A stretch of DNA of 47,702 bases, from positions 1 to 47,702 of the forward strand of contig JACRMN010000009.1 of NCBI GenBank assembly GCA_016214955.1. Reading direction: 5' to 3'. A program made the position numbers and the translations under genes. Below the pieces are notes generated by a model. That model did not search any database and had not been told where the DNA came from. It saw only the letters and a program-made list of their open reading frames with translations. Of this stretch, positions 1-47,702 are shown piece by piece (within the stretch, counting starts at the first letter, position 1; each line of letters starts with the position of its first letter). This DNA comes from Deltaproteobacteria bacterium (lineage in GTDB: Bacteria; Myxococcota; Myxococcia; Myxococcales; Anaeromyxobacteraceae).

Positions 1-645
1 GAAGCCGGGGAGGCTGCGGTCGGCCCACTGGACCTGGATGTTGGAGTTGGTCTGGAGGAAGTCCATGAAGCGCAGGACCCGGAAGCGGGCCAGGCGCGCC
101 AGGAAGGGCTGGCTGAAGAGCTCGGTGGGGCCGTGGCCGGGACGCATGAGCCTCACGTCCTTCACCCCGCCGGCCTGGCCGGTGAAGGTGAGGAAGAGGT
201 TCTGCTCGGCGGGGCCGACCACCACGTCGGCGCTGGTGGTGTTGCTGCCGGCGTCGCGGCTGGTGCGCCCCACCCGCGTGCGCCGGTCGGTCGTGTTGAC
301 GGCGTCCACCCGGGCCTGGCCGGTGAAGGTGAGCCGGTAGGTGCCGGCCATGTGGGGCACCCCGACCATCACCACCACCCCGGCGTCGCCGGTGGGCCAG
401 CCGCGGGCGTCCACCGCCGCCTTCTCGTCGTAGGGCCTGGCTACCGAGCCGAAGCGGCGGGCGCTCTTCATGGCGTCGGCGTACGGCTGGGTCGGGTCCC
501 AGTCGCTGGGCGCAGCGATGTTGACGCCCAGTGCATGCCGCCCCGGCGCTGCCGCCCGGACGGGGGCGGGGGAGGCGAGTGCGGCCGCTGCCAGGAGCAC
601 CGGGAGCGCCCGGAGGCGGCGACCTGCGCGGCGGATCGGGTGCAC
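1..645 (-). CDS. Secreted protein of unknown function, truncated at the window edge
   Basis: This frame starts at a GTG preceded by GGAGG at 6 nt and runs off the left edge, so only about 215 N-terminal residues are visible. The N-terminus is a clear Sec signal peptide: VHPIRRAGRR, then a Leu/Ala-rich core, with probable cleavage after VRAAA. The mature part begins HALGVNIAAPSDWDPTQPY and contains a run of beta-like segments, then LRFMDFLQTNSN and a W-D-R triplet. A block of the form FMD-TN-W-x-R recurs in large secreted, glycoside-hydrolase-like proteins found with bacterial exopolysaccharide genes, and this gene sits at the end of such a locus. A role in binding or trimming exported polysaccharide is an inference. 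No catalytic residues can be assigned from the visible part. The start lies 22 bp downstream of the flippase stop, so the gene is probably cotranscribed with it. Confidence 0.6.
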   Translation of the reverse strand, partial: MHPIRRAGRRLRALPVLLAAAALASPAPVRAAAPGRHALGVNIAAPSDWDPTQPYADAMKSARRFGSVARPYDEKAAVDARGWPTGDAGVVVMVGVPHMAGTYRLTFTGQARVDAVNTTDRRTRVGRTSRDAGSNTTSADVVVGPAEQNLFLTFTGQAGGVKDVRLMRPGHGPTELFSQPFLARLARFRVLRFMDFLQTNSNIQVQWADRSLPGF

Positions 646-666
646 CGGGCACCTCCGGGGTCGAGG

Positions 667-2157
667 CTAGGGGCCTGTCGCGGCGGGCAGCCCGGCCACC
701 GGCCGGCGCGCCCGCGCGCGGAGGAAGTACCAGCCCAGGATGGCCGCCCAGGCCCCGCCGCTCACCGCCGCGGCGCCGACGAACTCGGCGAAGCGGGAGT
801 GGCCGCCGGCGCCCACCAGGCTGCCGGCGAAGGAGCCGGCCGCGGCGATGGCCACCACCATCCCCGTGACGGCTGCGTCCAGCCGCAGGCCCGGCATGCG
901 CTGCAGGGCCACCCCGGTGGCGGCCACCAGGTACTTCACCGCCTCGGCCAGCACCAGCCCGGCCAGCGCGCCCCGGAAGCCGCCCAGGTGGAAGCCCAGG
1001 GGGAGGAGCACCACCAGGCCGACGAGCTTGGCGGCGCTGCCCGTGGCCATCCAGGGCACGCGCCCCAGCGCCAGCAGCACGGCGCCGCAGGTGGCCTCGA
1101 GGATCTGGAACCAGGCGCCGGCGGCCAGGAAGCGGACGATCCAGCCCGCCTCCGCGTAGCGGGAGTCGTAGAGCAGGTGGATCAGGCCCGGCCCGCAGGC
1201 GAAGAGGCCGCTGGCGATGGCCCCGCCTCCCAGCAGCAGCGGCAGGCGCACCTGGCCCAGCACGGTGCCCAGGGTTCCCCGCGCAGCCAGGCGGGCGTAG
1301 GTGGGGAAGGCGACCGACGAGCCCACCCGCAGGACCGCCAGCGTCGGCAGCATGGCCAGGGTGGCGGCGATGCCGTAGACGCCGAAGAGGTCGATGGGGA
1401 TCATCTTTCCGAAGACCAGCCTGTCGGCCTGCCCGGCCAGGAAGGTGAGCAGGGTGCTGACGAACACCCAGCGGCCGAAGGCCAGCTGCTCGCCGAGGAC
1501 GGTGCGGTCCAGCCGGAAGCGGTGGCGGATGCCGGGCAGGGCGAGGTGGCTCAGCGCCGTGCGGGTGGCCGCGGCTGCCAGGTTGGCGACGACGAAGACC
1601 CAGGCAGCGCTCTGGTGCAGCGGGCCGTACAGGCGGAGGTCGGCCAGGGCCCCGACGATGGCCACGGCCACGCCCACCACCTGGCTCACCAGCTCCACCA
1701 CCGTGAGCCGCTCCAGGCGCAGGTGGCGCTGGGCGGTGTGCATCGAGGTGGACTCGAGCCCGCCCAGCACCGCCGAGAAGCCGGCCCCCGGGATGAGCCA
1801 GGCGAGGATGGGCTGGCCGAAGAAGCTGGCCAGCGGCGCGGCGAGGGCGAAGGAGGCGAGCCAGAGGAGCACGCCGCGGATGCACTGGATGGTCCAGGCG
1901 GTGTCCAGGAAGGCCGGGTCGTCGCCGCGGCGGCTCTGGACGATGGCCGGCCCGGTCCCGACGTCGGAGAACATCTGCAGCCCCTGCATGAAGACGGCGA
2001 TGAGCGCCATCTGCCCGAAGACCGCGGGGAACAGCAGGCGCGTCAGGACCAGGTTGCCCAGGAGCCGCACCAGCTGCCCGGACGCGTAGCCGGCCACCGT
2101 CCACACCGATCCGCGGACCGCCGCCCCCGCCATCGACCCCGCCGGTGTCGCGCTCAC
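667..2157 (-). CDS. Polysaccharide flippase, Wzx/MATE type
   Basis: About 496 residues with roughly 12 to 14 hydrophobic segments. The N-terminal half carries the features of polysaccharide transporters of the MOP superfamily: the VWTVAGYASGQLVRLLGNLVLTRLL start, followed by an FPAVFGQMALI segment. It is expected to flip lipid-linked sugar repeat units across the inner membrane. I chose the GTG at 2157 because its GTGA overlaps the stop of the upstream acyltransferase by 4 bp, a typical coupled start; an ATG eight codons later (2133) is possible. The C-terminus ends in a short basic tail after the last membrane segment. Flanking acyltransferase and glycosyltransferase genes support an exopolysaccharide role. 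No Wzy polymerase is visible, so the locus probably continues to the left. Confidence 0.85.
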   Translation of the reverse strand: MSATPAGSMAGAAVRGSVWTVAGYASGQLVRLLGNLVLTRLLFPAVFGQMALIAVFMQGLQMFSDVGTGPAIVQSRRGDDPAFLDTAWTIQCIRGVLLWLASFALAAPLASFFGQPILAWLIPGAGFSAVLGGLESTSMHTAQRHLRLERLTVVELVSQVVGVAVAIVGALADLRLYGPLHQSAAWVFVVANLAAAATRTALSHLALPGIRHRFRLDRTVLGEQLAFGRWVFVSTLLTFLAGQADRLVFGKMIPIDLFGVYGIAATLAMLPTLAVLRVGSSVAFPTYARLAARGTLGTVLGQVRLPLLLGGGAIASGLFACGPGLIHLLYDSRYAEAGWIVRFLAAGAWFQILEATCGAVLLALGRVPWMATGSAAKLVGLVVLLPLGFHLGGFRGALAGLVLAEAVKYLVAATGVALQRMPGLRLDAAVTGMVVAIAAAGSFAGSLVGAGGHSRFAEFVGAAAVSGGAWAAILGWYFLRARARRPVAGLPAATGP

Positions 2158-3254
2158 GCGCTGGGGGCCGGTACCGGCTGCGGGACCGCCCGCCCCGACA
2201 GGCGGTCCTTGAGGGCGAGGATGGGCCGCTCGAACCAGCGGTAGCTGACGGAGGCCAGGAGGATGGCGATGGCCGCCGCCAGGGCGAAGCGGAGGGGCGC
2301 GCCGGCGTCCGGCACGAGGCGCCGGGCGGCGTTGAGCGACAGCATGTGCAGGAGGTACATGCCGTAGCTGATGGTGCCCACGTAGCGGAGGGCGCGCCAG
2401 CCGAGCAGGTGGCGCAGGAGGTGGTCGGGGCGGATGCTGCAGGCCACCACCAGGCAGGTCATGGCCAGGGCCACCAGCGCGGTCGGCGTGGCTTCCACCG
2501 CCAGCGCCAGGACCAGCAGCGCGGTGGCCAGCGGCGCGCTCCACCACTGGCCGGCGACCCGCCACGCGGCGCGGAAGCCGGCCGGGCGGTGCAGCAGGTA
2601 GGCGGCCATGCAGCCCAGGCAGATGGGCGTGGCCACGCTGGCGACCACGCGCGCCAGCAGCATGTCGGGCGGAACCAGGCCGGTCTCGAGGGCCCACCGG
2701 CTCGCCTCGCCCAGCAGCAGCAGCGTCGCCATGACGATGGGCGGCAGGAACCAGATCCGGGCGTAGCGGACCACCGACGGCCAGAGCAGGTAGAACTGCT
2801 CCTCGGTGGCCAGCGACCAGGCGAAGTAGAAGATGACCCGGTTGCCCGAGGAGAGGTCGACGAACCAGTTGGAGGTGTAGGTGAGGTAGGCCGGCAGGTT
2901 GGCGAAGAAGGTGGTGCCGGCGGGGCTGCCCCGCTCCAGCACCGCCACCAGGAGGACGTAGATCGCGATGACCGCGTAGTAGAGCGGGAAGATGCGCAGG
3001 GTGCGCCGCACGTAGAAGCCGCGCAGCGAGATGGTGCCGCTGCGGTCCTGCTCGCGGAGCAGCAGCGTGGTGATGAGCAGGCCGCTGATGGCGAAGAAGA
3101 GCGCCACCCCCAGGTAGCCCCTGGCGAGGAGGCCGGTGTGCTCCCCGGAGTGGTGCCAGATCACCGCCAGGATGGAGAGGCCCCGCAGTCCGTCGAGCGC
3201 GTCGAAGTAGCGGGCCCGGAGGAAGGCCTCGTGAGCGGTGTCGGCGGCGTCCAT
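2154..3254 (-). CDS. Membrane acyltransferase, acyltransferase-3 (OafA/YrhL) family
   Basis: The 366 residues contain about ten membrane segments. The N-terminus has the family hallmark YFDALDGLRGLSILAVIWHH, in which the R of GLRG and the H of the first segment are the conserved functional residues of OafA-type enzymes. Further on, YVRRTLRIFPLYY matches the conserved R-x-x-RI-x-P-x-YY motif. Such proteins acetylate or otherwise acylate sugars of O-antigen or exopolysaccharide at the cytoplasmic membrane. There is no C-terminal SGNH domain, so it is the short form. Its stop overlaps the start of the flippase by 4 bp. The start is ATG; the ribosome-binding site is weak (AGGGA, about 8 nt upstream). 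Confidence 0.9.
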   Translation of the reverse strand: MDAADTAHEAFLRARYFDALDGLRGLSILAVIWHHSGEHTGLLARGYLGVALFFAISGLLITTLLLREQDRSGTISLRGFYVRRTLRIFPLYYAVIAIYVLLVAVLERGSPAGTTFFANLPAYLTYTSNWFVDLSSGNRVIFYFAWSLATEEQFYLLWPSVVRYARIWFLPPIVMATLLLLGEASRWALETGLVPPDMLLARVVASVATPICLGCMAAYLLHRPAGFRAAWRVAGQWWSAPLATALLVLALAVEATPTALVALAMTCLVVACSIRPDHLLRHLLGWRALRYVGTISYGMYLLHMLSLNAARRLVPDAGAPLRFALAAAIAILLASVSYRWFERPILALKDRLSGRAVPQPVPAPSA

Positions 3255-3342
3255 GCTGATGATCCCTGCCCGGGTGTTAGCCCCTGCCGGACGCCGGGCC
3301 TGCGCCCTTCTCGGGTCGCGCTCCGGATCGTGGAGCTCGGAC

Positions 3343-3360
3343 GTTCACTGAACGTTCATG
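3343..3360. promoter_or_regulatory. Tandem motif GTTCAC-N5-GTTCATGG, upstream copy
   Basis: Two GTTCA elements lie 11 bp apart, about one helical turn. The second is part of the perfect 10-bp palindrome TGAACGTTCA (3349-3358). The same arrangement, identical at 16 of 19 positions, recurs at 4894-4912 ahead of the next exopolysaccharide gene. It lies in the 202-bp divergent region between the acyltransferase and the glycosyltransferase, about 96 bp from each start. A shared regulator site is inferred; no known regulator is assigned. Confidence 0.4.
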
Positions 3361-3456
3361 GAGCCCGCCCGGCTGCGGCGTCGCGCACAGTGCCGCCGCG
3401 CGCGGCCCCGGCTTCCCCGCTCGCCCGCTCATTGCATCCGACCTGATTCGTCTCCG

Positions 3457-4671
3457 GTGACGTCGACAGGGACGGCCCCCGGGGACTCCCGGAGGCCTGG
3501 CCTGCGGCTCCTCATCCTGCAGTTCGGCGACTACGCCGAGGCGGCGCATCGCTTCGCCCGGGGCGAGGACGAGACCTACTACGCCCAGCGCTACACGGTG
3601 GAGTACGTGGCCGGGCTGGCCAGGGCGGGCGCCGCCGTCCGCGTGGTGTCGCTCGGCGCCGATGCGCCCCTGGAGCGCCTCCCCAGCGGCGTCGAGTCGA
3701 TGGGGCTCCGGCTCTACCGCGGGCGCTTCCGGCGCTCCCGGCTCGGCGCCCTGCTGGCGGCCGCCGCGGCCTGGGACCCGACCCACCTGCTCCTGCAGGT
3801 GCCGCTGCCGGAGCTGGTTCGCTGGGCGATCCGGCGCGGCGTCCAGGTGCTGCCGCTGCTCGCCGACAGCTTCCGCGCGCGCGGGCTGCGCCCGCTCCTC
3901 CGCGCCCGGCGCCTGGCGGCGGCGCTCAACGCGCCGGAGGTGGGCTTCGTCGCGAACCACGGGCCCAACGCCGCCGCCGACCTGGTCCGCATCGGTGTCG
4001 ACCCCGGGAAGGTGCTGGCCTTCGACTGGCCGGCGCTCCTGCCCCCGGACCGCTTCGCCGCCAAGCGGGCGCCCGCCGATCCCTCGCGCCTCCGGCTCGT
4101 CTACGCCGGGGCGGTCACCGAGGCGAAGGGCGTGGGCGACCTGCTGGCCGCGGTGGCCCTGGCCCGGGCGGCGGGCTGCGACTACCACGCCACCATCGCC
4201 GGGGCGGGCGAGCTCGACGCCTTCCGCGCGCGGGCGGCGAGGCGCGGCATCGCCGACCGGGTGGCGCTGCTGGGGCGCCAGCCGCACCAGGCCGTGCTCA
4301 CCCTGATGAACGCCGGCGACGTGGTGGTGGTTCCGAGCCGCCACGCCTATCCGGAGGGGATGCCCATGACCATCTACGAGGGGCTGAGCTCCCGCTCACC
4401 GGTGCTGGTCTCGGACCACCCCATGTTCCGCGGGCGGGTGGTGCACCGGGAGAGCGCGGTGGTCTTCCCGGCCGGGAGCCCGGTGGCGCTCTTCGAGGCC
4501 CTCCAGTCGCTGGCCGCCGACGCCGCCCTCTACGCGCGGCTGTCGGCGGCCGCCGCCGCGACCTGCGCGGGATTCTTCGGGCCGCTCAAGTGGGACCAGC
4601 TCATCACCCGCTGGCTCTCGGCCACCGCGGACGACCGGGCCTGGCTGCGATCCTTCGCCCTGGGCTCCTGA
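3457..4671 (+). CDS. Glycosyltransferase, GT4-like (GT-B fold)
   Basis: About 404 residues from the chosen GTG. The frame is open further upstream to an ATG at 3358, but that stretch is Arg/Pro-rich and unlike a protein N-terminus. The first Rossmann-like strand is RLLILQFGDYAEAAHRF. The C-terminal nucleotide-sugar domain shows RLVYAGAVTEAKGVGDLL, then IAGAGELDAF, then DVVVVPSRHAYPEGMPMTIYEGLS with the acidic EGMPMTIYE region that replaces the usual E-x7-E of GT4 enzymes. It should transfer a sugar from a nucleotide donor onto a lipid-linked or nascent glycan in the cytoplasm. The specific sugar cannot be told. It lies next to other exopolysaccharide genes, with its own upstream regulatory motif. 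Confidence 0.8.
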   Translation: MTSTGTAPGDSRRPGLRLLILQFGDYAEAAHRFARGEDETYYAQRYTVEYVAGLARAGAAVRVVSLGADAPLERLPSGVESMGLRLYRGRFRRSRLGALLAAAAAWDPTHLLLQVPLPELVRWAIRRGVQVLPLLADSFRARGLRPLLRARRLAAALNAPEVGFVANHGPNAAADLVRIGVDPGKVLAFDWPALLPPDRFAAKRAPADPSRLRLVYAGAVTEAKGVGDLLAAVALARAAGCDYHATIAGAGELDAFRARAARRGIADRVALLGRQPHQAVLTLMNAGDVVVVPSRHAYPEGMPMTIYEGLSSRSPVLVSDHPMFRGRVVHRESAVVFPAGSPVALFEALQSLAADAALYARLSAAAAATCAGFFGPLKWDQLITRWLSATADDRAWLRSFALGS

Positions 4672-4856
4672 GCGTGCCGGGGCGTTCGGTGGCGTTCGGC
4701 GGACGCCCGGGACGCGCCGCGACGTGCCGGATCCGGATGGCTGCGAACGGAGGTGCGGGAAGGGTGCGGGATGTGGACGGTGAGGCCGGCCACCGCAGCC
4801 GCCGGCGCTGGCCCGGCCAGTGCACAGGTGAGAACCGCGACGCCGTGAGCGCTGGA

Positions 4857-4872
4857 CGGGACTGCCATTGCG
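4857..4872 (+). promoter_or_regulatory. Possible sigma-54 promoter
   Basis: The sequence CGGGACTGCCATTGCG has GG and GC separated by exactly 10 bp, with AC after the GG element and TT before the GC, as in the -24/-12 consensus. Other positions deviate. It lies about 67 bp upstream of the glycosylphosphotransferase start. Sigma-54 activators control exopolysaccharide genes in Myxococcus, which makes the match worth recording, but it is weak. Confidence 0.2.
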
Positions 4873-4893
4873 GCAGCTCCTGCCCAGAGCCCG

Positions 4894-4912
4894 GTTCACC
4901 GGCCGTTCATGG
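4894..4912. promoter_or_regulatory. Tandem motif GTTCAC-N5-GTTCATGG, downstream copy
   Basis: Second copy of the motif at 3343-3360, with the same 11-bp spacing between GTTCA elements. It ends 26 bp before the chosen start of the glycosylphosphotransferase, in its probable leader or promoter. The ATG inside the motif (4909) is in frame with the gene but has no ribosome-binding site of its own. Confidence 0.4.
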
Positions 4913-4938
4913 GACGTATCGTCGCCCGGAAAGCAACC

Positions 4939-6348
4939 ATGCTTCGCGAGCACTCGCTGGCCCTCGCCGCCCTCCTGCGCATCTTCGACCTGTTGGCGGT
5001 GGCCGCGGCCTGGCCGCTGGCCCGCGCCGGGTTCGACGCACTGGGCTCGGCCCCACCGGCCCTCGCCATGTCCGGGCCGCCGCCCCTGGCCGTCGCCGCC
5101 GCCTTGCTCGCCTGGGGGGGCGCGTCCCTGCTCTTCGGCCTCTACGGCAGCCAGCGGCGCAAGGGGCTGCCCGCCGAGATCGCTTCGCTCGGCAAGTCGC
5201 TCGGCGCGGTGGCCCTGCTCGGCCTCTCGGCCTGGGCGGGCTGGCCGGGCGCCACGGCGCCCAGCCTGGCGCTGGGCGCGGCGTTCTTCACCCTGGCATT
5301 CCTCCTCCTCGCCGGGAGCCGCCTGGTGCTGCGGCTGACGGCCTACGCGGTCCGCCGGCGCGGCTACAACACCCGCTACTTCGCGGTGGTCGGCTCGGGA
5401 GAGCAGGCCGAGGCGCTGGTGGAGCACATCGCGGGCAAGGCGCGCTGGGGCTACTCGTTCCTGGGGTACGTGCGGGAGCAGGCGGCGCCCGCCGAGGGCG
5501 GCGTGCCGGTGCTGGGCCGGCTGGCCGACCTGGGGCACCTCCTCGAGGAGCACGTCATCGACGAGATCTACTTCGCCGCCACCCACGACCAGCTCCGGCA
5601 GATCGAGCCGGCGGTGCAGCTCTGCCAGGAGCAGGGCGTGCTGGTGCACGTCAGCCTGGACGCCTTCGCGCCCGGGCCGGCGCGGATGACGGTCGCCGAG
5701 GCCGAGGGCCGGGCCCTGCTGACCTTCCGCTCCACCCCCGGCGGCGGCCCCGCCCTGATGGCCAAGCGCGCGCTGGACGTGCTGGCAAGCGCCGGGATGC
5801 TGCTGCTGCTGGCGCCGGTCCTGGCCGCCATCGCCCTGGCCACCTGGTACGACTCCCGGGGCCCGGTGCTCTTCCGCCAGCGGCGCGTCGGGCTCAACGG
5901 GCGCGAGTTCACCTTCTACAAGTTCCGGAGCATGCGCGTCGACGCCGAGGCGGAGCTTTCGGGGCTGCGCGCCCGGAACGAGATGGACGGGCCGGTCTTC
6001 AAGATGCTGCGCGACCCCCGCGTCACCCGGGTCGGCCGGTTCCTGCGCAAGACCTCCCTCGACGAGCTGCCCCAGTTCTGGAACGTGCTCCGCGGGGAGA
6101 TGAGCCTGGTGGGCCCGCGCCCGCCGCTGCCCGCCGAGGTGCGGCAGTACAAGCCCTGGCAGCGCCGGCGCCTGAGCGTGAAGCCGGGCATCACTTGCAC
6201 CTGGCAGGTGAGCGGCAGGAACGAGGTCGACTTCGAACAGTGGATGCGCCTCGACCTGGCCTACATCGACGGCTGGTCCTTCTGGGGCGACGTCGGGATC
6301 TGCCTCCGGACCATCCCGGCGGTGCTGCTGGCCCGCGGGGCGCGGTAG
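4939..6348 (+). CDS. Exopolysaccharide polyprenyl glycosylphosphotransferase (PNPT family)
   Basis: About 469 residues. It starts with four to five membrane helices, followed by a Rossmann-like CoA-binding-type domain (YFAVVGSGEQAEALVEHI). The C-terminal bacterial sugar transferase domain runs from KRALDVLAS onward, with KFRSMRVDAE, LRKTSLDELPQFWNVLRGEM, SLVGPRPPLP and VKPGITCTWQVSGRN, all diagnostic of the WbaP/WcaJ/EpsE family. It should start repeat-unit assembly by moving a sugar-1-phosphate from a UDP-sugar onto undecaprenyl phosphate at the inner membrane. I chose the ATG at 4939, preceded by GGAAAG, over the in-frame ATG at 4909. It converges with the Wza-like gene, with only 9 bp between the stops. 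Confidence 0.93.
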   Translation: MLREHSLALAALLRIFDLLAVAAAWPLARAGFDALGSAPPALAMSGPPPLAVAAALLAWGGASLLFGLYGSQRRKGLPAEIASLGKSLGAVALLGLSAWAGWPGATAPSLALGAAFFTLAFLLLAGSRLVLRLTAYAVRRRGYNTRYFAVVGSGEQAEALVEHIAGKARWGYSFLGYVREQAAPAEGGVPVLGRLADLGHLLEEHVIDEIYFAATHDQLRQIEPAVQLCQEQGVLVHVSLDAFAPGPARMTVAEAEGRALLTFRSTPGGGPALMAKRALDVLASAGMLLLLAPVLAAIALATWYDSRGPVLFRQRRVGLNGREFTFYKFRSMRVDAEAELSGLRARNEMDGPVFKMLRDPRVTRVGRFLRKTSLDELPQFWNVLRGEMSLVGPRPPLPAEVRQYKPWQRRRLSVKPGITCTWQVSGRNEVDFEQWMRLDLAYIDGWSFWGDVGICLRTIPAVLLARGAR

Positions 6349-6357
6349 GCCGGACCG

Positions 6358-6984
6358 CTACTCCACCACCACCACGTCGCCCTCGCGCAGCTCGAAGGCT
6401 GCCGCGGGCCCGCGGCCGCTCACCAGCGCCTTCCAGGTGAAGCGGATCCGGGTGGTGGTGCGGGGCCCGGGCCGGTCGAGGCCGTTGGGCCTGAGGACGA
6501 AGATGCCGTCCCGATCGGCGAAGCGGGTCAGGCCGCCGGCCAGCGCCACCAGCTGGAGCACCCCGCTCCCGGGCCGCAGCGGGTAGAGGCCGGGCACCAC
6601 CACCGCGCCCAGCACCGACACCTGCGACGGGTGGCGCTCCTCCAGCGAGACCACCACCACCGGGTTGACGAGGAAGGTCTTGAGCGCGGCCTGCAGCTGG
6701 CCAGCCAGCGCCGCCGGCGTGAGGCGGGCCGCCTGGTGCTCGTTGACGAAGGGCAGCGAGATCTTGCCGTCGCTGCGGACCCGCACGCTGCCCGACAGGC
6801 TCTCCTGCCCGAAGACCCGGATGCCCAGCACGTCGCCCTCGGCGATGAGGTAGGGGCCGGCCGGCGCGGGTGCACCGGCCTGGAAGGTTTCCACCGAGAC
6901 GTAGTGGCCGCCAGAGGCGCAGCCGCCCGCCAGCACCAGTGATGCGACGGCGAGGCGCAGCGCCGCGACAGGTCGCCGCGTCAT
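6358..6984 (-). CDS. Polysaccharide export lipoprotein, Wza-like (short form)
   Basis: The 208 residues begin MTRRPVAALR, followed by a hydrophobic core and the lipobox VLAGGC, so it should be an outer-membrane lipoprotein. The Poly_export domain starts at YLIAEGDVLGIRVFGQESLSG and VRVRSDGKISLPFV, and a single SLBB-type soluble ligand-binding domain follows (SVLGAVVVPGLYPL, LQLVALAGGLT). The protein ends at EGDVVVVE, so it lacks the C-terminal amphipathic helix that forms the outer-membrane pore in E. coli Wza. It resembles the short EPS-export proteins of myxobacteria, which probably work with a separate outer-membrane porin. The start has GGAG at 7 nt. It is transcribed away from the Tyr/Trp-rich protein gene at 7387. 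Confidence 0.88.
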   Translation of the reverse strand: MTRRPVAALRLAVASLVLAGGCASGGHYVSVETFQAGAPAPAGPYLIAEGDVLGIRVFGQESLSGSVRVRSDGKISLPFVNEHQAARLTPAALAGQLQAALKTFLVNPVVVVSLEERHPSQVSVLGAVVVPGLYPLRPGSGVLQLVALAGGLTRFADRDGIFVLRPNGLDRPGPRTTTRIRFTWKALVSGRGPAAAFELREGDVVVVE

Positions 6985-7386
6985 GGCGCTCCGCGGCGGG
7001 TGGCGCGCGTGGCCCCCGTCGTCCCGGTCCGGGTGGGCACGGGCACGGGAGGCGGTGGGATGGCCAGGCGGAGCGGTGCATCCGGCCACACGTCGAGCTT
7101 CTTCGCGATAGGGGGCAAGGCATCTCCTCGGGGCAGCGGGACAGGGATGCTGCACGATTCCGGCCAGCGCCGCGGATGGATCCGACTGGGACGGGCGACG
7201 AGAAAGGGCCGGACGGACGTCTGCGAACGTCCGGCGATCACTTCACCTGGCGTCCCCGTCACCTGGCGGCAGGGGCTTGTACCGGGGCCGCCGGGGCATG
7301 ATGCGTGCACCTCCCAGGCCAGCACCGGAGCACGTGGAGGGTAACCGGCACGCGCTTCGGGCCGACGCTTGCCGGAGGATCCGAAG
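6985..7386. other. 402-bp divergent intergenic region
   Basis: No credible gene was seen: the open frames here are Arg/Gly/Pro-rich and lack signals. It must contain promoters for the Wza-like gene (reverse) and the Tyr/Trp-rich protein (forward). The only distinct structure is the inverted repeat at 7214-7233. Confidence 0.5.
7214..7233. promoter_or_regulatory. Inverted repeat CGGACGT-N6-ACGTCCG
   Basis: Perfect 7-bp arms (7214-7220 and 7227-7233) flank a 6-bp spacer, a geometry typical of a dimeric regulator site. It lies about 230 bp upstream of the Wza-like start and 154 bp upstream of the gene at 7387. Function is inferred only from symmetry and position. Confidence 0.35.
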
Positions 7387-8238
7387 ATGCGCTGCCTGCC
7401 CGTGGTCATGTTGCTGCTCCTGTCCTCACCCGGCGCGGCCCAAGCCCAGATCAGCATCCAGATCGGGCTCCCCAGCGTCCGCATCGGCTTCGACCAGGTC
7501 TCCTACCCGCAGCTCGTCGCGGTGCCCGGCTACCCCGTCTACTACGACCCGGGCTCGCCCTCGAACTACTTCTTCTACGATGGCCTGTACTGGGTGTACG
7601 AGGGCGACACCTGGTACGCCAGCTCCTGGTTCAACGGGCCGTGGGACATGGTGGAGCCGCAGTGGGTGCCACTGTTCGTCCTCCGCGTCCCGGTTCGCTA
7701 CTACCGGAGGCCCCCGGTGTACTTCGGAGGCTGGCGCGCGGACGAGCCGCCCCGCTGGGGCGAGCACTGGGGCCACGACTGGTCGCGCCAGCGGCGAGGC
7801 TGGGACCGGTGGGACCGCGCGGCGGCCCCGGCCCCGGCGCCGCTGCCCGTGTACCAGCGGCAGTATGCGGGCGATCGATACCCGCGCCCGGAGCAGCAGC
7901 ACACGCTGCGCGCCCAGAACTACACCCACGAGCCCAGGGACGAAGCGGTGACCAGGGTCTACCGGGCCCAGGTCCAGCGCGCGGCGCAGCCCGCAGCCCG
8001 CTCTCCGCAGCCGCAGCCACGGGCGCAGCCGGAGCGGCCCAGGGGGCCGGAGCGGCAGCCGCAGGCGCAGCCAGAGCGGCCCCAGGTCAGGGAGGCGAGG
8101 CCGCAGCCGCAGCCGGAGAGGCGCCAGGCCCGCGAGCAGGACAAGGACAAGGACAAGGACAAGGACAAGCGAGGCAAGGAGGGCTCTCAGCAGGAGCCAG
8201 GGCGAGGTGGGGGCCGCGGCCGGGAGCGAGGAGACTAG
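7387..8238 (+). CDS. Secreted Tyr/Trp-rich protein with a charged repetitive tail
   Basis: 283 residues from an ATG with GGAGG 8 nt upstream. A signal peptide (MRCLPVVMLLLLSSPGAAQA) is followed by a compact domain rich in aromatic residues: YDPGSPSNYFFYDGLYWVYE, WYASSWFNGPWDMV, and a WGEHWGHDW block around residues 115-140. The C-terminal 100 residues are low complexity, made of Gln/Pro/Arg repeats and then five tandem Asp-Lys units. Similar aromatic-rich domains occur in uncharacterised periplasmic or surface proteins of Deltaproteobacteria. I cannot assign a function. The polyelectrolyte tail might contact anionic polysaccharide or peptidoglycan, but that is speculation. Confidence 0.75.
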   Translation: MRCLPVVMLLLLSSPGAAQAQISIQIGLPSVRIGFDQVSYPQLVAVPGYPVYYDPGSPSNYFFYDGLYWVYEGDTWYASSWFNGPWDMVEPQWVPLFVLRVPVRYYRRPPVYFGGWRADEPPRWGEHWGHDWSRQRRGWDRWDRAAAPAPAPLPVYQRQYAGDRYPRPEQQHTLRAQNYTHEPRDEAVTRVYRAQVQRAAQPAARSPQPQPRAQPERPRGPERQPQAQPERPQVREARPQPQPERRQAREQDKDKDKDKDKRGKEGSQQEPGRGGGRGRERGD

Positions 8239-8323
8239 CGGTCCCGACCAACAGAGCTCACCCCTCGGGCCGGCGGTCGGCGCGAGGGCGGGGGCCCACG
8301 CAGTCGAGCACCGAGGAGCGCCG

Positions 8324-8503
8324 ATGAAGAACAGCACCAAGGACCAGGTCAGAGGCAAGCTCGAGCACGTGAAGGGCAAGATCAAGGAGCTCGCCGGAAA
8401 GGTCACGGGGAAGAAGGCGCTGGAGGCCGAGGGGAAGGACCAGCAGGTCGCCGGCAAGGTGCGGGAGAAGCTCGGCCAGGTCGAGAAGGTCGTCGGCAAG
8501 TGA
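8324..8503 (+). CDS. CsbD family stress protein
   Basis: A 59-residue protein with GAGGAG 6 nt before the ATG. It begins MKNSTKDQVRGKLEHVKGKIKE and continues with the helical, Lys/Glu-rich repeat typical of CsbD (PF05532), in which a G-K-x-K-E-x-x-G unit recurs. CsbD proteins are small cytoplasmic stress proteins, sigma-B controlled in Bacillus, whose molecular role is not known. It lies 85 bp downstream of the Tyr/Trp-rich gene and could share its transcript or have its own promoter. Confidence 0.9.
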   Translation: MKNSTKDQVRGKLEHVKGKIKELAGKVTGKKALEAEGKDQQVAGKVREKLGQVEKVVGK

Positions 8504-8627
8504 GGCCTGGCCTGGAGGATGCACCCCCGGTGGAAGGCCAGGAACGGCGGATCCCGTCGCTCCCGGCTCTCTCGGCGCCCTGTGCCGGCGCCGGGTGTGT
8601 CTTCCGGCACGCATGAGAAGGTCGCCC

Positions 8628-9632
8628 GTGCACCTCGGAGAGAAAGCCCGCGAAGCATCGTCGTCGCCTCCCGGTGCCGGCCCTGGCAGCGGAGACGCCC
8701 CGGCCGGCTCGAGGCCGGCCCCGCTCCGGCTCCTCGTGGCCGACGACGACGCCGATGCGCGCGAGGCGCTGGCCCTCGCTCTTCACCCGGAGTACGAAGT
8801 GATGTCCGCCGCCGACGGGCTGGAGGCGCTGGCGGTGGTGAGCTCCCGCAGCCCCGACATCATCCTGCTCGACCTGATGATGCCCAAGCTCGACGGCTTC
8901 CAGGTGCTGGCGCGGCTGGGCGCCGACCCCGTCACCGCCGGGATCCCGGTCCTGGTGATCTCGGGCCGGCGGGACGACGCCGGCAAGGTGCAGGGGCTGC
9001 GGCTCGGTGCCGTCGACTACCTCGAGAAGCCCTTCTCCGCACCCGAGCTGCGCGCCCGGCTGGAGCGAACCGCCCGCATCCTGCGGGACCAGAGCACGCT
9101 GCGCGAGCTGGCGCGGACCGACCCGCTCACCGGGCTCCCCAACCTCCGCGCCTTCCGCGAGCACCTGGAGGCGGAGAGCAGGCGGGCGAACCGCTACCGC
9201 ACCGAGCTCACCTGCATCGCGGTGGATCTCGACGGGCTCAAGGCCATCAACGACGAGCGGGGCCACGCGGCCGGCGACGCGGCCATCATCGCCATGGCCG
9301 AAGCCCTGCGCCGCGAGCTGCGCGAGACCGACTTCGTGGCCCGCTTCGGCGGCGACGAGTTCGTCATGCTGCTGCCGCACACCGGAGCCGCCGCCGGTCG
9401 CGGCTTCGCGGAACGGGTCTGCGGCCGCCTGGCGCAGACCGTGTTCCAGGTGGCGGGGCAGCACGTGGCGCTGGGCGCCTCGTTCGGCGTGGCCTGCCAG
9501 GAGCCGGGCGACCACCAGGACGGCGAGGCGCTCCTGCGGGCCGCCGACCAGGCCCTGTACCGCGCCAAGGAGCTCGGTCGAGGGCGGGTGGAGGTGGCCC
9601 CCCGCACCGACACCCCGGCCCACGGGCACTGA
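8628..9632 (+). CDS. Response regulator with diguanylate cyclase output (REC-GGDEF)
   Basis: About 334 residues from a GTG preceded by AGAAGG; an ATG five codons upstream (8613) is the alternative. The receiver domain (residues 33-150) has the acidic cluster at VADDDAD, the phosphoacceptor Asp near residue 82 in LLDLMMPKLDG, and the conserved Lys in EKPF. The GGDEF domain has an intact active site (FGGDEF, residues 241-245) and, five residues earlier, an RxxD inhibitory site (RETD). It should therefore make cyclic di-GMP from GTP upon phosphorylation, with product inhibition. The histidine kinase gene begins 40 bp downstream and is its probable partner. Confidence 0.92.
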   Translation: MHLGEKAREASSSPPGAGPGSGDAPAGSRPAPLRLLVADDDADAREALALALHPEYEVMSAADGLEALAVVSSRSPDIILLDLMMPKLDGFQVLARLGADPVTAGIPVLVISGRRDDAGKVQGLRLGAVDYLEKPFSAPELRARLERTARILRDQSTLRELARTDPLTGLPNLRAFREHLEAESRRANRYRTELTCIAVDLDGLKAINDERGHAAGDAAIIAMAEALRRELRETDFVARFGGDEFVMLLPHTGAAAGRGFAERVCGRLAQTVFQVAGQHVALGASFGVACQEPGDHQDGEALLRAADQALYRAKELGRGRVEVAPRTDTPAHGH

Positions 9633-9672
9633 GGTCGGGGCTCCCGGCCCCCAGGGGAGAAGAGGATCGAGC

Positions 9673-10755
9673 ATGCTCTACGAATTCATCGAGTCGAACC
9701 GCGAGCGGGTCATCGAGCGCGCCAGGGGCGCGGTGGCCTCGAGGCCGTGGCCCGTGGCCTCCCCGGAGGAGCTGTCCAGCGGGATCCCCCTCTTCCTGAC
9801 GCAGCTCACCGAGACCCTGCGCGCGGAGCTCGGGCCGGCGTCCGGAGCCGACGAGCGCATCGGCCCCAGCGCCGCCCGGCACGGCCGCGACCTCCTGGCC
9901 CGGGGGTTCACGTTCTCGCAGGTGGTCCACGACTACGGAGACGTCTGCCAGTCCATCACCGGCCTGGCCGCCGAGCTGCAGGCGCCCATCACCACGGAGG
10001 AGTTCCACACCCTGAACCGCTGCCTCGACACCGCCATCGCCGAGTCGGTCACCGAGTTCGCCCGGCTCCGCGAGGCGGCCACGGCCGACGTCGAGGCCGA
10101 GCGGCGCGGTCACCTGACGCACGAGCTGGGCAACAAGCTGCACTCGGCCATGCTGGCCTTCGACGTCCTCAAGTCCGGAGCGGTGGGCACCTCGGGCAGC
10201 ACCGGGAAGGTCCTGGGCAGCAGCCTGCTGGGCCTCCGGGAGCTGCTCGACACCTCCATCGCCCAGGTGCGGCTGGCCAGCAAGGAGGCCCGTCGCGACC
10301 GGGTGAAGCTGAAGGCCTTCCTCGAGGAGCTGGCCGTCTCGGTGGGCCTGTACGCCGGGTACCGCGAGGTCACCCTGCAGGTCGATCCGGTGGATCCGGC
10401 CCGGGAGTTCGAGGCCGACCTGCCGCTCCTCGCCTCGGCGGTCACCAATCTCCTCCAGAATGCGTGCAAGTACACCCGCCCCCGCAGCCGCGTCACGCTG
10501 CGCACCCGGAGCGAGAACGGGGCGGTCTTCATCGAGGTCGAGGACCAGTGCGGAGGCCTCGACGTGCCGCCGGGCGTGGACCTCTTCGACGGCGCCCGCG
10601 CGCCTCACGGCGAGGGGCGGTCCGGCCTGGGATTGGGGCTCTCCATCTGCCGGAAGGCCGTGGAGAGGAACCGGGGCCGGGTCCGCTTCCGCAACCTCCC
10701 GGGCCGGGGCTGCATCTTCGAGATCGAGCTCCCCCACCTCTCGCCGGGAGCCTGA
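9673..10755 (+). CDS. Soluble sensor histidine kinase
   Basis: 360 residues with no membrane segment. The N-terminal 130 residues resemble the RsbRD-type N-terminal sensory domain (ARHGRDLLARGFTFSQVVHDYG). The dimerisation helix carries the phosphorylatable His at residue 150 in HLTHELGNKL. The ATPase domain has the N box NLLQNACKYT, the G1 box EDQCGGL and the G2 box GRSGLGLGLS. It sits directly after the REC-GGDEF gene, so phosphotransfer to that regulator, and so control of cyclic di-GMP, is the simplest inference. The signal is unknown. The stop converges with that of the lipoprotein gene, with 10 bp between them. Confidence 0.88.
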   Translation: MLYEFIESNRERVIERARGAVASRPWPVASPEELSSGIPLFLTQLTETLRAELGPASGADERIGPSAARHGRDLLARGFTFSQVVHDYGDVCQSITGLAAELQAPITTEEFHTLNRCLDTAIAESVTEFARLREAATADVEAERRGHLTHELGNKLHSAMLAFDVLKSGAVGTSGSTGKVLGSSLLGLRELLDTSIAQVRLASKEARRDRVKLKAFLEELAVSVGLYAGYREVTLQVDPVDPAREFEADLPLLASAVTNLLQNACKYTRPRSRVTLRTRSENGAVFIEVEDQCGGLDVPPGVDLFDGARAPHGEGRSGLGLGLSICRKAVERNRGRVRFRNLPGRGCIFEIELPHLSPGA

Positions 10756-10765
10756 GGGCGGCGGC

Positions 10766-12874
10766 TCACTCCGCCACGAAGCTGCGGCCCACCAGGTTGC
10801 TGGTCGCCATCGTCACCGCCAGCGACCGGGGAACGAAGGTTCGCGTGCCGAGGCTCGGCGTCACCGTGTAGGAGCCCGGCACCAGCCCACAGAAGCCGTA
10901 GTGGCCCTCCGCGGTGGTGGTGCCGGTGGTGTTGCCTCCACCGGCCATCGCCAGGGCGACGGAGACCGCCGGGACCGGGGTCTGGAGATCGGCGAGCGTC
11001 ACCTTCCCCATGATGCAATGGGTCGGCATGTGGACGACGCCGATGGCGGCCCGGCCGCGCTCGGTGAACCAGACGTTGCCGTCGGTGCCGCCGGTGATGC
11101 GGAAGGGCAGCGACCCGGCGACGGGCAGGGGCATCTCCTGGGTCAGGCGCCCCGCGTTCGGGTCGGCCCGGGGATCGAAGTCGGCGTACGGCAGGCGGGC
11201 GATCGAGTTGCCGGCCTGCTCGGTCACGTAGACCGCCTGGTCCGGCCCGTTGGCCACGCCGCTGAGCTTGCTGCCCGGCACCGACGGGGAGAACCAGGAG
11301 AGGCCGCCGGCTGCCGTCAGGCGGCCGAGCCGATCGCTGGCCGCGTCGACGAACCAGGCGCCGGGCTCGTCGAGGATGGGTGCCAGGCTGATGGGCTGGC
11401 CCACGTCGACGGCGATGGCCTGCACCAGGCCGGTGGCCGGGTCGATCCAGCCGATGCGACCGCACCCCTCGGCGGCCCACCAGACGTTGCCGCCGGTCCA
11501 GGCCAGCGACGTGGGCCGGCAGCCCGCCGGGAGGTCGTACTCGGCGACCATGGTGCCGCTGGTCGGGTTGTCGCCGCTGGCCACCCGCATCCGGCCCACC
11601 TTGCCGGCGTCGTGCTCCGCGAACCAAATGTCGGGGCTGAGGGGGCTGGCGCCGGGGCCGTTCACCACGTCCGAGGGGCGGCTCGCCGGGGTGGGGATGT
11701 CCACGGCGAAGACGTCGCCGCCGCTCCAGCTGATGCAGCCGATGCGGTTGGCCTGGGGCTCGGTGAAGCAGCGGAGGCCGAAGAAGCGCAGGGCGATGGC
11801 GGTGGGCGCCGCCGACGCGTCGCCGACGGGGAAGTCGGTCACCTCGCCGCGAGCGCCATCGGGCGCGTCCTGCAGGCGCACGCGGGTCACCACCGCGCCC
11901 ACGCCGTCGGTGAGCCAGGCGTCGAGGTCGTTGCCGATGGCGATGCCGAAGGGGACGCGCCCGCCGGTGGCCATCTCGCCGAGCTGGGACGACCCGGTGC
12001 TGGCGGTGCCCGAGAAGGCCGGCAGCACCGCGTCGGCGCCGCCGAGCGCCACCGCCTGCGAGCGCGGCGCGAAGGCGAAGCCCGAGCGCGATGGCGTGAC
12101 CGTGTAGGCCCCGTCGGCCAGGTCCGGGAAGACGAAGCCGCCGGTGGCGTCGGTGAGGGTGCTCGCGAGCGCCGCGCTGCCGCGCTCGAGGGTGATGGTG
12201 ACGTCGCCGGCGACGGCCCCGACCACCGAGCCCGAGATGGCGTGCAGCGGCGCCGTGGCCACGCTGGAGACGAAGTCCTGCCCGCTGGCGTCCGCGCCGC
12301 TCAGCGTCACCGTGCGCGCCCCGGGGCTGAAGCCGTGGCCCGCCAGGACCGGCGTCACCACGTAGGTGCTGTCGGGGACGCCCAGGAAGGAGAAGGTGCC
12401 GTCGGCCGCCGTGCTGGTGCTGGCGCTGGTGCCCGCACCCGAGAGGTCCACCTGGACACCGGCCGCGACCGCGCCGCGGATGGTCCCGCGGATGGCGTGG
12501 GTGCGGGCCGTGGCGATGAAGTCCTGGCCGCCGACGTCGGCGTCGCCCAGCAGCACCGCCTGCCCGGCGTGCGGGGCGAAGGTGTAGCCCTCGAGGGCGG
12601 CCGTGACCAGGTACGGGCCGGCGGCCAGGCGCGCGAAGGAGTAGCCGCCCGAGGGACCGGTGGTGGTGGTGCGCGCGGTGGCCCCCCCGCTGCCCAGCGT
12701 GATGTTCACGCCCGCCCTCACCTCGCCCGTGACCGCGCCCGAGATGGAGTGGCCAGAGGGGGGGGCATCGAGGCCGCAGCCCCCCACCAGCAAGGCCGGC
12801 AGCAGCAGCAGGGTGGCGACGAGGCCCCGGCGATGCCCGGAGCTGGAATGGGACTTGGGGTCGATGCGGTCCAT
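10766..12874 (-). CDS. Large lipoprotein with carboxypeptidase-regulatory-like repeats and a Vgb-type beta-propeller
   Basis: 702 residues. The start is ATG with GGGAGA upstream. A basic N-terminus and the lipobox LVGGC predict an outer-membrane lipoprotein. Three Ig-like repeats of about 80 residues follow (ISGAVTGEV, IRGTIRGAV, ISGSVVGAV; each ends Y-x-VTP or similar and then F-x-P), typical of carboxypeptidase-regulatory or prealbumin-like folds. The middle (about residues 260-600) has repeated W-F-x-E units such as IWFAEHDAGKVGRM and VWFTERGRAAIG, as in virginiamycin B lyase-like propellers. A fourth Ig-like repeat closes the protein. Vgb lyase activity is doubtful here; a surface sensing or binding role is more likely. 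Confidence 0.82.
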   Translation of the reverse strand: MDRIDPKSHSSSGHRRGLVATLLLLPALLVGGCGLDAPPSGHSISGAVTGEVRAGVNITLGSGGATARTTTTGPSGGYSFARLAAGPYLVTAALEGYTFAPHAGQAVLLGDADVGGQDFIATARTHAIRGTIRGAVAAGVQVDLSGAGTSASTSTAADGTFSFLGVPDSTYVVTPVLAGHGFSPGARTVTLSGADASGQDFVSSVATAPLHAISGSVVGAVAGDVTITLERGSAALASTLTDATGGFVFPDLADGAYTVTPSRSGFAFAPRSQAVALGGADAVLPAFSGTASTGSSQLGEMATGGRVPFGIAIGNDLDAWLTDGVGAVVTRVRLQDAPDGARGEVTDFPVGDASAAPTAIALRFFGLRCFTEPQANRIGCISWSGGDVFAVDIPTPASRPSDVVNGPGASPLSPDIWFAEHDAGKVGRMRVASGDNPTSGTMVAEYDLPAGCRPTSLAWTGGNVWWAAEGCGRIGWIDPATGLVQAIAVDVGQPISLAPILDEPGAWFVDAASDRLGRLTAAGGLSWFSPSVPGSKLSGVANGPDQAVYVTEQAGNSIARLPYADFDPRADPNAGRLTQEMPLPVAGSLPFRITGGTDGNVWFTERGRAAIGVVHMPTHCIMGKVTLADLQTPVPAVSVALAMAGGGNTTGTTTAEGHYGFCGLVPGSYTVTPSLGTRTFVPRSLAVTMATSNLVGRSFVAE

Positions 12875-13189
12875 GGGATCTCCCGGTGGTCGCGCTCCGG
12901 GTAAGCCCTGCCAGGAGCGGGCCAGGGCCGGGCGCGGATGCGGCACGCGCGCCGGAAACGACCGGCGGCGGGCGCGGGAGCGTCCGCTCCCGGGCGGCAC
13001 GAACGTTCCGCGGTGCCCCCCAGACGCCGCCCCCGGGGCGCGCCGGACGGCACCTCGAAGGACGGCGCCATGTTGCGCCGCGACGCCCCTCGTACGCCGC
13101 ATGCAGTGCCCTGGGAGGGGCGCCCATGGCGCCATCCGGGGCCATACCGGCTCCAGGCGCACGCCCATCCAACGCAGCAGGAGGAACAC
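12875..13189. other. 315-bp divergent intergenic region
   Basis: It separates the propeller lipoprotein (reverse) from the cysteine-pair repeat protein (forward). It contains a 7-bp inverted repeat with a 4-nt loop (12975-12992) and, just beyond, the palindrome GAACGTTC (13001-13008), which recurs in two other intergenic regions of the window. No small gene was seen. Confidence 0.45.
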
Positions 13190-13873
13190 ATGAGGAAGAT
13201 CGGAAGCATCACGCTCGCGCTCGCCGCGGGCCTCACCCTCGGTACGTCCGCACAGGCCGCCGAGGCCATGTCGAAGTCGCAGCACGAGTCGGCGGAGAAG
13301 GTCATCGAGACCGACTACAAGGCCGCGAAGGCAGCCTGCGACTCGCAGGCAGGAAACGCCAAGGACGTCTGCCGGGCGGAGGCCAGCGGCCAGGAGAAGA
13401 TCTCCAAGGCCGAGCTCGCGGCCCGCTTCAAGCCGACCACCAAGGCCCGGAACGCCGTTCACGTCGCCAAGGCCGAAGCGGTCTACGCGGTGGCCATCCA
13501 GCGCTGCGACGACAAGGCCGGCAACGACAAGGACGTCTGCGTCAAGGAGGCCTCCGCGGCCAAGGTCCGCGCCCTCGCCGATGCCAAGGTGAGCCTGGCG
13601 ACGGTGCAGGCGAACGCCAAGGCCAGCGAGACCAAGGCGGTCGCGAACGCCAAGGCCAGCGAGACCAGGGCGGTCGCGAGCGGCAAGGCGCACGAGACGG
13701 CGGCCGAGGCCAACGCCCAGGCTGCGGCCACGGGCCAGGAGGCCCGCAAGGGCGCGGTGGCCGACAAGAGCGACGCCGACTACGCAGTCGCCAAGGAGAA
13801 GTGCGACGCGCTGTCGGGCGAGCCGAAGGACGCCTGCCTCAACGAGGCCAAGCTTCGCCACGGGCAGCGCTAG
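13190..13873 (+). CDS. Periplasmic repeat protein with paired cysteines and an 11-residue helical repeat
   Basis: 227 residues, with an excellent AGGAGG 6 nt before the ATG and a Sec signal peptide ending ...TSAQAAEA. Three copies of a cysteine-pair unit are visible: AKAACDSQAGNAKDVCRAEA, AIQRCDDKAGNDKDVCVKEA and AKEKCDALSGEPKDACLNEA. The two Cys in each unit are 10 apart and probably form a disulfide that clips a helical hairpin. Between copies two and three lies an Ala/Lys/Glu-rich stretch with an 11-residue period (NAKASETKAVA, NAKASETRAVA, SGKAHETAAEA, NAQAAATGQEA). Related proteins in proteobacteria are often labelled TolA-like without evidence. The function is unknown; a periplasmic stress or desiccation role is speculation. 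Confidence 0.78.
   Translation: MRKIGSITLALAAGLTLGTSAQAAEAMSKSQHESAEKVIETDYKAAKAACDSQAGNAKDVCRAEASGQEKISKAELAARFKPTTKARNAVHVAKAEAVYAVAIQRCDDKAGNDKDVCVKEASAAKVRALADAKVSLATVQANAKASETKAVANAKASETRAVASGKAHETAAEANAQAAATGQEARKGAVADKSDADYAVAKEKCDALSGEPKDACLNEAKLRHGQR
13610..13708 (+). repeat. 33-bp tandem repeat, three units, inside the repeat-protein gene
   Basis: Units at 13610-13642 and 13643-13675 differ at one base; the third (13676-13708) is diverged. The period is 11 codons and keeps the reading frame, so it encodes the 11-residue helical repeat described for the host gene. It marks recent internal duplication. Confidence 0.85.
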
Positions 13874-14005
13874 AGCCGCGCTGGAGCGGCGGCAGCGGGA
13901 CGGTGCCGGCGGCGTCCGAAAGATCGGGCGCTGGCCGGCTCGCTGCGTTGGTGGAAGGGGTTGCCGTGCGCGTCGCGAGGCGCAGGCACGGGTGCGGCGC
14001 GCCCG

Positions 14006-14027
14006 GCGGGCCGGTTCCCCGGCCCGC
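14006..14027. terminator. Stem-loop between convergent genes
   Basis: A 9-bp G+C stem (14006-14014 with 14019-14027) closes a TTCC loop, downstream of the repeat-protein gene and of the small membrane protein gene. It has no T-run, as is common in genomes this rich in G+C, so termination function is inferred. Confidence 0.4.
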
Positions 14028-14053
14028 GGCGCAGCCGCCTTGCCACCGCCGCG

Positions 14054-14203
14054 CTAGACCGTCCGCCGGCCCTGGAGGAATCCGATCACCACCACGATGA
14101 GGGCAGCCACGAGCAGGATGTGGAGGAAGCCGCCCATGGTCGTCGAGGTGACGAGCCCGAGGGCCCAGAGAACGAACAGAATGACTGCGATGGTCCACAG
14201 CAT
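14054..14203 (-). CDS. Small membrane protein, DUF5670 (lmo0937) type
   Basis: A 49-residue protein with AAGGAG 6 nt before the ATG. It is MLWTIAVILFVLWALGLVTS, then TMGGFLHILLVAALIVVVIG and a short FLQGRRTV tail: two membrane helices around a short loop containing Gly-Gly. This matches the lmo0937 family of tiny membrane proteins widespread in soil bacteria and often stress induced, with unknown function. The palindrome GAACGTTC lies about 145 bp upstream. Confidence 0.85.
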   Translation of the reverse strand: MLWTIAVILFVLWALGLVTSTTMGGFLHILLVAALIVVVIGFLQGRRTV

Positions 14204-14347
14204 GAGGATCTCCTTCGAGGCGGACGCGCCTCGTCTCACCTCCCTGCAGAGCACCGCCCGTGCCGGGCGGCGCCCCGCACCGTGCCTCGATTTCCCAGGG
14301 ACACCCGGGTCCAGGTGCCGGCTCCAGGTGTCCGGCCCCAGCCGGAG

Positions 14348-14355
14348 AACGTTCA
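14348..14355. promoter_or_regulatory. GAACGTTC palindrome upstream of the small membrane protein
   Basis: This 8-bp palindrome also occurs at 3350-3357 and 13001-13008, each time in an intergenic region. On the reverse strand it reads GTGAACGTTC ahead of the DUF5670 gene. It might be a regulator half-site or a -35-like element; which one cannot be told from the sequence. Confidence 0.25.
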
Positions 14356-14440
14356 CGGACGGCTGGCGCCGGGGCGATCGAGCGCACGGGATCGTCGCCG
14401 CCCCTTCCGGAGCGGAAGCTCGCCGGCCGCCGCGCGGTTC

Positions 14441-15976
14441 TCAGGCCCTCCGCGCCAGGTGGCGCCCGAGCCGGGCCTCCAGCGCCCGCCCCAGGCGCGC
14501 CAGCGGCAGCCCCAGCGCCAGGTAGCAGGCGGCGACCAGCAGCCCCAGTCCCAGGTGGTCGCGCATCGAGGCCGCCAGGTTGGAGTAGGTCTTGGTGAGC
14601 TCGGTGAGGGTGACGATGGAGACCAGCGAGCTGTCCTTGAGCATGGCGATGACGTCGTTCGTCATCGGCGGTATGGAGATGCGCAGCGCCTGCGGCGCCA
14701 CCACGTGGCGCAGCGTCTGCCAGCGGCCGAGCCCCAGCGAGGCGGCCACCTCGGCCTGCGAACCGGGCACGCTCTCCAGGCCGGCGCGGTAGTTCTCGGC
14801 CTCGGCGGCGGCGTAGTTGAGCCCCAGCGCCAGCCAGCCGGCGGTGAAGGGCTCGAGCTTCACCCCCAGCTCCGGGAGGCCGAAGTAGATCATGATGAGC
14901 TGGACCAGCAGCGGCGTCCCGCGCCACAGCTCCACGTACCCCACCGCCGCCCAGCGCAGCGGCGCCGGCCCGTAGCGCCGGGCCGCCGCCAGGAGCGCGC
15001 CCAGCAGCAGCGCCAGCGACATCGAGGAGAGGGTGAGCAGGAGCGTGAGCCCGGCGCCGCGCAGGAGCAGCCCGAGGGCGCGCGGGTAGCGATCCAGCAG
15101 CCGCTCCCGCCAGGAAGGGGGCCGGCCCACCGCCGCCCGCCACGACTCCCAGGCCTCGGCCACCGCTGCCCGCGGCGCTGGCGAGGGGTCGCCGAGCAGC
15201 GCCGCGGTCTCGGCGTTCCAGATGCCCCAGCGCTCGTAGAGGGCGCGCAGCGCGCCGCTCCGGGCCAGCTCGCCGAGCGCCTGGTCCACCGCGTCCCGGA
15301 GCCGCCCGTCCCCGGGGCGCAGGGCCACCGCGTAGCGCACCTCGCCCAGGGCGCCGGGCAGGGTCTCGAGCTCCGGCTGCACGTCGCCGTAGTAGCGGGC
15401 CACCGGCTCGTCGAGGAGCACGGCGTCGGTGCGCCCGAGCCGCAGGTCGTCGTAGATCTCGTCCTGGCCGCCGTCGTAGGTGCGCACCGTGGCGCCGGCC
15501 CGGGTGAGGATGCGCTCGGCCAGCGAGCCGGGCAGGGTGCCGACGGTGCGCCCGGCCAGCGCCGGGAGGCTGCGCGGCGCCGAGGCGTCGCCGCGCCGCA
15601 CCGTGAGCCGCTCCGGCGCGGCGTAGTAGGGGCGGGAGAGCAGGCAGACCCGCCGCTTCTCGTCGGCCACCTCGATGCCGTTCAGGGCCACGTCGAAGTC
15701 GCCGCGGGCCAGGAGCTCCAGCAGGCGCTCCCAGGCGCCGCTGGCCGGGCGGGCCTTCACCCCCAGCGCCCGGGCCAGGGCCTCCGCCAGCTCCACCTCG
15801 AAGCCCACCAGGTGGTTCGGGTCCCAGGGGTCCTGGAACACGTAGGGCGCGCCGCCGAAGGCGTCGGCCCCCCAGCGGAGCTCGCCCCGCTGCCGCACGG
15901 CGTCCAGCGTGTCCGGCACCGGCGCCGCCGGCTCCGCGGCGCCGAGGGCCAGGCAGGCGAGGAGCGTGGCGATCAC
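14441..15976 (-). CDS. Polar amino-acid ABC transporter: solute-binding domain fused to permease
   Basis: 511 residues. After a short signal segment (MIATLLACLALGAAEP), a family-3 solute-binding domain runs from LDAVRQRGELRWGADAFGGAPYVF to about residue 250 (GFEVELAEALARALG, FDVALNGIEV, LYERWGIWN). The permease domain follows at about 290-500, with the EAA loop at EVAASLGLGRWQTLRHVVAPQAL and the family motif YVELWRGTPLLVQLIMIYFGLP. The fusion resembles Gram-positive GlnP-type proteins, where the binding domain is tethered to the membrane. No ATPase gene is adjacent, so an ATPase encoded elsewhere must serve it. The start is GTG with a weak ribosome-binding site. Substrate unknown; glutamate, glutamine or arginine are typical. 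Confidence 0.88.
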   Translation of the reverse strand: MIATLLACLALGAAEPAAPVPDTLDAVRQRGELRWGADAFGGAPYVFQDPWDPNHLVGFEVELAEALARALGVKARPASGAWERLLELLARGDFDVALNGIEVADEKRRVCLLSRPYYAAPERLTVRRGDASAPRSLPALAGRTVGTLPGSLAERILTRAGATVRTYDGGQDEIYDDLRLGRTDAVLLDEPVARYYGDVQPELETLPGALGEVRYAVALRPGDGRLRDAVDQALGELARSGALRALYERWGIWNAETAALLGDPSPAPRAAVAEAWESWRAAVGRPPSWRERLLDRYPRALGLLLRGAGLTLLLTLSSMSLALLLGALLAAARRYGPAPLRWAAVGYVELWRGTPLLVQLIMIYFGLPELGVKLEPFTAGWLALGLNYAAAEAENYRAGLESVPGSQAEVAASLGLGRWQTLRHVVAPQALRISIPPMTNDVIAMLKDSSLVSIVTLTELTKTYSNLAASMRDHLGLGLLVAACYLALGLPLARLGRALEARLGRHLARRA

Positions 15977-16087
15977 GTCGGGTGAGGTCCCGGTGCAGGT
16001 GGCGCGTGCAAGCCGGCGCGATGCTAGCCGCCGCCGCAGGCACGGCGCAATGGGTCGCCTGTCCGGCCCAGGGCCCGGTGCGGCGGC

Positions 16088-16915
16088 CTAGCGAGGCCCC
16101 AGCGCCGCGTCGATGGCCCGGAGCCCCTCGAGCGCGCCCACCGGCAGAGAGAGGTGGGGCGCGCCGATCTGCGGCTCGCGGGGGTTGATGCGCACCACCC
16201 GCGCGCCGTCGCGCCGGCCCAGGTTCTCGGAGGCGAAGCGGATGGAGGGGATGGCGGTACCGGCGCCCATCTCCACCACCACCAGCGGGTCCTCGGCCCG
16301 CTGCTCGAAGGCCTCGAAGCGCCGGCGCTGCTGCTCCGTCCGATCGGGCAACCACCCCATGTCGCCGAACATCAGGATGTTGGGGCGCGCCACGCCATGG
16401 CAGCGGATGCAGCGCGGGATCCTCCGGGCCCGCATGGTTTCGAGGTCCACCGGCACCTCCTCCCGGCATTCCCAGATGCCGTAGCAGTCGCCGCCGCACT
16501 GCAGGTGGTGGATGGACCCGTGGATCTCCAGCACCGAGCGCTCCGGGAAGCCGGCCTTCTGGAACTGTCCGTCCACGTTCGAGGTGACCACGAAGGCCTC
16601 GAGCCCGAGCCGCTCGATCCAGCCGAGCAGCAGGCCGAAGCCAGGGTGGGGGGCGGTGTCGCGGTAGAGGTGGAGCCGGTGGCCGTAGAAGCCCCAGCCG
16701 AAGGCCGGATCGCGGTCGAAGTGCTCGGGGTTGGCGGCCTCGACGAAGGTGAGCCCCAGGCGCTCGTAGGGCGGGTAGGCCTTCCAGAAGCCCTGGTCGC
16801 CGCGGAAGTCGGGCAGGCCCGAGTCCACCCCCATGCCGGCGCCGGCGGTGATCACCAGCGACCGGGCGGAGCGGAGGGCGCCGGCGGCGCGTGCGCTGAC
16901 GTCCGCGAGCTCCAT
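16088..16915 (-). CDS. Sir2 family NAD-dependent deacylase
   Basis: 275 residues. The NAD-binding motif is ITAGAGMGVDSGLPDFRG, and the catalytic His lies in LEIHGSIHHLQC. Zinc ligands are probably Cys of CGGDC and CIRC. The usual TQNID-x-LH block is replaced by TSNVDGQF, keeping N and D but not the His after it, and RPNILMFGDMGW replaces the usual RPxVVxFGE. It should remove acetyl or other acyl groups from lysine, using NAD+. These deviations place it in a divergent bacterial subgroup rather than the CobB class. The gene is monocistronic, and the start ATG is the only good one. Confidence 0.88.
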   Translation of the reverse strand: MELADVSARAAGALRSARSLVITAGAGMGVDSGLPDFRGDQGFWKAYPPYERLGLTFVEAANPEHFDRDPAFGWGFYGHRLHLYRDTAPHPGFGLLLGWIERLGLEAFVVTSNVDGQFQKAGFPERSVLEIHGSIHHLQCGGDCYGIWECREEVPVDLETMRARRIPRCIRCHGVARPNILMFGDMGWLPDRTEQQRRRFEAFEQRAEDPLVVVEMGAGTAIPSIRFASENLGRRDGARVVRINPREPQIGAPHLSLPVGALEGLRAIDAALGPR

Positions 16916-17007
16916 GGCCGGAGTCTAGCCGAGCGGCGGCACTCTCCGCACCGCTGCCGCGCCCCGCCCCCGGGGTGTCGGGGGCGGGGCGGGCCGCGTG
17001 CCCTCCG

Positions 17008-17221
17008 CTACGTCCTCGCCGGCGCCGGCCGCAGCGTCAGCAGGTGCTTGATGACGAGCAGGGCGCCGGCCAGCACCAGCGCCCCGCGCAGGAAGACGAT
17101 GAGCATCCAGAAGCGGATGGGCTCCTGGGCCACGATGTAGGGCTGGCCCTGGACCCAGGTCAGCGGCCAGCGAGGAGAGCGTGCCCACCCAGAAGATGAG
17201 CCTGGCCGTGCGTTCGCTCAT
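17008..17221 (-). pseudogene. Frameshifted small membrane protein gene
   Basis: The ATG at 17221 opens MSERTARLIFWVGTLSS, a good start of a membrane helix. In that frame the next codons become Gly/Pro/Arg-rich nonsense. In the frame offset by one base, a clear second part appears from about 17168: PLTWVQGQPYIVAQEPIRFW, then a membrane helix (MLIVFLRGALVLAGALLVIKHLL) and a TAG stop at 17008. Together they make a roughly 70-residue protein with two membrane segments. A one-base indel near 17168, real or a sequencing error, explains the break. No start codon exists in the second frame alone. Family not recognised. Confidence 0.5.
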
Positions 17222-17486
17222 GGGGTCCTTCCACCGTGAGTTGGACTGCGTGGGCGGGACCGGTTTGCAGGCAGGCCGCCAGGGCCAAGGGTGCGAAACG
17301 ACGGGTCTCCGGGGCGCGGGAGCGCGGGACCCAACGAAGGGGAGGTGAGGCGCATCCGCATTTGGCTGCGACCGGATGGCAGGGTCTGGCCCGCGCCGGA
17401 TCTGCGCGGCCGGGGACAGCCGCGGCCCGGCGGGCTACATTCCTCCGTCGCGCCTCGCCCGCCGGCGCGACGCAGCGAGGAGTCGC

Positions 17487-18692
17487 ATGTCGAACGTGAA
17501 CGTGAAGAGGGGCGTCATCGCCATCCTCACCGGAGGAGGCGACGTCCCCGGCCTCAACCCCGCCATCCGGGCCGTGACCCTCTCGGCGCGCCGCGAAGGC
17601 TTCGAGGTGCTGGGGATCCGGCGCGGCTGGGGCGGCCTCATCGACCTGGTGCGCGACCCCATGGCCGACAACGCCGACTGCTACCAGATCCTGACCAACG
17701 AGGTGGTCAACAAGGCCGGCCGCACCGGCGGCACCTTCCTCCACACCTCCCGCACCCGGCCCAGCCACGTGAAGCGCGCGTCGGTCCCCGATCACCTCAA
17801 GGGCAGGTACGGCGCCGAGGTCAACGACCTCACGCCCGAGGTGCTCGCCAACCTCGCCTGGCTGGGCGTGGACTGGCTCATCCCCATCGGCGGTGACGAC
17901 ACCCTCTCCTACGCGGTGCGGCTCCACCAGGAGGGGGTGAAGGTGGTGGCCATCCCCAAGACGATGGACAACGACGTCCCGGGAACCGACTACTGCATCG
18001 GCTTCTCCACCTGCGTCACCCGCACCATCGAGATGGCCAACCGGCTGCGCACCAGCGCCGGCTCCCACGAGCGCTTCCTGGTCATGGAGGTCTTCGGCCG
18101 CTACGCCGGCTTCACCGCGCTCCTGCCCACCATGGCCGGCGCCGCCAACCGCTGCGTCATCCCCGAGCACGTCTTCGACATGGAGCGGCTCACCGAGCTG
18201 CTCACCGAGGACCGCCGCCTCAATCCTTCCCGGTACTCGGTGGCCCTGGTGTCCGAGGGGGCCATGTTCAAGGGCGGCGAGATGGTCTTCGCCGACGAGG
18301 CCAAGGACGCCTACGGCCACGCCAAGCTGGGCGGCATCGGCGACGTGGTCTCGGCCCACCTCAAGGACCTCTCGGCCCGCTACAACGGCGGCAAGAAGGT
18401 CGAGGTCATCAACCAGAAGCTGGGCTACCTGGTGCGCGGCGGCGACCCCGACGCCATCGACTCCATCGTCCCCATGGCCTACGGCAACCTGGCGCTCGAC
18501 CTCATCCTGGCCGGCATCCACGGCCGGCTGGTGGTGCTGAAGGGCGGCCGGTACGACAACGTGCCCATCGAGGTGGTGACCGCCTCCAAGAAGGTGGTCG
18601 ACGTCCGCGAGTACTACTCGACCGAGCGCTACCGGCCCCACTACCGGAGCTTCGAGATGAAGCCGCTCTTCCTCGTCACCAGCGAGAGGTAG
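17487..18692 (+). CDS. 6-phosphofructokinase, pyrophosphate-type
   Basis: 401 residues, starting ATG after AGCGAGGAG. The PFK fold is clear: AILTGGGDVPGLN, IPIGGDDTLSYA and IPKTMDNDVPGTDYCIGF, then FGRYAGF and a LGGIGD segment. In ATP-dependent enzymes the second and third motifs read GGDGS and PGTIDND. Here they are GGDDT and PKTMDND; the Asp and Lys are the residues known to dictate pyrophosphate use. The reaction would be fructose 6-phosphate plus PPi to fructose 1,6-bisphosphate plus Pi, reversible in glycolysis and gluconeogenesis. The cofactor call is inferred from these two residues. Confidence 0.9.
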   Translation: MSNVNVKRGVIAILTGGGDVPGLNPAIRAVTLSARREGFEVLGIRRGWGGLIDLVRDPMADNADCYQILTNEVVNKAGRTGGTFLHTSRTRPSHVKRASVPDHLKGRYGAEVNDLTPEVLANLAWLGVDWLIPIGGDDTLSYAVRLHQEGVKVVAIPKTMDNDVPGTDYCIGFSTCVTRTIEMANRLRTSAGSHERFLVMEVFGRYAGFTALLPTMAGAANRCVIPEHVFDMERLTELLTEDRRLNPSRYSVALVSEGAMFKGGEMVFADEAKDAYGHAKLGGIGDVVSAHLKDLSARYNGGKKVEVINQKLGYLVRGGDPDAIDSIVPMAYGNLALDLILAGIHGRLVVLKGGRYDNVPIEVVTASKKVVDVREYYSTERYRPHYRSFEMKPLFLVTSER

Positions 18693-18743
18693 GCGCCGGC
18701 CTCGAGGACGTCCCGGCCGGCCTTGACCGGCGGCGCGGGCCCC

Positions 18744-18772
18744 GGTAACACGGTGGTATCCATCGTGCTACC
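18744..18772. promoter_or_regulatory. Candidate NikR operator
   Basis: GGTAACAC (18744-18751) and GTGCTACC (18765-18772) form an inverted repeat matching at 7 of 8 positions around a 13-bp spacer, 15 bp upstream of the first gene of the nickel transport operon. NikR boxes reported for Deltaproteobacteria use GTGTTAC and GTAACAC arms with a 13 to 14 bp spacer; here the arms are in the opposite order. Since nikR is in the same operon, autoregulated nickel-dependent repression is a sensible inference. Confidence 0.5.
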
Positions 18773-18787
18773 GTTTCCCGGAGGCCC

Positions 18788-19231
18788 ATGAGGTTCCGCG
18801 CCCACGCCTCGATCGCGCGCGCGCTGCTGGCGGTGGCCTGGCTCGCGCCGGCGGCGGCCCGGGCCCACCAGGCCACCCACGAGGTGGCGCGCGGCAGCGC
18901 CATCGCGGTGCGGGCGCTCGAGGACGGCCAGGGCATGGCCGGCGCCGCCTGGCAGGTCTTCTCCCCGTCCGACGCGGCGCGGCCCCACCAGCAGGGGCTC
19001 ACCGACACCCACGGCTGGCTGGCCTTCGTGCCCGACGCCCCCGGCGCCTGGCGCGTGCGGGTCGTCGAGGAGGACGGCCACGGGCTCGACGTGCTGGTGG
19101 AGGCCGGCCCCACCGCCGCGGTGCCCACTCCCCGCCCCGCGGGCTGGCAGCGGTCGGCCGTGGGCGTCGTCGCCGTCGCCGCCGCCTTCGTGGTCCTGTT
19201 CGTCACCTACCGCCGCCGGCCGAGGGCCTGA
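18788..19231 (+). CDS. Membrane-anchored periplasmic component of a nickel ECF transporter (NikL-like)
   Basis: 147 residues. A signal peptide ends at ARA, so the mature protein probably begins His-Gln-Ala-Thr-His. An Ig-like periplasmic domain follows (GLTDTHGWLAFVPDAPGAWRVRVVEEDGHG), and a single C-terminal helix (VGVVAVAAAFVVLFVTYRRR) anchors it. This layout matches NikL, one of the extra subunits that replace CbiN/NikN in nickel-type CbiMQO systems. It is the first gene of an operon ending in nikR, and its TGA is followed directly by the CbiM start. The N-terminal His cluster may present metal to CbiM; that is inference. Confidence 0.7.
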   Translation: MRFRAHASIARALLAVAWLAPAAARAHQATHEVARGSAIAVRALEDGQGMAGAAWQVFSPSDAARPHQQGLTDTHGWLAFVPDAPGAWRVRVVEEDGHGLDVLVEAGPTAAVPTPRPAGWQRSAVGVVAVAAAFVVLFVTYRRRPRA

Positions 19232-19232
19232 C

Positions 19233-19868
19233 GTGCACGTCCCCGACGGATTCCTCTCGCCCCAGGTCTGCCTGCCCGCCTACGCGGCCTGCGCGCCGCT
19301 CTGGGCCTGGGCGGCGCGGCGCCACCTGGGGCGCGACGCGGTCGAGACGCTGCCGGTGGTGGGGACCCTGACGGCGCTGGCCTTCGTGGTGCAGACCATC
19401 GCCATCCCGGTGCCCGGCGGAACCTCGACGCACCTGGTCGGCGTGACGCTCCTGGCCCTGCTCTACCACCCGCTCCTGGCCTTCGCCTGCCAGTCCCTGG
19501 TGCTGCTCGTCCAGGCCCTCTTCTTCGGCGCCGGCGGCGTCACCGTCCTCGGCGTCAACGCGCTGGCCATGGGGCTCCTCGGGCCGCTCGCCGGCTGGCT
19601 CGCCTGGCGGGGGCTGCGGCCCCTCTTCCCCCGGGCGGCCCTCTTCGTGGCCGGCTGGCTCTCCACCCAGGCGGCCACGCTCGGCGTCGCCGGAGCCCTG
19701 GCCCTCCAGCACCGGCTCGACCCGGCCTACTTCCCGGTGCCGCCGGCCGCGACGCTGGCCGCCATGGGGCTGCCCAGCCTGGCGGTGGCCGGTGTGGTCG
19801 AGGGGCTCTTCACCACCTTCGCCCTGGCGCTGGTGCGAAAGGCCCGGTTCCGTGGCGTCGAGGCCTGA
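19233..19868 (+). CDS. cbiM: Nickel/cobalt ECF transporter substrate-binding membrane subunit CbiM/NikM
   Basis: 211 residues. The start is fixed by the family N-terminus MHVPDGFLSP (GTG initiation), since His2 and the amino group of residue 1 are metal ligands in CbiM/NikM structures. About seven membrane helices follow; the sequence VPGGTSTHLVG contains the conserved HL element that completes the metal site, and FFGAGGVTVLGVNALAMG matches the family. It is the S component that binds the metal ion at the periplasmic side. Neighbouring NikL-like and NikR genes point to nickel rather than cobalt. Confidence 0.93.
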   Translation: MHVPDGFLSPQVCLPAYAACAPLWAWAARRHLGRDAVETLPVVGTLTALAFVVQTIAIPVPGGTSTHLVGVTLLALLYHPLLAFACQSLVLLVQALFFGAGGVTVLGVNALAMGLLGPLAGWLAWRGLRPLFPRAALFVAGWLSTQAATLGVAGALALQHRLDPAYFPVPPAATLAAMGLPSLAVAGVVEGLFTTFALALVRKARFRGVEA

Positions 19869-20430
19869 GCGGCTCGGTCCGCGCCGGAGCCGCGCGCTCC
19901 TCGCCGCCTGGGTCGCGGCGGCGTTCGGCCTGGCGGCGCTCCGCGACCCGGCGTCCCTCGCCGCCGCGGCGCTGCTGGCGGGGCTGCTCTTCCGGCGCGG
20001 CCTGGGGCGCAACCTGCTCCGCACCGCCCGCGGGGTGCTGCCGCTGGCCCTGGGGGCGGCCGGCCTCTCGCTGGTGGCCGGGCGGGCGGCGTCGGGGGCC
20101 TGGCCGGCGTGGCAGCCGGCGGCGGCGCTGGTGCTGCGCGCCGCGCTCATCGCCCTCGTCACCTTCTCGGTCCTCGATCGCGCCGACCTGCTCCGGGCCC
20201 TGGCCCCGTTCCCTGCCCTCTCCCGGCTCCTCACGGTGACGCTGGCCCAGATCCACGCCCTGCGGCTCCTGGCCACCGAGTCGCGGGAGGGGCTGGTGAG
20301 CCGCCTGCCGCGAAGGCCCGGCCCGCTCGACCTCCTCCGCAACGCTGGCGCCATCGCCGCCGCCCTCTTCACCCTCTCCGTCCGCAACGCCCGGGAGATC
20401 TCCCAGGCCATGCGCTCGAGGGGGTTCTAG
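19852..20430 (+). CDS. cbiQ: Nickel/cobalt ECF transporter T component CbiQ
   Basis: About 192 residues from a GTG that overlaps the end of cbiM by 17 bp, suggesting translational coupling. Several membrane helices lie in the N-terminal half. The C-terminal coupling helices contain LLATESREGLVSRL and end REISQAMRSRGF, the second being the classic Ala-x-x-Arg-Gly EcfT signature that contacts the ATPase. At under 200 residues it is a little shorter than typical CbiQ (220-260), mostly at the N-terminus. Confidence 0.88.
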   Translation: MASRPERLGPRRSRALLAAWVAAAFGLAALRDPASLAAAALLAGLLFRRGLGRNLLRTARGVLPLALGAAGLSLVAGRAASGAWPAWQPAAALVLRAALIALVTFSVLDRADLLRALAPFPALSRLLTVTLAQIHALRLLATESREGLVSRLPRRPGPLDLLRNAGAIAAALFTLSVRNAREISQAMRSRGF

Positions 20431-21213
20431 GTGTCCTTCGCCGTCGAGGCGCTCCGGCTCGACCTCGGCGGCTGCGCCGTGGTGCGCGACGTCTCCTTCG
20501 CGCTCGCGCCCGGCGAGCGGGTGGTGCTCCTCGGCGTCAACGGCTGCGGCAAGACCACGCTGCTCAAGGCGCTCGACGGCCTGCTCCCCGCCGCCGCCGG
20601 GTCGATCTCCTACGCCGGCATGCCCCTCGACGCCGCGCGCCTCGAGGAGCCGGCCTTCCGCCGCCGCTTCCGGGGCGAGGTGGGGCTGCTCTTCCAGAAC
20701 GTGGACGCCATGCTCTTCAACCCCACCGTGGCCGACGAGATCGCCTTCGGCCCGCGGCAGCTCGGCCTGCCCGGGGTTGAGGCGCGGGTGGCCCGCTGGG
20801 CCGCGGCGCTGGGCGTGGCGCCCCTCCTCGAGCGGCCGCCTTTCGAGCTCTCGGGCGGCGAGAAGAAGCGGGTGGCGCTGGCGGCGCTGCTGGCGGCCGA
20901 CCCGGCGGTGCTGCTGCTCGACGAGCCCACTGCAGCCCTCGACCCGGCCTCCTCGGCGCGGCTGGTGGACCTCCTGGCGGGGCTGCCCGGCCTCACCGTC
21001 CTCACCGCCACCCACAACCTCACCGTGGCCGAGGAGCTGGGGAGCCGCGCCCTGCTCCTGGCCCCGGGGCGGCCCGGCCTGCTGCACGACGGCCCGACGG
21101 GTGCGCTGGCGGCCGACGAGCGGCTGCTGGTGGAGAGCGGCCTCGCCCACCGGCACCGGCACCTCCACGGCGGGGCCGAGCACGCCCACTTCCACGTCCA
21201 CGGCGGCGACTGA
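20431..21213 (+). CDS. cbiO: Nickel/cobalt ECF transporter ATPase CbiO
   Basis: 260 residues, with a GTG start immediately after the cbiQ stop. Walker A is GVNGCGKTT, the Q loop is LLFQN with the VDAMLFNPTVADEIAFGPRQLG element typical of EcfA-type ATPases, the signature is LSGGEKKR, and Walker B is VLLLDEPTAALD with a following switch His in TATHN. The last 25 residues are His-rich (HRHRHLHGGAEHAHFHVH), which suggests metal storage or sensing at the ATPase tail. It energises uptake by the CbiM/CbiQ pair. Confidence 0.94.
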   Translation: MSFAVEALRLDLGGCAVVRDVSFALAPGERVVLLGVNGCGKTTLLKALDGLLPAAAGSISYAGMPLDAARLEEPAFRRRFRGEVGLLFQNVDAMLFNPTVADEIAFGPRQLGLPGVEARVARWAAALGVAPLLERPPFELSGGEKKRVALAALLAADPAVLLLDEPTAALDPASSARLVDLLAGLPGLTVLTATHNLTVAEELGSRALLLAPGRPGLLHDGPTGALAADERLLVESGLAHRHRHLHGGAEHAHFHVHGGD

Positions 21214-21223
21214 GGGGGAGCGC

Positions 21224-21643
21224 ATGATCGAGCGCATCGGGATCTCGCTGGAGGCCGAGCTCTTGCGGCAGTTCGACAGGCTCATCGAGCAGAAGGGGTA
21301 CGTGAACCGCTCGGAGGCGGTGCGGGACCTCATCCGCGACGCCCTGGTGCAGCGCGAGTGGGCCGAGGCCGATGGCGCCGAGGAGCGGGTGGCGGTGGCC
21401 ACGCTGGTCTACGATCACGACTCCTCGAGCCTGGCCCAGAAGCTGGCCCACATCCAGCACGAGAACCACAAGGCGGTGGTCTCGGCGCTGCACGTCCACA
21501 TGGACGAGCACAACTGCCTCGAGGTGCTGGTGCTGCGCGGCCGCGCCCGCGACGTGGTGCGCATGGGCGAGGGGCTGGTCTCCACCAAGGGGGTGAAGTA
21601 CGGCAAGCTGGTGCCCGCCACCACCGGCCAGCGGCTGCGCTAG
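21224..21643 (+). CDS. nikR: Nickel-responsive transcriptional regulator NikR
   Basis: 139 residues, 10 bp after cbiO. The ribbon-helix-helix DNA-binding domain is MIERIGISLEAELLRQFDRL, IEQKGYVNRSEAVRDLIRDAL. The ACT-like C-terminal domain carries the high-affinity nickel ligands in order: His of HENHKAVVSALHVHMDEHNC, that is H-x-n-H-x-H followed five residues later by Cys, as in E. coli NikR (His76, His87, His89, Cys95). With nickel bound it should repress this operon, probably through the inverted repeat at 18744-18772. Its stop overlaps the ArsM stop by 4 bp in convergent orientation. Confidence 0.95.
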   Translation: MIERIGISLEAELLRQFDRLIEQKGYVNRSEAVRDLIRDALVQREWAEADGAEERVAVATLVYDHDSSSLAQKLAHIQHENHKAVVSALHVHMDEHNCLEVLVLRGRARDVVRMGEGLVSTKGVKYGKLVPATTGQRLR

Positions 21644-22809
21644 CAGCAGCCCCCGCCGGCGCAGGCCGCAGCCGGCTCGGTGGTGACCTCGTGGTCGCCG
21701 CCCTTGGTCTCGGCGGGATCGCGCACCAGCATGGCGGCGCCGCAGGGGAAGGGGCGGGCGGCCTCGAGCGGCACCGGCTCGAGGGGCTCCACGAAGGCCA
21801 GGTGGTCGCGGTACGGCGCGCGGGAGTAGAGGCCGAAGGTCTTGTCGCAGACCGCCACCCGCACGCCCCGGCGCAGCACGTGGCCGTCGTCGTCGGTGAC
21901 CTCGCGGAAGGGGCCCCTGTAGATCACCGCCTGCTTGCGGTCCCAGCAGGGCCCTTCCTTGCCCCGGTAGGCCACCGCGGTGACGCTGCGGAACTCGATG
22001 CCCTCGACGGTGCGCCAGGGCCGCTCGGGCCGCTCCAGGAGCGTCACGCCGTACAGGCCGGCCTCCTCGAAGGCCTGGAGGAACCGGTCCTCGCGCATCG
22101 CCCCGGAGATGCAGCCGGCCCAGAGCTCCGGGTCGCGCTGCAGCGCCTCGGGGACGTCCTCGTCGCTGACGATGTCGCTGATGACCGCCCGGCCGCCCTT
22201 CCGCAGCACCCGGTGGATCTCGCGGAAGAGGCGGGCCTTGTCCTCGGGCCGCACCAGGTTGAGGACGCAGTCGGAGACCACCACGTCCACCGAGCCGTCG
22301 GGCACCAGCGGCGCCTCGACGCGCAGCCGCGCGCTCTCGGCCTCGACCCGCGCCAGGTCCTCGCTGCTCCGCACCGGGTGGGCCTGGAGCCAGCGGTCGA
22401 CCGCCTCGAGGTCGAGCCCCAGGTCCTGGATCCGCCCCTTGCGGAAGGCGAGGTTGGCGAGGCCGGTGCGCTCGGCGAATGCGGCCAGGTGGCGGCGCGA
22501 GAGGGCCAGCATCTCGTCGTTCATGTCCACGCCGACGACGCGGCCGGCCGGCCCGACGATCTGCGAGAGCAGGTAGCCTGCCTTGCCGGCTCCCGAGCCC
22601 AGGTCGAGCACCGTCTCGCCGGGCCGGACGTGGCGGGTGGGGTCGCCGCAGCCGTAGTCGCGCTCCAGGATCTCCGCCGGCACGGCGCCCAGCAGGCCGG
22701 GGTCGCCGGTGGTGGGGCAGCAGAGGCCGGCGGGCGCCCGGGCGGCGGCGCCGTAGGTCTCGCGGACCGCCTCCTCGAGCTCGTGGGTGGCGAAGGTGGG
22801 CGTGGGCAT
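21640..22809 (-). CDS. arsM: Arsenite S-adenosylmethionine methyltransferase (ArsM-like)
   Basis: 389 residues. Motif I for SAM binding is VLDLGSGAGKAGYLL, and VVGVDMNDEML follows. The three cysteines that bind As(III) in characterised ArsM enzymes are recognisable: DYGCGDP, VVSDCVLNLV and CISGAM. The sequence DCVLNLVRPEDKARLFREIHRVLRKGG is close to the ArsM core. A C-terminal extension of about 90 residues ends in CAGGGCC, adding further thiols. It should methylate arsenite to less retained methyl or volatile species. No arsR or arsenite efflux gene is next to it. It diverges from pheA. Confidence 0.85.
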   Translation of the reverse strand: MPTPTFATHELEEAVRETYGAAARAPAGLCCPTTGDPGLLGAVPAEILERDYGCGDPTRHVRPGETVLDLGSGAGKAGYLLSQIVGPAGRVVGVDMNDEMLALSRRHLAAFAERTGLANLAFRKGRIQDLGLDLEAVDRWLQAHPVRSSEDLARVEAESARLRVEAPLVPDGSVDVVVSDCVLNLVRPEDKARLFREIHRVLRKGGRAVISDIVSDEDVPEALQRDPELWAGCISGAMREDRFLQAFEEAGLYGVTLLERPERPWRTVEGIEFRSVTAVAYRGKEGPCWDRKQAVIYRGPFREVTDDDGHVLRRGVRVAVCDKTFGLYSRAPYRDHLAFVEPLEPVPLEAARPFPCGAAMLVRDPAETKGGDHEVTTEPAAACAGGGCC

Positions 22810-22907
22810 GGCGCCGGTGGGAGCCGGGCCCGGCCGGGGAGGATTCGCGGGACCGGGCCGCGGCCCCGGCTCGGTGGTAGGCTCGGCGCGCCCCCGCCGA
22901 GGACGCC

Positions 22908-24044
22908 ATGAGCGACAGCGATCCCAAGAGCGCCCCCCGCCCCCTGGCCGAGCTGCGGGCCCGCATCGACGCCCTCGACGAGCGCATCCTGGAGCTGCTC
23001 AACGAGCGGGCCCGGGTGGCGGCCGAGGTGGGCGAGTGGAAGCGCACCCGCGAGCCCGACGCCCCGTTCCACGTCCCGGCGCGGGAGCGCGAGGTGCTGG
23101 CCCGCCTCGAGGCCCGCAACCCCGGCCCCTTCCCGCGCCAGGCGGTCCGCGCCGTGTTCCAGGAGGTGATGAGCGCCTGCCTCTCTCTGGAGCGGCCGCT
23201 GCGGGTGGCCTTCCTCGGCCCCGAGGGCGACGCCGCCCACCAGGCGGTGAAGCACCAGTTCGGCCTCTCGACCCTGCCGGTGGCCCAGCGCTCCATCGAG
23301 GCGGTCTTCCACGCCGTCGAGGCCGGGCAGGCCGACTACGGCGTGGTGCCGGTGGAGAACGCCACCGAGGGCAGCGTCGACGCCACGCTCGACGCCTTCC
23401 TGGAGAGCGAGCTGCGGGTGGTGGCCGAGATCCAGCTCCCGCTGCAGCTGGCGCTGCTCGCCCCGCACGACGTGGAGCTGGCGGCGGTGCGCCGGGTCTA
23501 CGGGCGGCCCGAGGCGCTGCAGCAGGCGCGCGAGTGGCTGGCGGCCCAGCTCCCCGGGGCGGCCCAGGTGGCGGCCTCGAGCCCCGGCGAGGCGGGGCGG
23601 CTGGCGCGCAGCGACCCGGAGGGCGCGGCGGTGGCCCCCGAGGTCTCGGCCCGGCTCTTCGACCTGCGGGTGGCGGCCGAGGGGGTGCAGGGTGCTGGCG
23701 CAGGCGCCACGCGCTTCTGGGTGCTGGGCAGGCGGGCGCTGGCACCCAGCGGCCGCGACCGCACCAGCATCGCCGTCTCGGTGAAGGACGGCCCCGGCGT
23801 CCTCCTGCGGGTGCTCGACCCGCTGGCCCGCCACGGCATCAACCTCACCCGCATCGAGAGCCGCCCCTCGCGGCGCCGCTCCTGGGAGTACGTCTTCTTC
23901 CTCGACCTCGAGGGGCACGAGGCCGACGGGCCGGTGGCCGCGGCGCTCGCCGAGGTGGCCCTCGCCGCCGCAGGGGTGAAGCGGCTCGGCAGCTACCCGC
24001 GCGGCGAGCCCGGGGCCGCCGCGCCCGCGCCCGACGCCGGGTAG
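22908..24044 (+). CDS. pheA: Bifunctional chorismate mutase/prephenate dehydratase PheA
   Basis: 378 residues. The N-terminal AroQ-type chorismate mutase (residues 10-95) has ELRARIDALDERILELLNER and ARVAAEVGEWK. The prephenate dehydratase domain (about 97-275) has VAFLGPEGDAAHQA, VPVENATEGSVDATLD and the catalytic Thr-Arg-Phe in GATRFWVLG. The C-terminal ACT domain has ISVSVKDGPGVL-type sequence (IAVSVKDGPGVLLRVLDPLA) and the phenylalanine-binding IESRPSRRR-WEY element, so feedback inhibition by phenylalanine is expected. It converts chorismate via prephenate to phenylpyruvate. The following gene begins 7 bp downstream, so the two are probably cotranscribed. Confidence 0.94.
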   Translation: MSDSDPKSAPRPLAELRARIDALDERILELLNERARVAAEVGEWKRTREPDAPFHVPAREREVLARLEARNPGPFPRQAVRAVFQEVMSACLSLERPLRVAFLGPEGDAAHQAVKHQFGLSTLPVAQRSIEAVFHAVEAGQADYGVVPVENATEGSVDATLDAFLESELRVVAEIQLPLQLALLAPHDVELAAVRRVYGRPEALQQAREWLAAQLPGAAQVAASSPGEAGRLARSDPEGAAVAPEVSARLFDLRVAAEGVQGAGAGATRFWVLGRRALAPSGRDRTSIAVSVKDGPGVLLRVLDPLARHGINLTRIESRPSRRRSWEYVFFLDLEGHEADGPVAAALAEVALAAAGVKRLGSYPRGEPGAAAPAPDAG

Positions 24045-24051
24045 CCGGGCC

Positions 24052-24708
24052 ATGGCCTGGCGCCACCTCGACCAGGGCAGGGTGGGCGAGCTGCCGCTCG
24101 ACCTCTACGAGAGGGACGGCGAGTACCAGGTGCGCGTGGACGGGCAGGAGCTCATGAGCAGCCTGTGCCACGCCTCCGAGGAGGCGCTGGCCGACCTGGC
24201 GGCCGCCGCGGTCCCGGCTCCCGCGCCGCGCGTCCTCGTCGCCGGCCTCGGGCTCGGCTACACGCTGGCCGCCCTGGTGCGCCGCCTCGGCGGCGCGGCC
24301 GTCGAGGTGGTGGAGAAGTCGCCCGACGTGCTCCGCTGGTACCGCCTCCACTTCCGCGAGAAGGTGCTGCGCGGCGCCGACGACGGGGCGGTGCGCTTCC
24401 GCGAGGCCGACGCCGTGGACGTCCTCCGCGCCGGCACCGGGGGGTGGGACCTGGTGGTGCTCGACGTGGACAACGGGCCCGAGCCCCTCGCGGGCGAGGG
24501 GAACCGGTGGCTCTACGAGGCGGCGGGCCTCGCCGCCATCCGTGCACGGCTCCGGCCCGGCGGCGCGCTGCTCGTCTGGTCGGGCTTCCGCTCGGAGCCC
24601 TTCGAGGCGCGGGCCCGGGAGGCCGGCTACGCCGTTTCCTCCGTGGAGATCCCGCTCACCCGCCCAGGCGTGGCGCACCACCTCTACCTCTGCGCCCTGC
24701 CGCGCTGA
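24052..24708 (+). CDS. Spermidine synthase-like methyltransferase-fold protein
   Basis: 218 residues, starting 7 bp after pheA. The Rossmann core is VLVAGLGLGYTLAAL, then VEVVEKSPDVLRWYRLHF (an acidic residue at the end of the second strand) and WDLVVLDVDNGPEPLA, matching the polyamine aminopropyltransferase superfamily. It lacks the usual gate-keeping region for putrescine, and the N-terminal beta domain is short. Such proteins are often annotated spermidine synthase, but many have another, unknown substrate. A link to phenylalanine or tyrosine metabolism through the gene order is possible but unproven. Confidence 0.75.
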   Translation: MAWRHLDQGRVGELPLDLYERDGEYQVRVDGQELMSSLCHASEEALADLAAAAVPAPAPRVLVAGLGLGYTLAALVRRLGGAAVEVVEKSPDVLRWYRLHFREKVLRGADDGAVRFREADAVDVLRAGTGGWDLVVLDVDNGPEPLAGEGNRWLYEAAGLAAIRARLRPGGALLVWSGFRSEPFEARAREAGYAVSSVEIPLTRPGVAHHLYLCALPR

Positions 24709-24902
24709 CCGGGCCGCCGCCTCCCCCGATCGGCGTGCCATCGGCCGGGGACGCGTGGAAGTAAGCGCCTGTGTGGTCGAGGTAACCCGGCGGCCTACAC
24801 CCGGGGCGCCTGTGACCCCGTGCCGCACGGCTGGAATCACGGGCGTTTTCCCGGGCATGCGATCGGCAAGGTACCCCGGGCAAGGGGCAAGGAGAGAAGC
24901 CG

Positions 24903-25316
24903 ATGGCGCGTGTGCTGATCGTGGACGACACCGAGATCCTCCGCCGGGCGATGGAGCTCGTCATCCGGAGGATGGGCCACACACCGGTCTCGGCGTCGAG
25001 CCCTCGCAAGGCCCTCGAGCTGGCGCTGCGCGACCCGCCTGAGCTGGCGCTCATCGACCTGCTGATGCCGGAGATGGACGGCGCCGAGCTGTTCCGGCGG
25101 CTGCGCGCCGGGCTGGGCGAGCGCTGCCCGGCGGTGATCTTCGTCTCGGCGACGCCGCGCGAGGACGTGGCCCGCCGCGTGGGCGCCGTCGGAAGGCCTG
25201 CCGGCTACGTGACCAAGCCCTTCCACGTGGACGACCTCACCCAGCTCGTCGCCGACGCGCTGGCGAAGCGCGAGTCGGGCGCACTGGCCCTGGCCCTCGC
25301 CACCGCGAGCGTCTGA
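24903..25316 (+). CDS. Receiver-only response regulator (CheY-like)
   Basis: 137 residues. The receiver domain has the acidic pair at LIVDDTE, the phosphoacceptor Asp in LIDLLMPEMDG, Ser/Ala of VSATPRE and the conserved Lys in VTKPFHVDDL. There is no output domain, only a short Ala/Leu-rich tail. A ribosome-binding site (AAGGAGA) is present. The partner kinase is not adjacent; the 194-bp region upstream has three GGCAAGG repeats close to the start (between 24867 and 24893) but no clear operator. It converges with the asparaginase-domain gene. Confidence 0.88.
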   Translation: MARVLIVDDTEILRRAMELVIRRMGHTPVSASSPRKALELALRDPPELALIDLLMPEMDGAELFRRLRAGLGERCPAVIFVSATPREDVARRVGAVGRPAGYVTKPFHVDDLTQLVADALAKRESGALALALATASV

Positions 25317-25333
25317 CGGCCGGGCGCCCCGGG

Positions 25334-25828
25334 CTAGGGCATCTCCTCGAAGATCCCGCTGGCGCGGTTCTTCCGCACCCGGTCGCCGGGGAAGACGCGG
25401 CCGTTCATCGCCACCCAGACGCCGGGCGGGAGCGCCTGCGCGAAGGAGAGGGCGCTCCCCAGGTTGAAGAGGCCGTCGGAGCTGCCGAAGGCGTAGGGGA
25501 TCATCGCGCCGGTGAGGACGATGGTCTTGGCCAGCCGGGCGGCCACCAGGGCCCGGGCGGTCTCGGCCATGGTGTCGGTGCCGTGGGTGACCAGCACCCG
25601 CGCCTCGGGGCAGGCGCGGCAGCGCTCGACGACGCGGTCTCTGTCGGCCTCGGTCATGTCGAGGCTGTCGATCATCATCAGCTTCTCCACCGAGACCTCC
25701 ACCAGGCAGCGGCCGCGGCGCAGCATCTCGGGCAGGTGGGTCTCGCGGAAGAAGAGGCGCCCGGTCAGCTCGTCGTACTCCTTGTCGAAGGTGCCGCCGG
25801 TCACCAGCGCGCGGATGGATGGGCTCAC
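25334..25828 (-). CDS. Stand-alone asparaginase N-terminal domain protein
   Basis: 164 residues from a GTG with GGGAGAG upstream. It contains both asparaginase threonine motifs: LVTGGTFDKEYDELTG near the start and LVTHGTDTMAETA in the middle, plus TIVLTGAMIP and MNGRVF. Full-length L-asparaginases are about 320-350 residues; this protein ends where the C-terminal domain would begin, with a natural stop and no trace of the rest downstream. Similar one-domain proteins exist in other bacteria, so it is probably a genuine short family rather than a fragment. Whether it hydrolyses asparagine is uncertain. Confidence 0.8.
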   Translation of the reverse strand: MSPSIRALVTGGTFDKEYDELTGRLFFRETHLPEMLRRGRCLVEVSVEKLMMIDSLDMTEADRDRVVERCRACPEARVLVTHGTDTMAETARALVAARLAKTIVLTGAMIPYAFGSSDGLFNLGSALSFAQALPPGVWVAMNGRVFPGDRVRKNRASGIFEEMP

Positions 25829-25860
25829 GATGCTCTCCCGGTTGGACCGCCCGGCCCGCG

Positions 25861-26952
25861 TCAGGCCAGGCGCGGGGCCTTGAAGAGCCAGCCGGGGGGC
25901 GGCGGCCGCTGGCCGCGCTGGATGCCGGTGACCACCTCGTAGACCCGGCGGGTGTGCTCCCCGATGCCGCCGGAGCCGACCTTGAGCTCCTTGCCGTCCT
26001 CGAAGACGTAGGCGCCCACCGCCGAGACCACCGCCGCGGTCCCGAAGCCGCCGGCCTCGGTGATGGCGCCGCTCCTCACGCCCGAGAGGAACGACTCGAG
26101 CTCGATCCGCTCCTGCACCACCTCCACGCCCAGCGCCGCCTTGCCCAGCTCGATCACCGACTCGGAGGTGATGGAGCGCAGGATGGAGTCGGTGAAGGTC
26201 GGGATGACCAGCTTCCCCTCCCGGGTGACGTGGAAGTGGTTCATGGCGCCGGCCTCCTCGATGTAGCGGTCGGAGGCGTCCACGTAGAGCACCTGCGAGG
26301 CGCCCAGCTTGTGGGCCACCTCGCCGGCCATGAGGGAGGCGGCGTAGTTGCCGCCGGTCTTCATGGCGCCGGTGCCGCCGGGGGCGGCGCGGTGGAAGCG
26401 CCTGGTGATGAGCAGCTTCACAGGCTCCTTGAAGCCGGCCGGGTAGTAGGGGCCGCTGGGCGAGAGGAAGCAGCAGAAGAGGTAGCTCCGGGAGGGCTTC
26501 ACGCCCAGCGAGTCCTGGGTGGCGATCATGAAGGGGCGGATGTAGAGCGACGCCCCCTCCTGCTCCGGGAACCAGAGCCGCTCGACGTCGAGCAGCGCCA
26601 GGATGGCCTCGACCTGGTCGGCCACCGGCACCGGCGGCATGCAGATTCCCTCGGCCGATCGGTTGAGCCGCTGCGCGTTCCTGTCGATGCGGAAGGCGTG
26701 GATCTCGCCGTCCTGGTGGAGGAAGGCCTTGGCACCCTCGAAGATCTCCTGGCTGTAGTGGAGCACCACGGCGCCGGGGGCCAGCGAGAAGGGGCCGTAG
26801 GGGACGATGCGCGGGTCGCGCCAGGCGCCGTCCTCGTAGTCCATGAGGAACATGTGGTCGGTGCGCAGCTGCCCGAAGGAGAGCGGCCCCTGGGGCCGGA
26901 ACGGGTCGGTGCGCCGCGCGGCGCGGGGCTTCAGGTCGTACCGGATCTTCAT
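25861..26952 (-). CDS. ilvE: Branched-chain amino acid aminotransferase IlvE, type II
   Basis: 363 residues of class IV PLP fold. The start MKIRYDLKP, the ALHYSQEIFEGAKAF-like VVLHYSQEIFEGAKAF, and RIDRNAQRLNRSAE are typical of the long (type II) BCAT, with SLYIRPFMIATQ and the PLP lysine in MKTGGNYAASL. The C-terminal EAGGFGTAAVVSAVG motif binds the cofactor phosphate. It transfers amino groups between glutamate and the 2-oxo acids of Val, Leu and Ile, serving both synthesis and breakdown. It lies 32 bp downstream-to-upstream of the mini-asparaginase gene in the same direction, so cotranscription is likely. Confidence 0.94.
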   Translation of the reverse strand: MKIRYDLKPRAARRTDPFRPQGPLSFGQLRTDHMFLMDYEDGAWRDPRIVPYGPFSLAPGAVVLHYSQEIFEGAKAFLHQDGEIHAFRIDRNAQRLNRSAEGICMPPVPVADQVEAILALLDVERLWFPEQEGASLYIRPFMIATQDSLGVKPSRSYLFCCFLSPSGPYYPAGFKEPVKLLITRRFHRAAPGGTGAMKTGGNYAASLMAGEVAHKLGASQVLYVDASDRYIEEAGAMNHFHVTREGKLVIPTFTDSILRSITSESVIELGKAALGVEVVQERIELESFLSGVRSGAITEAGGFGTAAVVSAVGAYVFEDGKELKVGSGGIGEHTRRVYEVVTGIQRGQRPPPPGWLFKAPRLA

Positions 26953-27094
26953 GTCGGAGGCTCCAGAGCTTGGCCCTCCATTCTAGCCGCATCGGCGCGC
27001 CGCGGCAGCGGTGGCGCCACGCCCCGGCCCCGCGCCCGGAAATATGCTGCGCACGGCCCCCCGGTCCGCTAGCGTCGCCGGCGAGGAGGAGACC

Positions 27095-27568
27095 ATGCCC
27101 ACGACCATGCGGGACCGCGCGCGCGCCTTCCTGGAGCTGAACCGCATCGCCCTGGTGGGGGTGTCGCGCGATCCCAGGGACTTCTCCCGGGTGGTCCTGC
27201 GCGAGCTCCTGCAGCGGGGCCTCGACCCGGTGCCGGTGAACCCCACGCTGGCCGAGGCGGAGGGGCGCCGCTGCTGGGCGCGGATCGGCGAGATCGCGCC
27301 GCCGGTGAAGGGGGCGCTCCTGCTCACGCCGCCGGCGCAGAGCGCCGAGGTGGTGCGCGCGTGCCTCGAGGCCGGGGTGCGCGAGCTCTGGCTCCACCGC
27401 GGCGCCGGCGCCGGCGCGGCCACGCCCGAGGCGCTGCGGGTGGCCCGGGAGGCCGGCGTCGAGCCGGTCACCGACCTCTGCCCGTTCATGGCGCTCGAGG
27501 GGGCCGGCTGGCTGCACCGCGCGCACGCCCTCTTCCGCGGCGCGGGCCGCATGCCAGGCCACCCGTAG
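27095..27568 (+). CDS. CoA-binding (Rossmann) domain protein, YccU-like
   Basis: 157 residues, with GAGGAGGAG just before the ATG. The fold is a single CoA-binding domain: RIALVGVSRDPRDFSR, then VPVNPTLAEAEGRRCW and a WLHRGAGAGA segment, VTDLCPFM near the end. Family proteins bind CoA or a similar nucleotide without a known reaction; the fold is shared with succinyl-CoA synthetase alpha. Its gene diverges from ilvE and precedes the carbamate kinase operon by 129 bp. Function unknown. Confidence 0.82.
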   Translation: MPTTMRDRARAFLELNRIALVGVSRDPRDFSRVVLRELLQRGLDPVPVNPTLAEAEGRRCWARIGEIAPPVKGALLLTPPAQSAEVVRACLEAGVRELWLHRGAGAGAATPEALRVAREAGVEPVTDLCPFMALEGAGWLHRAHALFRGAGRMPGHP

Positions 27569-27697
27569 GGCGGCGCCGCACCCGGGCCGCGGCGCGGGGG
27601 CGCGGGAATAATGACGCTGCGACAGCCTGGGTGCGGCGGGCCGGGGCGCGACCCCCTGGCGCAGTGCGCACTCCGGGCGCGGGCGTAGCGTCGAGAC

Positions 27698-28630
27698 ATG
27701 CGTGCGGTGGCGGCCCTGGGTGGCAACGCGTTCGCGGCCCGCGGGTCGGCCCTCACCATGGAGGGGCAGTTCCGCTATGCGCGGGACGCCCTGCGCCAGC
27801 TCGGCCCGCTCTTCGAGCCCGGGGTGGACTTGCTGCTCACCCACGGCAACGGCCCTCAGGTCGGCCACGAGCTGGTGCGGGTGGAGCGGGCCCAGGGCGA
27901 GGCCTACACGCTGCCGCTCGACGTCTGCGTGGCCGAGACCCAGGGCGAGCTGGGCTACGTGCTCTGCCGCACGCTGCGCGACCTCTTCGAAGGCGACCGG
28001 CGCGCCCGCCCGGTGGCCTCGCTGGTGACGCAGGTGGAGGTCGATCCCGGCGACCCGGCCTTCGCGGCGCCGACCAAGCCGGTGGGGCCGGTGCTCGACG
28101 AGGCCCAGGCCGCCGCGCTCCAGGCGCGGGGCGTGGTGGTGCGGGAGGACGCCGGCCGCGGCCTGCGCCGGGTGGTGCCCTCGCCCGAGCCGCTGCGGGT
28201 GGTGGAGACCGACGTCATCCGCGCCCTCCTGGGGCTGGGGGTGGCGGTGGTGGCCGCCGGAGGTGGCGGGGTGCCGGTGGCGCGGGTGGGCGGCGCGCTG
28301 CAGGGCGTGGAGGCCGTGGTGGACAAGGACCTCACCGCCGCGCTGCTCGCCGACGCCCTCCAGGCCGACCTGCTGCTGATCCTCACCGACGTGCCCTGCG
28401 CCTGCACCGACTACCGCACCCCGCGGGAGCAGCCGCTCGGGCCGATCACCGCGGGCAGGGCCCGAGAACTGCTGCGCCAGGGACACTTCGCGCCCGGCAG
28501 CATGGCCCCCAAGGTCGAGGCCTGCGCCCGCTTCGCCGCCCGCCCGGGCCGGCGCGCCGCCATCTGCGATCTGCCCCACCTGGCCGGGGCGCTGCGGGGC
28601 GAGGCCGGGACCGTCATCACCGCCAGCTAG
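27698..28630 (+). CDS. arcC: Carbamate kinase ArcC
   Basis: 310 residues. Diagnostic motifs are ALGGNAFAARGS, LLLTHGNGPQVGHEL, VVAAGGGGVPVARV, VVDKDLTAALLA and LILTDVP, then GSMAPKVEAC near the C-terminus. The enzyme converts carbamoyl phosphate plus ADP to ATP, carbamate and hence CO2 and ammonia (or the reverse). No arginine deiminase or ornithine carbamoyltransferase is adjacent, so this is not a standard arc operon. The next gene begins 10 bp downstream. Its placement beside an ornithine aminotransferase supports a role in arginine or carbamoyl-phosphate metabolism. Confidence 0.92.
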   Translation: MRAVAALGGNAFAARGSALTMEGQFRYARDALRQLGPLFEPGVDLLLTHGNGPQVGHELVRVERAQGEAYTLPLDVCVAETQGELGYVLCRTLRDLFEGDRRARPVASLVTQVEVDPGDPAFAAPTKPVGPVLDEAQAAALQARGVVVREDAGRGLRRVVPSPEPLRVVETDVIRALLGLGVAVVAAGGGGVPVARVGGALQGVEAVVDKDLTAALLADALQADLLLILTDVPCACTDYRTPREQPLGPITAGRARELLRQGHFAPGSMAPKVEACARFAARPGRRAAICDLPHLAGALRGEAGTVITAS

Positions 28631-28639
28631 GGGGTCGCC

Positions 28640-29971
28640 ATGCCGTTCCGCTGCGTCATCCTGGGGGCCGCCGGGCGCGACTTCCACGATTTCCAGACCT
28701 TCTTCCGCGACCACCCCGAGTTCGAGGTGGTGGCCTTCACCGCCGCCCAGATCCCCTTCATCGACAAGCGCGCCTTCCCCCGCGAGCTGGCCGGGCCGCG
28801 CTACGCCGCCGACGTGCCCATCTACCTGGAGTCGGAGCTGCCGCGCCTGGTCCGCGATCGGGCGGTGGACTTCGTGTTCCTGTCCTACAGCGACCTCTCC
28901 CACGCGGAGGTGATGCACAAGGCCTCTCTGGTCCAGTCCACCGGCGCCGGCTTCGCGCTCCTCGGGCCGGCCCAGACCCAGCTGCGCAGCAGCCGTCCGG
29001 TGATCTCGGTGACCGCGGTGCGCACCGGCGCCGGCAAGAGCCCGCTCACCCAGGCCATCGCCCGCCACCTCACCGGGCGCGGGGTGCGGGTGGCGGCGCT
29101 GCGCCACCCCATGCCCTACGGCGACCTGCGACGCCAGGCGGTGCAGCGCTTCGCCCACGAGGCGGACCTGGCCGCGGCCGAGTGCACCATCGAGGAGCGG
29201 GAGGAGTACGAGCCTTACGTGGAGGCCGGGCTGGTCATCTTCGCCGGCGTGGACTACCGCGCGGTGCTGGCGGCGGCCGAGCGCGAGGCCGACGTGGTGC
29301 TCTGGGACGGCGGGAACAACGACTACCCGTTCATCCGGCCCGACCTCTCGCTGGTGGTGGCCGACGCGCTCCGGCCCGGGCACGAGGCCAGCTACTACCC
29401 CGGCGAGACCAACGTCCGCATGGCCGACGTGCTGGTGATCAACAAGGTGGGCCAGGCGCCGCCCGGCGCCGTGGAGGCCGTGCGCCGCAGCCTCGGGCTC
29501 CTCGCGCCCCAGGCGCTGCTGGTGGAGGCCGACCTGGCCATCGAGGTGGAGCAACCCGGGGCGCTCCGGGGCAAGCGGGTGCTGGCGGTGGAGGACGGCC
29601 CCACCGTCACCCACGGCGGCATGGCCTTCGGCGCCGCGACGGTGGCGGCCCGGACCCACGGGGCGGAGGCGGTGGACCCGCGTCCCTTCGCGGTGGGAAC
29701 CATCGCCGAGGCATACGCCCGCTACCCGCACATGGGCGCGGTGCTGCCGGCGCTCGGCTACTCGGAGGCGCAGCGGCAGGAGCTCCGCGAGACCATCGCC
29801 CGGGCCGGCGTGGACCTGGTGCTCGACGGCAGCCCGGCGCGGCTCGACCGCTTCCTCTCGCTGGCGGTGCCGGTGGTGCGGGTGCGCTACCGCTTCGAGC
29901 AGCGCTCCGGCCCGCCCATCCTCGGCAGGGTGGACGAGCTCCTCGCTTCTCGCCAGCGGAGGACGCCATGA
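28640..29971 (+). CDS. COG2403 GTPase-like protein (cyclic 2,3-diphosphoglycerate synthetase family)
   Basis: 443 residues. It begins FRCVILGAAGRDFHDFQTFF and continues with a P-loop (SVTAVRTGAGKSPLTQAI, about residues 125-145), and an Asn/Lys-x-Asp-like element MADVLVINKVG. The overall order matches COG2403, the family that includes cyclic 2,3-diphosphoglycerate synthetase of methanogens. That archaeal product is not expected here, so the bacterial function is probably different. It sits between arcC (10 bp upstream) and the ornithine aminotransferase gene (4-bp overlap downstream), which points to a carbamoyl-phosphate or arginine-related ATP- or GTP-dependent reaction. Confidence 0.75.
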   Translation: MPFRCVILGAAGRDFHDFQTFFRDHPEFEVVAFTAAQIPFIDKRAFPRELAGPRYAADVPIYLESELPRLVRDRAVDFVFLSYSDLSHAEVMHKASLVQSTGAGFALLGPAQTQLRSSRPVISVTAVRTGAGKSPLTQAIARHLTGRGVRVAALRHPMPYGDLRRQAVQRFAHEADLAAAECTIEEREEYEPYVEAGLVIFAGVDYRAVLAAAEREADVVLWDGGNNDYPFIRPDLSLVVADALRPGHEASYYPGETNVRMADVLVINKVGQAPPGAVEAVRRSLGLLAPQALLVEADLAIEVEQPGALRGKRVLAVEDGPTVTHGGMAFGAATVAARTHGAEAVDPRPFAVGTIAEAYARYPHMGAVLPALGYSEAQRQELRETIARAGVDLVLDGSPARLDRFLSLAVPVVRVRYRFEQRSGPPILGRVDELLASRQRRTP

Positions 29972-31185
29972 CCGGCCCGCGCAGCAGCGCCGAGCACATC
30001 CTCCTGGCCGAGCGCTTCTGCGCCCGCAACTACTTGCCGCTGCCGGTGGTGCTGGCGCGGGGGGAGGGCTGCTTCGTCTGGGACGTCGAGGGCAACCGCT
30101 ACCTCGACGGCCTCTCCGGCTACTCGGCGCTCAACCAGGGCCACCGGCACCCGCGCATCGTGGCGGCGCTGGTGGAGCAGGCCGGGCGGCTCACGCTCAC
30201 CTCGCGCGCCTTCCACAACGACCGCATGGGGCCGTTCCTCTCCCGGCTCTGCGCCCTCGCCGGCTTCCCGCTGGCCCTTCCCATGAACACCGGCGTGGAG
30301 GCGGTGGAGACCGCGGTGAAGGCCATGCGCCGCTGGGGCTACGAGCAGAAGGGCATCCCCGCCGGCAGGGCCGAGCTGGTGGTGGTCACCGGCAACTTCC
30401 ACGGGCGCACGCTCCTGGCCATCAGCCTCTCCGACGACCCCTCCTCCTACGCCGGCTACGAGCCCCAGGTGCCGGGCATCGTCCGCGTCCCCTTCGGAGA
30501 CGCGGCGGCGCTGGCCGCGGCGGTGGGGCCCCACACCGCCGGCGTGCTGCTGGAGCCGGTGCAGGGCGAGGCCGGGGTGGTGATCCCACCCGACGACTAC
30601 CTGCCCCGGGTCCGGGAGATCTGCACCGCGCGGCGGGTGGCGCTGTGCCTCGACGAGGTGCAGACCGGCCTGGGCCGCACCGGGAGGATGTTCGCCTGGG
30701 AGCACTGGGACACCCGGCCCGACCTCGTCTGCCTGGGCAAGGCGCTCTCCGGCGGCGTCTACCCCATCTCGGCGGTCTGCGGCACCGAGGAGCTGCTCGG
30801 GGTCTTCACGCCTGGCACCCACGGCTCCACCTATGGCGGCAACCCGCTGGCGGCGGCGGTGGGGATGGCGGCGCTCGACGTGCTGGTGGAGGAGGAGCTG
30901 CCGCAGAAGGCGGCGCGGCTCGGTCGGGTGGCGCTGCGCCGCCTCCACGCCGAGCTGGACGGGGCGCCGCCGGTGAAGGAGGTGCGCGGGCTGGGGCTGA
31001 TGCTCGCGGTGGAGTACCACCGGCCCGTGGCCCACCGGCTGGTGGAGCGGCTGGCTCGCGAGGCGGCGGTGCTCTGCAAGGACACCCGCGGCACCACCAT
31101 CCGCTTCCTGCCGCCGCTGGTCACGCCGGAGGAGGAGCTCCTCCAGGCGCTCGACAGGATGCTGCCCATCCTGGCCCTGGGCTGA
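29968..31185 (+). CDS. rocD: Ornithine aminotransferase RocD (class III)
   Basis: 405 residues; the ATG overlaps the previous stop by 4 bp. Motifs of ornithine-oxo-acid transaminase are YLDGLSGYSALNQGHRHPRI, LPMNTGVEAVETAVKAMRRW, VTGNFHGRTLLAIS, CLDEVQTGLGRTGRMFAWEH and the PLP lysine in LGKALSGGVYPISAV, followed by THGSTYGGNPLA. The HGSTYGGNP and NTGVEAVE forms fit RocD better than acetylornithine aminotransferase ArgD. It converts ornithine and 2-oxoglutarate to glutamate semialdehyde and glutamate. A strong stem-loop follows. Confidence 0.88.
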   Translation: MTGPRSSAEHILLAERFCARNYLPLPVVLARGEGCFVWDVEGNRYLDGLSGYSALNQGHRHPRIVAALVEQAGRLTLTSRAFHNDRMGPFLSRLCALAGFPLALPMNTGVEAVETAVKAMRRWGYEQKGIPAGRAELVVVTGNFHGRTLLAISLSDDPSSYAGYEPQVPGIVRVPFGDAAALAAAVGPHTAGVLLEPVQGEAGVVIPPDDYLPRVREICTARRVALCLDEVQTGLGRTGRMFAWEHWDTRPDLVCLGKALSGGVYPISAVCGTEELLGVFTPGTHGSTYGGNPLAAAVGMAALDVLVEEELPQKAARLGRVALRRLHAELDGAPPVKEVRGLGLMLAVEYHRPVAHRLVERLAREAAVLCKDTRGTTIRFLPPLVTPEEELLQALDRMLPILALG

Positions 31186-31193
31186 GGACGAGA

Positions 31194-31222
31194 GGGCCCG
31201 GCGGCGCCTGGCCGCCGGGCCC
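31194..31222. terminator. Strong stem-loop between convergent genes
   Basis: A perfect 12-bp stem, GGGCCCGGCGGC with its complement, closes the 5-nt loop GCCTG. It begins 8 bp after the rocD stop and ends 21 bp before the OmpA stop on the other strand, so it may terminate both. No T-run follows. Confidence 0.7.
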
Positions 31223-31243
31223 TGGTGCTCCGGGCCGGCTCGA

Positions 31244-32080
31244 CTACTGCGCGATCATGAACTCGACGCGCCGGTTGGCGTCGCGGCCCTTCTCGGTCTT
31301 GTTGTCGGCGATGGGCTTCGTCTCACCGTAGCCCTTGGCGTCCAGCCTGCCGGCCTCGACGCCCTTGCCCACCAGGTAGGCCTTCACAGCCTGGGCCCGG
31401 GCCTCGGAGAGCTTCAGGTTCTTGGCGGTGCCGCCCCGGTTGTCGGTGTGGCCCTCGATGACCACCTTCTTCACCTCGGGGTGGTTCTTCAGCACCGCAG
31501 CCGCCTCGTCGAGCAGCGAGTTGGACTCGGCCTTGATGGAGGCCCTGGCGGTGTCGAAGTACACCTTGTCCTTGAGCTCGAGCTTGGTGCCGGTGACGAC
31601 CACGCGGGCCGGCGGCGGAGGCGGCGGGGGCGGCGGCGGGGCCTGGATGTTGTAGCCGGCGGCCGAAAGGGCGCTGTCGGGGGCGCCGGGGGCGCGAGCC
31701 AGCGCGCGGATGGTGGTGTTCTTCGCGACGGAGAGGGGGCCGGTGTACACGGGCGAGGCGGCGGTGGGCTCGCTGCCGTCGGTGGTGTAGTGGATGGTCG
31801 CGCCCGGCGTCGTCGAGGAGAGCGCCACCGACTGCGTGGCCGGGTAGCTGCCCGGGGCGGGAGAGAAGGTGGGGGCGGCGGCCGGCGCGACGGGGGCGGG
31901 CGCGGGAGCCGGGGCCGGGGCGGCCACGGGCGCGGGCGGTGCGCCCGAGCAGTTCGGGATCGGGAAGCACGGGTTCGGACACGGCATGCACATCGGCTGC
32001 GAGGGCCAGGGCCCGGGCTTGGTCGTGGTGGCACAGGCCGCGAGGCCTGCCGTGGCGGCGGCGATGAGGATTCTACGCAT
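31244..32080 (-). CDS. Lipoprotein with chitobiase/beta-hexosaminidase C-terminal-type domain and OmpA domain
   Basis: 278 residues, GGGGGA 6 nt before the ATG. The N-terminus MRRILIAAATAGLAAC gives a lipobox (GLAAC). A Cys-rich segment (MCMPCPNPCFPIPNC) and Ala/Pro linker follow. Residues 70-145 form a domain resembling CHB_HEX_C: PTFSPAPGSYPATQSVALSS, ATIHYTTDGSEPT and TTIRALA. After a ten-proline run, the OmpA C-terminal domain begins at VYFDTARASIKAESNSLL and has the peptidoglycan-binding GHTDNRGGTAKNLKLSEARA and DANRRVEF. It should tether the outer membrane to peptidoglycan. The carbohydrate-binding-like insert is unusual. Confidence 0.88.
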   Translation of the reverse strand: MRRILIAAATAGLAACATTTKPGPWPSQPMCMPCPNPCFPIPNCSGAPPAPVAAPAPAPAPAPVAPAAAPTFSPAPGSYPATQSVALSSTTPGATIHYTTDGSEPTAASPVYTGPLSVAKNTTIRALARAPGAPDSALSAAGYNIQAPPPPPPPPPPARVVVTGTKLELKDKVYFDTARASIKAESNSLLDEAAAVLKNHPEVKKVVIEGHTDNRGGTAKNLKLSEARAQAVKAYLVGKGVEAGRLDAKGYGETKPIADNKTEKGRDANRRVEFMIAQ

Positions 32081-32423
32081 GGGATTCCCCCGAGGTTGGT
32101 GGAGCGGGCCGAGGGCCCGCGCGCGTGAAGGAGCCATCACTATGGGCACGCCCACGCGAGGAATGACGCACAAACTCGATGACCCGCTTGGGGCTGGCGC
32201 CAGATGCGTGGTGGAGTGATTCACCTTCCGTGGACCGCCGATCGGGGCTGGCGGTCGTCTCTGCCAATCCGAGGCCGTGCACCACCCGCCGCGGGCGCCC
32301 GGGCGGGCGCCGGTGCGCCGCCAACATCGACCGGACTGCGAGGCCCTGCGCGCACCTCCGGTGAGGGGCCATGCGGGCGGCCGGTCGCTGGTGAGAAGAT
32401 AACGGATCTCCCCGGGAGGTCGA
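32081..32423. other. 343-bp divergent intergenic region
   Basis: Between the OmpA lipoprotein (reverse) and the SDR (forward). No gene was seen. A short stem-loop, GCGGGCC-GAG-GGCCCGC (32104-32120), lies 24 bp ahead of the lipoprotein start and would sit in its leader RNA. No convincing promoter hexamers were found. Confidence 0.4.
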
Positions 32424-33251
32424 ATGAGACGGCTCGAAGGCAAGGTGGCGCTGGTCACCGGCGCGTCGTCGGGCATCGGGGCGGCCCTGGCGCGGGAGCT
32501 CTCGCGGCGCGGCGCGACGCTCGTCCTGCTGGCCCGGCGCGCCGACCGGATCGCTGCGCTCGGCGAGGAGCTGGGCGCGGCCCAGGGGCGCGCCATGGCC
32601 ATCCCGGCCGACGTGGCGCGCGACGGCGACCTGCCGCGGGCGGTGGCCGCGGCGCTGGAGCGCTTCGGGCGGCTCGACGTGGTGGTGGCCAACGCCGGAT
32701 TCGGCGTGGCGGGCCCTTTCGCCCGGCTCACCCTCGACGACTACCGCCGGCAGATGGAGACCAACGTCTTCGGCGTGCTCCGCACCGCCCAGGCCGCGCT
32801 GCCGGCGCTCCGGGCCTCGCGCGGAACGCTGGTGCTCATAGGCTCGGTGTCGGGCCACGTCTCGGCCCCCGGAAGCTCGCCCTACTCCATGAGCAAGTTC
32901 GCGGTGCGGGCGCTGGCCGAGGCGCTACGGGCCGAGCTCTGGCCGGAGGGCGTGGCCACGGTCCTGGTGAGCCCGGGCTTCGTGGAGAGCGAGATCCGCC
33001 GGGTGGACAACCAGGGGCGGCTGCGCGAGGGGGCGCGCGACGCCGTCCCCGCCTGGCTGCGGCTGCCTGCCGACGCCGCCGCCCGGCGCATCGCCCGGGC
33101 CATCCTGCGCCGCGACCGCGAGGTGGTCGTCACCCTGCACGGGAAGCTGCTCGTGCTGCTGGCGCGGCTCTGTCCGGGCCTGCTGGCCTGGGTGGGCCGG
33201 CGGGTGGCCGCCCGGCCGCCGCGCCCCCGGGAGGGGGCGCCGCGGAGCTGA
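32424..33251 (+). CDS. Short-chain dehydrogenase/reductase
   Basis: 275 residues. The cofactor motif is VALVTGASSGIGAALAREL (TGxxxGIG), NAG appears in VVVANAGFG, and the active-site Ser and Tyr-x-x-x-Lys are in LIGSVSGH and SPYSMSKFAVRAL. The position after strand two (LARRADR) favours NADP(H). The C-terminus has a hydrophobic patch (KLLVLLARLCPGLLAWVG), suggesting membrane association, as in some lipid- or steroid-acting SDRs. Substrate cannot be deduced. It converges with the hybrid kinase gene. Confidence 0.87.
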   Translation: MRRLEGKVALVTGASSGIGAALARELSRRGATLVLLARRADRIAALGEELGAAQGRAMAIPADVARDGDLPRAVAAALERFGRLDVVVANAGFGVAGPFARLTLDDYRRQMETNVFGVLRTAQAALPALRASRGTLVLIGSVSGHVSAPGSSPYSMSKFAVRALAEALRAELWPEGVATVLVSPGFVESEIRRVDNQGRLREGARDAVPAWLRLPADAAARRIARAILRRDREVVVTLHGKLLVLLARLCPGLLAWVGRRVAARPPRPREGAPRS

Positions 33252-33260
33252 GCCGCTCAC

Positions 33261-35903
33261 CTAGCCGGCGAAGGGCAGCTCGCGCTGCGGCCGGCGCCGC
33301 GGGACGCGGATGGTGAACTCGGTGCCCTGCCCGGGCGCGCTCTGGAGCTGGAGGGTTCCGCCCAGGCTCTGCACCACCCGCCGCGAGATGGTGAGTCCCA
33401 GGCCGGTGCCGCGCCCCGGCCCCTTGGTGGTGAAGAAGGGGGTGAAGAGCCGGGCCTGCACCTCGGGGTCGATGCCCGGGCCGTTGTCGCTGACGCGGAT
33501 CACCAGCTCGTCCCCGTCGCCGCTGCCCCGCACCCAGACCCGGCCGGTCTCCTCCGGCACCGCCTCGATGGCGTTCTGCACCAGGTTGGTGATCACCTGG
33601 TTCCACTCCTCCGGGACGCACTCCAGCGTGCCGTCGCCGGTGGCTTCCACCTGCACCTGCACCTTGCGCCCCGTGGCCGGCAGCACCACGTCCACCACGG
33701 TGCGCGCGGCCTCCCAGGCGTCGTGCGGGGCCAGCTGGCGCTGGTAGCCGGCGCGGCCGTAGCGTCCCATGAGCTCCACCGTCTGGCCGATGCGCTTCAG
33801 GCCCGAGTCGGCCACCGAGAGCAGCTCGCGCAGCCGGGTGCCGGCCCTCTCCAGGTCGGCCAGCTCGCCGGGCTGCAGCGGCCGCTCGCGGGCCGAGCCC
33901 ACCGTGGAGAGCGCCTGCTCCACGTGGAGCCGCACCCGGTGCAGGGAGTTCTTCACGTAGTTGAGCGGGTTGTTGATCTCGTGGGCCAGGCCGCCGGCCA
34001 CGATCTCCAGCGAGTCCATGCGCTGGGTGAGCACCATGTCGGCGGCCTGCTCCTCGGCCTGCACCAGCCGCCGGGCGGTGGTCACCAGCTCCTTGGGCGA
34101 GAAGGGCTTCACCAGGTAGGCGGAGACGCCGGTTTCCAGCCCCTTCACCCGGTCGTCGAGCTCGCCCCGGGCGGTGAGCATGATCACCGGGATCTGGCGG
34201 GTGCGCGGGTCCTCGCGGAGCAGCTTCACCAGCTCCAGGCCGTCCAGCTCCGGCATCATCAGGTCGGTGACCACCAGGTGGGGCCGCTCGCGCTGGATGA
34301 GCTCCAGCCCCTTCCTGCCGTCGAGGGCCGCCCGCACCTTGAACTGGCGCCGCAGCGTCATGTGGATGAGCTGGACGATGCGCGGGTTGTCCTCGACGAC
34401 CACCACGGTGTGGGGGCGGGCCTCCTCGTCGGTGTCCCGCTCCACCGCCCGCCGCTCGGCGGCCTCCTCGATGTCGAGCAGCCGGAAGTCGCGCCGCGCC
34501 GAGAGCCGCACCGCCCAGTCGAGGCCCGAGTCGCCGTCGGCCTTTACCGGCGCCTCCACCAGCACCTCGGGGCGCAGGTGCTGGCGGCCGCGCCGCAAGA
34601 GCACGGTGAAGCGGGCGCCGCGGAGGCCGTCGCTCCGGGCCTCGATGGTGCCGCCGTGGAGCTGCACGATCTCGCGGGCCAGGGCCAGGCCGATGCCGGC
34701 GCCGCCGTAGACGCGGGTGCCGGCCATGTCCACCTGGTAGAAGCGCTCGAAGAGCTTCTCCGCCTTCTCCGGCGGGAACCCCACGCCGTCGTCCTCCACC
34801 GTCACCGCCACCCACTCGCGGCGGTCGCCGAGCTTGACCTGCACCTGGCCGCCCGGGGGCGTGAACTTGATGGCGTTGGAGAGCAGGTTGACGAACACCC
34901 GCTCCAGCCGCTCCAGGTCGCAGGTCACCAGCGCCTCGGCCCGCTCCGAGAGGAAGGAGAGGGTGATGCCCTTGCGCTGCGCCAGCACCTGGGTCTGCTC
35001 GGTGAGGGCCGAGAGGTGCTCCACCAGGTCGTGCTCGCGGACCTGCAGCTGCAGCCGGCTCTCCTCCAGCCGGGAGAGGTCCAGCAGGTCGTTGATGAGC
35101 TTCAGGAGCTTCATGGCGCTGCGGAACATGGTCTGGAACGAGCTGCGCTGGGCGTCGGTGAAGCTGCCCATCTCGCCCTGCATGAGCAGCTCCAGCGGCG
35201 TGAGGATCATCGCCAGCGGGGTGCGCAGCTCGTGGGTCATGTTGGCGAAGAAGCGGCTCTTGAACTCGTCGAGCCGCTTCAGCTCGCTGTGCGCCTTCTC
35301 CAGGTTGGCGGTGGTCTGCTCCAGGCGGACGCGCTGCCCCAGCTGCTCGCGCTGGGTCCGGTAGGTCAGGGCCTGCCCCAGTGCCGCCACCAGGGCGGTG
35401 GCCGAGAGGAAGACCAGGTTGGAGAGGCCCTGCCCCGGGTTGGCGTAGGTCCCGGACGCCAGGTTCACCAGCAGGAACGAGGCAACGATGCCGATCTGGG
35501 CGGAGACCACGTAGGTCAGCGGCCACACGAACAGCAGGCCGGCGGCGAGGACGATCAGGGTCAGGCCGGCGTAGTAGGGCGAGGAGAGCCCGCCCATGTA
35601 GCTGGTCATGACGCTGATGCCGGTGGCCGTGAGCCAGGCCAGCGCCACGCCCAGCGGTTCGACCCAGCGATCGAGCGCCGGGCGGTGGACGAGCGGCAGC
35701 AGCAGCATCCCGGCCACCGCCACGCCCAGCCGCATGACCAGGAGGCTGGTGAGCGCCTGCGGCGGGGCCAGGAGCAGATCGAGGACGCCGAAGGCCGGGT
35801 AGAGCGTGCCCATGAGGATGAGCCCGACGCGCAGGCCGCGCCGGTTGCGCTCCAGCCGCCACCGCCGCCAGCGTTCCTCGAGCTCGTCCGGCGACGGCCC
35901 CAT
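33261..35903 (-). CDS. Membrane hybrid histidine kinase with two kinase cores around a receiver (PhcS/PhcR-like)
   Basis: 880 residues. Five to six membrane helices occupy residues 25-180 with little periplasmic sequence (ISVMTSYMGGLSSPYYAGLT), a layout suited to sensing a hydrophobic ligand within the membrane. Kinase core 1: His224 in FFANMTHELRTPL, N box NLLSNAIKFT, G2 GGAGIGLAL. Receiver: acidic pair VVEDN, Asp547 in VVTDLMMPELDG and Lys in LVKPF. Kinase core 2: His641 in GGLAHEINNPLNYV, N box NLVQNAIEAV and G2 GRGTGLGL. In Ralstonia, PhcS is a membrane kinase and PhcR is a receiver-kinase; this protein looks like both joined. It follows the PhcB-like gene by 3 bp. The equivalence is inferred from architecture and neighbourhood. 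Confidence 0.85.
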   Translation of the reverse strand: MGPSPDELEERWRRWRLERNRRGLRVGLILMGTLYPAFGVLDLLLAPPQALTSLLVMRLGVAVAGMLLLPLVHRPALDRWVEPLGVALAWLTATGISVMTSYMGGLSSPYYAGLTLIVLAAGLLFVWPLTYVVSAQIGIVASFLLVNLASGTYANPGQGLSNLVFLSATALVAALGQALTYRTQREQLGQRVRLEQTTANLEKAHSELKRLDEFKSRFFANMTHELRTPLAMILTPLELLMQGEMGSFTDAQRSSFQTMFRSAMKLLKLINDLLDLSRLEESRLQLQVREHDLVEHLSALTEQTQVLAQRKGITLSFLSERAEALVTCDLERLERVFVNLLSNAIKFTPPGGQVQVKLGDRREWVAVTVEDDGVGFPPEKAEKLFERFYQVDMAGTRVYGGAGIGLALAREIVQLHGGTIEARSDGLRGARFTVLLRRGRQHLRPEVLVEAPVKADGDSGLDWAVRLSARRDFRLLDIEEAAERRAVERDTDEEARPHTVVVVEDNPRIVQLIHMTLRRQFKVRAALDGRKGLELIQRERPHLVVTDLMMPELDGLELVKLLREDPRTRQIPVIMLTARGELDDRVKGLETGVSAYLVKPFSPKELVTTARRLVQAEEQAADMVLTQRMDSLEIVAGGLAHEINNPLNYVKNSLHRVRLHVEQALSTVGSARERPLQPGELADLERAGTRLRELLSVADSGLKRIGQTVELMGRYGRAGYQRQLAPHDAWEAARTVVDVVLPATGRKVQVQVEATGDGTLECVPEEWNQVITNLVQNAIEAVPEETGRVWVRGSGDGDELVIRVSDNGPGIDPEVQARLFTPFFTTKGPGRGTGLGLTISRRVVQSLGGTLQLQSAPGQGTEFTIRVPRRRPQRELPFAG

Positions 35904-35906
35904 CCC

Positions 35907-37514
35907 TCAGCCCAGCGACAGCTCGAGGAAGGGGTTGGCGCCGCTCTCCTCCTCGAGGATGCGGACCTGCGCTCCGGGGACCGCGCGGCGCCCGACCTCG
36001 AGCAGCTCCTCGCGCGACTTGTAGATCAGCGGCCACTCCAGGCCGTGCTCCAGGAGCCAGCGGGCGCGGTGGTCCACCATGTTGGCGATGAGCAGCCGGC
36101 CGTCGGGCCGGGCGGCGCGCGAGAGGTGGCGCGTCAGCACCGACGCGGTGCGCGGGGCCAGGTAGTCCACCAGGCCGCAGGAGTAGATGAGGTCGAACTT
36201 CCCGAACTCCTGGAAGAGGTTGGCGTCGCGCAGCAGGCGCTTGATGGAGTCGTGGAGGAAGGTGAGCTGCAGGCGGCCGCCGAAGCGCTCGTCGGAGACC
36301 GACTTGAGCCGCCGCCAGGCGTGGGCCAGGGCGTTGCGGTCCTGCTCGAAGAGCACCACCTCCAGCGGCACCGGCAGCTCGTCCAGGGCCTGGAAGAGCT
36401 CGTAGAGCTCCTGGGCCGGACCCGAGGCGATGGAGAGCACGCGCAGCGGCTGGGCGCGGCCGGCGTGGGTCTGGACCAGGGCCCGGAGCTGGCGGACCAC
36501 CAGGTCCTTGCGGTAGCGGACGGCGCGGGAGGAGATGGCCTCGCTGAATGCCAGGCCCACGGCGCGGGCGAAGAGCGTCCCGCCCTCGAAGAAGCGCTCG
36601 TAGATGAAGTTCATCACCTCGTAGTCGCCGGGATAGCCGAAGGGCTTGTGCCGGGCGCGGTGAAGGCCCGGCGAGAGCATCAGGAACTCGTCGAGCTGGC
36701 GCTGCGACCACTGGCGGCCCGCCGGGTTGGCGTGACCGCCCGGCAACTCGCGGACGGCGCTGTCGATCTCCTCGCTGAGCCGCACCACCTCGGGGACGAA
36801 GCTGGCCCGCAGCGAGCGGGCCATCATCGTCATCGGCGCGCTGCTCTCCTGCTGGAGCGAGTGCCAGGGGAGGCGACCCTCCAGCTCGGCGAGCTGGCTG
36901 CGGGCGTCCTCGAAGAGGAGCCGCAGCTCCGACACCCGCGCCTGGAAGCGCTCGCCACCGGCGACGCCCCAGCTGCGGTCCTTCACCCGCAGTGCCGAGC
37001 CCAGGTTCCCCCAGGCGCGCACGTCGCGGAGCTGGAGGATCTCGTCGATGTCGAGGAGGAAGTCGCCGAAGGAGAAGGCGACCACGGTGTGGTCCTCGCG
37101 CGGGCGCACCGATCCGGCCACCACCTCGCCGCAGAAGACCTCGTGCCCGTCGAAGCGCAGCGCGACCACCAGGCGCTGGCGCTTCTGGATGGGGACGTCG
37201 CGCGGCCAGGCGATGGCGGCGCCGTTCTGGGAGACGTCGAGGAGGGGGCACTCGCGGCGCTGTCCGGCCAGGGTCACCCGCACCGAGCCCACCAGCGGCG
37301 CCAGGTCCTCGGCGCTGTGGCGCTGGGGACGGAACTGGACGTTGCGCCCGTCGGCGCCGTCGAGCTCCTCGTAGGTGCGGACGCGAGGACGCGAGGGGAG
37401 GTGCGCCACCGACCCGCGTTCGGGCGCCGCCGCCGTCTCCTCCTCAGGCGCATGGGGCGGCTTGGGTGAAGTCTCCGCGTCGCCGCTGCAGTCCATCTGC
37501 TCACTGGCCTTCAT
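35907..37514 (-). CDS. PilZ domain fused to a PhcB-like SAM-dependent methyltransferase
   Basis: 535 residues. Residues 60-165 form a PilZ-like domain with the DxSxxG motif LLDVSQNGAAI; the RxxxR motif is not exact (FRPQRHSAE), so cyclic di-GMP binding is uncertain. The C-terminal part matches the family of Ralstonia PhcB, which makes 3-hydroxypalmitate methyl ester: HKPFGYPGDYEVMNFIYERF (residues 289-308), then GGTLFARAVGLAFSE, RAVRYRK, SAM motif I in VLSIASGPAQEL, FEQDRNAL and DLIYSCGLVDYL. It should methylate a carboxylic acid, possibly a fatty acid signal. The ATG overlaps the stop of the upstream REC-kinase gene by 4 bp, and the hybrid kinase follows 3 bp later, so the three form one operon. 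Substrate is inferred. Confidence 0.8.
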   Translation of the reverse strand: MKASEQMDCSGDAETSPKPPHAPEEETAAAPERGSVAHLPSRPRVRTYEELDGADGRNVQFRPQRHSAEDLAPLVGSVRVTLAGQRRECPLLDVSQNGAAIAWPRDVPIQKRQRLVVALRFDGHEVFCGEVVAGSVRPREDHTVVAFSFGDFLLDIDEILQLRDVRAWGNLGSALRVKDRSWGVAGGERFQARVSELRLLFEDARSQLAELEGRLPWHSLQQESSAPMTMMARSLRASFVPEVVRLSEEIDSAVRELPGGHANPAGRQWSQRQLDEFLMLSPGLHRARHKPFGYPGDYEVMNFIYERFFEGGTLFARAVGLAFSEAISSRAVRYRKDLVVRQLRALVQTHAGRAQPLRVLSIASGPAQELYELFQALDELPVPLEVVLFEQDRNALAHAWRRLKSVSDERFGGRLQLTFLHDSIKRLLRDANLFQEFGKFDLIYSCGLVDYLAPRTASVLTRHLSRAARPDGRLLIANMVDHRARWLLEHGLEWPLIYKSREELLEVGRRAVPGAQVRILEEESGANPFLELSLG

Positions 37515-38698
37515 CCCGCGCCTCCGTGTACGGCCCCCGCCGCCACCTCGCTCCCCAGGGGGAGGAGAATCTCGAATCGCGCCCCGCCGCCCGGCCGGTC
37601 GCCGGCGGCGATGCGGCCGCCGTGGGCGTCGACGATGAGGCGGGACATGTAGAGCCCCATGCCCAGCCCCTCGTCTCCCTTGCCGGAGACGAAGGGCTGG
37701 AAGAGCCGGGCCTTGAGCTCGGCGGAGACGCCGGGGCCGCGGTCCTCGACGGCCAGCTCCAGCTGCCCGCCGGCCAGCCGCGCCCGCACCACCACCTCGC
37801 CGTCGTCGGCGCTGGCCTGCAGGGCGTTGCGCACCAGGTTGAGCAGCACCTGCACCAGCTTCTGGCGGTCGGCTCGCAGCACCGGCAGGCCCGGCTCGAC
37901 CTCGGCCGAGACGCGGCGCCGGCGGAAGGTGAGATCCATGCGCGAGAGGGTCACCGCGTCCCGCACCACCGCCGCCGGATCGCAGAGGTCGGACCGCACC
38001 TCCAGCGCCCCCTGCCGCGAGTACTCCCGGAGCATCTGCAGGGTGCGGAGCAGGTTGTCGATGTGGTTGAGGCCGATCTCCAGGATCTGGCGCAGCCCCG
38101 GGGCCAGCTCCTTCTGGGCCAGCTCCCACTCGGCGGCCCGCAGCCCCACCATCACGTTGCGCAGGTCGTGGGCCACGCCCGATGAGAGCCGGCCGATGGA
38201 CCCCAGCCGTTCCAGGTGGAGCATGGCCTGCTGCTGGGCCTGCAGCTCCGAGAGCGACGCCGCCAGCTCGTCGCTGCGCCGGGCCAGCAGGGTCACCAGC
38301 CTGTCGATCGTGCGGCGCTGCCCGACGAACGCGCAGGCCTGCTCCAGCGCCTGGAGGATGTCGGCGGCCTCCCAGGGCTTGCGCAGGAAGCGGAAGGCAT
38401 GGGCCCGGTTGATGGCGGACTCCAGCGCCTGCATGTCGGCGTAGCCGGTGAGGACGATGCCGGCCACGTCGGGGTGGCGCTGGCGGACCGCCTCGAGCAG
38501 CTCCACGCCGGTCATCCCCGGCATGCGCTGATCGGCCACCACCACGTCGACCCGGATCTCCTCCAGCAGGCCCAGGGCCTCCGGCCCGGAGTACGCAGCG
38601 TGAACCTCCCACTGTTCCTCCAGGAGGTCGCGCAGGACGTGCACGTTGTTGGGCTCGTCGTCGACGAGGAGGACCGCGCCGGTGAGCGGATTGCCCAC
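37511..38698 (-). CDS. Receiver-histidine kinase (PhcQ/PhcR-like)
   Basis: About 395 residues from the GTG at 38698. An in-frame GTG at 38839 would add 47 residues, but a promoter-like sequence lies between the two, so the shorter form is favoured. The receiver has VLLVDDEPNNV, Asp56 in VVVADQRMPGMTG, LTGYAD and Lys in FLRKPWEAADI; the GYAD...KPW pattern is that of RpfG/PhcQ-type receivers. The kinase core has His177 in SSGVAHDLRNVMVGL, N box NLVRNALQAS, G1 DRGPGV and G2 EGLGMGL. It lacks membrane segments. It is the first gene of the PhcB-like operon and could relay or tune the signal from the membrane hybrid kinase. Confidence 0.8.
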   Translation of the reverse strand: MGNPLTGAVLLVDDEPNNVHVLRDLLEEQWEVHAAYSGPEALGLLEEIRVDVVVADQRMPGMTGVELLEAVRQRHPDVAGIVLTGYADMQALESAINRAHAFRFLRKPWEAADILQALEQACAFVGQRRTIDRLVTLLARRSDELAASLSELQAQQQAMLHLERLGSIGRLSSGVAHDLRNVMVGLRAAEWELAQKELAPGLRQILEIGLNHIDNLLRTLQMLREYSRQGALEVRSDLCDPAAVVRDAVTLSRMDLTFRRRRVSAEVEPGLPVLRADRQKLVQVLLNLVRNALQASADDGEVVVRARLAGGQLELAVEDRGPGVSAELKARLFQPFVSGKGDEGLGMGLYMSRLIVDAHGGRIAAGDRPGGGARFEILLPLGSEVAAGAVHGGAG

Positions 38699-39004
38699 GC
38701 CAGTCCGCGCCGCGAGCGCCGCGATCTGTTTCCGATCGTCCAGTCCCAGGACCCAATGAGGGGGTATCGTCCGTCCCAGTATAGACGGGTGCGACCAGCC
38801 GCCAAAGAGACCCGCTTCCGGATGCTCCAGAAAAACCACTTACCCAAGATGGTGCTGGCCCGTTTGGGGATCTCGGTCATATTCACCATCAGTTGATCAT
38901 GGCGGCAAACGGGCACACCCGGAGGATCTCGCCCGGACGGGGCGCATTGACGATCGGCCGTACGAAAACGGAAGATTCCCCGCTCACCCCATTTCGGAGG
39001 TCGG
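38699..39004. other. 306-bp divergent region between the signalling operon and the Liv operon
   Basis: It is clearly lower in G+C than the flanking genes, as expected for a region with two promoters. A sigma-70-like promoter for the reverse operon is listed separately at 38778-38805. On the forward strand, TTGACG (38947-38952) precedes livG, with no convincing -10. The livG ribosome-binding site GGAGG is at 38996-39000. Confidence 0.5.
38778..38805 (-). promoter_or_regulatory. Sigma-70-like promoter of the PhcB-like operon
   Basis: On the reverse strand, TTGGCG and TATACT are separated by 16 bp. TATACT matches the -10 consensus at five of six positions. It lies 80 bp upstream of the GTG at 38698 and inside the longer reading frame, which supports the downstream start. 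Confidence 0.45.
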
Positions 39005-39805
39005 ATGCGGCCCGAGGCCGTCGGAGGCGACGACCAGGACGACATCCTCGCGGTGGAGGGGCTCTCGCTGGGCTTCGGGGGCGTGCAGGCCCTGTCCGGC
39101 CTCTCCTTCACCGCGCGCAAGGGCGCCATCACCGGTATCATCGGGCCCAACGGCGCCGGCAAGACGAGCCTGCTCAACTGCGTGGCCGGCTTCTACCGGC
39201 CCCAGTCCGGCCGGATCGCCTTCGAGGGGAGCGACGTCACCCGCGTCCCGCCCGATCGGCGGCCGGCGCTGGGCATCGCCCGCACCTTCCAGAACATCGC
39301 CCTCTTCGAGGGGATGACGGTCCTCGACAACGTCAAGCTCGGGGCCCATGTGCACCTGCGCACCAACGTCTTCCAGGCGCTGGCCTTCACCCCGGCGGCG
39401 CGGCGCGAGGAGCGGGCCCTGCGCGAGGAGGTGGAGAAGGAGATCCTGGAGTTCCTGGAGATCGAGCACCTGCGGCGGCGCACCGTGGGCAGCCTGGCCT
39501 ACGGGCTCCAGAAGCGGGTCGAGCTGGCGCGGGCGCTGGCGGCCCGGCCCCGGCTCCTCCTCCTCGACGAGCCCATCGCCGGCATGAACGAGGAGGAGAC
39601 CGAGGACATGGCCCGCTTCATCCTCGACATCCAGGAGGAGCGGGGTGTCTCGGTGGTGCTCATCGAGCACGACATGGGGGTGGTCATGGACCTCTGCGAG
39701 AAGGTGGTGGTGCTCTCGTTCGGCCAGAAGATCGCCGAGGGGACGCCGGCCGAGATCCAGCAGCACCCCGAGGTCATCCGGGCCTACCTGGGGAAGAGCC
39801 ACTAG
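39005..39805 (+). CDS. livG: Branched-chain-type ABC transporter ATPase LivG
   Basis: 266 residues. Walker A is GPNGAGKTS in IIGPNGAGKTSLLNCV, the Q-loop region is GIARTFQNIALFEGMTVLDN, the signature is degenerate (SLAYGLQKRVELARAL, with AYG for SGG as common in LivG), and Walker B is LLLLDEPIAGMN. The family's C-terminal AEGTPAEIQQHPEVIRAYLG is intact. It forms one of two ATPases of a HAAT transporter with LivF. It begins an operon with GTG-started livH 2 bp later, and diverges from the PhcB-like signalling operon. Confidence 0.94.
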   Translation: MRPEAVGGDDQDDILAVEGLSLGFGGVQALSGLSFTARKGAITGIIGPNGAGKTSLLNCVAGFYRPQSGRIAFEGSDVTRVPPDRRPALGIARTFQNIALFEGMTVLDNVKLGAHVHLRTNVFQALAFTPAARREERALREEVEKEILEFLEIEHLRRRTVGSLAYGLQKRVELARALAARPRLLLLDEPIAGMNEEETEDMARFILDIQEERGVSVVLIEHDMGVVMDLCEKVVVLSFGQKIAEGTPAEIQQHPEVIRAYLGKSH

Positions 39806-39807
39806 CC

Positions 39808-40695
39808 GTGGATCTCCTGCTCCAGCTCCTGGCCAGCGGCGCCGTCACCGGCTGCATCTACGCCCTCATCGCCATCGGGTTCGTGGTGGTCTACAAGGCC
39901 ACCGGCGTCATCAACTTCGCCACCGGCGAGCTGATGATGCTGGGCTCCTTCTTCGCCTGGACGGCCATGACCGCGGCCCAGGTGCCGTTCGTGGCGGCGC
40001 TGCTGGTGGCGATCGCCGGCGCAGCGGCGGTGGGCGCGGTGGTGGAGCGGGTGGTGCTGCGGCCGCTGCTGGGCCAGCGGGCCATCTCGGTCATCATGGT
40101 GACCATCGGCCTCTCCTCCATCTTCAAGGGGCTGGCCCAGATCCTCTGGAGCGGCGAGTACCGCAGCTTCCCGCCCATCTGGCCGCGCCGCCCCATCACC
40201 CTGGGGCCCGTGCTCCTGCCGGCGCGCCAGGTCTACCCCTCGCTCATCGCCCTGGCCGCCATCCTGCTGCTGGCGCTCCTCTTCCGCTTCACCCGCACGG
40301 GCACCGCCATGCGAGCCACCGCCGCCGACCAGGCGACCGCCTTCGGCATGGGCATCGACATCCGCCGGATGTTCTCGCTCTCCTGGGTGCTGGCCGCGGT
40401 CAGCGCCGCCATCTCCGGCGTCGTCATCGGCACCATCGGGGGCATCAGCCCGCAGCTCGGCGCGGTGGGGTTGCGCATCTTCCCGGTGGTGATCCTGGGC
40501 GGGCTCGACTCCATCGGCGGCGCGCTGGTGGGCGGCATCGTCATGGGCATCCTCGAGAACCTGGCCGGCGGCTACCTGGATCCGCTCCTGCCCGGCGGCG
40601 GCGTCAAGGAGGTGGCCCCCTTCGTCGCCCTGGTGCTGATCCTGATGGTGCGGCCCTACGGACTCTTCGGCACCCGCGACGTGGAGCGGCTGTAG
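39808..40695 (+). CDS. livH: Branched-chain-type ABC transporter permease LivH
   Basis: 295 residues from a GTG 2 bp after the livG stop. About eight hydrophobic helices. Family motifs are GCIYALIAIGFVVVYKATGVINFATGELMMLG, abbreviated here as YALIAIGFVVVYKATGVINF and ATGELMMLG, and the transport loop ATAADQATAFGMGIDIRRMF, then GGLDSIGGALVGGIVMG and a C-terminal VRPYGLFGTRDVERL. It pairs with LivM to form the membrane channel. Confidence 0.94.
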   Translation: MDLLLQLLASGAVTGCIYALIAIGFVVVYKATGVINFATGELMMLGSFFAWTAMTAAQVPFVAALLVAIAGAAAVGAVVERVVLRPLLGQRAISVIMVTIGLSSIFKGLAQILWSGEYRSFPPIWPRRPITLGPVLLPARQVYPSLIALAAILLLALLFRFTRTGTAMRATAADQATAFGMGIDIRRMFSLSWVLAAVSAAISGVVIGTIGGISPQLGAVGLRIFPVVILGGLDSIGGALVGGIVMGILENLAGGYLDPLLPGGGVKEVAPFVALVLILMVRPYGLFGTRDVERL

Positions 40696-40697
40696 CG

Positions 40698-41741
40698 ATG
40701 CGCATCGGCGACTACCAGGAGAGCTACGCCGCCGACGAGGCGCTCTTCCGCACCCCCACCCAGCGGGTCTGGCTGATGGCGGCCGGGGCGGCGGCGGTGG
40801 TCTTCCCCTTCCTGGCCGGCGACTACCTGCTCTACCTCGCCAACCTGGTGGGGCTGCTGGCCATCGGGGCGCTGGGGCTCAACATCCTCACCGGCTTCAC
40901 CGGCCAGATCTCGCTGGGCCACGCCGGCTTCATGGGGGTGGGGGCCTACACGGTGGCCATCGCCGCCACCCGCCTCTCGCTGCCCTTCTGGATCGCGGTG
41001 CCGCTGGGCGGCGCCGCGGCCTGCCTGGCCGGCGCGGTGGTGGGGGTGCCTTCGCTCCGCATCAAGGGGCTCTACCTGGCCATCTCCACCTTGGCGGCCC
41101 AGGTGATCTTCGAGTGGGTCTTCGGCAACTGGACCGACCTCACCGGCGGGATCCGGGGCATCAACGTGGCCCCGGCCACCTTCCTGGGCTTCGCCTTCGA
41201 CAGCGACAGGCGCATCTACTTCCTGATCCACGGCCTGGCCGCGCTCCACGCCTACGGCGCCGCCAACCTCTTCCGCACCAGGGTGGGGCGGGCCTTCGTG
41301 GCGGTGCGCGACCGCGACCTCTCGGCCGAGCTCATGGGGGTCAACCTCTTCCGCACCAAGATCCTGGCCTTCATGGTGTCGAGCTACTACGCCGGCATCG
41401 CCGGGGGGATGTGGGTCTACTTCACCAAGGTGGTGACGCCCGAGAACTTCCCGCTCTCGCTCTCCATCCAGTTCCTGGCGATGATCATCGTCGGCGGGCT
41501 GGGGAGCGTGCAGGGGACGCTGCTGGGCACGGTCTTCATCACCCTGGTGCCCGAGGGGCTGAAGGTGCTCACCCAGGCGGTCCGGCCCTTCGCGCCCGAC
41601 GCCATGAGCTACCTGTTCCCGCTGCGGGACATCCTCTTCGGCGCCATGATCGTGGCCTTCCTGATCTTCGAGCCCCACGGGCTCGCCGAGGTGTGGCGTC
41701 GCATCCGCAGGTTCTTCGCGCTGTGGCCGTTCCCGAAGTGA
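40698..41741 (+). CDS. livM: Branched-chain-type ABC transporter permease LivM
   Basis: 347 residues, starting at an ATG 2 bp after livH. Motifs are NILTGFTGQISLGHAGFMGVGAYT (family signature GQISLGHAGFMGVGAY), LRIKGLYLAISTLA, AFVAVRDRDLSAELMGVNLFRTK (the coupling loop to the ATPases) and GGLGSVQGTLLG. The segment FFALWPFPK at the end is typical of LivM proteins from acid- or aromatic-associated clusters. About eight to ten hydrophobic helices. Confidence 0.94.
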   Translation: MRIGDYQESYAADEALFRTPTQRVWLMAAGAAAVVFPFLAGDYLLYLANLVGLLAIGALGLNILTGFTGQISLGHAGFMGVGAYTVAIAATRLSLPFWIAVPLGGAAACLAGAVVGVPSLRIKGLYLAISTLAAQVIFEWVFGNWTDLTGGIRGINVAPATFLGFAFDSDRRIYFLIHGLAALHAYGAANLFRTRVGRAFVAVRDRDLSAELMGVNLFRTKILAFMVSSYYAGIAGGMWVYFTKVVTPENFPLSLSIQFLAMIIVGGLGSVQGTLLGTVFITLVPEGLKVLTQAVRPFAPDAMSYLFPLRDILFGAMIVAFLIFEPHGLAEVWRRIRRFFALWPFPK

Positions 41742-41766
41742 TCCACCCCACGCAGGAGGAGAGAGC

Positions 41767-42945
41767 ATGAGCCAGAACCGCATGAAGTGCCTGGTGGCCG
41801 CGCTGCTGGCCACCGCAGCGCTCGGGGCCCGGGCCGCCGACGACGAGATCAAGGTGGGCGCCTGCCAGCCCATCACCGGCCGCTTCGCCTTCGCCGGCGT
41901 CAACATCAACGCCGGCCTGCAGGACTACCTCAACTACGCCAACGAGCAGAAGCTGGTGAAGGGGAAGAAGTTCACCTACTTCTACGAGGACTCGGGCTAC
42001 GACACCGACAAGGCGGTGGCCACCTTCAAGAAGATCATGGCCCAGCACTCGCCGGTGATCATGTACGGAGAGTCCACCGGCCTGGGGAAGGCCATCGCCC
42101 CCGAGCTCAACAGCCGCTACAAGGTGCTCTACGCCTCGGCCTCCTTCTCCTCGGAGCTGGCCAACCCCGCCACCCACCCCTACTCGTTCCTCTCGGGGCC
42201 GTCCTACGCCGACATGTTCGGCGTGCTGCTCGAGTACATCGCCAAGAACCCCAAGGGGAAGGGCAAGCCCAAGGTGGCCTTCTTCTACAGCGACACCGAG
42301 TTCGGCAAGGACCCCATCCCCTGGGCCCGGAAGCGGGCCGCCGAGCTGGGCGTCGAGGTGGCCGCCGAGATCGTGACCAAGGTGGGCGCCGTCGACGTGA
42401 CCACCGAGGTGCTGGCCCTCAAGAAGGCCCAGCCCGACTACGTCATCTTCCAGGGCTACGTGCTGGCCCCCATCCCCGAGGTGATCCGCGGCTCCCGCGA
42501 CCACGGGCTCCAGACCACCTTCATGGGCACCTTCTGGTCGGTGGACAAGACCATCATCGACAAGCTCGGGCCCGACGCCGAGGGCTACATGGGCGTCAAC
42601 CCCTACGCCTACTGGTACGAGGACGCGCCCGGCGTGGTGGCCATGCGCAAGTACAACGAGAAGGTGCACCCCGCCGACGCCAAGTACCGGCCCAACAGCT
42701 ACATCCAGGGCTGGTTCACCGGCATGGTCTACGTCGAGGCGGCCCGCCGGGTGGTGGCGGCCGGCAAGCCGGTCACCGGCGACAACCTCAAGGACGCGCT
42801 GGCCGCCATCCAGAACTGGGACACCGGCGGCCTCACCGGCAAGGGCGGCTTCGTCTCCAACAAGTACCCGGTCGGGCGCGTCTACCGCGCCAACGTGCAG
42901 AAGGGCATCTTCGAGCCGGCCTCCGACTGGATCACCGTGAAGTGA
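41767..42945 (+). CDS. livK: Branched-chain-type ABC transporter solute-binding protein LivK
   Basis: 392 residues with AGGAGGAG before the ATG. The signal peptide (MKCLVAALLATAALGARA) is followed by the mature EIKVGACQPITGRFAFAGVN, matching type I periplasmic binding proteins. KVAFFYSDTEFGKDPIPWAR and a C-terminal GFVSNKYPVGRVYRANVQKG fit the HAAT-associated group found with acyl-CoA ligases rather than true leucine-binding proteins. The ligand is not predictable; with the neighbouring ligase, an aliphatic or aromatic carboxylate is plausible. Confidence 0.9.
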   Translation: MSQNRMKCLVAALLATAALGARAADDEIKVGACQPITGRFAFAGVNINAGLQDYLNYANEQKLVKGKKFTYFYEDSGYDTDKAVATFKKIMAQHSPVIMYGESTGLGKAIAPELNSRYKVLYASASFSSELANPATHPYSFLSGPSYADMFGVLLEYIAKNPKGKGKPKVAFFYSDTEFGKDPIPWARKRAAELGVEVAAEIVTKVGAVDVTTEVLALKKAQPDYVIFQGYVLAPIPEVIRGSRDHGLQTTFMGTFWSVDKTIIDKLGPDAEGYMGVNPYAYWYEDAPGVVAMRKYNEKVHPADAKYRPNSYIQGWFTGMVYVEAARRVVAAGKPVTGDNLKDALAAIQNWDTGGLTGKGGFVSNKYPVGRVYRANVQKGIFEPASDWITVK

Positions 42946-42955
42946 CCGGCCGCCG

Positions 42956-43810
42956 ATGACAGCGCCCGCGCCGCCGCTGCTCGCCGTCAACAACCTGGAG
43001 GTCGTGTACCACCACAGCGTCCAGGTGCTGAAGGGGCTGTCGCTCGCCGTCCCCGAGGGGCGGATCGTGGCCCTCCTCGGCTCCAACGGCGCGGGCAAGA
43101 CGACGGCGCTCAAGGCCATCTCCGGGCTCCTGCCGCTGGAGAACGGCGCCATCGAGGCCGGCGCCGTCACCTACCGCGGCCAGGACCTGGCCGGCCTCCT
43201 CCCGCACCAGATCGCCCGCCGCGGCATCTTCCAGGTGCGGGAGGGGCGCCACGTCTTCGAGGACCTGACGGTGGAGGAGAACCTGCTCTGCGCCACCTAC
43301 GCGCGCCCCTCGACTCCGGCCCGCTGGCGCCGGAACGCGCCCGGGGCGACCGGGCGCGGCGGCAAGGCGGTGGAGCTGGACCGGGTCTACGACTACTTCC
43401 CCCGGCTCCGGGAGCGGCGCGGCGGCCTGGGGGGCTACCTCTCCGGCGGCGAGCAGCAGATGCTGGCCATCGGGCGGGCGCTGGTGGCCGGGCCCGACCT
43501 CATGCTCCTCGACGAGCCCTCGCTGGGCCTGTCGCCGCTGCTGGTGGAGGAGATCTTCGCCATCGTCGAGCGCATCAACCGCGAGCAGGGCACCACCATC
43601 CTGCTGGTGGAGCAGAACGCCCACATGGCGCTCCAGCTCGCCTCCCACGGCTACATCATGGAGAACGGCAAGGTGGTGCTCGACGGGCCGGTGGAGCGGC
43701 TGCGCCAGGACCGCGACGTGCAGGAGTTCTACCTGGGACGGCGCGGCGGCCAGGCCAAGAGCTACCGCGAGGTGAAGCACTACAAGCGGAGGAAGCGTTG
43801 GCTCTCCTAG
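42956..43810 (+). CDS. livF: Branched-chain-type ABC transporter ATPase LivF
   Basis: 284 residues, 10 bp after livK. Walker A LGSNGAGKTTALKAI, Q-loop RRGIFQVREGRHVFEDLTVEEN (with the R-x-x-Q-V-x-E-G-R form), signature LSGGEQQMLAIGRAL, Walker B MLLDEPSLGLSP and switch VEQNAH. The C-terminal extension SYREVKHYKRRKRWLS is a hallmark of LivF proteins encoded next to AMP-dependent acyl-CoA ligases. An insert of about 30 residues (PARWRRNAPGATGRGG) lies between Q-loop and signature. Its end overlaps the ligase start by 13 bp. Confidence 0.94.
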   Translation: MTAPAPPLLAVNNLEVVYHHSVQVLKGLSLAVPEGRIVALLGSNGAGKTTALKAISGLLPLENGAIEAGAVTYRGQDLAGLLPHQIARRGIFQVREGRHVFEDLTVEENLLCATYARPSTPARWRRNAPGATGRGGKAVELDRVYDYFPRLRERRGGLGGYLSGGEQQMLAIGRALVAGPDLMLLDEPSLGLSPLLVEEIFAIVERINREQGTTILLVEQNAHMALQLASHGYIMENGKVVLDGPVERLRQDRDVQEFYLGRRGGQAKSYREVKHYKRRKRWLS

Positions 43811-45615
43811 GCGACACGCTCCCCCGGCTCCTGCGCGAGCGGGCCCGCCAGTCGCCGCAGGACGTGGCCCTGCGCGAGAAGGAGTGGGGCATCTGGCAGC
43901 GCGTCACCTGGGAGGACTACCTGGGCCACGTTCGCCGCACCGCCCTGGGCCTCACCAGCCTGGGGCTCCGGCGCGGCGACAAGGTGGCCATCCTCTCGGA
44001 GAACTGCCGCGAGTGGCTCTACGCCGAGCTGGGTGCCATGAGCGCCTCGGCGGTGGGCGTGGGGGTCTACCCCACCAGCCCGGCCCAGGAGGTGAAGTAC
44101 GTGGTGGCCCACTCCGAGGCCACCTTCGTGATCTGCGAGGACCAGGAGCAGGCCGACAAGATCCTGGAGGTGGGGGCCGAGCTGCCGCTGGTGCGCCACG
44201 TGGTGGTGGCCGACATGAAGGGGCTGCGCCGCTACCGCGACCCCCGCCTCCTCTCCTTCGAGGAGCTGGAGCGGCGGGGAGCCGAGCACGACCGCGCCCA
44301 CCCCGGCCTCTTCGACGAGATGGTCGACGCCACCCGCGCCGGCGACCTGGCCTTCCTCATCTACACCTCGGGCACCACCGGCTTCCCCAAGGGGGCGATG
44401 ATCAGCCACCGCAACATCCTGGCCCAGGCGCGCGCCGCCACCGAGGCCATCGGGGTGCGGGCCGGCGACTCGGTGGTGAGCTACCTGCCGCTGTGCCACG
44501 TGGCCGAGCAGATCTTCTCGGTCTACCTGCCGCTCTGGCGCGGCCTGACGGTGAACTTCGCCGAGAGCATCCGCACCATCCAGGAGGACCTGCGCGAGAT
44601 CGGGCCCAGCGTGTTCCTGGGCGTGCCGCGCATCTGGGAGAAGCTGCAGGCCTCCATCCAGGTGAAGATCCAGGAGGCGGCCCCCTGGCGCCGGGCGCTC
44701 TTCGACTGGGCCCTGCGGCGAGGCGGGCGCGCCTCCGAGGCGCGCCTGGCGGGGCGGCCGCCGGGGCCGGGGGAGCGGCTCGGCTTCGCGCTGGCCTGGC
44801 TGCTGGTGCTGCGGGCGCTGCAGAACCACGTGGGCCTGCGCCGCGCGCGGCTCACCTTCAGCGCCGCCGCCGCCATCTCCCCCGAGGTGCTGCGCTTCTT
44901 CCACGCCATCGGCATCCCGGTGCGCGAGGGGTACGGGATGACGGAGTGCACCGGCTTCTCCTTCGTGCAGCGGGCCGGCGAGATCCGGCTGGGCACGGTG
45001 GGCCGGCCCATCCCCGGGCTCGAGTACCGCCTGGCCGGCGACGGCGAGCTCCTCAAGCGCGGCGAGGTGGTCTTCCAGGGCTACTTCAAGAACCCCGAGG
45101 CCAGCGCCGAGACGCTGCGCGACGGCTGGCTCTGCTCCGGCGACGTCGCCGAGCAGGACCCCGACGGCCAGCTCCGCATCGTGGATCGCAAGAAGGCGAT
45201 CTTCGTCACCGCCGGCGGCAAGAACGTGTCGCCCTCGCTCGTCGAGAACGCGCTCAAGGTCTCGCCCTACGTGAAGGAGGCGGTGGTGGTGGGCGACGGC
45301 GAGCGCTTCCTGGCGGCGCTGGTCCAGATCGACTTCGAGAACGTGGGGCAGTGGGCCACCGAGCGGCGGCTGGCCTACACCAACTTCAGGAGCCTGACCC
45401 TGCTGCCCGAGGTCCAGGCGCTGGTGGCCGCCGAGGTGGAGAAGGCCAACGCCGGGCTGGCGCCGGTGGAGCAGGTGCGCACCTTCCGGCTCCTCGACAA
45501 GGAGCTGGACCACGACGACGACGAGGTCACCGCCACCATGAAGGTGCGGCGCAAGACCATCTACAAGAAGTTCGCGCCGCTCATCGCCGACATCTACGGG
45601 AAGGCGCAGGGGTAG
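43798..45615 (+). CDS. Long-chain fatty-acid/AMP-dependent acyl-CoA synthetase (FadD15-type)
   Basis: 605 residues. I take the TTG at 43798, directly preceded by GGAGGAAGCG and overlapping livF by 13 bp; no ATG fits. Adenylation motifs: LIYTSGTTGFPKGAMISHRN (P-loop), VREGYGMTECTG, GWLCSGDVAEQDPDG and the hinge DRKKAIFVTAGGKNVSP. The large insert between the P-loop and YGMTE, with VFLGVPRIWEKLQASI, is typical of long-chain FadD15/ACSL-like enzymes. It should form acyl-AMP and then acyl-CoA from a carboxylic acid brought in by the adjacent Liv transporter. Chain length is not certain. Confidence 0.9.
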   Translation: MALLGDTLPRLLRERARQSPQDVALREKEWGIWQRVTWEDYLGHVRRTALGLTSLGLRRGDKVAILSENCREWLYAELGAMSASAVGVGVYPTSPAQEVKYVVAHSEATFVICEDQEQADKILEVGAELPLVRHVVVADMKGLRRYRDPRLLSFEELERRGAEHDRAHPGLFDEMVDATRAGDLAFLIYTSGTTGFPKGAMISHRNILAQARAATEAIGVRAGDSVVSYLPLCHVAEQIFSVYLPLWRGLTVNFAESIRTIQEDLREIGPSVFLGVPRIWEKLQASIQVKIQEAAPWRRALFDWALRRGGRASEARLAGRPPGPGERLGFALAWLLVLRALQNHVGLRRARLTFSAAAAISPEVLRFFHAIGIPVREGYGMTECTGFSFVQRAGEIRLGTVGRPIPGLEYRLAGDGELLKRGEVVFQGYFKNPEASAETLRDGWLCSGDVAEQDPDGQLRIVDRKKAIFVTAGGKNVSPSLVENALKVSPYVKEAVVVGDGERFLAALVQIDFENVGQWATERRLAYTNFRSLTLLPEVQALVAAEVEKANAGLAPVEQVRTFRLLDKELDHDDDEVTATMKVRRKTIYKKFAPLIADIYGKAQG

Positions 45616-45667
45616 GCGGAGCCGTCGTTGCGCCGCGCGCCGGGCCCCGGCGGCTACGCCCGGGACC

Positions 45668-45727
45668 CGACGCGAGCGGCGCATCCACGGGGGAGTCACC
45701 ACCAGGGCGACGCGAGCGGCGCGTCCA
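45668..45727 (+). repeat. Pair of 20-bp direct repeats upstream of the MscS gene
   Basis: CGACGCGAGCGGCGCATCCA at 45668-45687 recurs at 45708-45727 with one difference (CGTCCA for CATCCA). The start-to-start distance is 40 bp, close to four helical turns. They lie in the 170-bp gap between the acyl-CoA synthetase and MscS, which otherwise has no gene. Origin or regulatory use is unknown. Confidence 0.5.
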
Positions 45728-45785
45728 GGACCGCCAGTCCGACCAGGATGACGCCAGGTCCCTCCCGCGGCACAATGCGCCCCGC

Positions 45786-46907
45786 ATGTTCCCCCATCTC
45801 GCCGCCGCCGCCCGCCCTTCCTTCGAGCGCCACCTGCCGGCGCCGCTCCTCGAGGAGGGGCCGCGCGGCCTCCTCTGGTGGCAGTGGCTGGCCGCGCCGG
45901 CGGCGCTGGGGCTGGCGCTGCTCGCCGGCTGGTTCCTGACGGCGCTCACCCGGCGGGTCCTCCGGCGCATCGCCGCCCGCACCGAAAACCGCTGGGACGA
46001 CCTGCTGGTGGCCCGCATCGGCGGACCGCTGGTCGTCTTCTGGAGCTGCCTGGCCCTGGCGATCCTCAAGACCGGGCTGGCGCTGCCGGCCGAGGTGGCC
46101 GCCGACGTCAACGAGCTCCTCCGCGCCGGCACCACCGTGGCCCTCTTCTGGGCGGCGCTGCGCTCGGTGGACATCGGCTTCCACCTCATCGGCCACTCGC
46201 CCTGGGGCATGGCCAACGTCACCGGCGTGGCCATGCTGCCCTCGGTGCGCCGGGCCACCAAGGTGGCGCTGTGGGCCATCGGCGCGGTGGCGGTGATGGC
46301 CCAGGTCGGCTACCCGGTGGGCAGCCTCCTGGCCGGCCTCGGCATCGGCGGCCTGGCGGTGGCGCTGGCCGCGCAGAAGACGGTGGAGAACCTCATCGGC
46401 TCGGTGAGCATCGGCCTCGACGTGCCCTTCAAGGTGGGCGACTGGGTGCGGGTCGACGGGGTCGAGGGCACCGTCGAGGCGCTGGGGCTGCGCTCCACCC
46501 GGGTGCGCACGCTCGACCGCACCGTCGTCACCTTCCCCAACGGCAAGCTTTCCGACGCCCGCATCGAGAGCTTCGGCCTGCGCGACCGCATCCGGCTCTT
46601 CACCGTGCTGCAGCTCTCCTACGGCACCACCGCCACCCAGCTCCGGGCCGTGCTGGAGGGGGTGGAGCACGCCCTGCGCGCCGAGCCCCGGCTCTGGCCG
46701 GGCGAGCTGCGGGTACGCTTCGTGGCGCTGGGCGCCTACTCCCTCGACGTCGAGGTCATGGCCTGGTTCGAGACCGGCGACTACCAGCGGTTCCTGGCCA
46801 TCCGCCAGGAACTATTGCTCCGCTTCCTCGAGGTGGTGGAGAGGGCCGGGACCTCGTTCGCCTACCCGACCCAGACCGTCGAGCTGCGCGACGCCCGGAA
46901 GCGCTGA
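45786..46907 (+). CDS. Mechanosensitive channel, MscS family
   Basis: 373 residues. About four membrane helices come first; the pore helix region is GSLLAGLGIGGLAVALAAQK, with TVENLIGSVSIGLDVPFKVGDWVRV following, the core of MscS (here split as GGLAVALAAQKTVENLIGS and PFKVGDWV). The beta domain contains GTVEALGLRSTRVRTLDRTV and the V-T-F-PNGKLSDARIE motif. It should release solutes upon hypo-osmotic shock, through the inner membrane. The extra N-terminal helices place it with MscK/YbdG-type members. It ends before a stem-loop that separates it from a tRNA gene on the other strand. Confidence 0.92.
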   Translation: MFPHLAAAARPSFERHLPAPLLEEGPRGLLWWQWLAAPAALGLALLAGWFLTALTRRVLRRIAARTENRWDDLLVARIGGPLVVFWSCLALAILKTGLALPAEVAADVNELLRAGTTVALFWAALRSVDIGFHLIGHSPWGMANVTGVAMLPSVRRATKVALWAIGAVAVMAQVGYPVGSLLAGLGIGGLAVALAAQKTVENLIGSVSIGLDVPFKVGDWVRVDGVEGTVEALGLRSTRVRTLDRTVVTFPNGKLSDARIESFGLRDRIRLFTVLQLSYGTTATQLRAVLEGVEHALRAEPRLWPGELRVRFVALGAYSLDVEVMAWFETGDYQRFLAIRQELLLRFLEVVERAGTSFAYPTQTVELRDARKR

Positions 46908-46928
46908 GATGCCGGGACCCGGAAGGCC

Positions 46929-46964
46929 GAGGGCCCGGTCCCGCACGCGCGGAACCGGGCCCTC
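46929..46964. terminator. Stem-loop between the MscS and tRNA genes
   Basis: An 11-bp perfect stem (GAGGGCCCGGT at 46929-46939 and its complement at 46954-46964) closes a 14-nt loop. It begins 22 bp after the MscS stop and ends 8 bp from the tRNA 3' end, so it could end transcripts from both sides. Confidence 0.65.
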
Positions 46965-46971
46965 GAATGAT

Positions 46972-47047
46972 TGGTGGAGCTGATCGGGATCGAACCGACG
47001 ACCTCTAGAGTGCGATTCTAGCGCTCTCCCAGCTGAGCTACAGCCCC
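46972..47047 (-). tRNA. tRNA-Ala (anticodon CGC)
   Basis: A 76-nt cloverleaf on the reverse strand beginning GGGGCTGTAGCTCAGCTGGG. The acceptor stem pairs GGGGCTG with CAGCTCC and contains G3:U70, the identity element of alanine tRNA. The anticodon stem CTAGA/TCTAG holds the loop ATCGCAC, giving anticodon CGC (reads GCG). The T loop is TTCGATC, and CCA is encoded. It should serve the abundant GCG codons of this genome. Confidence 0.95.
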
Positions 47048-47083
47048 AGGTGAAACGGTGCTCCCCGAGGTCAGGGGGAGGGA

Positions 47084-47112
47084 TACCTACAGCTAGAGGG
47101 GCGAAATGTCAA
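47084..47112 (-). promoter_or_regulatory. Promoter of the tRNA-Ala gene
   Basis: On the reverse strand a perfect -35 TTGACA (47107-47112) is followed 17 bp later by TAGGTA, a weak -10. The predicted start lies about 30 nt upstream of the mature tRNA. A short CTCCCC/GGGGAG hairpin (47061-47080) falls in the leader. Confidence 0.5.
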
Positions 47113-47160
47113 AGGGAACTCGTTGACCCGCCGCCCGGGAGCCCGTAAAACGGTCGCAGA

Positions 47161-47702
47161 GTGCCCTCGCCCGGAAAGCCGCTTTCCCCCGCAGAGCTCG
47201 CCGCGCTGGAGCGCGCCTTCTCGTCCGACCCTTCCTCGGGCGCCTGGCGGCCGCTCACCGAGGCGTACGTCTCCATGGGCCGCTTCATGGAGGCGATGGT
47301 CGTCTGCAAGAAGGGCGTGAAGGCCAACCCCGCCGACCCCTCGCCGCGGCTGCTGCTCGCCGAGGTGTACGGCGCGCAGGGGAAGGACCGCAAGGCGCTC
47401 GACGAGCTGCTCGACGCCCAGCGCCTCCACCCCGACGACGTGGCCGTCAACCGGATGGCTGGCCTCCTCCTCCTCAAGCTCGGAGAGAAGGACGCCGGCG
47501 TGGCCGCGCTGCAGAAGGCGGCGGCAGCCCGGCCCGACGATCACGAGACGCTGGAGGCGCTGCGCAAGTGGGGCATCGCCGCCCCGCAGCCCAGGCCGCC
47601 CCCGCCGCCGCCTCGCGCCGCGCCACCTCCGCCCGCCGCCCCGGCCGCCGCGCCGGCCCCCGGTGCCCCGGGCCGCGCCGCCCCGCCCGTCCTCGCCCGC
47701 GC
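47161..47702 (+). CDS. Tetratricopeptide repeat protein, truncated at the window edge
   Basis: The frame opens at GTG 47161 and is open to the right edge (180 residues visible). It begins VPSPGKPLSPAELAALERAF, then TPR-like helices: WRPLTEAYVSMGRFMEAMVV, NPADPSPRLLLAEVYGAQGK and DVAVNRMAGLLLLKLGEKDA. From about residue 135 it becomes Pro/Ala-rich (RPPPPPPRAAPPPP), so a linker to another domain may follow. It is cytoplasmic by appearance, with no signal peptide. The ribosome-binding site is weak. Function not assigned; TPR proteins of this size act as scaffolds. Confidence 0.7.
   Translation, partial: MPSPGKPLSPAELAALERAFSSDPSSGAWRPLTEAYVSMGRFMEAMVVCKKGVKANPADPSPRLLLAEVYGAQGKDRKALDELLDAQRLHPDDVAVNRMAGLLLLKLGEKDAGVAALQKAAAARPDDHETLEALRKWGIAAPQPRPPPPPPRAAPPPPAAPAAAPAPGAPGRAAPPVLAR

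Follow-up and report, generated by a model that had tools for sequence, protein, structure and literature searches.

A putative PhcB/PhcS-type signalling unit conserved in Myxococcota pairs a methyltransferase with a six-helix membrane sensor

Results

The stretch of DNA that we analysed (47,702 nucleotides, hereafter the window) is an entire contig from a myxobacterial genome of 5.3 Mb. Three closely coupled genes lie on its minus strand (Table 1): the first two overlap by 4 bp (ATGA, 37511-37514), and a gap of only 3 bp (35904-35906), just before the ATG of the sensor kinase, separates the second from the third. An earlier reading made from the sequence alone (the sequence-only reading) had described the three genes as coupled in this way, and their coordinates and order hold.

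Table 1. Features of the three-gene unit in the window
Feature	Position	Strand	Basis
Gene 1, soluble receiver and histidine kinase (REC-HK)	37511-38839	-	Pfam, motifs
Gene 2, PilZ-linker-class I SAM methyltransferase, 535 aa	35907-37514	-	Pfam, AF2 model, identity to phcBSRQ-like methyltransferase
Gene 2, PilZ domain, residues 72-149	37068-37301	-	Pfam, motif scan
Gene 2, methyltransferase domain, residues ~260-535	35910-36737	-	Sequence signature
Gene 3, six-helix membrane sensor, HK, receiver and HK, 880 aa	33261-35903	-	Pfam, AF2
Gene 3, membrane sensor domain, residues 1-183	35355-35903	-	Conserved motif, AF2, profile

The product of gene 1 contains a Response_reg domain (residues 56-165) and a HATPase domain (324-428) and keeps the phospho-histidine H224 together with the receiver and ATP-binding motifs, an architecture that is, judged by its domains, PhcR-like. 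Alignments with most orthologues begin only at about residue 31-41, so that the start given as 38839 is probably placed too far upstream and the true one probably lies nearer 38700. In the gene 3 product, Pfam places two HisKA/HATPase units C-terminal to the six-helix membrane region, with a receiver (residues 500-609) between them. No DNA-binding regulator occurs within the three-gene unit.

A search of 195 Myxococcota genomes recovered the receiver-kinase, methyltransferase and sensor, arranged as in the window, in 17 other genomes, belonging to two myxobacterial families, with about 47-69% identity; relatives of the window methyltransferase itself occur in its own and the sister family at about 47-62% identity. 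In these 17 genomes, barring contig ends, the receiver-kinase lies directly before the methyltransferase and the sensor directly after it. On these sequence comparisons, the three-gene arrangement is conserved far beyond chance, and the linkage of the methyltransferase to both kinases, whose absence from relatives the sequence-only reading had named as grounds for abandoning its proposal, is retained. There are no flanking genes beside the unit that are common to both families, the shared ones being confined to a few close relatives. Since no neighbour in the window is kept beside the unit in relatives, the unit consists of three genes; an SDR gene (32424-33251) and the upstream aminotransferase were considered as members and rejected on these grounds. 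The plus-strand genes divergent from the unit (39005-45615) form an ABC transporter cluster for branched-chain amino acids that includes a long-chain acyl-CoA synthetase; the adjacency of this cluster to the unit is likewise not conserved in relatives.

The unit is unevenly distributed: within the family of the window itself, several complete genomes lack it. One genome (G041) carries two copies of the methyltransferase, one with a sensor and one without, and the genome that contains the window encodes a second methyltransferase of the superfamily, short and divergent, with no adjoining sensor (L069:8040-9134; G000:C26). In one draft genome, the methyltransferase gene is seemingly split by a frameshift at about residue 300-313 (L022:1495-3039; G020), which may be a sequencing error.

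The AF2 model of the sensor (residues 1-225, pLDDT 93) consists of six helices joined by very short loops, with no sizeable outside domain, and the bundle runs on into the signalling helix as in receptors of the adenylyl-cyclase type, although this is a predicted and not a solved structure. Its best solved counterparts are the membrane domains of adenylyl cyclases, headed by AC9 (Z 17.1, rmsd 2.9 over 181 residues), with further matches to AC5 (Z 15), AC8 and Rv1625c (Z 9.2), and to ImcA (Z 16.6, rmsd 6.1). The mammalian cyclases and ImcA score at least 13, as against 9.5 or less for unrelated helical proteins; Rv1625c alone does not rise above them. As modelled, then, the sensor has its fold in common with the membrane regions of class III adenylyl cyclases (AC1-9, Rv1625c) and of ImcA, with Z from 17 to 9 across the set. 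At the sequence level, the match of the sensor profile to human adenylyl cyclase 5 (E=0.43) was given no evidential weight. The membrane domains of adenylyl cyclases were recently reported to be receptors that answer fatty acids and anandamide (PMC11606603).

The sensors share the motif LGG..S.YYAGL.L, of which YYAGL is strongly conserved across proteins with unrelated outputs. The GG..S.YYAGL segment occupies the loop preceding helix 4 of the model, and together with D42, P47, N162 and F165 it should lie on one face of the membrane, by topology the outer one.

For the methyltransferase (AF2 model, pLDDT 90), the prediction comprises an N-terminal domain built entirely of beta strands, followed by a helical linker and a class I fold, the last carrying the signature KPxGYxGD...GPAxEL...GLxDYL. 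Its best solved match is 3ocj (Z 20.1, rmsd 2.8 over 248). No NCBIfam model matches the window methyltransferase, and searches of PDB sequences found no relative, their nucleoporin matches having the look of coiled-coil noise.

Signalling through the Phc system is known from plant-associated Burkholderiaceae: the PhcBSRQ quorum-sensing systems of Ralstonia, Cupriavidus and Paraburkholderia use the fatty-acid esters methyl 3-hydroxypalmitate (3-OH PAME) and methyl 3-hydroxymyristate (3-OH MAME) as signals, and they control a LysR regulator of the PhcA type, a protein family so widespread that its presence in a genome would say little. As a stand-in for Ralstonia PhcB and PhcS, we used an operon on the Paraburkholderia graminis plasmid NZ_CP024936, which encodes a methyltransferase, a membrane kinase and two receivers, i.e., the phcBSRQ order. 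The residues published for Ralstonia, namely arginine 22 of PhcB, arginine 154 of PhcQ and the phosphorylated histidine 230 of PhcS (PMC6989110, PMC11960443), correspond to R22, R157 and H233 of the Paraburkholderia proteins. This operon is a good but imperfect yardstick, because its third gene encodes a lone receiver, unlike PhcR of Ralstonia, which is a receiver-kinase within an operon ordered phcB-phcS-phcR-phcQ (PMC8578825).

Against this Paraburkholderia proxy, the window methyltransferase is of the PhcB type by homology, with 32% identity over 276 aa (E=1e-39), and a methyltransferase profile built without the Paraburkholderia proteins matches the proxy enzyme at E=1.7e-86. Assignment to PhcS calls for similarity in the N-terminal sensory region and not merely in the kinase (PMC7567580), and here the homology, again relative to the proxy, does extend to that region: a sensor profile, also built without Paraburkholderia proteins, matches the proxy membrane domain at E=1e-25. 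The same profile matches the membrane region of a kinase from the cyanobacterium Pseudanabaena, encoded beside a similar methyltransferase, at E=2.4e-12. (These profile E-values come from a small database, the open frames of two dozen loci.) To name the sensor after the Pfam family MASE8 was considered and dropped, as the Paraburkholderia PhcS-like protein matches this family weakly and below the cut-off (E=0.0044; 17.6 vs 26.2 bits) and the window sensor does not match it.

The sequence-only reading, which had recognised a PhcB-like methyltransferase and a PhcS-like membrane kinase, is borne out on both counts, and its broader statement that the parts of Phc occur here in other fusions stands for the PhcB, PhcS and PhcR-like parts, gene 1 having the make-up of a soluble receiver-kinase corresponding to PhcR; it fails for PhcQ, since a separate PhcQ receiver gene is absent from the unit and none is conserved beside it. 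To call the locus a rearranged Phc locus was an overstatement. The gene order is receiver-kinase, methyltransferase, sensor (R-B-S), the sensor is fused to a receiver and a second kinase, and the methyltransferase, unlike that of PhcBSRQ, has a recognisable PilZ domain and belongs to a separate clade. The methyltransferase tree, to which that reading had looked for a decision, gives full support to the kinase-linked clade of the window (16 rows) and to a second, SpoIIE-linked clade (18 rows); it did not recover a sister grouping of the myxobacterial clades with the Paraburkholderia protein, the deep links being without resolution. A further methyltransferase (L072:3333-4478; G193) shares 61% identity with the Phc-like enzyme of Paraburkholderia and adjoins an apparent DinB-type polymerase gene; it lacks the N-terminal domain and is unaccompanied by phcSRQ.

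The pairing of methyltransferase and sensor reaches well beyond the three-gene unit. More distant methyltransferases of Myxococcota also precede a protein whose membrane domain is the same but whose output differs: most have SpoIIE-type phosphatases, while L050 has a class III nucleotide cyclase and L043 a kinase-receiver-kinase. A sensor-profile search of the 195 genomes returned 46 matches of at least 140 bits, three of which lie at a contig edge; among the 43 that could be assessed, 39 follow directly behind a methyltransferase gene on their own strand and four are unpaired. (The seed alignment of this profile was drawn from sensors adjoining methyltransferases and somewhat favours paired ones; the search itself was unrestricted.) Conversely, 40 of 43 full-length methyltransferases (>400 bits) adjoin a sensor. 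The shorter enzymes of the superfamily that lack the N-terminal domain mostly occur without one, and the fold alone therefore does not imply signalling. Pairwise distances of methyltransferases and sensors from 32 loci correlate at 0.94, a value reached in none of 2000 permutations, which may reflect plain joint inheritance. On this comparison of loci, the conserved core is a methyltransferase plus a sensor with interchangeable outputs, a feature that, like the PilZ domain at the N-terminus of gene 2, had escaped the sequence-only reading.

Several of these loci are of interest in their own right. The largest group comprises pairs of a methyltransferase and a six-helix SpoIIE phosphatase distributed across Myxococcota (L040-L057), an output not known from Phc. 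In L050:6835-9747 (G054:C73), the sole cyclase version found in the phylum search, the methyltransferase is followed within a few bases by a gene in which the same six-helix sensor is joined, as in adenylyl cyclases, to a class III nucleotide cyclase that appears intact. One six-helix SpoIIE sensor without an adjoining methyltransferase (L077:5281-7434; G040) is possibly an eavesdropper on the signal of others. A distant relative of the methyltransferase on a Deinococcus plasmid (CP029776; L101:3392-6750) is part of a gene run that includes a fatty acid desaturase.

The near-constant pairing would also fit an enzyme and its substrate, and we considered that the methyltransferase might act on a protein, for example the sensor or a partner, in the manner of CheR, which methylates chemoreceptors, and so set sensitivity rather than make a ligand. 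The SAM-binding part of the enzyme does resemble CheR weakly (E=0.078), but at 12.8 bits the Pfam match falls far below the cut-off of 27. Moreover, the cytosolic parts of the paired sensors (kinase, SpoIIE, cyclase) are unrelated, leaving only the membrane domain as a common substrate, and the phcBSRQ precedent is one of small-molecule chemistry. Methylation of a protein therefore strikes us as unlikely.

Another role for the unit is suggested by the N-terminal domain of the methyltransferase. The unit could chiefly answer an internal second messenger, with c-di-GMP bound by the PilZ domain controlling the enzyme and the membrane domain serving only as an anchor. In favour of such control, which is possible from the sequence, the PilZ domain exceeds the Pfam cut-off, if barely (23.6 vs 22.5 bits), and its DxSxxG motif (D-V-S-Q-N-G) is kept in nearly the whole methyltransferase clade in our motif scan. 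In addition, on three rhizobiales plasmids (L098:3483-6765, L100:3502-6717 and L099) a GGDEF-EAL protein is encoded divergently from a related methyltransferase, and the sensor profile finds a weak match in the membrane region of that protein (E=6e-7 to 4e-4). However, the other half of the canonical c-di-GMP motif, RxxxR before the first strand, was not found, nearly the whole clade having FRPxR instead; the SpoIIE-linked and Phc-like relatives keep only a degenerate version; and the strong conservation of YYAGL across unrelated outputs argues for the sensing of a ligand. We regard this as the least probable of the alternatives, and quite improbable.

Discussion

The most economical reading of the locus is that of a signal synthase and its receptor, and it is the one that we favour: the three genes would form a self-contained unit of the PhcB/PhcS type, in which a methylated, lipophilic signal produced by the methyltransferase is read by the membrane sensor, a proposal that we consider somewhat better than evenly supported. 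According to this model, the product of gene 2, most likely a (hydroxy) fatty acid methyl ester, would partition into the membrane and be bound there by the six-helix domain of the gene 3 protein, whose kinase-receiver-kinase portion, together with the soluble receiver-kinase from gene 1, would relay the information onward. That the product of the methyltransferase is the ligand of the sensor is likely; the purpose of the unit would be the sensing of cell density, and the PilZ domain would serve to tune the methyltransferase.

The chemical nature of the signal is a separate question. That it is a fatty-acid ester is plausible by analogy with Phc, from the lipid-receptor fold of the sensor and, weakly, from the desaturase neighbour in Deinococcus. 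The sensor might instead read a methylated small molecule of another kind (aromatic, keto acid or polyketide type), given that natural-product O- and C-methyltransferases (SgvM, MfnG) are among the solved structures that resemble the enzyme. Such resemblance is general among class I methyltransferases, however, and the whole-model TM-scores are merely about 0.3-0.37; the sensor has no water-exposed binding domain and, as modelled, the fold of a lipid receptor; and both the PhcB precedent and the fatty acid desaturase of the Deinococcus gene run point to lipids. We thus hold a signal other than a fatty-acid ester to be rather unlikely, though somewhat less so than methylation of a protein.

The unit of the window and PhcBSRQ both place a methyltransferase directly before a six-helix membrane histidine kinase with a homologous sensor and include a PhcR-type receiver-kinase. 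By this analogy, the unit of the window most likely works like Phc, as a cousin of the Ralstonia system, yet is not a member of phcBSRQ, because its gene order differs and PhcQ is missing; the idea advanced in the sequence-only reading was largely right in kind. There is also a likeness of description to the alpha-hydroxyketone systems CqsA/CqsS and LqsA/LqsS, which combine a lipophilic signal (as proposed here) with a six-helix membrane kinase without an outside domain, and of which the Vibrio CqsS sensor is able to drive a cyclase (PMC4821796). In the window, unlike these systems, the gene beside the sensor encodes a methyltransferase and not a PLP-dependent synthase. CqsA and LqsA are themselves PLP enzymes.

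We found no report of this enzyme-sensor pair in myxobacteria in the literature searched. The pair spans Myxococcota, leaves traces in a cyanobacterium and in rhizobia, and is joined to outputs that Phc lacks; of these findings, the more interesting is that a single enzyme-sensor pair serves several different outputs. It raises the possibility, which we advance tentatively and with less confidence than the model for the unit itself, of a modular kind of lipid signalling in which a methylated lipid made by a methyltransferase of the PhcB superfamily is read by a six-helix receptor of the adenylyl-cyclase type whose outputs may be a kinase, a SpoIIE phosphatase, a cyclase or perhaps a GGDEF-EAL protein.

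The natural ligands of the membrane domains of adenylyl cyclases were, to our knowledge, long unknown, and we know of no synthase gene alongside these domains or that of ImcA, whereas nearly every sensor described here has a candidate synthase adjoining it. If the modular reading is true, the ligand so far missing for a cyclase membrane domain comes from a neighbouring enzyme. Because the fold of the sensor is, as predicted, that of the adenylyl-cyclase membrane domains, the cyclase of L050, situated beside the enzyme presumed to make its ligand, bears on this question and makes it directly testable.

Follow-up and report, generated by a model that had tools for sequence, protein, structure and literature searches.

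Quorum sensing and cyclic di-GMP (c-di-GMP) are usually joined by receptors that alter c-di-GMP turnover. In the Rpf systems (RpfF/RpfR and RpfC/RpfG), a fatty-acid signal is tied to c-di-GMP and controls its turnover. The PilZ domains of Alg44, YcgR and BcsA carry an RxxxR motif in addition to DxSxxG. PilZ control of a methyltransferase is described for MapZ and CheR1 of Pseudomonas aeruginosa, where inhibition by MapZ requires c-di-GMP (PMC6370697). In the phcBSRQ system of Ralstonia, PhcR consists of a receiver and a kinase domain without a DNA-binding domain (PMC8578825), and PhcQ affects signal production (PMC6989110). The locus described here belongs to a known kind, Phc-type signalling. 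What is new is a fused PilZ domain with an unusual putative ligand site and, through it, a possible link to c-di-GMP. We found no paper describing a PilZ-methyltransferase fusion.

The window (the whole stretch of DNA analysed, 47,702 nucleotides) comes from a soil bacterium of a myxobacterial group. The PilZ-methyltransferase gene, encoding protein P0001, is a single open frame of 535 codons plus a stop, with no internal stop. The protein consists, from N to C terminus, of a PilZ barrel (from about residue 62 to 150), which a helical linker joins to a class I methyltransferase. Coordinates of these parts and of the neighbouring genes are listed in the table. The genes are tightly packed: at its 5' end the PilZ-methyltransferase gene overlaps the REC-kinase gene by start and stop codon (ATGA), and at its 3' end 3 bases separate its stop codon from the start codon (ATG) of the hybrid kinase gene. 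The order of REC-kinase, PilZ-methyltransferase and hybrid kinase (HK-REC-HK) is kept in nearly all relatives, which belong to two families of the order.

Features of the PilZ-methyltransferase locus, with positions counted from the first letter of the window.
Feature	Position	Strand	Evidence and remarks
REC-GGDEF protein, listed for context as a possible source of c-di-GMP	8595..9632	+	GGDEF 9111-9584, 143 bits, E 1.7e-41
Hybrid sensor: TM sensor - HisKA/HATPase - REC - second kinase core	33261..35903	-	Pfam; downstream position conserved
Multi-TM sensor domain, residues 1-205 of the hybrid kinase	35289..35903	-	Hydrophobic segments; homology to the Paraburkholderia graminis sensor
PilZ-methyltransferase gene (P0001)	35907..37514	-	535 aa; ATG 37514, stop at 35907
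Class I SAM-dependent methyltransferase domain, residues ~290-535	35910..36647	-	Methyltransf_12/20/25; methyltransferases matched by Foldseek, E ~1e-5
SAM-binding motif I ASGPAQE, residues 363-369	36408..36428	-	G365, P366, A367 invariant across the whole family alignment
Helical region, PilZ to methyltransferase, residues 156-255	36750..37049	-	AF2 secondary structure, low confidence
DxSxxG motif DVSQNG, residues 93-98	37221..37238	-	D, S, G invariant in 18/18
PilZ beta-barrel, residues 62-150	37065..37331	-	Pfam PF07238 72-149; AF2; VIA structural matches to PilZ:c-di-GMP
Arg cluster R57..F61-R62-P63-x-R65, at the expected place of RxxxR	37320..37346	-	Invariant in 18/18
REC-histidine kinase, PhcR-like architecture	37511..38839	-	Response_reg, HATPase_c; start codon uncertain; upstream position conserved

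The draft genome comprises 30 contigs, and assembly or start-codon errors can arise in such data, but it is extremely improbable that the fusion is such an artefact. The frame is uninterrupted and the same fusion occurs in 18 aligned proteins from two bacterial families; this conservation refutes an artefactual origin. Absence of the fusion from all relatives, which the initial annotation had named as part of a refuting condition, is thus not the case.

The SAM site of the C-terminal domain is intact, and Pfam, the family alignment and Foldseek agree in placing it among class I SAM-dependent methyltransferases. The Pfam methyltransferase matches are weak, as is a similarity to CheR. NCBIfam holds no family for the protein, and a profile search of PDB sequences returned only coiled-coil and weak methyltransferase matches. 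The domain is related to a methyltransferase (P0002) encoded on a plasmid of Paraburkholderia graminis (32% identity over 276 aa, E 1e-39), where the gene precedes genes for a kinase and response regulators. The typing of that operon as Phc is based solely on homology and gene order, and the match of its receiver genes to phcR and phcQ is inexact. It was the only Phc-type operon found in a search of plasmids; none was found in viral contigs, and a search of genome contigs with P0001 returned four myxobacterial MAGs only. The sensor domain of the downstream hybrid kinase, which is single-copy in its own genome at E 1e-4, is 27% identical to the sensor of the P. graminis Phc-type kinase (E 7e-8).

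The methyltransferase is thus flanked by a PhcS-type membrane sensor kinase and by a receiver-kinase that, like PhcR, is without a DNA-binding domain. The earlier description of the enzyme as signal-synthase-like is borne out by its homology to the P. graminis operon and by these sensor-kinase neighbours, which make up a Phc-like cassette. The locus shares with phcBSRQ of Ralstonia a PhcS-type sensor neighbour, a neighbour of PhcR architecture and methyltransferase homology, the last measured on the P. graminis protein rather than on that of Ralstonia. Unlike phcBSRQ, it encodes a PilZ barrel with DxSxxG and an arginine cluster, its kinase is fused to a REC domain and a second kinase core, and the gene order is REC-HK, methyltransferase, HK.

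The pairing of methyltransferase and sensor extends well beyond the locus. A survey of 195 Myxococcota genomes turned up 46 methyltransferase homologues, 40 of them with the sensor domain within 1 kb. Both enzyme and sensor are present in 38 genomes, the enzyme only in 2 and the sensor only in 6 (Fisher p 1e-31, a value not corrected for kinship). The output attached to the sensor domain varies, and can be a histidine kinase, a SpoIIE (PP2C) phosphatase or a class III cyclase. A constant methyltransferase-sensor pair with swapped outputs is as expected of a synthase and its receptor, and we consider it likely that the two form such a pair.

In other Myxococcota (L065 6239-9339 and L094-L109), the methyltransferase gene is followed by one for the same sensor domain fused to SpoIIE (PP2C), making these loci candidates for a signal synthase with a phosphatase-receptor. 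We found no paper describing this pairing. The version with a class III adenylate/guanylate cyclase output was seen once (L102 5334-8246, genome G054). Several near-complete genomes of the same bacterial family (G031, G032, G035-G037 and G039) are without both enzyme and sensor, so that the distribution is patchy. The genome studied here also encodes a further, distant paralogue of the methyltransferase (365 aa; L110 6039-7133; C26:731105-731818), close to which no sensor gene lies.

In a tree of methyltransferase domains, the PilZ-bearing proteins form one group of 20 (SH-aLRT 96). A diverged extra PilZ-methyltransferase without kinase partners keeps FRPxR and DxSxxG (L060 8851-10563, G041:C133). 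Another appears split into two overlapping frames in a draft genome (L112 5343-6887, G020:C3), and a relative on G041:C72 is masked by N.

The N-terminal domain almost certainly adopts a PilZ fold, as judged from profiles and predicted structure. Pfam PF07238 matches P0001 with 23.6 bits (gathering cut-off 22.5; E 6.7e-5), and the best orthologue scores 41.5 bits (G042:C1). All 18 clade members scanned match PilZ; at E <=1, the model matches 19 of 29 scanned family members, the same count as that of members with PilZ motifs in the alignment (the 18 of the clade and a protein from genome G161). When a profile of the 18-member clade is compared with ordinary PilZ domains from the same bacterial family, hhalign gives a probability of 96% (E 2e-9). 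AlphaFold2, run with five sequences, predicted the beta-barrel and C-terminal helix of PilZ domains, with a pLDDT of about 94 for the isolated domain and of 85-90 across the greater part of residues 71-150 when the full protein was modelled.

The top structural match of the isolated domain is a PilZ:c-di-GMP complex, 4xrn (Z 11.6, rmsd 2.9, 96 residues aligned), followed by that of Alg44, 4rt0 (Z 11.3, rmsd 2.7, 98 aligned), YcgR (Z 10.9, rmsd 6.7, 117 aligned), BcsA (Z 9.8) and MapZ (5xly among the matches; Z 9.0, rmsd 3.7-4.3). Non-PilZ entries start at about Z 8. The structure prediction proposed as a check therefore upholds the PilZ-like domain. The DxSxxG motif lies at residues 93-98, as initially annotated. 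The full-length model has a mean pLDDT of 55 and low confidence outside the PilZ domain, so we do not interpret the linker or the contact between PilZ and methyltransferase.

D93, S95 and G98 of the canonical (D/N)xSxxG loop (DVSQNG) are invariant in 18 of 18 clade members, as are R57, F61, R62, P63 and R65. The 17 other members are 46-61% identical to P0001, and 21 of 131 positions in the barrel segment are invariant. The RxxxR motif was earlier described as imperfect. It is in fact absent in register (0/18, at the 20-30 residues before DxSxxG where canonical receptors have it), and FRPxR together with R57 stands in its place. R65 is separated from D93 by a spacing of 27, where most of the bacterial family's ordinary PilZ domains have 21; R57-F61 fall in a low-confidence portion of the model. 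The domain thus resembles those of Alg44, YcgR and BcsA in fold and in DxSxxG, but differs in having FRPxR and a further invariant arginine eight residues before R65. A relative from another family (G161, locus L064) has DLSLHG and an upstream RLRAR. Because RxxxR is absent, canonical c-di-GMP binding cannot be assumed. The invariance of both motif halves nevertheless speaks for a ligand site, of non-canonical geometry.

The barrel itself is probably old and general in the methyltransferase family, as judged from profile comparisons. The N-termini of SpoIIE-linked relatives align to the PilZ-clade profile (hhalign probability 72.5%, E 3e-5, 106 columns) with a score of 36.5, versus at most 19.0 in 100 column shuffles, and would represent a diverged, motif-free version; none of 13 SpoIIE-type relatives has DxSxxG. 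For the P. graminis Phc-type protein the comparison is suggestive of a diverged barrel too, less certainly than for the SpoIIE-linked set: its N-terminus scores 10.3 bits against the same profile (500 shuffles <=7.1), and the DxSxxG loop reads NLQRNS. Against a profile of ordinary PilZ domains neither is detectable (209 of 500 shuffles score as high for P. graminis and 13 of 100 column shuffles for the SpoIIE-linked barrels), so it is only by way of the PilZ clade that they are linked to PilZ. If these relatives do carry the barrel, only the potential ligand site is particular to the PilZ clade, which looks special in retaining it.

These comparisons make it doubtful that Ralstonia PhcB has no PilZ domain, as had been stated, although they were made on the P. 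graminis and SpoIIE-linked proteins. In experimental evolution of Ralstonia, the PhcB substitution R22C, which lies outside the methyltransferase domain at a residue conserved in Paraburkholderia, cut signal production without inactivating the protein (PMC6989110). If the numbering agrees, residue 22 of the P. graminis methyltransferase is an arginine directly before the NLQRNS loop. An ancestral barrel, if real, would offer a possible reading of R22C.

We propose that the C-terminal methyltransferase would most likely esterify a fatty acid (possibly a 3-hydroxy-fatty acid) or a similar hydrophobic acid to yield a diffusible signal; there is about an even chance that the product is a fatty-acid methyl ester. 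The signal would be detected by the membrane domain of the downstream hybrid kinase and relayed via the REC and kinase domains of that protein and the upstream PhcR-like REC-kinase. The PilZ barrel would be an old, built-in regulatory domain of the enzyme family, in which the intact DxSxxG loop and the rearranged arginines (R57, R62 and R65) would most likely bind a nucleotide, with c-di-GMP the first candidate, and the bound form could raise or lower synthase activity in cis. For this reading as a whole, a Phc-type signal synthase with a nucleotide-regulated PilZ barrel in cis, we see the chances as evenly balanced. Computation establishes the fusion, the PilZ fold, the conserved motifs, the operon and the pairing of enzyme and sensor domain, whereas the product, the tie between that product and the receptor, the nucleotide of the barrel and the direction of its effect belong to the proposal.

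The natural candidate for the nucleotide is c-di-GMP, because the genome has 15 GGDEF and 17 PilZ matches, because the REC-GGDEF cyclase noted earlier elsewhere in the window is indeed there, with its FGGDEF signature intact (the REC domain was read from the ORF), and because MapZ and CheR1 provide a precedent for the control of a class I methyltransferase by a PilZ domain. MapZ differs in being a separate protein that acts in trans on an enzyme methylating chemoreceptors, whereas in P0001 the PilZ domain is part of the enzyme, which probably acts on a lipid. Binding of c-di-GMP by the domain falls a little short of an even chance, and control of the methyltransferase by c-di-GMP is plausible to the same degree.

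Almost as likely, given the missing RxxxR and the motif-free relatives, is that the barrel does not bind c-di-GMP and serves in protein contact or dimerisation, docking the enzyme onto the REC or kinase proteins encoded next to it. A parallel would be PhcQ, a receiver protein that has reportedly been proposed to act on PhcB. The persistence of motif-free barrels in SpoIIE-linked relatives, and probably in P. graminis, indicates that the barrel can serve without c-di-GMP, and the effects on Ralstonia signal production of PhcQ and of R22C described above fit a docking role. XCC6012, a PilZ protein without intact motifs, did not reliably bind c-di-GMP (PMC3131395), in line with a barrel that does not bind it. 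Against this reading speaks that D93, S95, G98 and the three arginines are invariant in 18 of 18 proteins while most barrel positions vary, and that DxSxxG and the arginine motif occur together, in the clade and in G161, with DxSxxG absent from the SpoIIE-linked set. The enzyme might instead act in the manner of CheR, modifying its operon partners (for instance a residue of a receiver or kinase) or some other component of the cell, with PilZ tying the modification to c-di-GMP. We consider this unlikely: the weak CheR similarity and the usual adjacency to signalling proteins would fit, but the constant partner is the membrane sensor, one methyltransferase family occurs with histidine kinase, SpoIIE and cyclase outputs, and the enzyme is homologous to P0002 of the Phc-type operon in P. 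graminis.

Returning to the proposed nucleotide-regulated synthase, its boldest form is rather doubtful as a whole. It holds that c-di-GMP gates a Phc-type synthase via a cis PilZ domain with a new arginine geometry (R57 and FRPxR), that PhcB-type N-termini are decayed PilZ barrels, and that synthase and sensor form a portable module whose outputs (kinase, PP2C phosphatase or cyclase) are interchangeable across Myxococcota. In contrast to the Rpf systems, c-di-GMP might here control signal synthesis. If it does, the PilZ domain of the synthase would link c-di-GMP and quorum sensing at the source of the signal, and the constant synthase-sensor pair with its swapped outputs provides concrete candidate signalling systems in Myxococcota.
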